41,912 bases of DNA from an uncultured Bacilli bacterium. Its GTDB lineage: Bacteria > Bacillota_I > Bacilli_A > RF39 > UBA660. The stretch spans positions 1 to 41,912 of the forward strand of contig CALVRH010000010.1 in the NCBI GenBank assembly GCA_944358535.1. The letters are read 5' to 3'. The notes under the pieces were generated by a model, which searched no databases, was not told the DNA's origin, and was given only the letters and a program-made list of their open reading frames with translations. The stretch's first letter is position 1. Each line of letters starts with the position of its first letter. A program made the position numbers and the translations under genes. Of this stretch, positions 1 through 41,912 are shown piece after piece.

Positions 1-108
1 GCCCATTTACTCATTCAATGCCATTATATTATAACATTTTTTTGTTTTGGTCAATTAAACTTTTCATTTGAGCTTTTTGAAAAAAATATAATACTGGAAA
101 TTGACAAT

Positions 109-490
109 TCAGTTTTGATAAGTTTGAAAGTATATTAAGAGTAATATACCAGCAATTAAAAAACTGCTTCCTAATAATTTTATTTCATATAATCTTTTTT
201 CATGATAAGAAGCTTTTTCTAATGCTTTATAATTTCTAATGAAGAAATAAATATAAATTAATAATGTTACTATTAATGTAATTTTAAAAATTTTATTGGA
301 TTTATCCTTGATATGTTTCTTGGTTTGTTGTTACATACTCCTCCTCTATTTTATCACCATATACATTTAAAAGAGAGATGATGGCAAAAATTATCCAAAG
401 GAGTTCTTCAAATTTTAGTCTTTTAATTTCTTTTGAGGTGTAACTCATATTGTATTTTATATTAAAATTAAAAAGTCTTTGATTTTTCAT
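109..490 (-). pseudogene. small membrane protein gene broken by a +1 frameshift
   Basis: The first frame gives 62 residues ending at a TAA at 302-304. A second frame continues without a stop from the same place to a TGA at 109-111. Removing one C of the CC pair at 306-307 joins them into one protein of about 126 residues. The first part has a hydrophobic segment (around residues 31-44). The continuation has two more (starting IFKITLIVTLLIYIYFF and SSFLIAGILLLIYF), with a basic linker between them, so the corrected product looks like a complete three-segment membrane protein. I recognise no family. The start codon lies in the loop of the terminator hairpin of the upstream gene and has no visible Shine-Dalgarno, so the start is uncertain. 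It is either a recent pseudogene or an assembly error. Confidence 0.6.
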
Positions 491-504
491 TTATATCAAA
501 GACT
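471..504 (-). terminator. intrinsic terminator of the ASCH-APH gene
   Basis: A perfect 10-bp inverted repeat (AGTCTTTGAT at 474-483 with ATCAAAGACT at 495-504) has an 11-nt loop and is followed on the minus strand by a T-rich run. It lies just after the stop at 521. The loop contains the apparent ATG (488-490) of the next minus-strand gene. Confidence 0.75.
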
Positions 505-520
505 AACTATTAAATTATAT

Positions 521-1798
521 TTATTTTAACTTTTTTAATAACTTTTTACTATTTAACAAGATTCTATCTTTGGCTTCTGTTTCTCTAAAACGTGGTAATA
601 GTTTAAAGTCATCTAATATTCTATATACTAACATTCTTTCATCTAGGTATTTAATGTTATTTAACTCTTTATAATATTTCTTTATGTATTCAAATAAATG
701 TTTATAATCTTCTGGTTTTTGATATGGATCCATTTCGATATTAGCCCATTTCCACGGAGTTTCTGCACTCATATATAATAATCTCAAATCATAATCAAAT
801 GGAGCTATTATAGAGTCGTTGAAATCAATTAATTTTATGTTTTTATTATTATCAATTAGGATGTTGTCGAAGTGCAGATCATTATGTATTAATGAAAATT
901 TATTATTTGATAATATTTCATCATATTTATCTAATGATTTTAAAATTATGTCTTTTTCTTCTTCACTAAACATGTCAGTAGTTTGATTGAAACTATCTAA
1001 TATTTTATTTTTTATATTTTCGCTCCAGTTATATTCGGGATAATTTTTTAGATGTACTTTTTGTAATATTTTCACAATTTTTTGAATTAACTTTTCTCTT
1101 TCTTGTTCATTCATTTTATACCAATGATAGTAAACTGTCTTGCCATTTACTTTTTCTATTATTTCGTAGACATAAGGTATAACACTTTTAGATTTATCAA
1201 ATTTATATAATGTTGGAATATTGTTATCATCTTTATTAGAATTATAGAAATTAGCTTCAGTATCAAACAATTTTTCTTTTTCTATGTTATCACAAACTTT
1301 AATAATAAATGTATCATTCACATCAAAGATGCTATTATTAAATCCAGCATTTACCTCTTCTATTTTTGAAATATTTCCAAAGATATCTTGATTAGCCTCA
1401 GTTATTTTACGAGCAAGTTCTAACCTTTTTTCAATTAAATTTTCTTTTACTTCAAATATTTTGAATACTACTTTAGTATTCTTATCAAAGTTAGGATTAA
1501 CTGATTTAAAGTAATTTATATGAGTTTGTTGCCAATTTACAAAATCATCTTCTTCTAATTTAGAAAGATTTTCATCGATGTTTTTAAATTCTGTTATTAT
1601 TATTTTTAATGGTTTAGTTATGCAGGCCTTCTTTTCATTATCAAAAACTAATACTTCTTCATAATTATTTGGAGTGTTTTTTTCATTATATAAATAAGTT
1701 GTGGCAGTTTGCCAACCTAATAATACTCTTTTAATTTGGTTATCATTATCATAAGCAAATCTCCATGTTTTTAAATTGTTATTCATAATATCACTCAT
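521..1798 (-). CDS. ASCH domain fused to an aminoglycoside-phosphotransferase-like kinase
   Basis: The 425-residue protein has two parts. Residues about 8-118 match the ASCH (PUA-like, RNA-binding) pattern: the TWRFAYD start, then GWQTATT, and the WQQTHINYF block typical of the family. Residues about 140-425 are an APH/choline-kinase-like phosphotransferase. K167 in FIIKV is the likely ATP-binding lysine, HNDLHFDN (305-312) is the Brenner catalytic motif, and LIDF (D325) is the metal-binding site. Key residues are intact, so the kinase is probably active. APH-like kinases phosphorylate small molecules; the substrate here cannot be read from sequence. Combining an RNA-binding ASCH module with APH is unusual. 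There are two candidate starts, ATG 1798 and ATG 1786, neither with a clear Shine-Dalgarno. It appears to be transcribed alone. Confidence 0.8.
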   Translation of the reverse strand: MSDIMNNNLKTWRFAYDNDNQIKRVLLGWQTATTYLYNEKNTPNNYEEVLVFDNEKKACITKPLKIIITEFKNIDENLSKLEEDDFVNWQQTHINYFKSVNPNFDKNTKVVFKIFEVKENLIEKRLELARKITEANQDIFGNISKIEEVNAGFNNSIFDVNDTFIIKVCDNIEKEKLFDTEANFYNSNKDDNNIPTLYKFDKSKSVIPYVYEIIEKVNGKTVYYHWYKMNEQEREKLIQKIVKILQKVHLKNYPEYNWSENIKNKILDSFNQTTDMFSEEEKDIILKSLDKYDEILSNNKFSLIHNDLHFDNILIDNNKNIKLIDFNDSIIAPFDYDLRLLYMSAETPWKWANIEMDPYQKPEDYKHLFEYIKKYYKELNNIKYLDERMLVYRILDDFKLLPRFRETEAKDRILLNSKKLLKKLK

Positions 1799-1919
1799 CT
1801 CTAATAACCATTTTATATGAAAAATCTTTGTTTAACAAGAGATACTGAAGATGAATTACAAACAAAGTATATAATCCATTTTTATAACCATCAATATTCA
1901 AATTTAAACCTTATTTATA

Positions 1920-3233
1920 TTATTGTACTATCCACTCACCCCTTTTAGTTGTTCCGATTCTTCTAATTACTCCTTTATCAATAAGTATTTTTATGTTTCT
2001 CTGAATAGTTCTGATATTAACATCCAAAAGTCTTGCTAAAGTTGCTTGGGTTATTGATGGAGAATCTTTCATTAAGTTTATAATAGCATTTTGAATTTCG
2101 GTAAATTTATTATGTTTAAGTTTAATTTTGTTAGATTTAAATTTATTTTTATTAAAAGGAAAAGTTACTCTAATAAAATTGGGAAAAAATTCAAAAGAAC
2201 TCTTATCATAGCTTTCTAAAATTCTAATTATCCCTGTTCCCATTTGTTCTACCAAATCTAAATCATTAAATACCTTCATTAATTCTTTGTTTTTTGGCAA
2301 TGAGAATCCTTCTAAAAATTCTTCTTTTGTTACATTTTCTTGAATACCTCCATTAGATGATATTACTAATTTATCATTAAATAGTTCAAACTTTGGAGAA
2401 TATTCGTTTGACCAATCATTATGAACTATAGCATTTACTACAGCTTCTCTAACGGCTATATAATCATACATTTTGACTTCTTTTCTCTCTGGATATTCAA
2501 TTTTAGTAAAATTTCTATTTTCTATCTCTAATTTATTTAATATGTTTTTTGTAGCTTTTATAACAGAACAGTTACCAAAGTCCTCATTTTCTATTAAATT
2601 CACTGCATTATTTCCATCATACTTTCCAAATCTAATTGATATATCATTGTTATCAGCTAGTAAATATGCATTATAATTATAATTATATTTACCATTATCA
2701 GTATATAAACCTAATTGTCTTAAAAAATTATTATTGATGTTAAAGCCCTTTTCTTCATAATATATTTTTAGCTGACTAAATTTTAAATCCTGTTTAGGGG
2801 CTTCTATGTTTTTCAATGAGTTTTTTGTTCTTTTACTAAATTCATTATTTATCATTTCACTAGGCATATTTTGAATAGAGCTACCTACTCTGATAAAACA
2901 ACTATCAGGAGTCATTCCCATTCCCTTTAAATAGTATGGTCTTTCATTTCCGCGAGCAATTACTATTTTTATATATTTTTTATTGTTTTTTTCAAGTACT
3001 ACAACATCATAAAGTCCTAGTGTTGATGGCATGATATTATCTTTAATTTTATCTTTTATTTTTCTTTGAAGTAAATCTATGTCACCATTTATTCCTATTA
3101 TATTTCCTTTATCATTTACACCAATAAAGATATTTCCACCAGCAGTGTTTAAAAAAGCAATAACTTCTTGTTCAAATTTATCTGTTAATTTAATTTTAAA
3201 TTCATTTCTAGTATCTTCAATTACATCTAACAT
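1920..3233 (-). CDS. AlbA_2 / RecG-C-like ATP-binding transcriptional regulator
   Basis: 437 residues. The N-terminus (about 5-110) is an AlbA_2 (Schlafen-type) DNA-binding domain: NEFKIKLTD, then VIAFLNTAGGNIFIGVNDKG. The middle (about 240-355) is a GHKL-like ATPase of the type found in the so-called RecG C-terminal regulators, with REAVVNAIVHNDW and VEQMGTGI. The C-terminus (about 380-437) is a winged helix (ITQATLARLLDVNIRTIQRN). The family is thought to regulate transcription, but targets are mostly unknown. The TTATTT-ATG start is preceded on the minus strand by AGGTGA. Four 12-bp tandem repeats lie 29 bp upstream and may be its own operator. Confidence 0.8.
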   Translation of the reverse strand: MLDVIEDTRNEFKIKLTDKFEQEVIAFLNTAGGNIFIGVNDKGNIIGINGDIDLLQRKIKDKIKDNIMPSTLGLYDVVVLEKNNKKYIKIVIARGNERPYYLKGMGMTPDSCFIRVGSSIQNMPSEMINNEFSKRTKNSLKNIEAPKQDLKFSQLKIYYEEKGFNINNNFLRQLGLYTDNGKYNYNYNAYLLADNNDISIRFGKYDGNNAVNLIENEDFGNCSVIKATKNILNKLEIENRNFTKIEYPERKEVKMYDYIAVREAVVNAIVHNDWSNEYSPKFELFNDKLVISSNGGIQENVTKEEFLEGFSLPKNKELMKVFNDLDLVEQMGTGIIRILESYDKSSFEFFPNFIRVTFPFNKNKFKSNKIKLKHNKFTEIQNAIINLMKDSPSITQATLARLLDVNIRTIQRNIKILIDKGVIRRIGTTKRGEWIVQ

Positions 3234-3261
3234 AAATAATCACCTGTTTTTACTTTCTATT

Positions 3262-3309
3262 AATGTCGTAAGAAATGTCATAAGAAATGCCGTAAGAAAT
3301 GTCGTAAGT
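3262..3309. repeat. four 12-bp tandem repeats upstream of the AlbA_2 gene
   Basis: The units are 3262-3273 AATGTCGTAAGA, 3274-3285 AATGTCATAAGA, 3286-3297 AATGCCGTAAGA and 3298-3309 AATGTCGTAAGT. They are contiguous and differ by at most two bases from one another. A 12-bp period places each unit on nearly the same face of the helix, as in iterons or repeated operators. They lie just upstream of the start at 3233. Confidence 0.9.
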
Positions 3310-3390
3310 AATAATATTTAATTGGGTTATTACTAAACCTTTCTTCATATATTAATATACGACAAAACGTTGTTATTTCCTTTTAAACAA

Positions 3391-3420
3391 TAAAAAAAGT
3401 AGATTCATTTGAACCTACTT
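3391..3420 (-). terminator. terminator of the natAB-like operon
   Basis: Ten base pairs (GAACCTACTT at 3411-3420 against AAGTAGATTC at 3397-3406, one G-T pair), a 4-nt loop and seven T on the minus strand. The stem includes part of the stop codon at 3419-3421. Confidence 0.85.
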
Positions 3421-4567
3421 ATTTTGAAAATAATACTTTTTCTGATTTATATTGCTTGATGATGTATCCTAGTACTATAGCTATGTAAATAAAGGTTGAT
3501 ATAATCATTAAAGCAATGTTTAGCCAGTTTACGTTACCGGCATTTATATCAGTAAAGATTAATGAGTAATTTAAAAATGGTACTACTGATAACAATGGGG
3601 TTGTGGTAATGCTTATCATAAAGGCAATCATACCTGGGAATAGTGATATAAATGTTAGTGGAGTTAAGGCACTTTGAGCTTCTTTAAATGTTTTACATGT
3701 ACTAGCGATTGAAATACATAATCCACTAATAAAGAATGAATATACGATGATAATAATGAATGCCATAACAATACTAAGCGGTGTGAACATAATATCTAAG
3801 CCATCATATATTGAGAACATATTCTCGGCAATTACTAATGAAATGATAGCTAGGATGAAACTTATCACACCAGTTATGATTGATGATAAGGTTACTCCCA
3901 AAAACTTTCCTAGAATAATGTCTTTACTTTTAATTGGGAAGGTTAATAATGTTTCTAATGTTCCTCTTTCTTTTTCGCCGGCTGTTGTGTCGGTTGCTGG
4001 GTAAGTAGCTGAGACAGTTATAGCCATGATGACGAATAAGAATGCATAGTTTTTGATAAAGTCAGCAAAGTAATTATCTTGTTCTAAGGCTTTTTCTTCT
4101 ACGGTTATGATGTTTAAGACGCTATCCGCATCAACACCGTTTTGGGTTAGATAGTTTTGCTGCAAGTAACTTTTATAGGCATTAAAATATTGTTCGGTTA
4201 AATTTTGGGCATATGCTGTGTTATCTGATGAATCGATATTTAAAGTATATTTATTTTCATCTTTGGTTACATAAAGATTGATTTCACCATTTTCGTATTT
4301 TTCTTTTAGTTCATCTTCTTTACCCTCAACTACTTTGATGTCCATTTCTTTGGCAATACTTTTTTCTGCTTCTGATAAATTATAAGCAAAACCAATAGTG
4401 TTATATTCATTAATATCTTTTTCGGTTTGTGATTCAAATAGTGCTGACATACCAAGCATAATTAATGGTATAAATATTGGAATGATAAGCATCATGGATA
4501 GTGATTTTTTATCTCTAAATAGTTCTCTAAGTTCTTTTTTTAGTATATTCCATAGATTACTCTTCAT
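3419..4567 (-). CDS. natB: ABC-2 type exporter permease, NatB-like
   Basis: 382 residues with one membrane segment at about 25-45, an external domain of about 130 residues, then five to six membrane segments to the C-terminus. The block GEKERGTLETLLTFPI at the entry to the second segment is the conserved signature of NatB/ABC-2 permeases. NatB with NatA exports sodium in Bacillus, but many relatives move other substrates, so the substrate here is an inference. A GGAGGTG Shine-Dalgarno precedes ATG 4567. The start overlaps the end of the ATPase gene by 11 bp, which indicates translational coupling. Confidence 0.8.
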   Translation of the reverse strand: MKSNLWNILKKELRELFRDKKSLSMMLIIPIFIPLIMLGMSALFESQTEKDINEYNTIGFAYNLSEAEKSIAKEMDIKVVEGKEDELKEKYENGEINLYVTKDENKYTLNIDSSDNTAYAQNLTEQYFNAYKSYLQQNYLTQNGVDADSVLNIITVEEKALEQDNYFADFIKNYAFLFVIMAITVSATYPATDTTAGEKERGTLETLLTFPIKSKDIILGKFLGVTLSSIITGVISFILAIISLVIAENMFSIYDGLDIMFTPLSIVMAFIIIIVYSFFISGLCISIASTCKTFKEAQSALTPLTFISLFPGMIAFMISITTTPLLSVVPFLNYSLIFTDINAGNVNWLNIALMIISTFIYIAIVLGYIIKQYKSEKVLFSK

Positions 4568-5315
4568 TTGTTACACCTCCAATCATAGCAAAAAAGGCGT
4601 CTCTTAAGTTAGTGGTATTGGTATCTTCTTTTATTTTTGAAGGTGTACCTGAGTTTATGACAACACCTTTATTAATCATGATTACTCTATCACAGATGTT
4701 TTCAGCTTCTTCCATGTAATGGGTTGAATAAAGGATGGTCTTCCCTCTTTCTTTTTCTCTTTTTATAAAATCTAAGATTATTTGACTAGAGATAATATCT
4801 AATCCAGTTGTAGCTTCATCTAAGATATAATATTTTGGATCATGAACTAGGCATCTCGCAATATTTACTCTTTGGGTTTGGCCAGTTGAAAGACTGCCTA
4901 TTTTACTATTTAAGAAGTTTTGCATATCTAAAATATCTGTTATTTCTTTAATTCTCTCTTCGACTTTTTTATCATCTATTCCGTATATTTCTGCACACAT
5001 TTTAAGTAATTCATAGACCGAAAGTGTATCATATAATTTGGTATTACCTGAAAGATAGGCAATATTTTCCTTAATTTCTATTTCATTATTTTTATAATTT
5101 AGGCCATCAAATTCAATGGTTCCTTCGGTTGGTTCTAATATACCAGCAATCATTCTAAGTAAGGTTGTTTTACCGGCTCCATTAGGCCCCAATATACCAA
5201 TAATTTCACCATCGTTTGCTTCAAAGGAAATTCCATTATCGGCATAAAATACTTCTTTTTCTCGTTTGTTTTTTTGTTTAATAAACTGTTTTTTTAAATC
5301 ATTTGCTTTTATCAT
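4557..5315 (-). CDS. natA: ABC transporter ATP-binding protein, NatA-like
   Basis: 252 residues from ATG 5315, which has a GGAGG Shine-Dalgarno at a 5-nt spacing; a longer frame to 5333 has no ribosome binding site. Walker A GPNGAGKT is at 43-50, the signature LSTGQ at 142-146, Walker B YYILDEA at 162-168, and the H-loop histidine at about 199 (STHYMEEAE). STGQ in place of SGGQ is common in ABC-2/NatA-type ATPases. It is the first gene of a two-gene operon with the permease downstream. The promoter region carries a perfect palindrome at 5355-5366 that could be its operator. Confidence 0.85.
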   Translation of the reverse strand: MIKANDLKKQFIKQKNKREKEVFYADNGISFEANDGEIIGILGPNGAGKTTLLRMIAGILEPTEGTIEFDGLNYKNNEIEIKENIAYLSGNTKLYDTLSVYELLKMCAEIYGIDDKKVEERIKEITDILDMQNFLNSKIGSLSTGQTQRVNIARCLVHDPKYYILDEATTGLDIISSQIILDFIKREKERGKTILYSTHYMEEAENICDRVIMINKGVVINSGTPSKIKEDTNTTNLRDAFFAMIGGVTNEE

Positions 5316-5354
5316 AAATACCTCCAAAAGCATTTTATCATATATAACTATGTG

Positions 5355-5366
5355 TCTACTAGTAGA
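5355..5366. promoter_or_regulatory. 12-bp perfect palindrome, likely operator
   Basis: TCTACTAGTAGA is a perfect inverted repeat in the 108-bp gap between the divergent NatA-like and FkbM-like genes. Perfect palindromes in front of ABC-2 exporters often bind GntR/YtrA- or PadR-type repressors. No such regulator is coded next to it, so the partner is unknown. Confidence 0.5.
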
Positions 5367-5423
5367 TGTGAAAAATTTGTGGAAATTTTTATATTTTTTG
5401 GAATATAATTAAATGGTGATTTG

Positions 5424-6347
5424 ATGAATATAATTGATAAGAAGTTTAAAGAGCTTACAGATGATATAAAGGATAAGGAAGAATTAGAAATCTTTTATCA
5501 CATTAAAGAGCGTTTTTTACTTGTAAATGAAAAGACAAGAAAGTCTTGTGAAGATTTTTTCAATAAGTTTTTGTATTGGGGTAAGTTAGATTTTAAGAAT
5601 AAGGATTTTGAATTTTTTGAGCTAAAAGCCAAGACACTTAAAAACCATATTGATGATTTTATATGGCTTTATGATAATTTATGTGATTATCAATCTAAGA
5701 AGGTGTTGCTGGGGACTTTAGATAATTGGTATAACTGGAATTTTACGGTTTTAGCTTCGGTGATGCAAAATCTATATGATGATTATTTTGATTTAGATTT
5801 AATTCCAAAGTGTGAGACGGAAGTGTTTGTAGATTTGGGAGCTTATATTGGTGATAGTACTTTATCTTTTATAAAAAATTATGGAACTGATAGTTATAAT
5901 AAGATATACTGCTATGAAATAAGTAAAGAGAATTTTGAATATTTAAAGACTAACCTGAAACCTTATGAAGATATAGATTTAAGATTAAAAGGCGTTAGTG
6001 CAGAAAACGGGACAATGTATTTAAAGGAAAATGGCGAATTATCTTCTACACAGGTTAGTGATAATGGTGATATTCCTATTCAGATGGTTACGTTAGATGA
6101 TGATATAAAAGAAGAGATTACAATTATTAAAAGTGATATTGAGGGCTCTGAGCGAATGGCTTTGATGGGAGCTAAAGGTCATATTATGAATGATCACCCT
6201 AAACTTTTATTTTCTATTTATCACAGTAATGATGATGTATGGCAAATTCCTAGGATGATTAAAGAAATGGATGAAAGTTACAGATTTTATTTAAGGTATC
6301 ATGGCGGAATGATTTATCCAACGGAAATTACTTTAATTGCACTTTAA
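5424..6347 (+). CDS. FkbM-family SAM-dependent methyltransferase
   Basis: 307 residues. The C-terminal half (about 130-305) is a Rossmann methyltransferase. Motif I is VFVDLGAYIGDS (about 137-148), the acidic residue after strand 2 is in YCYEIS, and the FkbM motif IIKSDIEGSE is at about 235-244. The N-terminal 130 residues are helical and do not match a domain I know. FkbM enzymes make O-methyl groups on sugars, polyketides or other small molecules; the acceptor is unknown. ATG 5424 has GGTGAT upstream; an in-frame TTG three bases earlier is less likely. It is transcribed alone and divergently from natAB, and ends at a shared bidirectional terminator. Confidence 0.8.
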   Translation: MNIIDKKFKELTDDIKDKEELEIFYHIKERFLLVNEKTRKSCEDFFNKFLYWGKLDFKNKDFEFFELKAKTLKNHIDDFIWLYDNLCDYQSKKVLLGTLDNWYNWNFTVLASVMQNLYDDYFDLDLIPKCETEVFVDLGAYIGDSTLSFIKNYGTDSYNKIYCYEISKENFEYLKTNLKPYEDIDLRLKGVSAENGTMYLKENGELSSTQVSDNGDIPIQMVTLDDDIKEEITIIKSDIEGSERMALMGAKGHIMNDHPKLLFSIYHSNDDVWQIPRMIKEMDESYRFYLRYHGGMIYPTEITLIAL

Positions 6348-6377
6348 AAAGTTTACGATGATTTTCGTAAACTTTTT
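6346..6377. terminator. bidirectional terminator
   Basis: An inverted repeat of AAAAAGTTTACGA with TCGTAAACTTTTT separates the convergent FkbM-like and FtsX-like genes. A-rich and T-rich flanks allow it to act on both strands. It overlaps both stop codons. Confidence 0.85.
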
Positions 6378-8802
6378 ATTCAACTGATTTTAATGATTCA
6401 ATCATATCAACTTTTCTTAATTTAAAGTAAGTTACTACTTGCATGATAAGTGCGAAAACTAAAGTTAAAACACTCGCATAGACAAAGCTTAAAACTTTGA
6501 CCATTTTTAAGAACATGATGTCATCGCATTCGATGAATCCAATAATTACTCGGTGAAGTGGTACTGATATTATTAGACCGATAATAATACCAATAATAAC
6601 GACAACTAATGTTTCTCTATAGATATATTCATTAGATTCTCTACCGTTAAATCCTAAGACTTTTAAAGTGGCTATTTCTCTTTGTCTTTCACTAATATTG
6701 ATAGAAGTTAAATTATATAAAACTGTTAGAGCTAATAGAGATGATACAACGACAATTAATATGACAATGTTGTTTAAACCTTTGATTTCATTATTGGCGC
6801 TTTCTTTCAAATCATCTGAAAAGTTGACAGTCATGACACTACCTGTATTTAAAATATCTTTAGCTTTAGTGCCTTTTTTATTTTGGGATGCGACCATATT
6901 ATAAGTTATATCTTCATTAAATATTTTATTATATAAGTCTTTAGAAATATATATATAATTACTTATATAGTTTTCGGCGATGCCAATTATTTTTAATTTT
7001 CTTTCTTCAGCATCTTCATTTTGAATAGTTATGTTGTCCCCTACTTCGAGATTTAGTTTATCGGCTATTTTAGGGGTAATGATAACGCCATCATTATTTA
7101 AAGTTAAATGATCACCAGTTTTATTATCTTGTAAGTTAAAATAGTCTTCAAAAGTTTCTCCATTATTTTTAGGGATAACGACGTATACTGATAATGATTC
7201 ATCATCACCATATTTTAAGTCGTATGAATACTGATTAAATAATAATGGATTTTTAATTTTATCATTAATATCTGTTAGGTCTTGAGATGTTTTGACATTA
7301 TTATTTAAAACTATCATATTATCATATGTGAATAGTTCTCCATATTGTTTATCACCAACTCCGTTGATACTATCTTTAAGGGCAAAGCCGATGAAGATTA
7401 AGAAAGTACAGCCCGCTGAACCGATTAGAGTCATAAAAACTCTTTTTTTATAACGGAAGATATTTCTCGTGGTGATTTTTGAAGAAAATGATAGTTTAGA
7501 CCAGAAGAATTTTATTTTTTCTAAAAATATAGTTTTACCACTTTTAGGACTTTCTGGTCTTAATAAGTTAGCTGGTTTCTCTTTTAAAGATTTACGGCAA
7601 TTCCAAACAGTAACAATAGTCATAAGAGTAATAGCGACAAGTAAACAGCCAGTAAATAAATTTATATCAAAATAATATTCTAAATCTGGGATGTGGAACT
7701 GGAAGATATTATAGACAAGCGGTGGGATAAATATAGTTCCTATTAAATAGCCGATAATTGCTCCAATGATTGTTCCTGATAAAACGTATCCTAAATAGTT
7801 TAAGGTGATTCTGGTGTTGGATATTCCCAATGATGAAAATGTACCCATTTCAGTTCGCTCTTCGGTAATCATTCTAGTCATAGTGTTTGAGGTCATAAGG
7901 AAAACAATTGAAACAAATATTAATGGGATTATAGTAGCGATGGTTGTTACTTGGAAGTACTGATTTTCTAATGTGTTATAGCCGGTTACTTCCGCATTTC
8001 TGCCGGTGATATACCAGCTTGAATCTAAGTCTGTCATTTCTGCATTTGTATTTCCTGTTAGCATGGCTGATTTAATTAAAGCATCTTTTACTTCGGTTAA
8101 TCTAGCTTCTTCTCTTTCACTTTGAATGCTTTCTACTTCGTTTGTTAATTCATCTAGGAAATTTTCATAAGCTTTAGAATATGGAATGTCATCTTCTGTT
8201 TTTTTACCGGTTATATATATTTCGGTATAGGTATCTAAATTGAATGCAGTTTTAGGAACATAAATATATGAGTGGAGTTTTCCGTTTCCGATATTGGTAT
8301 ATCCATAATTAGTACCGGTATATAACGGTGAAATGATTGTTCCAACAACTTTAAATTCCTTGGTTTTAATGGTGCTTTCATCTGAGGTTATTTTGATGGT
8401 GTCACCAACTTTATAAAATGCACTATCAGCTAAACATTCATTATCGTTTTTAGGTTTTCTTCCACTAATTAATTCATATTGATTTATGTTTTCGGTTATG
8501 GAATGAACTTTGATAGCTTCTTCATTACTTAAAACATAAGCCGAATAAGATGGAATGGCATCAGAAACGGTATCTAATTTTTTTAAAGCATTTACGTCTT
8601 CATCAGTAAGTCCTAGAGTACTTCTTACTGTTAAATCCATTAAATTGGTGTTTTCGTAGTAATCGTTTTGGACTTTTTTGATGCTTGGAACTGAGCTTTG
8701 GATTCCAGCATAAAAACCAATACCAATTAAAACTATTATTAATAAGGAAAAGTATCTTCCAAATGAATGTTTTAATTTTCTAATGGTATTTTTTAATAGC
8801 AT
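6376..8802 (-). CDS. ABC transporter permease with two FtsX domains
   Basis: About 808 residues from ATG 8802, which has GGTGAT at good spacing and follows the stop of the ATPase gene by only 4 bp; an earlier in-frame ATG at 8844 lies inside the ATPase gene and is rejected. The layout is typical of large FtsX/MacB-family permeases: a membrane segment near 20-40, an external domain of about 250 residues, three membrane segments, a second short segment near 440, another external domain, and three C-terminal segments around the block ERQREIATLKVLGF. Such pairs export peptides or lipoproteins or act as mechanotransmitters. The substrate is unknown. Confidence 0.85.
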   Translation of the reverse strand: MLLKNTIRKLKHSFGRYFSLLIIVLIGIGFYAGIQSSVPSIKKVQNDYYENTNLMDLTVRSTLGLTDEDVNALKKLDTVSDAIPSYSAYVLSNEEAIKVHSITENINQYELISGRKPKNDNECLADSAFYKVGDTIKITSDESTIKTKEFKVVGTIISPLYTGTNYGYTNIGNGKLHSYIYVPKTAFNLDTYTEIYITGKKTEDDIPYSKAYENFLDELTNEVESIQSEREEARLTEVKDALIKSAMLTGNTNAEMTDLDSSWYITGRNAEVTGYNTLENQYFQVTTIATIIPLIFVSIVFLMTSNTMTRMITEERTEMGTFSSLGISNTRITLNYLGYVLSGTIIGAIIGYLIGTIFIPPLVYNIFQFHIPDLEYYFDINLFTGCLLVAITLMTIVTVWNCRKSLKEKPANLLRPESPKSGKTIFLEKIKFFWSKLSFSSKITTRNIFRYKKRVFMTLIGSAGCTFLIFIGFALKDSINGVGDKQYGELFTYDNMIVLNNNVKTSQDLTDINDKIKNPLLFNQYSYDLKYGDDESLSVYVVIPKNNGETFEDYFNLQDNKTGDHLTLNNDGVIITPKIADKLNLEVGDNITIQNEDAEERKLKIIGIAENYISNYIYISKDLYNKIFNEDITYNMVASQNKKGTKAKDILNTGSVMTVNFSDDLKESANNEIKGLNNIVILIVVVSSLLALTVLYNLTSINISERQREIATLKVLGFNGRESNEYIYRETLVVVIIGIIIGLIISVPLHRVIIGFIECDDIMFLKMVKVLSFVYASVLTLVFALIMQVVTYFKLRKVDMIESLKSVE

Positions 8803-8806
8803 ATTA

Positions 8807-9505
8807 TCACCACACAATCTCTTTTGGATCTTTTGGATTTTCATTTATTTTTATATCGGTGACAGTACCATTTTTAACGGTTATTACTTTATGAGCTACT
8901 TCGGCAACCAACGAGTTATGAGTGATTACAATAGTTGTGATATGGTATTTATCACAAACTGTTTTTAAAAGTTCTAAAATTTTACTTCCTGTATCACTAT
9001 CTAAGGCTCCGGTTGGCTCATCACATAGTAATATTTTAGGGTTTTTAGCTATAGCTCTAGCGATAGCGACACGCTGTTGCTCACCACCTGATAATTGTGA
9101 TGGAAAGTTATTTAATCTATGTCCTAGACCAACTTGCTTTAATATTTCTTTTGGCTTAAAAGCTTTTTTAGATAATTGACAAGCTAGTTCAACGTTTTCT
9201 AAGGTAGTTAGGTTTTGAATTAAATTATAAAATTGAAAGACAAATCCGATATCATATCTTCTATATAGTAATAAATCTTTGGCTTTAAATTTAGCAATGT
9301 TTTTACCATCAACTAAAATATTTCCTGATGTTGGGTTATCCATACCACCTAACATATTTAAAATGGTTGTTTTTCCAGCACCACTAGGACCTAATACAAC
9401 AACAAATTCACCTTCTTCGATTTCAAATGAGCAATCATCAACTGCTTTAACTGGAGTATCCCCTTTATAAATTTTTCCAACTTTATCAAATTTTATATAT
9501 GCCAT
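8807..9505 (-). CDS. ABC transporter ATP-binding protein, MacB/LolD type
   Basis: 232 residues. Walker A GPSGAGKT is at 39-46, Q-loop VFQFYNL near 89-95, signature LSGGEQQRVAIARA from 138, Walker B ILLCDEP at 158-164 followed by TGALDS, and an H-loop in VITHN. The sequence is canonical for ATPases paired with FtsX-type permeases. The permease gene starts 4 bp after its stop, so the two form an operon. A GGAGGG Shine-Dalgarno precedes ATG 9505. Confidence 0.9.
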   Translation of the reverse strand: MAYIKFDKVGKIYKGDTPVKAVDDCSFEIEEGEFVVVLGPSGAGKTTILNMLGGMDNPTSGNILVDGKNIAKFKAKDLLLYRRYDIGFVFQFYNLIQNLTTLENVELACQLSKKAFKPKEILKQVGLGHRLNNFPSQLSGGEQQRVAIARAIAKNPKILLCDEPTGALDSDTGSKILELLKTVCDKYHITTIVITHNSLVAEVAHKVITVKNGTVTDIKINENPKDPKEIVW

Positions 9506-9566
9506 AATATCCCTCCATTATCTATAATTATTATAACTAAGTTTGGGCTTTTTTACAAATATAATA

Positions 9567-9596
9567 CAAAAAAAGAACTATTTTTATTATAGTTCT
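9567..9596 (-). terminator. terminator of exoA overlapping its stop codon
   Basis: AGAACTAT/ATAGTTCT stem (9574-9581 with 9589-9596), 7-nt loop, and seven T on the minus strand. The last two sense codons and the stop of exoA form the 5' arm. Confidence 0.9.
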
Positions 9597-10342
9597 ATAT
9601 CAATTCCAATTGGACAGTGGTCACTGCCATAAATATCACGGTAGATTTTAACATCTTTGACGTTATTTATAAATCTATTAGAAACTAGGAAATAATCAAT
9701 ACGCCATCCGATATTTCTATCACGAACTCCTGGCATATAGCTCCACCAAGTATAAGCGCCGGTTAAATCAGGGTTAAAGTGTCTAAAGGTGTCAGTGAAG
9801 CCACTATTTAAAAGTTCAGTAAATTTATTTCTTTCTTCATAAGTGAAACCAGCATTTCCTATATTTGCTTTAGCATTACAAATATCTATTTCTTCATGGG
9901 CGACATTGAAATCACCACATATTATTACAGGTTTCTTTTCATCTAATTTATTTAAATAATTTCTAAAAACATCTTCAAAATGCATTCTTGAATCCATTCT
10001 GGATAAATCTCTTTTGACATTTGGAACATAGACATTTACTAAATAAAAATTTTCAAATTCTAAAGTGATAGTTCTACCCTCTTCATCATATTCCTCTTCG
10101 ATGTTTCCATAGGCTACATTTAAAGGTTTTACTTTAGAATAAATTAAAGTTCCAGAGTAACCTTTACGAACAGCTGGGAATAGATACATATCATAACCTT
10201 CTGGTCTAAAATCAAATTGGTCTTCGCTTGCTTTAGATTCTTGAATACAAAATATATCAGCATTTACTTCATTAAAGAAATCTATAAATCCTTTTTTAAT
10301 ACAAGCACGAATGCCTGCGACATTCCATGAAACTAACTTCAT
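9587..10342 (-). CDS. exoA: exodeoxyribonuclease III (AP endonuclease)
   Basis: 251 residues, close to the 252 of Bacillus ExoA. All catalytic elements of the Xth family are present: N7 in SWNVAG, E35 in IQESKA, Y105 in VYVPN, GDFNVAH (D144, N146) and the C-terminal GSDHCPI (D241, H242). The enzyme cuts at abasic sites in DNA and trims 3' ends in base excision repair in the cytoplasm. AGGTGATG precedes ATG 10342. It is a single-gene transcript with its own terminator. Confidence 0.95.
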   Translation of the reverse strand: MKLVSWNVAGIRACIKKGFIDFFNEVNADIFCIQESKASEDQFDFRPEGYDMYLFPAVRKGYSGTLIYSKVKPLNVAYGNIEEEYDEEGRTITLEFENFYLVNVYVPNVKRDLSRMDSRMHFEDVFRNYLNKLDEKKPVIICGDFNVAHEEIDICNAKANIGNAGFTYEERNKFTELLNSGFTDTFRHFNPDLTGAYTWWSYMPGVRDRNIGWRIDYFLVSNRFINNVKDVKIYRDIYGSDHCPIGIDIEL

Positions 10343-10433
10343 AATTCATCACCTTTTATTTTTTTAATAACCTTTCTTTAAGATTATAACACATTTCCCT
10401 GAAAAATTAGTTAAATGTAATTAGAAATTTTTC

Positions 10434-10463
10434 AAAAAAACAAACCATATTTCTACGATTTGT
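10434..10463 (-). terminator. terminator of the first surface-protein gene
   Basis: Seven-bp stem (ACAAATC with GGTTTGT on the minus strand, one G-T pair), 10-nt loop and seven T, directly after the stop at 10471. Confidence 0.75.
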
Positions 10464-10470
10464 GTATATT

Positions 10471-11421
10471 TTACTGTATTTGAAATGGGTCTGATTGGGT
10501 GCCGGTTCCTCCTGTGATTTTGATATCTGAAGATAATGTGGTTACAGGAAGTATAACTAGATAATTTTCATTTACATTTCCGCTACCAAAATTTCTATAG
10601 CCTGGATTCACGTGGTGCACATTGCGAATGTAACCAGCATCAGGAGACAATGTCCACCAATCAACATAATCTTTCGGAAATATCCATGTTGTGCTTGGGC
10701 AAATACTAAAATTACTATTAATTTTACTCATTGTTCCACAACTACTTTGATTACTATTACTTCTTATATATTCACTAGCTGTAATTAAAGCAATTTTGCC
10801 CTTCCATTTAGTGCTATTTTCATCATTTATTTGATCTGTTAAATCATTATTATAGGCGGTTACTGCGCCAATATTATATGTTGCTGAAACTATTTGATTT
10901 TGTGCTTCATTAGTTAAACTAATATAATATGTTTCATTTAAATATGTATTTAATGTAGCTGGCATAGCCCAATTATTACTATTTGATATATTCCATGATA
11001 TATTATTGGATGTATTTATATTTGTCATTCTCATTATTTTTATTGTTCCATCTGAATTTATAGATATTATTCTCCAACCGGCGGTTTCATTATTAAATGT
11101 TATATAATTATTTGGACTTGCACCTTTATAGGTGTATTTTCCATCTTCATATTCATCCTCATATAAACCATCTCCTGATGTAACAATATCTGTATTATCT
11201 AATATTGAATCACCTGCTGTTGGTTCTTTTTTACATGCAGTATATAGTTCATCAATTGCTTCCTGTACATTCATTGATTTTAAACCACTCTCACTATTAT
11301 CGTATGTTACATCATTACTTGGAAAATAAGTTGCGGCAGAAGCACCAATAGTTCCAAACAATAATGCAGTTATAACAAAAATGGATATTCTACTTTTTAG
11401 AATCTTCTTTATCCTTTTCAT
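10471..11421 (-). CDS. secreted surface protein, paralogue of the one at 34847
   Basis: 316 residues. Residues 1-30 are a basic start plus a hydrophobic segment (ISIFVITALLFGTIGASAA), a signal peptide or anchor. It is followed by YFPSNDVTYDN, SGLKSMNVQEAIDELY, then a variable middle, then a WWTLSP block (about residue 256) and a GGTGTQSDPF end. The WWxxSP block recalls the C-type-lectin-like ends of DUF6273-like secreted proteins; that similarity is from memory and weak. The second copy shares the N-terminal 60 residues and the last 20 almost exactly but differs between them. It is divergent from an XRE regulator gene 103 bp away. Function unknown; probably cell-surface display or binding. 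Confidence 0.75.
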   Translation of the reverse strand: MKRIKKILKSRISIFVITALLFGTIGASAATYFPSNDVTYDNSESGLKSMNVQEAIDELYTACKKEPTAGDSILDNTDIVTSGDGLYEDEYEDGKYTYKGASPNNYITFNNETAGWRIISINSDGTIKIMRMTNINTSNNISWNISNSNNWAMPATLNTYLNETYYISLTNEAQNQIVSATYNIGAVTAYNNDLTDQINDENSTKWKGKIALITASEYIRSNSNQSSCGTMSKINSNFSICPSTTWIFPKDYVDWWTLSPDAGYIRNVHHVNPGYRNFGSGNVNENYLVILPVTTLSSDIKITGGTGTQSDPFQIQ

Positions 11422-11479
11422 AATTTTTATCCTCCTTTATTTTATTATATCATATTTTTGGTATATTACACATACTTTT

Positions 11480-11513
11480 GATAACATTTTCTCTTTTGAT
11501 GGGAAAATTTATC
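11480..11513. promoter_or_regulatory. imperfect inverted repeat between surface-protein gene and XRE gene
   Basis: GATAACATTTTC at 11480-11491 is matched by GAAAATTTATC at 11503-11513 with one base bulged. It lies in the divergent intergenic region, next to the ribosome binding site of the XRE gene, and is a plausible binding site for that regulator. Confidence 0.35.
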
Positions 11514-11524
11514 TAGGTGATAAA

Positions 11525-11950
11525 ATGATTGAAAACAGATTAAAAGAATGTCGCGAGGAATTAGAGATGACACAAACTGAGCTTGGATATGTATTTGGTG
11601 TACAAAAAGCTACAATATCTAATTGGGAGAACGTTTATGAGATGATGCCACTAAAAAAATTGGTTAAGTTTTCAAATTTATATGGTTTTTCTTTAGATTT
11701 TATTTTAGGTTTAACTAGAGAAAATAAGAAATATTCTGATAAGATAAAATTAGATAAAAAGGTTGTTGGTGAGAAACTTAAGGTTTTAAGAAAGTCATTA
11801 AAGTTATCACAACAAGTTATTGCGGATGAATGTGGAATTTCTAGGGCAACATATTGTCATTATGAGATTGGAATGAATTTAATTACTACCCTAACCTTAT
11901 ATTCAATATGTAAAAATCATAAAATATCGATTGATGAATTTTTAAGATAA
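11525..11950 (+). CDS. transcriptional regulator with two XRE-type HTH domains
   Basis: 141 residues from ATG 11525, which has AGGTGA upstream; the open frame extends back to 11381 but that part lies across the divergent promoter and has no start signal. HTH 1 is about residues 3-57 (MTQTELGYVFGVQKATISNWE) and HTH 2 about 75-130 (LSQQVIADECGISRATYCHYE). Two XRE domains in tandem in one small protein is uncommon and would let one chain bind two half-sites. It faces the secreted-protein gene at 10471, the same arrangement as at 34847-36074, so it most likely controls that gene. A bidirectional terminator follows. Confidence 0.85.
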   Translation: MIENRLKECREELEMTQTELGYVFGVQKATISNWENVYEMMPLKKLVKFSNLYGFSLDFILGLTRENKKYSDKIKLDKKVVGEKLKVLRKSLKLSQQVIADECGISRATYCHYEIGMNLITTLTLYSICKNHKISIDEFLR

Positions 11951-11951
11951 G

Positions 11952-11980
11952 AAAAAAGCGAATGATTTATTCGCTTTTAA
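11952..11980. terminator. bidirectional terminator
   Basis: AAAAGCGAAT and ATTCGCTTTT form a perfect 10-bp stem with a 5-nt loop between the convergent XRE and DUF362 genes; it overlaps the DUF362 stop codon. Confidence 0.9.
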
Positions 11981-12852
11981 AATTCGATTAATTCGTACTC
12001 TCTTTCGCCAAAACCTAGTTTAGAGGCTGCTTCAATAGTATGAACACCGTGCCTTGATTCAATTCTTTCGATTAATTTATCTTTTCCTGGATCGGTACTA
12101 TTATAAACTAAGTCAAGACATGCTTGATCAATTGCGATTGGGTCAGTACTAGCTAAAACTCCAATATCCTCCATACAAGGAGCAGAAGCATTACCATCAC
12201 AATCACAATCTACTGAGATGTTTTTCATAACATTTATATATACAATATTATCTTTAAAATGATTTACAACGCTTTCAGCAGCATCAGCCATAGCTTCTAG
12301 GAATCTATCTTGCTCTGGAAGGTTATCCCAAAGTTTTGTTTGATCGTTAGTAGCACCTGCTGTATGGATTAAAGTTTTACCGGCAGAAGATGCACAACCG
12401 ATTGAAAGTTGTTTTAAAGCTCCGCCATATCCACCCATGGCATGACCTTTAAAGTGAGATAGAACTAGCATTGAGTCATAGTTTACTAAATCTTTACCAA
12501 CATAGTTTTTCTTTAAAATTTTTCCATTTGGAACATCTAATTCTAAATCTGGTCCTTCTTCATCTAATAAATCAAATTTGAAATATTTATCCCATTCATG
12601 TTCTTTAATTAACTGTTTATGTTTTTCTGTAGAGTTTCTAGCTCCTTCATAAGCTGTGTTACATTCAACTACTGTACCATTTACATGGTCTACTAATGGT
12701 TTTACAAATTCTGGCCTTAGGTAGTTTTGGTTACCTTTTTCACCAGAGTGTAATTTAACTGCTACATTACCTTTTAGATTTACGCCTAATTTTTCATAGA
12801 TTTTAATTAGACTTTCTTTAGTAATTTCTTTTGTAAAATAAACTTTTGACAT
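11977..12852 (-). CDS. DUF362 family protein
   Basis: 291 residues matching the DUF362 family: KLHSGEKGN near residue 33, LSHFKGHAMGGYGGALKQLSIGC in the middle, and ASTDPIAIDQACLDLV near the C-terminus. Some family members carry a ferredoxin-type 4Fe-4S domain; this one has none, but a Cys cluster (CDCDGNASAPC) sits at about 218-228 and may bind a metal or cluster. The molecular function of the family is not established. An AGGAGG Shine-Dalgarno precedes ATG 12852. Transcribed alone, divergently from murE. Confidence 0.8.
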   Translation of the reverse strand: MSKVYFTKEITKESLIKIYEKLGVNLKGNVAVKLHSGEKGNQNYLRPEFVKPLVDHVNGTVVECNTAYEGARNSTEKHKQLIKEHEWDKYFKFDLLDEEGPDLELDVPNGKILKKNYVGKDLVNYDSMLVLSHFKGHAMGGYGGALKQLSIGCASSAGKTLIHTAGATNDQTKLWDNLPEQDRFLEAMADAAESVVNHFKDNIVYINVMKNISVDCDCDGNASAPCMEDIGVLASTDPIAIDQACLDLVYNSTDPGKDKLIERIESRHGVHTIEAASKLGFGEREYELIEF

Positions 12853-12953
12853 TGTGTCAGCCTCCTTTACAATATAATTATATTATTTTTTTTCGAAAAA
12901 TGCAACTGAGGAATTTTTGAGTATTTTTTTTATTTTAATAAGATAAATTATGT

Positions 12954-12982
12954 TTGTTAAATTATATTAATAATGGTATTAT
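12954..12982 (+). promoter_or_regulatory. sigma-A-type promoter for murE
   Basis: TTGTTA (-35) and TATTAT (-10) are separated by 17 bp, 63 bp upstream of the murE start. A second possible -10, TATAGT, lies 2 bp further on. Confidence 0.5.
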
Positions 12983-13045
12983 GGTATAGTGGTTATTTAT
13001 CACAGATTTAGTTTTATTCTATAAAATAAATTAGGGAGTGATTTT

Positions 13046-14416
13046 ATGTTTAAATATGAGACTAATTCGAGGTTAATTAAACCTGGTCAAACTTTTGTAG
13101 CTATTAAAGGTTACACTGTTGATGGCCATGATTATATAGAAGATGCGATTAAAAATGGTGCGACAGCTATCATTGCGGAAAAAGAAGTTAAATGTAGTGT
13201 GCCAGTTACGGTTGTAGAAAATTCAGCTGAATATTATCAGAAATTACTGGTTAAAGAATATAAAGATGATTTTAAAGATTTAAAATTAATTGGGATTACT
13301 GGTACTAATGGTAAGACTACATCAGCTTGGCTTACTTATCAAATGCTTTTGGGTTTAGGTAAGAAAGCCGCTTATATTGGTACACTAGGGTTTATTTGCG
13401 AGAATTATTATAAAGAATTACCAAATACATCGCCTGAGATTTTAACTATTTATAAGTTACTTGATAAGGCTAAGGATTTGAACTGCGAGTATGTGGTTAT
13501 GGAAGTTAGTAATTTTGCTTTAGACCAAAAGAGAATTGAAGGATTAGAGTTTGTGGCTGGAGCTTTTACTAATTTAACTGAGGATCATTTAGATTATCAC
13601 AAGACAATGGAAAATTATTTAGAAGCTAAGTTAAAATTAACTGATTATATAAAAAAAGACGGTATTTTACTTGTTAATAAAGATGATGAAGCCAGTAAAA
13701 AATTTATAGAGAAATTTAAAAACACAAAAACTTATGGTTATGGAAGTGCAGATTATGATATTATTAGTGATGATATTCATCCAGACCATACTGATATTAC
13801 ATTTAAAGTTAATGGGCACGAATATAAAGTGACAACTAATTTGACAAGTAAGTTCAATGTCTATAATTATTTTACAATGTTTAGTATTTTATGTGAATTA
13901 GGTTTTGATATTGAACTTGTTATTGAAAAAACAAAGAATTTAAAAGCGCCTAAGGGAAGATGTGAGACATATAAGGTAAAAGACGGATTTGCGGTTGTTG
14001 ATTACGCACATACTCCTGATGCGGTTTTGAAGGTTGTTACGGCTTATAAAGAACTTGCGAGAGCGAGAGTTATTACAGTAGTTGGCTGCGGTGGTGACCG
14101 CGATCCAATGAAGCGTCCAATTATGGGAGAGATTGCTTCTAATTATAGTGATTACGTAATCTTTACTAATGATAATCCTAGAACAGAAGATCCAGAGAAA
14201 ATTATGAAAGATATTTTAGCAGGGGTTAAAAAAGATAATTATGAAGTTTGTTTAGATAGGCGTGAAGCTATAAAAAGAGCATTGGATATGATTTGCAAAG
14301 ACGATATTGTGTTATTGCTTGGTAAAGGTCATGAAGATTATCAAATATTGGGACACACAAAAGTACATTTAGATGATAGTGAAGAGATACTTAAATATAT
14401 AGAAAAAAGCGAATAA
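13046..14416 (+). CDS. murE: UDP-MurNAc-tripeptide synthetase
   Basis: 456 residues, somewhat shorter than Bacillus MurE (about 494) because the N-terminal UDP-binding domain is trimmed. It has NSRLIKPGQTFVAIKG near the start, the ATP loop GTNGKTT (86-92), MEVSNFALDQKR, DYAHTPDA and GKGHEDYQ. It adds the third residue to the peptidoglycan stem peptide in the cytoplasm. The DNPR motif (376-379) is the one found in enzymes that add meso-diaminopimelate; lysine-adding enzymes differ there, so a meso-DAP wall is inferred. AGGGAGTGA precedes ATG 13046. The gene stands alone, away from mraY and ftsW at 31-33 kb. Confidence 0.93.
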   Translation: MFKYETNSRLIKPGQTFVAIKGYTVDGHDYIEDAIKNGATAIIAEKEVKCSVPVTVVENSAEYYQKLLVKEYKDDFKDLKLIGITGTNGKTTSAWLTYQMLLGLGKKAAYIGTLGFICENYYKELPNTSPEILTIYKLLDKAKDLNCEYVVMEVSNFALDQKRIEGLEFVAGAFTNLTEDHLDYHKTMENYLEAKLKLTDYIKKDGILLVNKDDEASKKFIEKFKNTKTYGYGSADYDIISDDIHPDHTDITFKVNGHEYKVTTNLTSKFNVYNYFTMFSILCELGFDIELVIEKTKNLKAPKGRCETYKVKDGFAVVDYAHTPDAVLKVVTAYKELARARVITVVGCGGDRDPMKRPIMGEIASNYSDYVIFTNDNPRTEDPEKIMKDILAGVKKDNYEVCLDRREAIKRALDMICKDDIVLLLGKGHEDYQILGHTKVHLDDSEEILKYIEKSE

Positions 14417-14450
14417 ATGGGTTTAAAAGACATCATTGAATCGCTTTTTT
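14403..14450. terminator. bidirectional terminator between murE and the sigma-factor gene
   Basis: AAAAAAGCGA and TCGCTTTTTT pair over 10 bp with a long loop of about 28 nt, which includes the murE stop codon. The long loop makes it weaker than the others. Confidence 0.55.
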
Positions 14451-15048
14451 ATTTGTTTAAATATTTTTGAGCTTTAAATTTAATACGACTGATAGCATTA
14501 TCAATCGATTTACTATCTTTATCTAAAATTTCAGCTATTTCTCGATAATTAAATCCACTTATTTTTAATTCAAAAACAGCATTTTCTAACGCAGTTAAAT
14601 TTTTTTCAATGTTTTTAATTAATTCTTTAGCGTTTTCATTATCAATTAGTTTATGCTCAGGATTACTAGCACTATCTTCTAATAAGTTTTCAATTCCTTG
14701 GTTATCGTGTACTAAGTCTTCAACATAGTACGATTCGTTAAGAAGTTGATGTTTATACCGACTAGCTGATTTTATTAGACTATAAAGTCTTCTTTCAATG
14801 CAGGTTTTTGCATAAGTAAAAAAAGTAGTGTCTTTATTATCGTCAAAGGTATTTATAGCAGTACTAAATCCTATCATCCCCTCTTGAATTAAGTCATTTA
14901 AATCAAAACCAATGTTAGAAGTATTACTATATATTTTTTTTGCTAAACCTATGATTAAGGGCTGATATTTTCTAAACAAGACTTCGGTGGCTTCTTCGTT
15001 ATCGGCAACCATAGATAATATTTCATAGTCATTTACATCATAATTCAT
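14449..15048 (-). CDS. sigH: RNA polymerase sigma-70 family factor, SigH-like
   Basis: 199 residues. Region 2 is residues about 20-95 (YQPLIIGLAKKIY, DLNDLIQEGMIGF, FFTYAKTCIERRL); region 4 is about 150-199 (ALENAVFELKISGFNYREIAEIL, then KSIDNAISRIKFKAQ). Size and layout match SigH of Bacillus, and the rlmB-sigH adjacency is the same there apart from the missing yacP. The start overlaps the rlmB stop as ATGA, so it is translationally coupled. What it controls in this organism cannot be told; no sporulation genes are in the window. Confidence 0.8.
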   Translation of the reverse strand: MNYDVNDYEILSMVADNEEATEVLFRKYQPLIIGLAKKIYSNTSNIGFDLNDLIQEGMIGFSTAINTFDDNKDTTFFTYAKTCIERRLYSLIKSASRYKHQLLNESYYVEDLVHDNQGIENLLEDSASNPEHKLIDNENAKELIKNIEKNLTALENAVFELKISGFNYREIAEILDKDSKSIDNAISRIKFKAQKYLNK

Positions 15049-15731
15049 CTATTTCTCACCGCCTCATAAATGATTAAAGCTGCAGCAACTGAAGCATTTA
15101 GGCTATTTACAGTTCCATACATTGGTATTTTTGCTATAAAGTCACAGTTTTCTTCGGTTAGTCTACTGAGTCCTTTCCCTTCATTACCTATAATAATAGC
15201 TATTTTACCTGAGTAATCAATTTGTTTATAATCAGTGCCTTCCATATCAGTGCCGATAATCCAAAAACCATTATTTTTTAATGTTTTAATGGTGTTTACT
15301 AAATTAGAAACCATACAAATATCAATATTTTCTAAAGTGCCTGCGCTTGTTTTCATGACAGTGGCATTTACTTTGACTGAACGATCTTTTGGAATAATAA
15401 TGCTTTTAATACCAGCGGCTTCACAGGTTCTAATTATAGCTCCAAAATTATGTGGGTCTTCTAAATGATCTAGAATAACAATTATATTACTATCTAAAAG
15501 TTTATCTAGGTAGCAGTATTTATATTCTTCAATATCTAAAATAATGCCTTGATGATTACCATTTTCAATGTTATCTAAGGCTTTTTTATCCAAATATTTA
15601 CAAGGAATATTTTCTTTTTTTATTTTGTTTAAGATTTCTTCGTCGGAAAAATTTTCATAAATATATGCTTTTTTAATAATTTTTGGGTTTTGTAAGATTT
15701 CTTTAATTACATTTTTACCATATACATGCAT
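15045..15731 (-). CDS. rlmB: 23S rRNA (guanosine-2'-O-)-methyltransferase, RlmB/TrmH family
   Basis: About 228 residues from ATG 15731, which has AGGTGAT four bases upstream; a GTG at 15740 is part of that Shine-Dalgarno. An N-terminal substrate-binding domain (VYGKNVIKEIL) is followed by the SPOUT knot: motif 1 LDHLEDPHNFGAIIRTCEA, motif 2 IIIGNEGKGLS, motif 3 IPMYGTVNSLNASVAAAL. The family 2'-O-methylates a G in 23S rRNA using SAM. It sits between the Mini-III fusion and the sigma factor, the order known from Bacillus (mrnC-rlmB-yacP-sigH). Confidence 0.9.
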   Translation of the reverse strand: MHVYGKNVIKEILQNPKIIKKAYIYENFSDEEILNKIKKENIPCKYLDKKALDNIENGNHQGIILDIEEYKYCYLDKLLDSNIIVILDHLEDPHNFGAIIRTCEAAGIKSIIIPKDRSVKVNATVMKTSAGTLENIDICMVSNLVNTIKTLKNNGFWIIGTDMEGTDYKQIDYSGKIAIIIGNEGKGLSRLTEENCDFIAKIPMYGTVNSLNASVAAALIIYEAVRNR

Positions 15732-15732
15732 T

Positions 15733-16479
15733 TTAATCACCTACTATATATTTCATGATTTCTTTTATTCTTGGTTTGTCATTTTTTAATTCTAAGTAGC
15801 CTAGTAAAGCTTCTAATCCCGTCGCTTTTTTATAGGTTATTATACTAGTGTTTTTAGGGTGTGACAATACTTTGTGATTTTTTCCTCTTTTTACTATGTC
15901 TAATTCGCATTCAGTTAAAAAGTTATTATTAATCATTTTATCTAAAAAATTACTTTGAGCTTTGGCTGAAACATAACTAATAGCCATGGTTTGTAAATCT
16001 TTTACTTTAAAATTTCCTTTGATAGTTAAATATTTTCTGATATAAAGTTCATAGACAGCATCTCCTAAATATGCGAGAGCAAGTGAGTTCATGTTTAAGG
16101 TGTTTAAATGATTTATTATGAGTTTGATATCTTTTCTATCTTTTTCTCTATTTAAATTTCTTTTTAATTCTAAGACTTCTTCAGGGGTTTGGACTAGATA
16201 ATTATCTATTTTAGTTCCTTTAAAATTTCCATAATAGTGAGTACTAAAATTAATTACATCATTTATAAAATATACTTTATAGCCATCTATTTCTTTTTCG
16301 AAGGTACATTCAAAATTTTTTAAGAGATAGTTATTACATTCTTTGGTGACTGCGATATCAATATCATGGCATGTTTCTTTTATCCCATTTAAAACTAAGG
16401 CGGCAGATCCTATGATGATAAAATCTTGATTATCTAAATGGTATTTTTTTAAATTATCTAGGATATCATTTTTATTCAT
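15733..16479 (-). CDS. mrnC: nucleotidyltransferase-like domain fused to Mini-ribonuclease III
   Basis: 248 residues in one open frame. Residues about 1-118 look like a nucleotidyltransferase-fold domain: IIIGSAALVLNGI (GS at 24-25), DID at 39-41, and a KDRKDIKLI end as in AbiEii-type and related NTases. Residues 120-248 are a complete Mini-RNase III: LALAYLGDAVYELYIR with catalytic D130 and E134, then KGKNHK-type RNA-binding and GLEALLGYL. Mini-III matures 23S rRNA ends. An internal ATG (Met120) could start a free Mini-III but has no Shine-Dalgarno. The gene overlaps rbgA by 8 bp upstream. The fusion is unusual; the NTase substrate is unknown. Confidence 0.8.
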   Translation of the reverse strand: MNKNDILDNLKKYHLDNQDFIIIGSAALVLNGIKETCHDIDIAVTKECNNYLLKNFECTFEKEIDGYKVYFINDVINFSTHYYGNFKGTKIDNYLVQTPEEVLELKRNLNREKDRKDIKLIINHLNTLNMNSLALAYLGDAVYELYIRKYLTIKGNFKVKDLQTMAISYVSAKAQSNFLDKMINNNFLTECELDIVKRGKNHKVLSHPKNTSIITYKKATGLEALLGYLELKNDKPRIKEIMKYIVGD

Positions 16480-17353
16480 AGTCCTCTATCCTATCGAAGG
16501 TAACGCCTTTAATATAGCCATTTTTTATATCACCAATAATTAAGGAAACTACTTTATCATAGTCAATGTTTCCCCCTTTTATAAGGCAGCCTCTTTTTTT
16601 GCCAATTTTTTCAATACTATTCACGATATCTTCATCTAAATAATCTAAATTATATCTTTCTTTTAGAATGTTTGGATAATATTTTTCTATGGTTTGTAAA
16701 ATATAACAAGCAATATCAAACAAAGGTAATGTTTCTTCTTTAATAGCTGTTAAAGCTGCTAGATTTAAAGCTTCTTTTTGATCTAGTTTTGGCCATAAAA
16801 CACCTGGTGTGTCTAATAGTTCTATTTTATCGTTTATTCTTATCCAATTTATGTTTTTGGTGACTCCAGGAATATTTCCAATACTAGCAACTTTTTTGCC
16901 GGCCAAGCGATTAATTAAGGTGCTTTTACCAACATTAGGAACACCTATAACTAAGACTCTAGCTTTTCTATTTAATAAACCTTGCCTTTCTCTTTTTTCC
17001 CATTTTTCTTTTAAGAGTTTTTCAGTGGCACTGAATATTGGTTTTAAGTTACTATTATTTTCTAAATTAATTAGAACAACTGTATAACCTTTTTTTTCAT
17101 AGTACTTTATCCATTTATTAGTTTCTGCTTTATCACATAAATCGGCTTTTGTCATAATCATGAGTCTTGGTTTATCTTTAGTTATTTCATCAATGTCGAT
17201 TATTTTAGATGATTTTGGCATACGACTATCAACTACTTCGTAAATGATATCGATATATTTCAAGTTTTCTTTAATTAGTCTTTTAGTTTTGGCCATATGA
17301 CCTGGATAATAGTTGATGTTTCCCTTTTGGAAACCTTTTTCTTCATTTGCCAT
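16472..17353 (-). CDS. rbgA: ribosome biogenesis GTPase RbgA
   Basis: 293 residues. The GTPase motifs are circularly permuted, as in the YlqF/RbgA family: G4 TKAD (68-71) precedes G1 GVPNVGKS (137-144), with the G2 threonine in PGVTK and G3 DTPG (171-174). The start INYYPGHMAKTKR is diagnostic. RbgA is needed for late assembly of the 50S subunit. ATG 17353 has AAGGAAGTGAT upstream; a GTG at 17362 falls inside it. It is the first of four coupled genes (rbgA, NTase-mrnC, rlmB, sigH-like), a ribosome-maturation operon. Confidence 0.93.
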   Translation of the reverse strand: MANEEKGFQKGNINYYPGHMAKTKRLIKENLKYIDIIYEVVDSRMPKSSKIIDIDEITKDKPRLMIMTKADLCDKAETNKWIKYYEKKGYTVVLINLENNSNLKPIFSATEKLLKEKWEKRERQGLLNRKARVLVIGVPNVGKSTLINRLAGKKVASIGNIPGVTKNINWIRINDKIELLDTPGVLWPKLDQKEALNLAALTAIKEETLPLFDIACYILQTIEKYYPNILKERYNLDYLDEDIVNSIEKIGKKRGCLIKGGNIDYDKVVSLIIGDIKNGYIKGVTFDRIEDYE

Positions 17354-17394
17354 TACAATCACTTCCTTGTTTTTAATATATTTTATATAAATGT

Positions 17395-18024
17395 TTATAA
17401 TCTCATTTGTGGTTTTTCACCAGTTCTTTTAAACGGTATTTCTTCATTATTTAAACATGCAGTTATATTGGTAATTTTATACCAACCATTATTTTCGTCC
17501 CAAAAAACAAAACTTATTTCATCCGAATCGGCAGTGTTTTCTGGGCCAACCGTTAATAAACCTCCAAAAAAATATTTCTTTTCACCGTTTTTAGGTTGAA
17601 AATCTCTTTGTAATGTTTCTACCATTTTTAAATCTTGATTTGAAAAGTAACGACATGTTCCACCAATATAAGGATGAGTATGCACATGTGCAATGCAGTT
17701 ATATTTTTTACCATTAATTGCATTAATTAACTCTTTATACATTTGTGATATTTCACTTTTTTCATTCATATTGATATCAAAGACTCTCTTTGTCGGAACA
17801 TAATCGTCATAACTGCTAGGAATATCAAAATAGATTACATTCGGTTGGATTTCTCTGCCATACAATATAGTTCCATACTCTAATTCCTTATTTCCACTAA
17901 AAGCACACAAATTAATATCTCCTGATAATCTTGTATAGACTTCTTCAGATAAAATGATTCTACTATGTGGTAATTCTCTAAAGTTAAATTGATTTGTTGC
18001 TCCTGTTAAAATATCATTGCTCAT
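17395..18024 (-). CDS. JAMM/MPN-type metalloprotease
   Basis: 209 residues from ATG 18024, with AGGAG nine bases upstream. The JAMM zinc site is complete: a glutamate in ELEYG (E49), H115-T-H117 in HVHTHP, and S128-x-x-D131. The gap between the second His and Ser is ten residues, slightly longer than the usual seven. JAMM proteases cut isopeptide or peptide bonds after ubiquitin-like C-termini; in bacteria they occur in CBASS, ubiquitin-like conjugation systems and other islands. No E1, E2 or ubiquitin-like gene lies beside it here. A 165-bp repeat separates it from the DUF1016 gene upstream on the same strand. Confidence 0.75.
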   Translation of the reverse strand: MSNDILTGATNQFNFRELPHSRIILSEEVYTRLSGDINLCAFSGNKELEYGTILYGREIQPNVIYFDIPSSYDDYVPTKRVFDINMNEKSEISQMYKELINAINGKKYNCIAHVHTHPYIGGTCRYFSNQDLKMVETLQRDFQPKNGEKKYFFGGLLTVGPENTADSDEISFVFWDENNGWYKITNITACLNNEEIPFKRTGEKPQMRL

Positions 18025-18058
18025 AATATTCAATCTCCTCTCTTTCAATTATTATGGG

Positions 18059-18224
18059 GTTTACCTTGCGGTATCAACTAAAATAGTTTACCTCTTTTTT
18101 GAATAAAAATTGATCATTTTTGCTATTTTCTGCTGTTTATTTGAGAAAATGTGCAAGATCTAAAATCTCACAATCTCTTTATTTATAAAGATTTCGCAAA
18201 GGGGTTTACTAAATCGGTATCAAG
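18059..18224 (-). repeat. intergenic repeat copy A (about 166 bp)
   Basis: It is closely similar to 19301-19464. Both copies begin on the minus strand with TTGATACCGATTTAGTAAAC and end with GTTGATACCGCAAGGTAAAC, so the two ends of each copy are themselves short direct repeats (TTGATACCG, 4-5 bp, GTAAAC). The interior holds a conserved hairpin (TGTGAG with CTTGCA here; TGCGAG with CTTGCA in copy B, a change that keeps pairing). It fills the gap between the DUF1016 and JAMM genes. Confidence 0.9.
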
Positions 18225-18239
18225 CATTGAATCGGACTA

Positions 18240-19256
18240 TTATTCATTTTCATCACCACTTTCTATATCTATATGAAGATTAATTTCTTCTTCTGTTGGC
18301 AATTTATCTAATATATCTTTTGGTATATATTTCTTTAGTTTATAAGATGATACTCCGATTGGAAGATTTGTTCCTTTAAGCGACCATTCTACACTTAATT
18401 TATTTTTTTCTTTACAAAGTAGTAAACCAATTGTTGGATTATCAATTTCTTTTTTTAACGTTTCATCAATAGCTGTTACATAAAACCCTAATTGACCAAT
18501 ATATTCTGGCTTAAATGAAGTGGCTTTTAGTTCGACAACAATATAGCATCTTAGTTCTAAATGATAAAACAATAAATCAATATAGTAATCCCTATCTTCC
18601 ATTGAAATTTTATACTGATTGCCCACAAAACTAAATCCTTTTCCTAGTTCAACTAACAAATTTTTAATTTTAATTAGTAGTTCATTTTCTAACTCCTGTT
18701 CTTTATAATCATTTTTTAATGATATAAAATCAAAAATATATGGATCTTTTATAATATAATTTGCTAAATCAGAATTATCTTTAGGTAAAGTTATTTCAAA
18801 ATTATTATCACTTGTACCAATTCTCAGATGATAATTCAATTCGATTTGATGAACGAGCATTGATCTTCCCCAACCGTTTTCTATTATGCCTTGCAAATAA
18901 ATCTTTCTGGTTTCTTTATCCTTTACTTTATCCATTAAGACAACATTATGTCCCCACGGAACTTGTGCAACAAGTTGTTGCATAACTTCATCATCTTTAT
19001 ATTCCGTATAAAATTTTTTCATATATTTCAAGTTTCTTACAGAATAACCAGTAGCATTTGGATATTCTAATTTTAATTCTCTGGCTACTTCATCGATAAA
19101 TTTATTACCATATTCGTAATTATCATACAAAATTTTACCAAGTCTAAAATATAATTCAATTAAATTATGATTTACTTGTATTGCAGTTTTTAACCTAGTG
19201 ACTTTTATATCTGATTTTATAATGTTAATAATTTGTTTAAAGTTTTCTTCTAACAT
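18240..19256 (-). CDS. DUF1016 / YhcG-type PDDEXK nuclease domain protein
   Basis: 338 residues from ATG 19256, with AAAGGAGGG upstream; the frame runs on to 19319 but that extension lies inside the repeat. The N-terminal half (1-150) is the DUF1016 helical domain (GYSVRNLKYMKKFYTEY, WGHNVVLMDKV). The C-terminal half is a PDDEXK nuclease fold with D227 (IDLLFY), E242-L-K244 in VVELKA and Q255 in GQLGFY. Relatives occur in accessory and restriction-modification islands; direct activity data are few. It is flanked on both sides by copies of the 165-bp repeat, which suggests it moved or is controlled as a cassette. Confidence 0.85.
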   Translation of the reverse strand: MLEENFKQIINIIKSDIKVTRLKTAIQVNHNLIELYFRLGKILYDNYEYGNKFIDEVARELKLEYPNATGYSVRNLKYMKKFYTEYKDDEVMQQLVAQVPWGHNVVLMDKVKDKETRKIYLQGIIENGWGRSMLVHQIELNYHLRIGTSDNNFEITLPKDNSDLANYIIKDPYIFDFISLKNDYKEQELENELLIKIKNLLVELGKGFSFVGNQYKISMEDRDYYIDLLFYHLELRCYIVVELKATSFKPEYIGQLGFYVTAIDETLKKEIDNPTIGLLLCKEKNKLSVEWSLKGTNLPIGVSSYKLKKYIPKDILDKLPTEEEINLHIDIESGDENE

Positions 19257-19300
19257 AAATTCCCTCCTTTCTTTATAAGATTTCAATAATATTAAGTAGA

Positions 19301-19464
19301 GTTTACCTTGCGGTATCAACTAAAAATTTTACCTTATTTTTTAATAAAATTTACTCATTTAGTTCATTTTTGCAGTTTATTTGAGAAAATGTGCAAGTTT
19401 TAAAACCTCGCAATTTCTTTATTTTTAAGGATTTCACAAAGGTGTTTACTAAATCGGTATCAAG
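19301..19464 (-). repeat. intergenic repeat copy B (about 164 bp)
   Basis: The second copy of the 18059-18224 repeat. On the minus strand it starts 3 bp after the stop codon of the RhuM remnant and ends about 45 bp before the DUF1016 start. The outer 20-bp ends are identical or nearly so to copy A; the centre has diverged to roughly 75-80 percent by eye. Confidence 0.9.
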
Positions 19465-19467
19465 AAG

Positions 19468-19655
19468 TTAATATTTAGTTTTTGAAAATTCTCTTAAAAT
19501 ATAAGTAGCCCATCTTCTAAACCCTATTGCTCTATCAGAATTGACTCTATATCCAACAGAAATAACAGCATCTAAATTATAGTATAGTTTTTTCTTTTTA
19601 CTTTCCTATTTCCTTCTTGTTGAACTACCGAGAATTCCTCGGCAGTTGAATTTCA
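19468..19655 (-). pseudogene. RhuM-family gene remnant
   Basis: The frame directly downstream of the TGA at 19653-19655 reads on without a stop to TAA 19468-19470. It contains AEEFSVVQQEGN, LYYNLDAVISVGYRVNSDRA and FRRWATYILREFSK, which are the diagnostic blocks of RhuM-family proteins. The full family is about 330 residues; only about 60 residues from the middle survive, with no start. It is in the same frame as the DinD-like piece upstream, separated by a single TGA. Confidence 0.75.
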
Positions 19656-19922
19656 ATCAAGTTCATAATCAAGAACTTTCCTTTTGGCAGTTTTACCTAA
19701 TTCTATCATTTTGTTGGTTTCAACAAAATGATTAAGTACATTAAAATTGCTATTTTCACAAGATGTTATAGCTTTCTCTATTACTATTTTAAAGTTTCTC
19801 CACTCTTTATACTCCAATACTTTTTGTAATTCACGTGCATACCAATATTCGTTTCCATATTCATCTATATGCATTATATTTTCAAAAATGTTGTTAGTAT
19901 GATTAGTACTAATTTTCTTCAT
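19653..19922 (-). pseudogene. 5' fragment of a DinD-like (BRO-N type) gene
   Basis: 89 residues with an AGGAGGG Shine-Dalgarno before ATG 19922. It has YGNEYWYARELQKVLEYKEWRNF and the DinD-type block AITSCENS, then VETNKMIELGKTAKRKVLDYEL. In DinD-like proteins this last block is followed by RYACYLIVQNGDPRK and about 180 more residues; here it stops at a TGA and joins RhuM sequence. It may still be translated as a short BRO-N-like peptide. DinD-type proteins are linked to DNA-damage responses and phage antirepressors. Confidence 0.75.
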
Positions 19923-20096
19923 TATTCCCTCCTTCTATTTATAAATGTATAAAAACTCATTTTTCTAGTTTTTTATTTTATAAGCTAGAGATGGTTTGGC
20001 ATAAATATAGCTCGCATAATTAATATTTGATTTTTTATTCATACTTATGACATTCCCATTTAAATCCATTTCATTATATCATAATTTAAGATAAAA
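19923..20096. other. intergenic region without a gene
   Basis: A 174-bp AT-rich gap. I see the ribosome binding site of the DinD-like gene and no convincing ORF or RNA. Confidence 0.5.
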
Positions 20097-20119
20097 GAAA
20101 AAGTAGAATAAATCTACTT
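20097..20119 (-). terminator. terminator of tsaC
   Basis: AAGTAGA/TCTACTT stem with a 5-nt loop, then T-rich sequence on the minus strand; the stop TAG at 20114-20116 lies inside the 5' arm. Confidence 0.8.
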
Positions 20120-20710
20120 GATATTATTAGGAAAATCTTTAATAATTTGATTAGCTACAGTTTCTTTTCTTATAATTATAATTTTTTCATTTTCTATTTT
20201 AATAATGGAAGATGGTTCACTATTAATGATACCGGCTTTTTCAACATAGGAAATATATTTTAATAAGTCTTTATCAACCATTTCAGGGTTTGTGATTGTA
20301 TTTTGACCAGAGATATTGGCACTTGTCGAGATTATTGGGTTTCCAACTTCTTGAATTATTTTTTTTAGGTTTTCATTATTTGGCATTCTAATTCCAACTA
20401 AGTTACTACCAGCGGTTATTTCATCACTTATTTTATCGTTTTTATGAAGTAAAATTGTTAATTTGCCCGGCAAGTATTTTTGAATTATTTTGTTTTCCAA
20501 GGGGCTTAAATCTTTAGTATATTTTTTTAACATATTTAGACTATCAACTAGTAATAGTAATGGTTTATTTTTATCTCTTTGTTTACACTTATAAACTTTA
20601 TGGATGGCTTTTAGATTATTCATGTCAGCGGATATACCATATACGGTGTCGGTTGGAATGATGACAAGATTTCCTTTTTTGATTTCACTGACAATCTTTT
20701 TTATGTTCAT
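20114..20710 (-). CDS. tsaC: L-threonylcarbamoyladenylate synthase (YrdC domain)
   Basis: 198 residues, a YrdC domain without the extra Sua5 C-terminal domain. It has IPTDTVYGISAD at 18-29, YKCKQRDKNKPL (the KxR motif that binds ATP/threonine), the PGKLTILL strand, VGIRMP and ISTSANISG. It makes threonylcarbamoyl-AMP from threonine, bicarbonate and ATP, for the t6A modification at position 37 of ANN-decoding tRNAs. The partners TsaB, TsaD and TsaE are not in the window. AAAGGAGTGA precedes ATG 20710. It ends a short minus-strand operon with the two genes upstream. Confidence 0.93.
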   Translation of the reverse strand: MNIKKIVSEIKKGNLVIIPTDTVYGISADMNNLKAIHKVYKCKQRDKNKPLLLLVDSLNMLKKYTKDLSPLENKIIQKYLPGKLTILLHKNDKISDEITAGSNLVGIRMPNNENLKKIIQEVGNPIISTSANISGQNTITNPEMVDKDLLKYISYVEKAGIINSEPSSIIKIENEKIIIIRKETVANQIIKDFPNNIK

Positions 20711-20740
20711 AGTAGTTCACTCCTTTAAATTTTGATAATT

Positions 20741-21106
20741 TTACTTATGTTTTAGGTTTAGTTTTTTTGTTTTATTTTTAGTTTCTATAAGTAAATTAAC
20801 ATTTTTAATATAGATGTTATAAGCTTTATTCCAAGTATTTGTGTGACTATATAAATTTATAAATAAGGCAAAGCATATAATTAATATAATAAAATTATAG
20901 TAATTATCTATAGGATAGTTCATTATTAATAAAAGAAAAAGTATAGCTGTCCAAATGAATAATATTAAATAATATAATATTTTATTTTTGGCTACTAAAG
21001 AAAAATATTTTATTTTGATATCAAATTTATAGTCTAATATTACAAATAATAAAGAAACTATTATCGTGATAATCAAAATAATAATTAGGGAAAAAGCATA
21101 AATCAT
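20741..21106 (-). CDS. hypothetical membrane protein
   Basis: 121 residues with three hydrophobic segments (about 2-24, 42-61, 68-86) and a basic C-terminal tail of about 35 residues (KNKTKKLNLKHK end). AGGAGGG precedes ATG 21106. I recognise no family. It lies 28-30 bp from the genes on either side and is probably co-transcribed with tsaC and the flavodoxin-like gene. Confidence 0.7.
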   Translation of the reverse strand: MIYAFSLIIILIITIIVSLLFVILDYKFDIKIKYFSLVAKNKILYYLILFIWTAILFLLLIMNYPIDNYYNFIILIICFALFINLYSHTNTWNKAYNIYIKNVNLLIETKNKTKKLNLKHK

Positions 21107-21134
21107 ATTGGTTACCCTCCTTTTTGTTTGTTTT

Positions 21135-21611
21135 TTAAATGTGTTTTATTTGCATGAATTTAATGATTTCTTCTAGATTTTCTAAAGATACAAAATTATA
21201 TCCTTTTTTAAACATTTCTTTAGTTTTAGAATCTTTATTTTTCATAGTGATACCTACTAGTTTAACTAGTATTTTTTTAGGTAAATTTAATTTTGAATAA
21301 TCAAGCCCACCTCTTAGGTAAAAAAATGGTTTATCTATTTTATTATTAATTTTTAATTCTTTTAAATATTTATCACTATAGGGATAGGCTCCAACAGCTC
21401 CATAACATAAGACATTATATTTTTTATCTATTTTATCTTTTTCTTTAATTTTACTGGCACATATCCAACTTAAAAAAACTATTTTATCATTTTCATTTAC
21501 TTTGTTCTTTGCTTCTTTGATTGAATAATATGGAAGATGAAGTTTTTGACTTAATATTTTGGCGTATTCTAAGGTATGACCAGTTTTACTTTCATAAATA
21601 ATTTTTATCAT
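21135..21611 (-). CDS. flavodoxin-like domain protein
   Basis: 158 residues. The start IKIIYESKTGHTLEYAKIL is a flavodoxin phosphate-binding loop (S/T-x-T-G-x-T), and later YGAVGAYPYSDKYLKEL fits the next FMN-binding loop. The C-terminal third (MKNKDSKTKEMFKKGYNFV) resembles the HemG/flavodoxin_5-type proteins. It likely binds FMN and carries electrons in the cytoplasm; the partner is unknown. AGGAGGG precedes ATG 21611. Confidence 0.7.
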   Translation of the reverse strand: MIKIIYESKTGHTLEYAKILSQKLHLPYYSIKEAKNKVNENDKIVFLSWICASKIKEKDKIDKKYNVLCYGAVGAYPYSDKYLKELKINNKIDKPFFYLRGGLDYSKLNLPKKILVKLVGITMKNKDSKTKEMFKKGYNFVSLENLEEIIKFMQIKHI

Positions 21612-21674
21612 ATAACCCTCCTTTTTTATTCACTTTTATTATATCATTGATTTTTTAATAATGAAAAGTTTTTA

Positions 21675-21699
21675 GAAAAAAAAGCAACGTGTGTTGCTT
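21675..21699 (-). terminator. terminator of lepB
   Basis: AAGCAAC/GTTGCTT stem, 4-nt loop and eight T on the minus strand; it overlaps the lepB stop codon. Confidence 0.9.
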
Positions 21700-22246
21700 A
21701 GTTAAAAGGACCAATTTTATCTAGAGGAAAAATGGCAAAACTTGTGGTCCCATCAATATCTTCACTTGGAATTAAGCCGAGTATACGACTATCGGTAGAA
21801 TTTGTCCGGTTATCACCCATAACAAAATAATAACCTTCTGGTATTTTGTCGTAGCCAATTTCTTCTAAATTGAAGTCAGCGGTTACTTTATTATTTAAAA
21901 AAGGTTCAGGAATGTATTTTCCATTAATATAAAGTTTGCCTTCTTTGTATTCGACTGTTTCACCAGGAAGTCCAATTACTCTTTTTATGAGTTTAGCTCC
22001 ATTATAATTGAATACGACTATATCAAAGCGCTTATAACTTTTATCATATTTTTTAAGTAATAATATTTCTTTGTCCTCTAAGGTTGAAAACATTGAAAGT
22101 CCTTCAACTTGTACTGGAGTTATAATAAAACTTCTTACTAAAACAACAGCAGTTATTATAATCACATATGGAACTGTACCTTTTAAAAATTTACTTATTT
22201 TACTTTCTTGTTTTTCTTTAGTCTCTTGTTTTTCTTTAGTTTCCAT
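21698..22246 (-). CDS. lepB: signal peptidase I
   Basis: 182 residues from ATG 22246, with GGAGGGG upstream; the frame continues to 22327 inside rplS but that is not likely used. One membrane segment (about 21-43) anchors it with the catalytic domain outside. The nucleophile serine is in VEGLSMFSTL, where the usual SMxPT is SMFST; the general-base lysine is in LIKRVIGLPGE; GDNRTNSTDSR is the C-terminal box. It cleaves signal peptides of exported proteins. The charged N-terminal tail contains a KEKQET unit encoded by an 18-bp tandem duplication (22207-22242). It follows rplS, as in many Firmicutes. Confidence 0.92.
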   Translation of the reverse strand: METKEKQETKEKQESKISKFLKGTVPYVIIITAVVLVRSFIITPVQVEGLSMFSTLEDKEILLLKKYDKSYKRFDIVVFNYNGAKLIKRVIGLPGETVEYKEGKLYINGKYIPEPFLNNKVTADFNLEEIGYDKIPEGYYFVMGDNRTNSTDSRILGLIPSEDIDGTTSFAIFPLDKIGPFN

Positions 22247-22263
22247 TTTTCCCCTCCATATTG

Positions 22264-22291
22264 AAAAAAATAAGGTCTTTAAGACCTTATT
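22264..22291 (-). terminator. terminator of rplS
   Basis: An 11-bp stem (AATAAGGTCTT with AAGACCTTATT) followed by seven T on the minus strand; the rplS stop codon is part of the 5' arm. It lies between rplS and lepB, so lepB gets reduced read-through or its own promoter. Confidence 0.9.
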
Positions 22292-22625
22292 TTCTTTCTT
22301 TAATTTTTGCTTGTCCTTTAAGGTCACGTAAATAATTAAGTTTAGCTCTTCTAACTTTACCTTTTCTAATTACTTCTACGCTATCAACCTTAGGTGAGCT
22401 ATATGGGAAAGTTCTTTCTACACCAACACCACTAGATTTTTTTCTAACAGTGTAGTTTTTACTAACGCCACTACCTTTGATAGCAATTACGATACCTTCG
22501 AACGCTTGAATTCTTTCACGTTTTCCTTCTATGATACGAACGTTTACTTTAATGGTATCACCAACGCGAAATTCTGGTAGGTCTGTTCTAATTTGTTTTT
22601 GAGTTATTTTATCTACCAAATTCAC
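22287..22625 (-). CDS. rplS: 50S ribosomal protein L19
   Basis: 112 residues from GTG 22625, where AAAGGAG sits 7 bases upstream; ATG codons further up in the same frame lie in the leader or promoter. [49 protein letters not shown] and [20 protein letters not shown] are all classic L19 blocks. It sits at the 30S-50S interface. Its own promoter and leader lie just upstream, although it follows trmD in the usual rimM-trmD-rplS order. Confidence 0.97.
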
Positions 22626-22690
22626 AGTATCACTCCTTTGCATAAATCTATGATCATAAGTAAATTTTACACTAAGCGGATCACGACGTA
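22626..22690 (-). ncRNA. probable L19 leader (5' UTR of rplS)
   Basis: About 65 nt between the promoter and the GTG start. TGATC near the 5' end can pair with GATCA further on, with an inner GTAAA/TTTAC stem, giving one main hairpin just before the Shine-Dalgarno. Ribosomal protein L19 leaders that mediate autoregulation are known from Bacillota. Position and structure fit, but I cannot run a covariance search. Confidence 0.5.
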
Positions 22691-22694
22691 TTAA

Positions 22695-22723
22695 ATTGTA
22701 CCACATATTTTAAAAATGTGCAA
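22695..22723 (-). promoter_or_regulatory. sigma-A-type promoter of rplS
   Basis: TTGCAC (22723-22718) and TACAAT (22700-22695) with exactly 17 bp between them. It starts immediately after the stop of the preceding gene. Confidence 0.8.
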
Positions 22724-22725
22724 GG

Positions 22726-23112
22726 TCAAAGTTTATTTTCTATGATGAAATTATATGCTTCATATGGAAAAATCATTTCTCTTTGAGCTAAATTATATAA
22801 TTTAATGAGATATTTTATTTTTTCATCAAGATTACCTGTGTCATTAATTTTAGTTTTATACTTTTTATATGTTTGAATTTCTAAAAATGTCATCATTTCA
22901 TAGTCTTCACTATTTTTTATAATCGAAAGTGCATAGTTTATTTTTTCTTGTTTAGTTAGAATTTTATGATTAAATGTAAATAGGTTTTGTTCAAAGTTTT
23001 TAATGTCATTTACAGTTTTTAGATTATCATCTTGAATTATTTCTATGAGCTCTTTAATTATATTAAAGTTATTATTATTTTGATGATTTAAAAGATTGTT
23101 TATTAGATTCAT
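22726..23112 (-). CDS. hypothetical protein
   Basis: 128 residues, low in complexity at the start (LLNHQNNNNF), then predicted helices with many Lys and Asn. No membrane segment and no recognised motif. AAGG precedes ATG 23112. It follows the other unknown gene by one base and is in the rimM-trmD transcript; nothing shows its role. Confidence 0.65.
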   Translation of the reverse strand: MNLINNLLNHQNNNNFNIIKELIEIIQDDNLKTVNDIKNFEQNLFTFNHKILTKQEKINYALSIIKNSEDYEMMTFLEIQTYKKYKTKINDTGNLDEKIKYLIKLYNLAQREMIFPYEAYNFIIENKL

Positions 23113-23113
23113 G

Positions 23114-23557
23114 TTACCTTGATTTTCCTTGTGATTTAGTATTTTGTTTAGTTAGTTCTTTTAATTTTTCTTTTAGTTCTAGTTCAACCATACCAACTTT
23201 TTTTAGTAAATGGCGGATATATTTTTTGTCTAAAAATTTTGAGTATTTATTCATAATTAGGTTTTTATATCTAGTTACATCATCCAAAACTAGTTCTAGA
23301 CTATCGGGATCCTCATCTTCATCATCAATAACAGTGAAAAGAAATGTTAAATAGGTATTTAATTTGTTCTTTATTTTTCTTTTTAAGACATTTTCAATTA
23401 GTTCTGGTTTGACTAATATTAATCTGCTTACTTCAACACCATCATAAGGTACATTGTTTCCTGGTTTAATTTTAAAACCATGTATATGACTATAGTCAAT
23501 ATATCCATATACTATTTCATTATTATCTTTATCACAAATGTAGTATCTTTCATCCAT
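23114..23557 (-). CDS. hypothetical protein between trmD and rplS
   Basis: 147 residues from ATG 23557 with GGTGAG upstream. It starts with a beta-rich part ([20 protein letters not shown], then [16 protein letters not shown]), has an acidic stretch [11 protein letters not shown] near residue 82, and ends in charged helices ([17 protein letters not shown]). It overlaps the trmD stop by 8 bp, so it is translationally coupled to trmD. I recognise no family. Confidence 0.7.
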
Positions 23558-24230
23558 TTTTCTCACCATTTTCTAATAAATCAGGGCGTCTTTGTTTAGT
23601 CTTTTTTAAAGCTTCTTCTTCGCGGTATTTTTTAATATTAGCGTGATGACCAGACAGTAGAACTTCTGGAACTTTCATACCTCTAAAATCTACAGGTTTA
23701 GTATATACTGGATAATCTAATAAATTATTATTAAAAGAGTCGTTTAAATGTGATTCTTTTTCGATGACACCATCAATTAGTCTAGTTACACTATCCGTAA
23801 TAACCATACTAGCAAGCTCACCACCAGTTAAGACATAATCACCAATACTAATTTCCATATCGGCTAAGGTTCTAATTCTTTCATCAAACCCTTCATAGTG
23901 ACCACATATTAATATTAGATGTTTTTCTTTAGCTAAGTTATAGGCTATTTTTTGTTTATAAGTTTGACCTTGCGGAGTCATTAGAATTACTTTGGTATTT
24001 TCTTGTTTTAAGTCATCAACGGCATCAAATATGGGCTGGGGCATTAAAACCATGCCTCTTCCACCACCATATCCATAGTCATCTACTTTTTTATGAGGAT
24101 CTTTACTATATTTTCTTATATCATGAATTTGTATATCGACGAGTTTATTTTGAATGGCTCTTTTTATAATTGATGTATTTAAGAAGCCTTCGAACATTTC
24201 GGGAAAGATTGTTAAAATATCAATCTTCAT
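23550..24230 (-). CDS. trmD: tRNA (guanine37-N1)-methyltransferase
   Basis: 226 residues with a SPOUT trefoil knot: [20 protein letters not shown] at the start, [31 protein letters not shown], and [15 protein letters not shown]. It methylates G37 in tRNAs reading CNN/UNN-type codons and prevents +1 frameshifts. The start is within the last codons of rimM (11-bp overlap), the standard coupling in this operon. Confidence 0.96.
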
Positions 24231-24690
24231 CGATGAATCCTTTTATTAAATCTAATTTAATATCATCGCCAATATTTTTGACAAATTCATCAACATAAGG
24301 TACTAGGTATTCTTTTTTTCCTTTAATAACTAATATTTCTTTACCATTATTATTTATGATATTAGTAAGTGTACCAATATATTTACCTTTGTCATAAACT
24401 TTTTTACCATATAAATCCTCATTTAGAGGACCTTTAAAAGTATAATCCTCTTTATCAATATATACTTTTTCTCCTTTAAATTTTAAAACATCATTAATAT
24501 CATTATAATTTTCAAAGGTGACCATATCATAGTTTTTATGTTTTCTATAGGTTTTTATTTTAAGTTTTTCGCTTTTTATATATAGATAATTATTAGGTTT
24601 AAAAACTGTTTCTTTATATTTAAAAAAAGAGATGATACGTACTTCGCCTTTAATGCCATGGGTATTTACTAAATCACCAATATATAGCAT
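24220..24690 (-). CDS. rimM: 16S rRNA processing protein RimM
   Basis: 156 residues. It starts with [17 protein letters not shown], the RimM N-domain signature, and has [15 protein letters not shown] and [13 protein letters not shown] in the PRC-barrel part. It binds S19 and helps 30S head maturation. GAGGTGAT precedes ATG 24690. It is followed by trmD as usual; the normal neighbour rpsP is absent and a SpoU methyltransferase gene stands in its place. Confidence 0.95.
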
Positions 24691-24700
24691 TTTATCACCT

Positions 24701-25423
24701 CTATTTCGTTAATTCATACAAGATTATACTGGTAGCTACACCAACATTTAAACTTTCACAATTATGGTTCATGGGAATATATAAATATTCATCACACATA
24801 TCTAATAATTTTTTATCTACCCCACTACCTTCATTGCCCATTATTATAGCAAATTTTGAAATTTTTTCAAGGGTACTTAAGTCTTTTCCACCATCAACTT
24901 TAGTTCCAAATATAGGTATTTGATCTTTTATTTCTTTTAAAAATTGTGGTAATTCTTTTTTTATAATATTTGTTTTGAAAATCATACCTTGAGATGCTCT
25001 AATGACTTTATCACTATAAGGGTCGGCACATTTATCATTAATAATTATAGTGTCTACATTAAAAGCTACACTGCTTCTAATAATTGTTCCAAGATTACCT
25101 GGGTCTTGGATACTATCTAGAATTAATAGTTTAGTACCTTTTAAAGTCATGGCTTTTTTTTCACATATTCCAATAATACCTGTGGGAGTTTCAACTTCAC
25201 TTAAAGTTTTTAAAACGTTTTCGGTTATGTAATTTGTTTTGATATCTAAATTTAAGGTTTGATTTTCCAAAAGCAGAAGTTCTTTTAAATATCCACTATT
25301 ATAGGCTTCTTTGACAAGGTGATTGCCTTCGATTAAAAAAAGGTTTTGTTTATCACGATATTTTTTTATTTTTAACTTTGCTAGTTCTTTAATTTTAGGG
25401 TTATTAGCTGAACTATATAGCAT
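24701..25423 (-). CDS. TrmH/SpoU-family RNA 2'-O-methyltransferase
   Basis: 240 residues from ATG 25423, with AAGGTG upstream; a GTG at 25432 falls within that site. The N-terminal domain has LYSSANNPKIKELAKLK and FLIEGNHLVKEAYNS; the SPOUT domain has ILDSIQDPGNLGTIIRS, IIMGNEGSGVD and IPMNHNCESLNVGVATSI. This is the same fold as RlmB at 15 kb but with the L30e-like substrate domain of the TsnR/RlmB-like 23S methyltransferases. The target nucleotide is unknown. It precedes rimM by 10 bp. Confidence 0.88.
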   Translation of the reverse strand: MLYSSANNPKIKELAKLKIKKYRDKQNLFLIEGNHLVKEAYNSGYLKELLLLENQTLNLDIKTNYITENVLKTLSEVETPTGIIGICEKKAMTLKGTKLLILDSIQDPGNLGTIIRSSVAFNVDTIIINDKCADPYSDKVIRASQGMIFKTNIIKKELPQFLKEIKDQIPIFGTKVDGGKDLSTLEKISKFAIIMGNEGSGVDKKLLDMCDEYLYIPMNHNCESLNVGVATSIILYELTK

Positions 25424-25444
25424 GTTTTTCACCTTCTTTTATGG

Positions 25445-25816
25445 TTATTCATCTTGAGCAGTATCATATTCATAACTATATTTAGTACCATCATAATTTA
25501 TGGTAACAACATTATCTAAATTAAAGTCTTCGGCTGTTTTAGGGTTTTTAATATTGCCAGATGGTAACAGACCGTTTTCTTGAAGTTCTCTTAGGGTTAT
25601 TTGACATGATTCTGTTTGACATTTTGTCATTTCGTATATGTTTTTGGCGACATAGTTTTTAGCCGCTCTTTCAAAACTTGTTATTTGTTCATCATATGTT
25701 TGATTGGTACTATCAATGATAGTTCTTTGAACAATTGGGACAGTAATCATAGCTAAAATACCTAAAATTACTATAACTCCTAATAATTCAACAAGAGTAA
25801 AACCTTTATTTTTCAT
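25445..25816 (-). CDS. type IV pilin-like / pseudopilin protein
   Basis: 123 residues. A short basic leader is followed by GFTLVELLGVIVILGILA, the class III signal and N-methylation motif with glutamate at +5 of the cleavage site. The rest is a small domain with two cysteines (CQTESCQ), which may form a disulfide. Prepilin peptidase would cleave after the glycine. No pilus assembly gene, ATPase or prepilin peptidase is in the window, so this is an isolated pilin gene, perhaps of a com/type IV system elsewhere. GGTGAAG precedes ATG 25816. Confidence 0.88.
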   Translation of the reverse strand: MKNKGFTLVELLGVIVILGILAMITVPIVQRTIIDSTNQTYDEQITSFERAAKNYVAKNIYEMTKCQTESCQITLRELQENGLLPSGNIKNPKTAEDFNLDNVVTINYDGTKYSYEYDTAQDE

Positions 25817-25875
25817 TTTTCTTCACCTACTATAAATTATAAATTAGCTAATAAAATTAGTCAAGGTTTTACATA

Positions 25876-25900
25876 GAAAAAGCACGTTTGGAATGTGCTT
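25876..25900 (-). terminator. terminator of the GH25 gene
   Basis: AAGCAC/GTGCTT stem with a 9-nt loop and five T on the minus strand, overlapping the stop at 25899. Confidence 0.75.
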
Positions 25901-27131
25901 AATTTTGGTCTATTTCTTCAGTTTGATTATCATTTGTTTCTTCTATATTTTCATATATTTTTAATTGGTCATTTAATATATAACCTGTTTGTCCTTGATA
26001 TGTAATTCTAGACCATGTTTCACTAGTTCCAGTTCTAGTGATGATAGTATCTTTGTTTATTGTTAAGATTTTATTATCAAGTTCAGTGGTTGGTGATTTA
26101 CGAAAATCAGCATTACTGATAGTTACGACTTGTTCATTTACATCATTAAAAGTGATTTTTTTAATAGCTTCATTGTTAGGATCTAAGCTTACTTCACTAT
26201 CGTCTTTTGCTTGGTTACTAGCGTTAGTAGATAGTTTAAAGTAGGCAATATTTAAATCTACTCGGCCATTTATACCTTTTACTATTCCATTGCTTGTATA
26301 TTGCCAAATATTATATTTTCCAGCGTAATTGGTTTTATCGGTATAATGAGCAAGCCATACTTTATATTTGTTTAGGTTATTCATATTCCAAATAGGTCCA
26401 AAGGTGTTTTTACTGCCATAATGCATGGCGGTGTATCCAGCACTTCTAATTCTATTTAGAAAAGTTATTGCATTTTTATTTAACTGGTCATAGCTGACGT
26501 TTGATAGACGATGTCGATTGAAATCTTCAAGATCGAAAGCAACGGGATAAGTTATATTATATCCTTTTATAGCATTTATGGTAAAGTTAGCTTCTTCTAA
26601 AGCTTCCATTTCGTTTTTGGCTACAGAGTAAAAGTAGACACCTACATGGATATTGTTAGCCAAGGCACCTTCAATGTTTTTTTTAAAATATGGGTCCATA
26701 ACGATTTTGCCTGTACCATAACCACGGTACCCTACTCTTATGATGGCAAATTCAATGCCATCTTGTTTTACTTGAGACCAATTTATGTCTCCTTGGTATT
26801 TTGAAACATCAATACCGAGGGATGTACCACTGGTTTCATATTGTTTAATATCATTTACGGTAAAATTTCCTCTTGTGTCTTTTTTTCTATTTTGCTTCAT
26901 ACCATCTTCTTTATCGTTAACTGGAGCAACAACTATTTCTGGGGTTTCTTGAACAACTGGAACGGTATATGTTGGGGTATTTACTTTTTTTAGTAAGCTA
27001 ATGTTTGAGGCAATATAGTTTGTTTTTTGATTTAAAATATTATTGTATGAAACACTTAGGATGATATCTAAAATTAAGATGATTAAAAAAGGCAGATATT
27101 TTAAGGCCTTTATATTAAATATTTTTTTCAT
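25899..27131 (-). CDS. GH25 lysozyme with SH3-like domain, membrane-anchored
   Basis: 410 residues. A membrane segment (about 11-28) anchors or exports it. Residues about 100-310 are a GH25 muramidase: GIDVSKYQGDINW with D108, and VAFDLED with the catalytic D200/E202, then IWQYTSNGIV. Residues about 330-395 are a bacterial SH3-like wall-binding domain (VTISNADFRKSPTTE, WSRITYQGQTGYIL). It cleaves the MurNAc-GlcNAc bond of peptidoglycan outside the membrane. Low-complexity acidic tail. GGGAGAG precedes ATG 27131. Confidence 0.92.
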   Translation of the reverse strand: MKKIFNIKALKYLPFLIILILDIILSVSYNNILNQKTNYIASNISLLKKVNTPTYTVPVVQETPEIVVAPVNDKEDGMKQNRKKDTRGNFTVNDIKQYETSGTSLGIDVSKYQGDINWSQVKQDGIEFAIIRVGYRGYGTGKIVMDPYFKKNIEGALANNIHVGVYFYSVAKNEMEALEEANFTINAIKGYNITYPVAFDLEDFNRHRLSNVSYDQLNKNAITFLNRIRSAGYTAMHYGSKNTFGPIWNMNNLNKYKVWLAHYTDKTNYAGKYNIWQYTSNGIVKGINGRVDLNIAYFKLSTNASNQAKDDSEVSLDPNNEAIKKITFNDVNEQVVTISNADFRKSPTTELDNKILTINKDTIITRTGTSETWSRITYQGQTGYILNDQLKIYENIEETNDNQTEEIDQN

Positions 27132-27195
27132 GATTTCTCTCCCTACTTAAACTTTACAAGATTATTATATATTTTATATTATTCAATGTAAAGAG

Positions 27196-28740
27196 TTAAA
27201 TGAGTTTAACAAGGGCAAGATGTTTTTTTTCAATTTCTAACATTTTTTGTTTAAGCTTATCTTTACATTTATCATAGTATTTATTGTTAGATAGGATACT
27301 TATATAGTTATTTATTTTATTCAAATAGTAATCTAAGGAGGTTTCTTTATATTTATCTATATAAATATATATTAGTTCTTCATAAGCTTCATAAATTTCA
27401 TGATTTGCGGCTTTTTTAAAGTATTCAATAGCTTTGTTTATGTCTTTTTCCATTCCAGTTTGAAGGTTACCATTTAAATAGAAATATTTGGCTAAGTTAT
27501 AGAAGGCCCAATGGTCTAAGATGTTTAATGGTACTTCGGTAGCTAAGTTATAGTATTTAAAGGCTTTTTTCATATCTATTTCGGTTGCAATGCCTAGACG
27601 ATAGTATTCACCTATTTTGTTGCAGGCCCAACTTTCTTCTTTTTCAGCACCTACCATAAAATATTTAAAGGCTTTTTTATAGTCTCCTTTTTTTTCATAT
27701 ATTTTACCTAAGTTATTACTGGCATAAACATATTCATGACTATAGGCTTTTTCAAAATATTCAATGGCTTTTTTTTCACTTGGAGCTTCATTTGGAACTA
27801 AACCTTTTAAATAGCAAACGCCAATAGTATTAGTGGCGGCAACACTACCAACTTTTTCAGCTTTTTTTAAGTAGTACCAAGCAAGATCTAAATCTTCTTT
27901 GGAAAGATCGCCAATTTTCTTTTGATATATCATTTGAGATATTAGCCAGCAGGCTCTAGGATGATTTTTTTCTGCGGCCTTTTTAAAGTATTCATAACTT
28001 TTTATATATCTTGGGTAACCTGTCATTTGACCGTTATATTCTAGTTCACCCATTTCATAACAAGCGTAAGGATTTTTTTCTTTGGCAAGTTTTTTTAAAG
28101 AATGTGTATAATTAATTCCATCTTGCATTTGGAGGGTTAAAAATTTTTCAAGTTCACTTACGGAAATGTTGGTACTATTTAAAATATTTTCAATAATTTC
28201 TTTTTGTGATGTTTGGGTATATATTGGTTGTTTTTTTTCTACGACAATATATATGAGAATATCACAGAGTGTTTTATATATTTCATTTTGAGTGATTTGT
28301 TTATAAATGCTTTCGGTAAAATAACTTGAAACGCTTTCATCGTTTTTAGCAAGATTATAAAGTTCTAAAACTAATTTTTTTAATTTTTGATGACGTCCAG
28401 TTTTTTCTAACAATTCGTTATGTGAAAGTTTTGGGTATACTTCGCCATCTAATATGGAAAGAAGGCCTATTATGACATCGTCAAATATTTCTGGAGTTTC
28501 TTCATAGTGTTTTTTATAGGTGATATATTTTTGTCTAAATTCACTACCTATGGCTCTATATCCTATACAGTAATTATTAATTGTGGAATCACTGATGTTA
28601 TCGACATTAAAGAGGCAATAAAATATTTCAGTTTGGTTGGCAAAACTTTTGTTTTGAGCGAGTTCTTTAACAGTTTTACAAAAATTACCTAAGGAAAGTT
28701 GGTTTTGATTATTATTCATTTTAATAAAATTTTTTTTCAT
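27196..28740 (-). CDS. Sel1/TPR repeat protein
   Basis: 514 residues. The N-terminal 190 residues are a helical domain without a known match (ends near KEIIENILNS). From about 215 to 480 there are seven or so Sel1-type repeats: YACYEMGELEYNG, AAEKNHPRACWLIS, AATNTIGVCYLKG, YASNNLGKIYEKKG, WACNKIGEYYRLG, WAFYNLAKYFYLNG and a last one around AIEYFKKAANHEIYEAYEEL. No signal peptide, so it is cytoplasmic. Sel1 repeats serve as protein-binding scaffolds. GGTGACC precedes ATG 28740. Alone in its transcript and divergent from the symporter. Confidence 0.85.
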   Translation of the reverse strand: MKKNFIKMNNNQNQLSLGNFCKTVKELAQNKSFANQTEIFYCLFNVDNISDSTINNYCIGYRAIGSEFRQKYITYKKHYEETPEIFDDVIIGLLSILDGEVYPKLSHNELLEKTGRHQKLKKLVLELYNLAKNDESVSSYFTESIYKQITQNEIYKTLCDILIYIVVEKKQPIYTQTSQKEIIENILNSTNISVSELEKFLTLQMQDGINYTHSLKKLAKEKNPYACYEMGELEYNGQMTGYPRYIKSYEYFKKAAEKNHPRACWLISQMIYQKKIGDLSKEDLDLAWYYLKKAEKVGSVAATNTIGVCYLKGLVPNEAPSEKKAIEYFEKAYSHEYVYASNNLGKIYEKKGDYKKAFKYFMVGAEKEESWACNKIGEYYRLGIATEIDMKKAFKYYNLATEVPLNILDHWAFYNLAKYFYLNGNLQTGMEKDINKAIEYFKKAANHEIYEAYEELIYIYIDKYKETSLDYYLNKINNYISILSNNKYYDKCKDKLKQKMLEIEKKHLALVKLI

Positions 28741-28868
28741 TTTTGGTCACCATTTTTATTATAGCACATATTTGAGTAAAAGTTGTGGATTTTTTTCTTT
28801 TATGTGGAATACACATATTCGGCATTTTTAATAAAATTGATTATAATGTACTAGGAAGGAGTTTTTAT

Positions 28869-30167
28869 ATGACGAGATTGAAAAATTTTTTGAAAAATTA
28901 TAAGACTATGCTTTTGTTAATTTTAGCGATGATTATAGGAGCGGTATGTGGTCTTATATTTAAAGAAGATGCGACTATAGTTAAACCGTTAGGTGATTTA
29001 TTTTTAAATCTAATGTTTGTTATTATTGTACCACTTGTGTTTTTAACTATTTCGCTTGCAGTTGCCAAAGTTAAACACCCAAAAAGACTTGGAAAAATTA
29101 TGATTTCAACTGTAGTTGTATTTTTAATTACTTCAGTGATTGCGGTTGTTATTGGATTTGTAAGTACTTATTTTGTTAATTTAGTGGATGCGGGTGATAC
29201 TTCAGCAATAAGAGAGCTTTTTGATGGCGAGGTTGCTAGTGATGCTGATTTGAATTTCTTAGAGAGAACTGTTCAGTTAATAAGTGTGGATGATTTTACT
29301 GGATTACTTTCTAAGGATAATGTGGTTGCGTTACTTGTATGTGCTTTGATTGTTGGATTTGCGATGAGAATGAGTGGTGAGAAAGCAGAACCATTATTAA
29401 AGGTTATGGAAAGTGCTCATAGTGTGGTATTTAATTTTATTAAGATTACTATGTACTATGCCCCTATTGGTATTGGTTGCTATTTTGCTTCATATGTCGG
29501 AACTTTTGGAGCAAGTATTGCGGCAGGATTCCTTAAGGTTGCAATTTTATATGCTTTAGTTGCTTTTGCTTATTATGTAATTATGTATAGCTTATATGCG
29601 TTTATTTCAGGAGGAAGAAAAGGCGTTAAGGTTTGGTGGAAAAATATTTTGCCTTCAACTTTTACAGCTTTAGCAACATGTTCTTCTGCCGCTTGTATTC
29701 CAATTAATATTGATTCAGCTAAAAAAATGAATGTATCTGAGGATGTGGCAGATACAACTATATCACTTGCTACTAATTTACACCAAGATGGTTCAATGAT
29801 TGGTAGTGTATTTAAGATTATGTTCTTAGTTTGTCTATTTGGAACAAATATTTCTGATGCAGGTACAACTTTTCAAATACTTGTTACAGCTTTAGTAGCA
29901 TCAGTACTTATTAGTGCAGTACCTATTGGTGGCGGAACTATTAGTGAGATGGTTATTATTTCAATGATGGGTTATCCAGTAGCTGCTTTACCTGTTTTAA
30001 CTATGATTGCGACAGTTATTGATGCTCCAGCTACTATGTTAAATGCTGTTGGTGATACAAGTTGTTCATTACTTGTTTCTAGAGCTATCGATGGTAAGGA
30101 CTGGGTAAATAAAAATCATAATGTTATAGAAACTGAAATTAAAGAAAAAAGTAATAAAAAGAAATAA
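28869..30167 (+). CDS. dicarboxylate/amino acid:cation symporter (DAACS family)
   Basis: 432 residues from ATG 28869, with GGAAGGAG upstream; the open frame extends back into the promoter. About eight membrane helices plus two re-entrant loops, as in GltPh-type transporters. The first hairpin is serine-rich (TALATCSSAACIP). In place of the usual NMDGT motif there is NLHQDGSMIG, a divergent form of the cation- and substrate-binding segment. It takes up glutamate, aspartate or small amino/dicarboxylic acids with Na+ or H+. The C-terminus is basic (KEKSNKKK). It ends at a bidirectional terminator. Confidence 0.88.
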   Translation: MTRLKNFLKNYKTMLLLILAMIIGAVCGLIFKEDATIVKPLGDLFLNLMFVIIVPLVFLTISLAVAKVKHPKRLGKIMISTVVVFLITSVIAVVIGFVSTYFVNLVDAGDTSAIRELFDGEVASDADLNFLERTVQLISVDDFTGLLSKDNVVALLVCALIVGFAMRMSGEKAEPLLKVMESAHSVVFNFIKITMYYAPIGIGCYFASYVGTFGASIAAGFLKVAILYALVAFAYYVIMYSLYAFISGGRKGVKVWWKNILPSTFTALATCSSAACIPINIDSAKKMNVSEDVADTTISLATNLHQDGSMIGSVFKIMFLVCLFGTNISDAGTTFQILVTALVASVLISAVPIGGGTISEMVIISMMGYPVAALPVLTMIATVIDAPATMLNAVGDTSCSLLVSRAIDGKDWVNKNHNVIETEIKEKSNKKK

Positions 30168-30171
30168 TTTT

Positions 30172-30199
30172 AAAACGTTCATGTGAAGTGAACGTTTTT
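30172..30199. terminator. bidirectional terminator
   Basis: AAAACGTTCA/TGAACGTTTT perfect 10-bp stem with a 7-nt loop, between the symporter gene and the convergent hypothetical gene. Confidence 0.9.
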
Positions 30200-30728
30200 A
30201 TTTGTTTAAATATTCTGTTATAAATTCAGTTAAAGAGTTACAAATATCTTCAAGATTATTTGTTTGCAAGTATTTTGGATTTAATTCAATTTGAATAATG
30301 TCAATGCTATTATATTTAAACTTATCATTATAATTTTTGTTATATATGGCATTTATGTGATGTGTTTTCAATTTTTTTTGAAGATTTTTGATTATATCAT
30401 ACATAGAAACTAAGTTTTTAGATGTTTCAATTTGCAAATCAAATCCGTTATCTTTTGAGTTTAATATTATACTGATAAGAAGTTTAATATTTTGATTATT
30501 AATAATTTTTAAAAGAGTTGGTTTTAGGTTATTTTCTATATCTGACTCACTAATATTGATTAAAAAAGAACTTTCTGTTTGGTTTGATACATATCTAGCG
30601 ATGGTTTTGGAAGATAAATCTTCTTGATTAGATGTTGGGGTAACTAAGATAACTGGAGTTAACCCCATTTTTATAATGTATGGGGAGTTTGAAAATTCAT
30701 AGTTTTTTATTTCGTCTTGAAATGTCAT
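30198..30728 (-). CDS. hypothetical protein, possibly a divergent N-formylglutamate amidohydrolase-like fold
   Basis: 176 residues with alternating strands and helices and no membrane segment. The order VILVTPTSN, IKLLISIILNSKDNGFDLQIET, LQKKLKTHHINAIYN and SIDIIQIELNP recalls the N-formylglutamate amidohydrolase layout, but the metal-binding residues of that family are not visible, so the similarity is a weak inference. GGTGAT precedes ATG 30728. Transcribed on its own. Confidence 0.6.
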   Translation of the reverse strand: MTFQDEIKNYEFSNSPYIIKMGLTPVILVTPTSNQEDLSSKTIARYVSNQTESSFLINISESDIENNLKPTLLKIINNQNIKLLISIILNSKDNGFDLQIETSKNLVSMYDIIKNLQKKLKTHHINAIYNKNYNDKFKYNSIDIIQIELNPKYLQTNNLEDICNSLTEFITEYLNK

Positions 30729-30793
30729 ATTATCACCATAATTATTGTACCATAAATATACTAAATTATTAAAATATTGTTTGTTATATTATT

Positions 30794-31867
30794 TTAATGT
30801 CTAGATATATTTAAGATGATACCCATGGAGGCTAGTGTGATTAGAAGACTAGAACCTCCATAAGATAAAAATGGTAAAGTGACACCGGTTACTGGGATTA
30901 AGCCGATTACAACACTTAAGTTTAAAACAGCTTGAAAAGCTAGCATGAATATAATACCAAATGCTAAGTATTTACCAAATAAATCTTCACATTTTAAAGC
31001 TATTTTAATGGCTTCATATATTATAAAAACAAATAAACCTGAGACGATAATTACTCCCATGAAGCCAAATTCTTCACTTATTATGGAAAAGATAAAGTCT
31101 GTTTGTGGTTCTGGCAGATAGAAATGTTTTTGTCTAGACCCTCCTAGACCATAGCCGAATAATCCTCCGGGTCCAATGGCATATAATGATTGAATAATTT
31201 GAAAACCACTACCTAAAGGGTCGCTCCAAGGATTTAGAAAAGAAAGTATTCTTTTTAATCTATAGGGAGCAGCAATAATTAAACATACAATACCGATGAC
31301 ACCTAAAAGACCAATTTTAAAGAAAAACTTTAAATCTACACCACCAATAAAAAGTAATCCAATTACGCCCATGACTAATATGACTCCCGTACCAAAGTCT
31401 GGCTGAAGCATGATTAATATAAATATAATTAAGGTAAGACCTAGTATAGGCATAACACCTTTTTTTATATTACCAATATCTTTTTTATTATTATATAAAT
31501 ATTTACTTGTAAAAATAATCATGGCTAGTTTCATGAATTCACTGGGCTGAATACCAAAAGAACCAATTCCAAACCAACTTTTACTACCGTTTCTTTCGGT
31601 TCCAACAATTAAGACTAAGACAATTAAGGTAAAGCAAATTAGAAATATTTTGGAAGCGTATTTATAGTATTTTTTATAATCTATTTTACTAACTATATAC
31701 ATGATTATTATACCTATGATTAAAAAAAGTCCTTGATTTTTGACGTATTTAAATGGGTCATCAAATTTATATTCGGCCCAAATACTAGATGATGAGTAAA
31801 CCATTAATAAGCCAAATAATGATAGAATTATGACTGATATAAACAAACTTAAATTAAATTTTTTCAT
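30794..31867 (-). CDS. ftsW: SEDS peptidoglycan glycosyltransferase FtsW/SpoVE
   Basis: 357 residues from ATG 31867, with GGGGTG upstream; a GTG two codons earlier is part of that site. About ten membrane segments. The SEDS signatures are present: MVYSSSS near the start, QPSEFMKLAMI, QPDFGTGVIL, SGFQIIQSLYAIGPGGLFG, and PEPQTDFIFSIISEEFGF, ending in LPFLSYGGSSL. It polymerises lipid II together with a class B PBP; the gene for such a PBP is two genes upstream. It overlaps mraY by 4 bp. RodA is also possible, but linkage to mraY and the PBP favours FtsW. Confidence 0.92.
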   Translation of the reverse strand: MKKFNLSLFISVIILSLFGLLMVYSSSSIWAEYKFDDPFKYVKNQGLFLIIGIIIMYIVSKIDYKKYYKYASKIFLICFTLIVLVLIVGTERNGSKSWFGIGSFGIQPSEFMKLAMIIFTSKYLYNNKKDIGNIKKGVMPILGLTLIIFILIMLQPDFGTGVILVMGVIGLLFIGGVDLKFFFKIGLLGVIGIVCLIIAAPYRLKRILSFLNPWSDPLGSGFQIIQSLYAIGPGGLFGYGLGGSRQKHFYLPEPQTDFIFSIISEEFGFMGVIIVSGLFVFIIYEAIKIALKCEDLFGKYLAFGIIFMLAFQAVLNLSVVIGLIPVTGVTLPFLSYGGSSLLITLASMGIILNISRH

Positions 31868-32856
31868 AACCACACCCCATATACTAATGCGAACATATTA
31901 GCTATTAAACCTACCGTCCAAAACATTTTTACTATATCGGTTTCTTTCATTCCAAGCTTTTCAAAGGTATGATGAATTGGGGTCATTGGAAAAACTCTTT
32001 TTTTAGTTAATTTATATACAATTATTTGAATTACACAGCTCATGGTTTCTAGAACAAAGACTAGTCCAATTATGACTAGTAATAATTCATGTCTAGTGGT
32101 AATGGCATAAGCTCCTAAGGTGGCTCCCAAACATAACGAACCAGTATCGCCCATAAATACTTTAGCTTTATTAGTATTAAAAAGTAGAAAACCTAATAAA
32201 GCCCCGATTAATGTAAAGGCAAATATAGCTATATCTTCATAACCTTCAAGCCATCCAGTATTCCAAGAGATGATACCGAAGGTTAATAAACTGATAACGG
32301 AAAGACCACCAGCTAAACCATCTAATCCATCAGTTAAGTTTACGGCGTTACTACTAGCGACTAAAACAAATAAAATGAAAATTCCATATAACCACCCAAT
32401 ATTTTGTTTGAAGTTTAAGCTATGGACCCAAAGCAATGGTTCACTACCCGATTTCATGAATAGATAGAAGAAAATTATGGCAACTAATACTTGGAGGGAA
32501 AATTTTTGACTTTTGGTTAATCCTTTATTATCATGTTTTTTGATTATTAGATAATCATCAATAAATCCAATGATGGCGTAACTTATGAATGTGAATATAA
32601 TAATTATTAAGGTATATGTTATTTCTATTTTTTTTAGATAAGCAAATATTAATGTGATTGTGATAGCTGGAATAATAAAGATTAGTCCGCCCATAGTTGG
32701 AGTGCCTTCTTTAGACTTATGGGTTCTTTGAAGGTAAATACTTAGGCTTTGAGAAGCGTGAAATTTTTTTAAAAGAGGAATGATGATTAAGCCGGTTATG
32801 ACTGCGAAGATGAAGCTAATCATCATAGCCATGATTGATTTAGTTAATATGAGCAT
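31864..32856 (-). CDS. mraY: phospho-MurNAc-pentapeptide translocase
   Basis: 330 residues with about ten membrane segments. Diagnostic blocks: HKSKEGTPTMGGLIF, FIDDYL (DD motif), NAVNLTDGLDGLAGG, KVFMGDTGSL and PIHHTFEKLGMKE. It transfers phospho-MurNAc-pentapeptide to undecaprenyl phosphate, making lipid I. GAGGTGAT precedes ATG 32856. Order PBP-mraY-ftsW is a short dcw-type operon; murD, normally between mraY and ftsW, is absent here. Confidence 0.97.
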   Translation of the reverse strand: MLILTKSIMAMMISFIFAVITGLIIIPLLKKFHASQSLSIYLQRTHKSKEGTPTMGGLIFIIPAITITLIFAYLKKIEITYTLIIIIFTFISYAIIGFIDDYLIIKKHDNKGLTKSQKFSLQVLVAIIFFYLFMKSGSEPLLWVHSLNFKQNIGWLYGIFILFVLVASSNAVNLTDGLDGLAGGLSVISLLTFGIISWNTGWLEGYEDIAIFAFTLIGALLGFLLFNTNKAKVFMGDTGSLCLGATLGAYAITTRHELLLVIIGLVFVLETMSCVIQIIVYKLTKKRVFPMTPIHHTFEKLGMKETDIVKMFWTVGLIANMFALVYGVWL

Positions 32857-32870
32857 GTAATCACCTCTTT

Positions 32871-34775
32871 TTATTCAGTAAATAATCTTATGGTTTTACC
32901 TTCTTCGAGTTTTGTGCCTGCTTCTGGGGATTGATAGGTTACTTTATCACCATTACCTTCGACGGAGACTTGAAAGTTTTTGAGTTCTTTTTTAGCTTCA
33001 CTGACAGTTTTTCCAGTAACGTCTGGAACAGTATAAATTTTGGGGTCTGGCCATTTATATTTTTTTTCTTTACCGCCTTCGCTTTTTGGAATGTCTAGGG
33101 CTTTAATACAGTCTTTTAAAACTGCTTTAGATATTGGTCCAACAGTGGTTCCTCCATACTGAACTGTGCCTTTAGGGTTATCTATGGCAATATAGACGAC
33201 AACTTCTGGATTATCGGCGGGCAAGAATCCAATAAATGATAATATATAGTTATTTGAAAGATATTTTCCATTTTCTACTTTTTGAGCTGTTCCAGTTTTT
33301 CCACCTACTCTATAGCCATCAATATAGGATGTTCTTCCACTACCGTTAGCGACGACGTTTTCTAAGGCTTCTCTTACTTTTTTACTGGTTTCTTCACTGA
33401 TAACTTGTCTTACTTTAGTTGGTTTAATTTCCTTTATGACTGTATTGGTTTCTGGCTCGTTAATACTTTTTACTATATATGGTTTATATAGTGTTCCGCC
33501 GTTAATGGCCGCACTTACGGCAGTTACTTGTTGGATTGGTGTTACAGAGACACCTTGACCAAAAGCAGTGGTGGCAAGTTCAACTGGACCAACTTTACTT
33601 CTATCAAATATGATTCCAGTGGATTCACCATTTAGGTCAATGCCGGTTTTTTTACCGAAGCCAAATTTGTCGATATAATCAAACAAAGTGTTTTTACCTA
33701 ATCTTTGGCCTAGAATAACGAAACCGGGGTTACAAGAGTTTTCGACAACTTGCATGAATGTTTCTTTACCATGTCCACCGTGTTTCCAACAATGGATAGT
33801 AGCGTTTTCTACTTTTATACTACCTTTATCATAATATGTGTCTTTTTCTAAATCGACTTTTCCTTCTTCTAGTGCTGCAGCTAAAGTAATTATTTTAAAG
33901 GTAGAACCTGGTTCATAGGTAGCCCATATTGGTAAGTTTCTATTTATTTCTTCTATACTATAGTTTTGATAATTATTTGGATCAAATGTTGGTCTTGCGG
34001 ACATAGCTAGAATTTCTCCTGTATTTGGGTCCATAACTAGGCCTATTGCTCTATCTGGGTTATATTTGGTAACAGCGTTACTTAGTTCTCTTTCTAGGGA
34101 TGCTTGAATTTCGTTATTAATGGTTAAAGTTATATTCATACCATCTTGTGGTTGTTCATAAACTTCACTTAAGGATAATTTATTTCCTTTAGCATCACTA
34201 AAGTATTTTATAGCACCATCTTCACCTGTTAGATATTCATCGTAAGTAAGTTCGATACCACTTAGACCTTGGTTATCAATTCCAACAAAACCTAGGGTAT
34301 GAGCCATGTAATTATCATATGGGTATACTCTCTTAGATTCTTTAACTAAATATACACCTTCTAGTTTTAAGGCTTTGATTTTATCGGAGGTTTCATAAGA
34401 AAGCCTTCTTCCTTCTGGATGAACTCTTTCAATGGATGTTTTTTTACTGACATGTTTATACATTGTTTCATAACTGACATTTAATATTTCAGCAAGTTTA
34501 GTAGCTGTTTCTTTTTTATTTTTTATTTGATTTGGAATAACAACTAATGAAGTTGTAGTTGCATTATCGGCGAGGATTACGCCATTTCTATCATAAATAA
34601 TTCCTCTATCTGCTTTAATTGGTAAGTTTCTACTCCAAAGGTCACTAGCTTTTTTATTTAGTTTTTTGTAGTCAATTACTTGGATATAAAATACTCTTAA
34701 AATGATTACAATAAAGATAAAGAATATTATTAATAATGTTATTTTTATTCTTTTGTGTATATTTTTAAAGAACAT
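32871..34775 (-). CDS. class B penicillin-binding protein with one PASTA domain
   Basis: 634 residues from ATG 34775, with TTGGTGAT upstream. A membrane anchor (12-30) is followed by a PBP dimerisation domain (RGIIYDRNGVILA) and the transpeptidase: SxxK as EPGSTFK (S291), SxN as S347-C-N349, and KTG as GGKTGTA (493-495). One PASTA domain ends the protein (about 578-634, VPDVTGKTVSEAKKEL). Bacillus SpoVD has one PASTA, PBP2B two; it is therefore SpoVD-like in layout, but position in front of mraY-ftsW indicates a division PBP (FtsI role). It cross-links peptidoglycan outside the membrane. Confidence 0.94.
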   Translation of the reverse strand: MFFKNIHKRIKITLLIIFFIFIVIILRVFYIQVIDYKKLNKKASDLWSRNLPIKADRGIIYDRNGVILADNATTTSLVVIPNQIKNKKETATKLAEILNVSYETMYKHVSKKTSIERVHPEGRRLSYETSDKIKALKLEGVYLVKESKRVYPYDNYMAHTLGFVGIDNQGLSGIELTYDEYLTGEDGAIKYFSDAKGNKLSLSEVYEQPQDGMNITLTINNEIQASLERELSNAVTKYNPDRAIGLVMDPNTGEILAMSARPTFDPNNYQNYSIEEINRNLPIWATYEPGSTFKIITLAAALEEGKVDLEKDTYYDKGSIKVENATIHCWKHGGHGKETFMQVVENSCNPGFVILGQRLGKNTLFDYIDKFGFGKKTGIDLNGESTGIIFDRSKVGPVELATTAFGQGVSVTPIQQVTAVSAAINGGTLYKPYIVKSINEPETNTVIKEIKPTKVRQVISEETSKKVREALENVVANGSGRTSYIDGYRVGGKTGTAQKVENGKYLSNNYILSFIGFLPADNPEVVVYIAIDNPKGTVQYGGTTVGPISKAVLKDCIKALDIPKSEGGKEKKYKWPDPKIYTVPDVTGKTVSEAKKELKNFQVSVEGNGDKVTYQSPEAGTKLEEGKTIRLFTE

Positions 34776-34818
34776 ATAATCACCAATTAAATATATGCTT
34801 ATGAAATAAATTTGTTTA

Positions 34819-34845
34819 CAAAAAAACTCGGCTCTTTTTGCCAAG
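34819..34845 (-). terminator. terminator of the second surface-protein gene
   Basis: CTTGGC/GCCGAG stem (one G-T pair), 7-nt loop and seven T on the minus strand, right after the stop at 34847. Confidence 0.85.
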
Positions 34846-34846
34846 C

Positions 34847-35734
34847 TTATTCAACGATGTATGGATCAGATTGGGTACCTGTACCACCTATGATTTTGAC
34901 TTCAGATGAAAGGTAGAGAGTTGGTCTAATGGCTTGTTCCTTGCTTACAGAAGTGCGATAAATAGATCCAGAAGAATCAATATACCATACGTTGGAAAAA
35001 TATGCACTAATTGTCCACCAGTTTGCATTATAGTTTAACCAATTATTAGTTCCATATGCTTGTACTGAACTAGTTCTTTGATATTCATATCTAGATGGTA
35101 AAGCAATATACATTTCTTTATTACCACCATTATTTTTTTCTAACCAAACTAGGTCTGCAATACTTACATTTGTTCTAGTCGCACTACCAGTGCCCCAAAG
35201 ATGTGAAACAATTTGATTTCTTGCTGTTATATTTAAATTATTATAGTAAGTGTCATTTAAATATTCACTTAAAGAAGAATACTCAAACCCAGCATAATCA
35301 GGATAGCTATCATCCCATTTCATATTTCCAATACTATTTATTCGTACTATTTTTATTGTTCCATCACATTCAATTGACATTATTCTCCAACCAGCTTGTT
35401 CATTATTAAAAGTTATATAATTGTTTGGATTGGCTCCTTTATAAAAATATCGACATTCAATATCATCAATATATAATCCATTGCCCGAAGTGACAATAGG
35501 TACATTATTCAACAATTCTTTTCCTCCGCTATCGGATGTTTTGCACGTATTATAAAGCTCATCTATAGCTCCTTGTACATCAGTACTTTTAAGTCCACTT
35601 TCAGTGTTATCATATGTAACATCATTACTTGGAAAGTATGTGGCAGCTGATGCACCTATAGTTCCAAATATTATGGCTGTTAATATGCATATAAATATTC
35701 TGTTTTTTAGAATTTTTTTTATTTTTTCTTTCAT
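34847..35734 (-). CDS. secreted surface protein, paralogue of the one at 10471
   Basis: 295 residues with the same plan as the gene at 10471: basic start and hydrophobic segment (IFICILTAIIFGTIGASAA), YFPSNDVTYDN, SGLKSTDVQGAIDELY, a divergent middle, WWTISA near residue 235, and a GGTGTQSDPY end. The first 60 residues are nearly identical to the other copy, whereas the middle is not. The middle is rich in Tyr, Asn and Ser, as in exposed binding surfaces. It is divergent from a single-XRE gene 106 bp away. Function unknown. Confidence 0.75.
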   Translation of the reverse strand: MKEKIKKILKNRIFICILTAIIFGTIGASAATYFPSNDVTYDNTESGLKSTDVQGAIDELYNTCKTSDSGGKELLNNVPIVTSGNGLYIDDIECRYFYKGANPNNYITFNNEQAGWRIMSIECDGTIKIVRINSIGNMKWDDSYPDYAGFEYSSLSEYLNDTYYNNLNITARNQIVSHLWGTGSATRTNVSIADLVWLEKNNGGNKEMYIALPSRYEYQRTSSVQAYGTNNWLNYNANWWTISAYFSNVWYIDSSGSIYRTSVSKEQAIRPTLYLSSEVKIIGGTGTQSDPYIVE

Positions 35735-35775
35735 AACCTATTCCTCTCTACTTTATCCTTTAATATAATTTTACT

Positions 35776-35788
35776 CCACGTTTCGTGG
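35776..35788. promoter_or_regulatory. inverted repeat, candidate operator 1
   Basis: CCACG TTT CGTGG, five perfect base pairs around a 3-bp centre, GC-rich in an AT-rich gap between the surface-protein and XRE genes. Confidence 0.5.
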
Positions 35789-35807
35789 CTAGTCAAGACA
35801 AAAATGC

Positions 35808-35826
35808 CACATTATGCAACAATGTG
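35808..35826. promoter_or_regulatory. inverted repeat, candidate operator 2
   Basis: CACATT, 7 bp, AATGTG. It lies just upstream of the XRE start and may be a second site for the same regulator. Confidence 0.5.
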
Positions 35827-35840
35827 AATGGTGATGTAAA

Positions 35841-36074
35841 ATGATAGGAAAAATTATTAAGTATGCGAGAAGTAAAGCTAATCTTACACAGGAGGAGCTT
35901 GGAAAGTTAGCAAATATTAACCGAACAACTTTAGGAAATTATGAGACGGAATTTAGGCAACCTACTTTTGAAATGATTGAGACTTTATTAAATAAATGTG
36001 GAGTTAAAATATATTTTGAGATGAGTAATGGTGAGCGGTTTGAAAGCAAGGATGTTATGCGTAAAGACATTTAA
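35841..36074 (+). CDS. XRE-family regulator, single HTH
   Basis: 77 residues. An XRE HTH spans about 4-58 (LTQEELGKLANINRTTLGNYE), then a short tail. GGTGATG precedes ATG 35841. It is divergent from the surface-protein gene at 34847 and probably controls it. The counterpart at 11525 has two XRE domains, so the two modules share the layout but not the regulator size. Ends at a bidirectional terminator. Confidence 0.88.
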   Translation: MIGKIIKYARSKANLTQEELGKLANINRTTLGNYETEFRQPTFEMIETLLNKCGVKIYFEMSNGERFESKDVMRKDI

Positions 36075-36100
36075 AAAGAGTTCGTTTTTGAACTCTTTTG
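36073..36100. terminator. bidirectional terminator
   Basis: AAAAGAGTTC/GAACTCTTTT perfect 10-bp stem, 6-nt loop, between the XRE gene and the convergent thioredoxin-like gene. Confidence 0.9.
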
Positions 36101-37231
36101 TTATGCCATCATGAATATTCCTGGAAAATATATTAAGATGAAGGCTGCTACTAACATTAATATACCAGCTATTAATCTATTATATGTTCCTATAGTATTT
36201 TCAATAATAAGTTCTTTAATAATAATGTTTACAATACCTACTAGAATTAGGCTAGTAATTAAATACATAAGGAAATATAAAAGCATATAGATGGTGGTGT
36301 TAGAAACACCTTGAATCTCTAAAGCGGTTTGGACTAAAGTTGGTGAACTATGAGCTTGATTAACTAAGGTAAATGTGGTTATGATACTAGTTACAATGAC
36401 ACCTAATGCATACATTATCATTTGTTTTTTACCAAATAATTCTTGAAGTATTTGAAGAATACTTTTTTTGGGAACATTTATTTTAATATGGGCGTCAACG
36501 CTAATGGCTCCGACTATGATGGCAACAATACTTATAAATGTTCTAATGAAAGTGGTTTGATTGATGGTAAATTCAGCTCCAGTAAATGTAATTATCATAT
36601 AGGTTATACTACTAGTTATAATGAATACGCCACCTAATATTAGACGTTTTTTATTATTATATATGGTAAGCATTATTCCAGCTAAGAATAATATTATCCA
36701 AAGGGAGCCTAAATTAATGGCATCCCCTATTCCTTCGGTCATGGTGATAGTAGCAGCACTTGTTTTTTTAACATTAGTATTTCCTAATAAGGTAAAATGA
36801 ATGGTTGGATTATTATCTAAAGTAGTACTTGTTGGCACTGCTTTACCATCTTTAACTAATTCAACAACATTTATGTTATTTTGTTTAAGATTATCAAGGA
36901 TGGTCTTTTTGATTTCTTTACCTATTTCGTCATTAAATCCGTCAAAGACTTTACCACCAATAACGGTTAAAGGTACACCTTCTCCTTTGTCATTTAAAGT
37001 GGTTCTAACTTTGGTTAGTAATTCATTATTTTCTTCATTATCCCAAACTTCATATGTTTGAATATTTACATTTTTACCTAGCTGGCTTTTTAGGACTTTT
37101 AGATAATCTTCTTCTTTAGCGCAGTGCGGACAACCATCACCATAAAATAAAGTTACATCAACTTCTTTGGCTTCTACTTTGGCAAATGGTATAATTAAGA
37201 ACATGGTTAATATTAATAACAATTTTTTCAT
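36101..37231 (-). CDS. membrane protein with external thioredoxin-like CPHC domain
   Basis: 376 residues. A signal peptide (1-21, KVEA end) is followed by a thioredoxin/glutaredoxin-type domain with C34-P-H-C37 (FYGDGCPHCAKEE) and a cis-Pro loop (GVPLTVIGG), then about seven membrane segments from residue 175 on. The domain therefore lies outside and the layout is DsbD-like, though the membrane half does not have the paired-cysteine motifs I expect for DsbD/CcdA. It likely takes part in thiol redox at the surface. It overlaps the cysteine desulfurase gene as ATGA, hence coupled. Confidence 0.75.
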   Translation of the reverse strand: MKKLLLILTMFLIIPFAKVEAKEVDVTLFYGDGCPHCAKEEDYLKVLKSQLGKNVNIQTYEVWDNEENNELLTKVRTTLNDKGEGVPLTVIGGKVFDGFNDEIGKEIKKTILDNLKQNNINVVELVKDGKAVPTSTTLDNNPTIHFTLLGNTNVKKTSAATITMTEGIGDAINLGSLWIILFLAGIMLTIYNNKKRLILGGVFIITSSITYMIITFTGAEFTINQTTFIRTFISIVAIIVGAISVDAHIKINVPKKSILQILQELFGKKQMIMYALGVIVTSIITTFTLVNQAHSSPTLVQTALEIQGVSNTTIYMLLYFLMYLITSLILVGIVNIIIKELIIENTIGTYNRLIAGILMLVAAFILIYFPGIFMMA

Positions 37232-38346
37232 TGTATTCCTCCTAGCAATTTTTTATAACTTTCATCAAATGCTTTGAGAAAGTTTTCAATATCGGTTTTA
37301 GTAGTTTTTTTAGATAGGCTTATTCTAATACTAGTTTTAGCTTTTTCTTCATCGTTTGTGAGAGCTAAAACTGATTTTGATGCATTTCCTATAGAACAAG
37401 CGCTTTGAGTGGAAATATATACATCGTTTTCTTCTAGACTATGGAGCAAAGTTTCTGGTTTAATTCCTTTAATGCTTATATTTAAGATATGAGGAATGGA
37501 GTTTTCATTACTATTGATTGAAAGATTTGGATAGTCTTTTAATTTATTTTTTATTATTTGATTCAATTCTTGTACTTTTTTAATATCATCATCTATGTTT
37601 TGATAACTTAGTCTTAAGGCTTTGGCTGTAGAAACAATTAGTTCTAAAGGTGGGGTTCCACTACGAAATACTGTTGTACTTTTACCACCTGCGATTAAAG
37701 GTTCTATATTCAGATTTTCTTTTTTATATAAAATACCGATTCCTTTAAAGCCAAAGAATTTATGGGCAGAAAAGCTAGCTGCATCAACATTAGCTAAATC
37801 AAATTTTATTTTACCAACAGCTTGAGTTATGTCACTATGAAAGATTATTTTGGGGTAGTTTTTTAAAAGTTTTCCGATTTCTTCAATGGGCTGGCGAATA
37901 CCAGTTTCACTACTGACCATACTTATTGTAACTAATACAGTATCGTCTGTTAATAGTTTTTTTAATTCATCTAATTTAACTATACCCTTTTCTAATGGGA
38001 CATAATCTATTTTAAATCCTTTTTCTTCTAGCTGTTTTAGTGGACCATAGATAGATGAATGTTCTAGCTTAGTGGTGATTATATGTTTACCTCTATTTTG
38101 AAATTTTTCCATAGCTTTAATGATGGTATTATTACTTTCACTAGCGCCTGATGTATATATGATTTCGCTTGGCTTAATGTTTAATATTTTGGATATTTGA
38201 TTAGTACTTGCATCAATTAAATGTTTAGATTTTACTCCTAGTTTATGAAGAGAATTTGGGTTTCCAATATATTTTGTCGCTTTGACAAAGCTATCTAAAA
38301 CTTCTTCATCAACAGGAGTTGTGGCACTATAATCTAAGTATGTCAT
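37228..38346 (-). CDS. cysteine desulfurase (NifS/IscS family)
   Basis: 372 residues from ATG 38346 with AAAGGA upstream. YLDYSATTPVDEEVL at the start; the PLP-lysine is in FSAHKFFGFKG; HSDITQAVGK holds the Asp/Gln that bind the cofactor; the active cysteine is in STQSACSIGN. It moves sulfur from cysteine as a persulfide for Fe-S clusters or tRNA thiolation. It follows mutL by 13 bp and precedes the thioredoxin-like gene. No thiI or mnmA is adjacent, so its acceptor is not clear. Confidence 0.9.
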   Translation of the reverse strand: MTYLDYSATTPVDEEVLDSFVKATKYIGNPNSLHKLGVKSKHLIDASTNQISKILNIKPSEIIYTSGASESNNTIIKAMEKFQNRGKHIITTKLEHSSIYGPLKQLEEKGFKIDYVPLEKGIVKLDELKKLLTDDTVLVTISMVSSETGIRQPIEEIGKLLKNYPKIIFHSDITQAVGKIKFDLANVDAASFSAHKFFGFKGIGILYKKENLNIEPLIAGGKSTTVFRSGTPPLELIVSTAKALRLSYQNIDDDIKKVQELNQIIKNKLKDYPNLSINSNENSIPHILNISIKGIKPETLLHSLEENDVYISTQSACSIGNASKSVLALTNDEEKAKTSIRISLSKKTTKTDIENFLKAFDESYKKLLGGIQ

Positions 38347-38359
38347 ATTTTTTTCCTTT

Positions 38360-40180
38360 CTATTTGATTGTATCAAAACCACTACGTTTAAATAATTTTT
38401 CTAAGTCGTAGTTTGAATAATAAATCATGGTTGGTCTTCCATGTGGACAATTAAAGGGATTTTTACAGTTTCTAAGATCAGTGATTAGGGCTTCCATTTC
38501 TTCTAATGTAATATTAGTATTTGCTTTAATGGCGTGTTTACAACTCATCATGGTAGCTACTTTTTCATTAAATTTTTCGATACTAAAATCTTTTTTAGTG
38601 GTAATGACTATTTCAATGATTTTTCTTATTGATTCTTCTTCGTAACCTTTAGGAATCCAAGTTGGATGTTCTTTCACAATGACTGAGTTGATACCAAACT
38701 CTTCTATTTTAAATTTTAATTCTTCTAAGATATGCATGTTTTCTTTGAGAATAATAAATTCATCATTTGATAGTTCAATTGTTATTGGAAAAAGTAAAGG
38801 TGTACTTGCAATATTTGGTTTTCCCATGGCTTCTTTAAACTTTTCATAATTACATCTTTCTTTAGCGGCGTGCTGATCAATAATGTACATACCTTTTTCG
38901 TTTTGGGCAATGATGTATGTTCCATGGACTAAACCAACTGGATACATTTCTGGCATAAATTCTTTTTCTTCTTCTTTTGTAGTGACTTTATATTCATCAT
39001 CTTCCATGACGACTTCGTGAACAATGTCACCATTTATTTCGTCTTCATAAATGCTTTCATTTACTGGAATTTCTGGTTCATCAAAGGTTATTTCTCTAGT
39101 TTCAACTTTTGGATTTTCATGAGAGTGTCTTTCTAGGTCGAATCTCAATTCTTCCCTTTTTGGTTTTTCTTTTCTAACAGAGACTTCTGGAATAAGATTC
39201 CTATCAGTAATAGCAGCCTTAATAGTTAGACTAATTAGTTCTAGTAAGGTGTCCATTTTACTGAATTTAATATCCATTTTAGTTGGGTGAATATTGACGT
39301 CGATAACGCTTGGGTCAACTAAAATATTTATTACGGTAATTGGATAACGATTATCTGGTTTATACGAATGATAAGCATCATTAATGATACGATTGATATC
39401 CATGTTTCTGACTACTCTTCCATTGACGATAGTGACAATATTATTTCTGCTTGAGCGATGAACTTCAGGGAGTGATACATACCCAGATATTTCATAGTCA
39501 GGATTTTCTCCTTTTATAGGAACCATTTTTCTTGCAACATCAGTTCCGTAGATGCTTTGAATTACTTTTAGAATATTTCCTTTTCCATCGGTTCTTAGAA
39601 TGATGTTATCGTTATTTTTTAAGGTAAATCTGATATTGGGCTGAGAGAGGGCAAGTTTATTTATATAATCAGTAATATTAGCCAATTCAGTATACAAGCT
39701 TTTCATGTGTTTAAGTCTAGCTGGGGTATTATAAAATAGTTCACTGACGGTAATGGTGGTACCTTTTCTGGCATCACCTAAGCCGACTTCTTTAATTTTT
39801 CCCCCATCAATAACTACATGGGTTCCAATATCATTCATGCATGTTTTTAGATCGACTTTACTGACAGCTGCAATGGAAGCAAGAGCTTCTCCTCTAAAAC
39901 CTAAAGTAGTTAATCTATATAGGTCATCTTCATCATCTATTTTACTAGTGGCATGTCTAGAAAAGGCTAGGACTGCATCATCTTTATCCATTCCTTTACC
40001 ATTATCGGTAACTTTTATTTGTCTAGTTCCGGCATCTTCTAGTTCAACTTTGATTTCAGTGCTTCCAGCATCAATACTATTTTCGACAAGTTCTTTGACG
40101 ACAGAGGCACATTTTTCAACAACTTCACCAGCGGCTATTTTATTTGCTAAAAGTTCATCCATTATTTTTATTACAGCCAT
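38360..40180 (-). CDS. mutL: DNA mismatch repair protein MutL
   Basis: 606 residues. The GHKL ATPase spans 1-330: LLANKIAAGEVVEKCASVVKELVENSIDAG, TDNGKGM, TLGFRGEALASIAAVS. A variable acidic linker follows, then the C-terminal dimerisation domain with the metal site DQHAAKERCNYE (about residue 430), the endonuclease motif of MutL from bacteria without MutH, and a CPHGRPT end. It nicks DNA in mismatch repair with MutS, which is not in the window. AGGGTGATG precedes ATG 40180. First gene of a three-gene operon. Confidence 0.95.
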   Translation of the reverse strand: MAVIKIMDELLANKIAAGEVVEKCASVVKELVENSIDAGSTEIKVELEDAGTRQIKVTDNGKGMDKDDAVLAFSRHATSKIDDEDDLYRLTTLGFRGEALASIAAVSKVDLKTCMNDIGTHVVIDGGKIKEVGLGDARKGTTITVSELFYNTPARLKHMKSLYTELANITDYINKLALSQPNIRFTLKNNDNIILRTDGKGNILKVIQSIYGTDVARKMVPIKGENPDYEISGYVSLPEVHRSSRNNIVTIVNGRVVRNMDINRIINDAYHSYKPDNRYPITVINILVDPSVIDVNIHPTKMDIKFSKMDTLLELISLTIKAAITDRNLIPEVSVRKEKPKREELRFDLERHSHENPKVETREITFDEPEIPVNESIYEDEINGDIVHEVVMEDDEYKVTTKEEEKEFMPEMYPVGLVHGTYIIAQNEKGMYIIDQHAAKERCNYEKFKEAMGKPNIASTPLLFPITIELSNDEFIILKENMHILEELKFKIEEFGINSVIVKEHPTWIPKGYEEESIRKIIEIVITTKKDFSIEKFNEKVATMMSCKHAIKANTNITLEEMEALITDLRNCKNPFNCPHGRPTMIYYSNYDLEKLFKRSGFDTIK

Positions 40181-40211
40181 AACATCACCCTACTTTTAAC
40201 CTTCTTATAAG

Positions 40212-40220
40212 ATTATATCA
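40212..40220 (-). promoter_or_regulatory. extended -10 promoter of mutL
   Basis: TGATATAAT on the minus strand, a perfect extended -10, 32 bp before the mutL start. The -35 region is weak, as is usual for extended -10 promoters. Confidence 0.5.
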
Positions 40221-40279
40221 TTATTTAGCTAGAAAACATAGGTTTTGCAAATATGTTGAGTAAAATTTTTATAAAAAAC

Positions 40280-40308
40280 TAGGCAAATTATTTAAAATAT
40301 TATATAAT
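40280..40308 (+). promoter_or_regulatory. promoter of tRNA-Thr
   Basis: TAGGCA (-35), 17 bp, TATAAT (-10), followed by the tRNA 15 bp downstream. Confidence 0.6.
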
Positions 40309-40323
40309 ATTATTGTTTGATGT

Positions 40324-40399
40324 GCTGGAGTAGCTCAGTTGGTAGAGCAGCTGTCTCGTAATCAGCAGGTCGCAGGTTCGAGTCCTGTTTCCAGCACCA
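40324..40399 (+). tRNA. tRNA-Thr (anticodon CGU)
   Basis: 76 nt with an encoded CCA. Acceptor GCTGGAG/TTCCAGC, D arm GCTC/GAGC with AGTTGGTA, anticodon loop CTCGTAA reading CGT, variable loop AGGTC, T arm around TTCGAGT. The anticodon stem has one U-U mismatch at its top (GCTGT/TCAGC). A terminator follows. Minor-codon tRNA; a common integration site for mobile elements. Confidence 0.96.
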
Positions 40400-40410
40400 T
40401 TATAAAAATA

Positions 40411-40435
40411 AACCGCTGAAAATCAACGGTTTTTT
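40411..40435 (+). terminator. terminator after tRNA-Thr
   Basis: AACCG/CGGTT stem extended by TGA/TCA past a 1x1 mismatch, followed by a run of T. Confidence 0.8.
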
Positions 40436-40451
40436 AATATATTTTTATAAT

Positions 40452-40475
40452 TAGGTACAAATTAGGTACAAAATT
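40452..40475. repeat. short direct repeat next to the tRNA, att-like
   Basis: AATTAGGTACAA occurs twice in tandem (the second copy followed by AATTTT), about 53 bp downstream of the tRNA. Such a repeat beside a tRNA is suggestive of an integrase binding or attachment region. There is no integrase gene in the window. Confidence 0.4.
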
Positions 40476-40502
40476 TTATTGATATTGTTCTTTTATCTCT
40501 AC

Positions 40503-40532
40503 AAAAAAACACCCTAGGAAAAAACCTAGGGT
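40503..40532 (-). terminator. terminator of the PBECR-like gene
   Basis: ACCCTAGG/CCTAGGGT perfect 8-bp stem, 6-nt loop, and seven T on the minus strand. Confidence 0.9.
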
Positions 40533-40543
40533 TTAATTGATTA

Positions 40544-40960
40544 TTATATAAAAATATCATCTATCTCGCCATCTAACATTAGTTGTTCTTCTTTAGCACG
40601 ACGATTATTTATTTTATTTGAATTTGCGGGGTAAAAACTTTTAATTTTTAATGTAGAGCCAAAATTAATTCTAACTGCAACTACAATCATATCTCCTATT
40701 TTTTTATAATATTCTAATCCTTTGGTCGTTTTATTATAAAATACTTCATCCGGCTTTTTTATAACTTTACTCAATTTTGACCATATATACTCAATTTGTT
40801 CTATACTACCAAAATCTTTTAAGTGTTTTGTTATTACATGTTGTTTAACATTACTATAAACAACTATAGGTTTGTTAGCATGTTCTTGCAAATTCCACCT
40901 TTCAGCTATAGCTGGATGTAGTTTTCCTATATATTCAAAATTTTGACTCTTATTCCCCAC
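40544..40960 (-). CDS. PBECR-like (barnase/EndoU/colicin E5/RelE-fold) domain protein
   Basis: 138 residues if GTG 40960 is the start, which has AGAAGG at an 8-base spacing; a GTG at 40969 overlaps that site. The core KQHVITKHLKDFG, YIWSKLSKVIKKPDEVFYN, GLEYYKKIGDMIVVAVRIN and LKIKSFYPAN fits the phage BECR-fold nuclease-like domains (H/R-x-x-H at the start, a beta hairpin and a Lys/Ser-rich end). Such domains are found as toxins or as parts of phage and polyvalent proteins. The gene follows a terminator-bearing structured RNA and is divergent in base composition from it. Substrate unknown; the family call is by pattern only. Confidence 0.55.
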   Translation of the reverse strand: MGNKSQNFEYIGKLHPAIAERWNLQEHANKPIVVYSNVKQHVITKHLKDFGSIEQIEYIWSKLSKVIKKPDEVFYNKTTKGLEYYKKIGDMIVVAVRINFGSTLKIKSFYPANSNKINNRRAKEEQLMLDGEIDDIFI

Positions 40961-40974
40961 ATATAACACCTTCT

Positions 40975-41127
40975 AAAAAAAATAGGCCTGCCCGCAGGCA
41001 GACCGTTGAGCAACTTGGCTGGGCATCACTTCCAGCATCCCATCGAAAAGGGTTGCCCCAATTCTACACTTAAGACTTTCGTCCGGCGACGGTCGATGAC
41101 ACTCCGTCGTTCAAATTACTCTGTTTG
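40975..41127 (-). ncRNA. GC-rich structured RNA candidate, possibly HEARO/IscB omega-RNA-like
   Basis: About 150 bp that are much richer in G+C than the flanks. On the minus strand: CGACGG can pair with CCGTCG; GAC-GAAA-GTC and GGG-GCAA-CCC are hairpins closed by GNRA tetraloops; GCTGG pairs with CCAGC; GACCGT near the start pairs with ACGGTC near the end, closing a multi-branched fold. It ends in GCCTG-CGGG-CAGGC and eight T, an intrinsic terminator. There is no good ORF in it. The fold style and the GTGTCATCGACCG segment remind me of HEARO RNAs, the guide RNAs of IscB elements, but no iscB gene is present; this is recollection, not a match. Confidence 0.6.
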
Positions 41128-41154
41128 GAATATACCACGAAATGAACGCAAAAA

Positions 41155-41339
41155 TTAGCAGATTGTGGAGGTTAATTCCAATTTAATTATAACATCTGTT
41201 TTATTTTTGTTCAACTTAAAGCCAAACAAATTTTCTAAAGATGTACAAGTAATATACATTTTTTTTGAAGTTTTGTCAATAACTACATGTATATTTATGC
41301 ATTCTTGATTAACAAAGTTAGCTAAAATTTTTATAAAGA
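41155..41339 (-). pseudogene. C-terminal remnant of an HPr-like gene
   Basis: The frame opens right at the end of the tnpB element and has no ATG start or ribosome binding site; it ends at the stop at 41155. ILANFVNQECINIHVV, KKMYITCTSLENLFGF and KTDVIIKLE have the strand/helix rhythm of the C-terminal two thirds of HPr phosphocarrier-like proteins (xxKSIMGVMSLxxxKGxxIxI). The phosphorylated histidine would be in the missing part. Probably a gene cut by the insertion sequence. Confidence 0.35.
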
Positions 41340-41343
41340 ACAA

Positions 41344-41481
41344 AATACCAAAATAAATTTTGGCATTAGCTTACCTCACGGTAAGCTTTTTCTACTTCAC
41401 AGAAACCTAAGGCTTCTCCATAGACCAGTATCGGATAGTCGCTACCCTAATTTATATTATTTATTTACCAAAATTTATTGA
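41344..41481 (-). ncRNA. right end of IS200/IS605-type element with probable omega-RNA
   Basis: Directly 3' of tnpB on the same strand. From 5' to 3' on the minus strand: GGGTAG-CGA-CTATCC, AGAAGCC-TTA-GGTTTCT, then the right-end hairpin AGCTTACC-GTGA-GGTAAGCT (41368-41387) and CCAAAA-TAAA-TTTTGG (41348-41363). This order and position match the omega-RNAs/right ends of IS200/IS605 elements, where the RNA guides TnpB. The exact element boundary cannot be fixed without a second copy. Confidence 0.65.
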
Positions 41482-41912
41482 TTAAATAGATTGCTCTAGA
41501 TATAACATGTATTTTTCTAAACCTTTGAACATTATATTAACTGCTGCATTATAATCACGTTCATGCTCTGTATGACATACTGGACATTCCCATTTCCTTA
41601 TACTTAAATTTTTTACTTCCTTATTTTGATAATTACAAACATTGCAAAGTTGACTACTTGGATAATATCTATCTATTTGTATCAGTTTTTTATTATTAAA
41701 GTTAGCTTTATATTTAAGTACTCTAATTATATCAGAAATTGGGTTTTCATTTAATCCTTTAGCTACGTAGTGATTTTTCTGCATACTTTTTACATCTAAA
41801 TTTTCAGTTACTATAATGTCATTTTCGTTTATTAGTTTATTTGTTATATCATGTATCATATGTTTTCTTGCATTTCTTATTTTTTGATATAATCTTTGTA
41901 TTTTTAGTTTCA
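41482..41912 (-). CDS. tnpB: RNA-guided nuclease TnpB, 3' part (runs off the window)
   Basis: The frame is open from 41482 through the right edge at 41912, so only the C-terminal 142 residues are seen. RuvC-II glutamate in VTENLDVKSM; zinc ribbon CNVC plus CPVC about 18 residues on; RuvC-III aspartate in ERDYNAAVNI. All three are intact, so the nuclease could be active. The ATG at 41859 is an internal methionine. TnpB with its omega-RNA cleaves DNA next to a transposon-associated motif. The rest of the element, including any tnpA, lies outside. Confidence 0.9.
   Translation of the reverse strand, partial: KLKIQRLYQKIRNARKHMIHDITNKLINENDIIVTENLDVKSMQKNHYVAKGLNENPISDIIRVLKYKANFNNKKLIQIDRYYPSSQLCNVCNYQNKEVKNLSIRKWECPVCHTEHERDYNAAVNIMFKGLEKYMLYLEQSI

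Follow-up and report, generated by a model that had tools for sequence, protein, structure and literature searches.

The window analysed here, 41,912 nucleotides from an uncultured member of the Bacilli, contains a short gene array ahead of rbgA that appears to have been built from small mobile gene cassettes. The non-coding repeats in this array are best read as the left ends of the cassettes, which would insert serially at the start of rbgA. Judged from the displaced, in-frame rbgA 5′ ends that stand before the repeat copies, each cassette would comprise a 165-bp left end, usually one or two accessory genes, and a new rbgA ribosome site, start codon and first codons. The model as a whole, in which a serine recombinase stacks cassettes at the rbgA start, is very probable on the sequence evidence.

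Two direct, non-coding copies of the repeat, 165–170 bp in length, are located at 18056–18226 and 19299–19466 (84% identity, E 2e-48). A preliminary description of this DNA had reported two repeats of about 165 bp in the same orientation, filling the gaps between genes and bounded by four short sites, and these observations were confirmed. The repeats lie between consecutive minus-strand genes, and the four sites are exact, each end of each copy carrying a short direct repeat on the minus strand, TTGATACCG-N5-GTAAAC or TTGATACCG-N4-GTAAAC. The next-best match to the repeat in the genome has an E value of 1e-4 and falls within a coding gene, and weak matches in C9 and C12 of the same genome proved to be coding or unconvincing once the sequence was read. 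Besides the two copies described earlier, a third, diverged and shorter copy is present at about 19930–20015, where it matches the left end of locus L190. The bases immediately 5′ of each copy are rbgA 5′-end remnants rather than a random spacer.

In the gene sense, which is the minus strand for all features of the array, the order is Sua5 (20114–20710), a decayed DinD/RhuM gene, repeat, a DUF1016 nuclease gene, repeat, the gene for a JAB-like protein, and rbgA. An extended −10 promoter-like sequence, TATGATATAAT, is found at 20073–20083 and a similar motif occurs upstream of rbgA in 9 of 31 loci; it is probably the original rbgA promoter, stranded by insertions. Scans for promoters and terminators gave no useful signal, the DNA being rich in AT. 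The left outer junction of the array is formed by the original rbgA 5′ remnant at 20016–20042 (ATG..., MNKKSNINY). Cassette 1 follows with the third left end (19930–20015, inner boundary approximate), which aligns with that of L190, and with a decayed gene at 19464–19922 that terminates in the rbgA remnant ENFQKLNINF. This cargo has a DinD/Bro-N amino end (19653–19922) and then an out-of-frame, RhuM-like carboxy fragment, read by eye, and is a decayed chimera. Cassette 2 begins with the first repeat at 19299–19466, made up of an attP-type half-site, a 120-bp body and an inner site. Its cargo is a DUF1016/YhcG PDDEXK nuclease (18240–19256; PF17761, PF06250), and its right end is a displaced rbgA 5′ end at 18225–18254 (MKMNNSPIQ, crossover, C), the intact equivalent of which is found in L064. 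Cassette 3 has the second repeat as its left end (18056–18226). It encodes a protein with a JAB/MPN-like HxHTHP...SxxD motif, recognised by eye (17395–18024), which gave no Pfam match even at E 1. The right end of cassette 3 (17310–17380) now supplies rbgA with its ribosome binding site, its start codon and its opening codons as far as the crossover codon; it is near-identical to the rbgA start of L062, with identity falling at the crossover. The target gene itself, rbgA (ylqF), encodes a ribosome-assembly GTPase and occupies 16472–17353.

The rbgA remnants identify the target. An in-frame rbgA 5′ end with its Met, cut at the same codon, lies directly before 77 of 99 testable copies, and the remaining 22 are mostly preceded by the same rbgA sequence with stops or frameshifts. 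The remnant peptides end at Ile-Asn-Trp/Cys or Ile-Gln-Cys, the point from which intact RbgA goes on with Tyr-Pro-Gly-His-Met. Their start classes, for example MDNRQNSTN, MNENKTN and NEEKGFQKGS, are common to intact rbgA genes across genera, which suggests that every insertion leaves the former rbgA start behind and brings in a replacement. One such start, of the MKMNNxxIQ type, precedes several left ends in different genera (L064, L067, L069 and the window at 18225–18254) and comes after a DUF1016 gene in three of these (L064, L067 and the window), which suggests that right-end types move along with particular types of cargo. At the cut, 86 of 90 cases show the dinucleotide TG. In the window, the cassette 2/3 junction has TG and both outer junctions have TA; strict dinucleotide matching gives no explanation for the latter, which counts against the model, and it is possible that several of the window cassettes entered as a single block. 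The crossover codon is TAT (Tyr) both in rbgA (17309–17311) and in the oldest remnant (20016–20018), and TGG in nearly all relatives.

The repeat family extends well beyond this genome. Within the family, 39 of 193 genomes gave a BLAST match to the repeat; a profile compiled from 52 repeat copies raised this to 86 of the 193, spread over 73 of 148 genera, with arrays of up to 12 copies. This spread, together with DUF1016 being one of many cargoes, refutes the simple local duplication of DUF1016 that had been named as the competing explanation. Sampling of 296 genomes across the class yielded just two matching genomes from outside the family. Most named records that contain the core pattern are metagenome-derived genomes filed as uncultured Bacilli or Tenericutes; Candidatus Coprosoma and Candidatus Onthousia are also represented. 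A viral origin was weighed and set aside: five core-pattern matches were found in IMG/VR, one of which (L248) scores like a true copy and four of which are weak, and a single distant recombinase turned up. The largest array, in genome G155, has 12 copies ahead of rbgA; L111 has eight, and L068 and L173 have seven each. Place and orientation are fixed: among the copies listed on contigs that also carry rbgA, weaker copies being left out, 73 of 73 are upstream of rbgA on the same strand, and the nearest listed copy lies at a median of 1490 bp from the gene. Copies closer to rbgA match the consensus better (one-sided permutation p 0.0008), a polarity consistent with entry of new cassettes at rbgA, although the largest array, G155, displays no such trend.

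Comparison between genera delimits the unit. Relative to L062, a locus of another genus (G000, the window genome, versus G001), the left end of cassette 3 is 99% identical from the crossover to just past GGTAAACCCC, the genes that follow are unrelated, and identity resumes at the rbgA ribosome site and first codons before dropping at the crossover codon. A comparison with L064, also from a different genus, gives 90.0% identity for the DUF1016 cassette across its 1253 bp from one crossover to the other, with upstream sequence at 50%, the level of unrelated DNA, and rbgA at 74%. In L064 this cassette abuts an intact rbgA (...ATTCAATG, crossover, GTACCCAGG), while in the window the next left end begins at the same exact point (...ATTCAATG, crossover, CTTGATACC); the two loci represent the unoccupied and occupied forms of one site. 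L097 and L098, from different genera, share a 2586-bp unit that is 97.4% identical, with upstream sequence at 51.5% and rbgA at 66.8%, and this unit carries genes for a 406-aa large serine recombinase and a KilA-N protein.

Could such patterns arise with no site-specific recombination? Left ends and rbgA starts are repeated sequences and thus potential homology, and the case of G000 and G001, in which unlike cargoes follow left ends that are 99% identical, fits cargo exchange by homologous recombination. Such shuffling leaves unexplained the rbgA 5′ ends cut at one codon before 77 of the 99 copies, the recombinase clade beside the sites, and insertion between genomes whose rbgA genes are just 67–74% identical, and as a full account it is improbable. 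As a caveat to the serine recombinase model, arrays that already possess left ends could exchange cargo by homologous recombination. Arrays in other genera and inter-genome homology bounded by the crossover point lend strong support to the earlier guess of recombination sites that insert or swap whole gene cassettes. That guess recognised the cassette sites and missed the rbgA target, the rbgA remnants and the recombinase.

Bounded cassettes (n = 101) have a median length of 1339 bp (range 0.4–4.7 kb) and clean ends; 88% of their sequence is coding, and 98% of this coding sequence is in the gene sense. One gene is present in 52 and two in 27, so that 79 of the 101 hold one or two. A recombinase is present in only seven, which suggests that most cassettes would be moved in trans. 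Their 184 predicted cargo proteins group into 101 clusters, the top ones being RhuM (23), Bro-N (14), recombinase (9), DUF1016 (7) and DinD-like (6). Profile matches also include acetyltransferases, deaminases, phosphatases, HTH proteins and candidate defence families. At 11925–13574 in L068, a cassette that also has a broken serine recombinase encodes a protein with a reverse-transcriptase domain (PF00078, E 1e-7), possibly a reverse transcriptase of the defence type.

These compact units bear on a further alternative, that arrays grew by accretion of deleted conjugative elements, each cassette being the relic of a full element at rbgA and trans-mobilised cassettes being nonexistent. In G155, G114 and G003 the site is indeed shared by elements of conjugative type that possess this left end together with a pair of recombinases, and conjugative elements insert at the rbgA 5′ end in streptococci (PMC4701971, PMC6079316). 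Accretion is nevertheless unlikely in view of the short length (median 1.3 kb), high coding content (88%), one or two co-directional genes and clean ends of the cassettes, and of a recombinase-free DUF1016 cassette that is homologous in its entirety, core to core, in two genera. The latter indicates that the cassette moved as such.

The outer half-site of the left end is composed of TG-C/G-TTGATxxxGATTTA followed by a 9-bp motif at positions 16–24 from the core, the place of the zinc-domain motif in serine integrase attP half-sites (PMC3783163). By sequence only, the traits of an attP site of about 50 bp are all found, namely inverted half-sites, a distal 9-bp motif at 16–24 and a central dinucleotide. 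A near-perfect mirror of the half-site is seen on the rbgA-like side of the junctions in L067 and L071 (GGTTTACAAAATCGGTATCAA CTGC TTGATACC). No clear zinc-domain motif was seen in the rbgA half of the target, nor in several right-end types, a point against the model. The 9-bp motif varies by copy (GTAAACCCC, TTGCAACCC, TTAAGAACA and GTCAAGACC, among others), and, within one copy, the inner site varies along with the outer one. At least eight of nine bases agree in 43 of 94 copies, compared with a mean of 8 and a maximum of 12 copies for shuffled partners (20 shuffles), a correlation among related, non-independent copies that carries no clean probability. The inner motif lies 10–11 bases after a TG, an attB-like spacing, given that the motif of attB stands some 5 bp further inward than that of attP; when the sites are aligned on TTGAT the shift is just 1–2 bases, and the register is ambiguous. 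The inner site was also searched as an insertion point, in the form of hybrid junctions, and none were found. In L044/L072 an rbgA remnant directly adjoins the inner site, which is more readily explained by a deletion between the two TTGATACCG copies.

The enzyme linked to these sites is a large serine recombinase. In L067, the product of 5799–6998 has resolvase, recombinase and zinc ribbon domains (PF00239, PF07508), the combination in one protein inside the element that characterises serine integrase elements. Relatives of 399–412 aa were found with the repeats or directly before rbgA, at 67–90 bp from it in L099, L103, L104 and L105, and one sits inside the 97.4% identical core-to-core unit of L097 and L098. 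The short clade ends about 50 residues past the zinc ribbon, and a low-confidence predicted structure (pLDDT 65, pTM 0.37) has no long coiled coil. The serine integrase coiled coil has been linked to directionality (PMC3783163); on the basis of this model we speculate that so compact a protein could show weaker directionality. At E 1e-60 no short-clade member was detected in the window genome, a point against the model, so its array may be inactive or may depend on a recombinase supplied in trans; four PF07508 genes are located elsewhere in this genome, in open frames of about 600–660 codons. In a second arrangement, a longer recombinase pair (566 and 522 aa, G155) is positioned just before rbgA and ends a large element whose other end is the same 165-bp end. 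Conjugation genes were recognised by eye, and a ParB gene was profile-tested in a similar element of L068. No tyrosine integrase was seen at the array ends. In G114:C10, two serine recombinase pairs (6125–8870 and 44318–47097) are separated by about 38 kb that includes a left end, apparently two large elements in tandem at one site.

On the serine recombinase model, the cassette would exist, at present or in the past, as a circle. Its attachment site would consist of the outer half of the repeat and, joined to it, the right end with its copy of the rbgA 5′ end. Strand exchange by the large serine recombinase would join this site with the chromosomal rbgA start at the Ile-Asn-Trp codons, across TG. 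Insertion would displace the old rbgA 5′ end as a remnant and give rbgA a new ribosome site, start codon and first codons, so that the essential gene survives intact and the restored landing site can receive another cassette. Arrays with the newest copies closest to rbgA would result from repeated rounds. Recombinase-free cassettes would be moved in trans, the predicted actor being the ~406-aa enzyme carried in its own cassette or, alternatively, the recombinase pairs of conjugative elements that use the same site. Cargo may be expressed from the left end.

Conserved TTATAAAT and ATCTTGCA blocks are located between the sites, ahead of the cargo genes, as would suit a riboswitch or other conserved regulatory RNA duplicated in front of accessory genes, a reading the preliminary description had also offered. 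The repeat has no Rfam match, its folding as a single strand is modestly better than that of shuffles (z −1.5 to −2.0), and linkage to rbgA is strict. The hairpin noted earlier, with its C-G to U-G change, can be drawn, but covariation over 52 copies is not above shuffles and RNAalifold gave no consensus structure. A regulatory RNA is very improbable.

Integrons are the textbook route for collecting single genes in arrays and depend on one enzyme family and a folded DNA site. Like integrons (IntI, attI, attC), the rbgA arrays consist of short, mostly single-gene cassettes in one orientation, with a fixed recombination end per cassette, most lacking a recombinase, with growth at one end and highly diverse cargo. 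A true integron with unusual attC sites would account for these likenesses. Its folding inverted repeats are not found, the ends being direct and the same folding results giving no conserved structure, and the linked enzyme is a serine recombinase, itself cassette-borne. The sites are double-strand-type half-sites, unlike folded attC, and the landing site is the 5′ end of a housekeeping gene, rebuilt by each cassette. That these are true integrons is very improbable. With attC-type folding absent and the enzyme from another family, the system was classed as a serine-recombinase cassette array at rbgA. It is integron-like in collecting genes and apparently moved by a large serine recombinase rather than by IntI and attC.

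Other systems resemble it in part. The SCC elements of staphylococci use Ccr serine recombinases and insert serially at rlmH. They share with the rbgA arrays a serine recombinase, a single chromosomal site rebuilt per insertion, tandem insertions and some elements without ccr; they differ in being far larger, in targeting the 3′ end of rlmH with ccr genes, where the target here is rbgA, and in having no 165-bp end. CIMEs and IMEs, cis-mobilisable or mobilisable elements, are alike in that recombinase-free units are flanked by att sites common to a resident conjugative element, as is observed here, and unlike in that the present units are single-gene cassettes in long arrays, together with a minimal 2.6-kb recombinase cassette. 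Streptococcal conjugative elements are known to insert at rbgA by means of tyrosine integrases (PMC4701971, PMC7168690, PMC6079316). Those ICEs (Tn5253, Tn5252/Tn1549-type; PMC6079316, PMC4701971) occupy the same gene end and preserve the protein, but are large and rely on tyrosine integrases (PMC4701971), in contrast to the serine recombinases and the 0.4–4.7 kb arrayed cassettes found here. Our search, which covered the open-access literature, uncovered no report of gene-cassette arrays built by serine recombinases, nor any of a serine recombinase at rbgA.

The arrays may represent a second, independently evolved integron-type system, in which a compact serine recombinase captures recombinase-free single-gene cassettes at a self-renewing landing site in an essential gene; we consider this proposal evenly balanced. 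If it is true, selection for rbgA would keep the entry point intact and perhaps the array transcribed. Here the outcome familiar from integrons is apparently reached through a serine recombinase and a housekeeping-gene start that is rebuilt, among uncultured Bacilli of the gut and in about half of the genera sampled. Cargo resembling candidate defence families (DUF1016, RhuM, DinD and the reverse transcriptase), with acetyltransferases, deaminases and many unknowns, makes the arrays a ready catalogue of accessory genes. A serine recombinase site that naturally takes multiple insertions would be of interest for genome engineering, and the origin of cassette-collecting systems would become testable in a second lineage.

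Two further features were observed. In L148 (G155:C4, about 94–103 kb), type I restriction-like genes, read by eye, are located inside an element before rbgA. Here two opposed specificity-like genes flank a tyrosine-recombinase-like gene, an arrangement that by eye looks switchable. In the window, 10885–11417 and 35204–35727 are 74–80% identical in DNA sequence, lie about 24.3 kb apart within coding genes, and are apparent paralogues.
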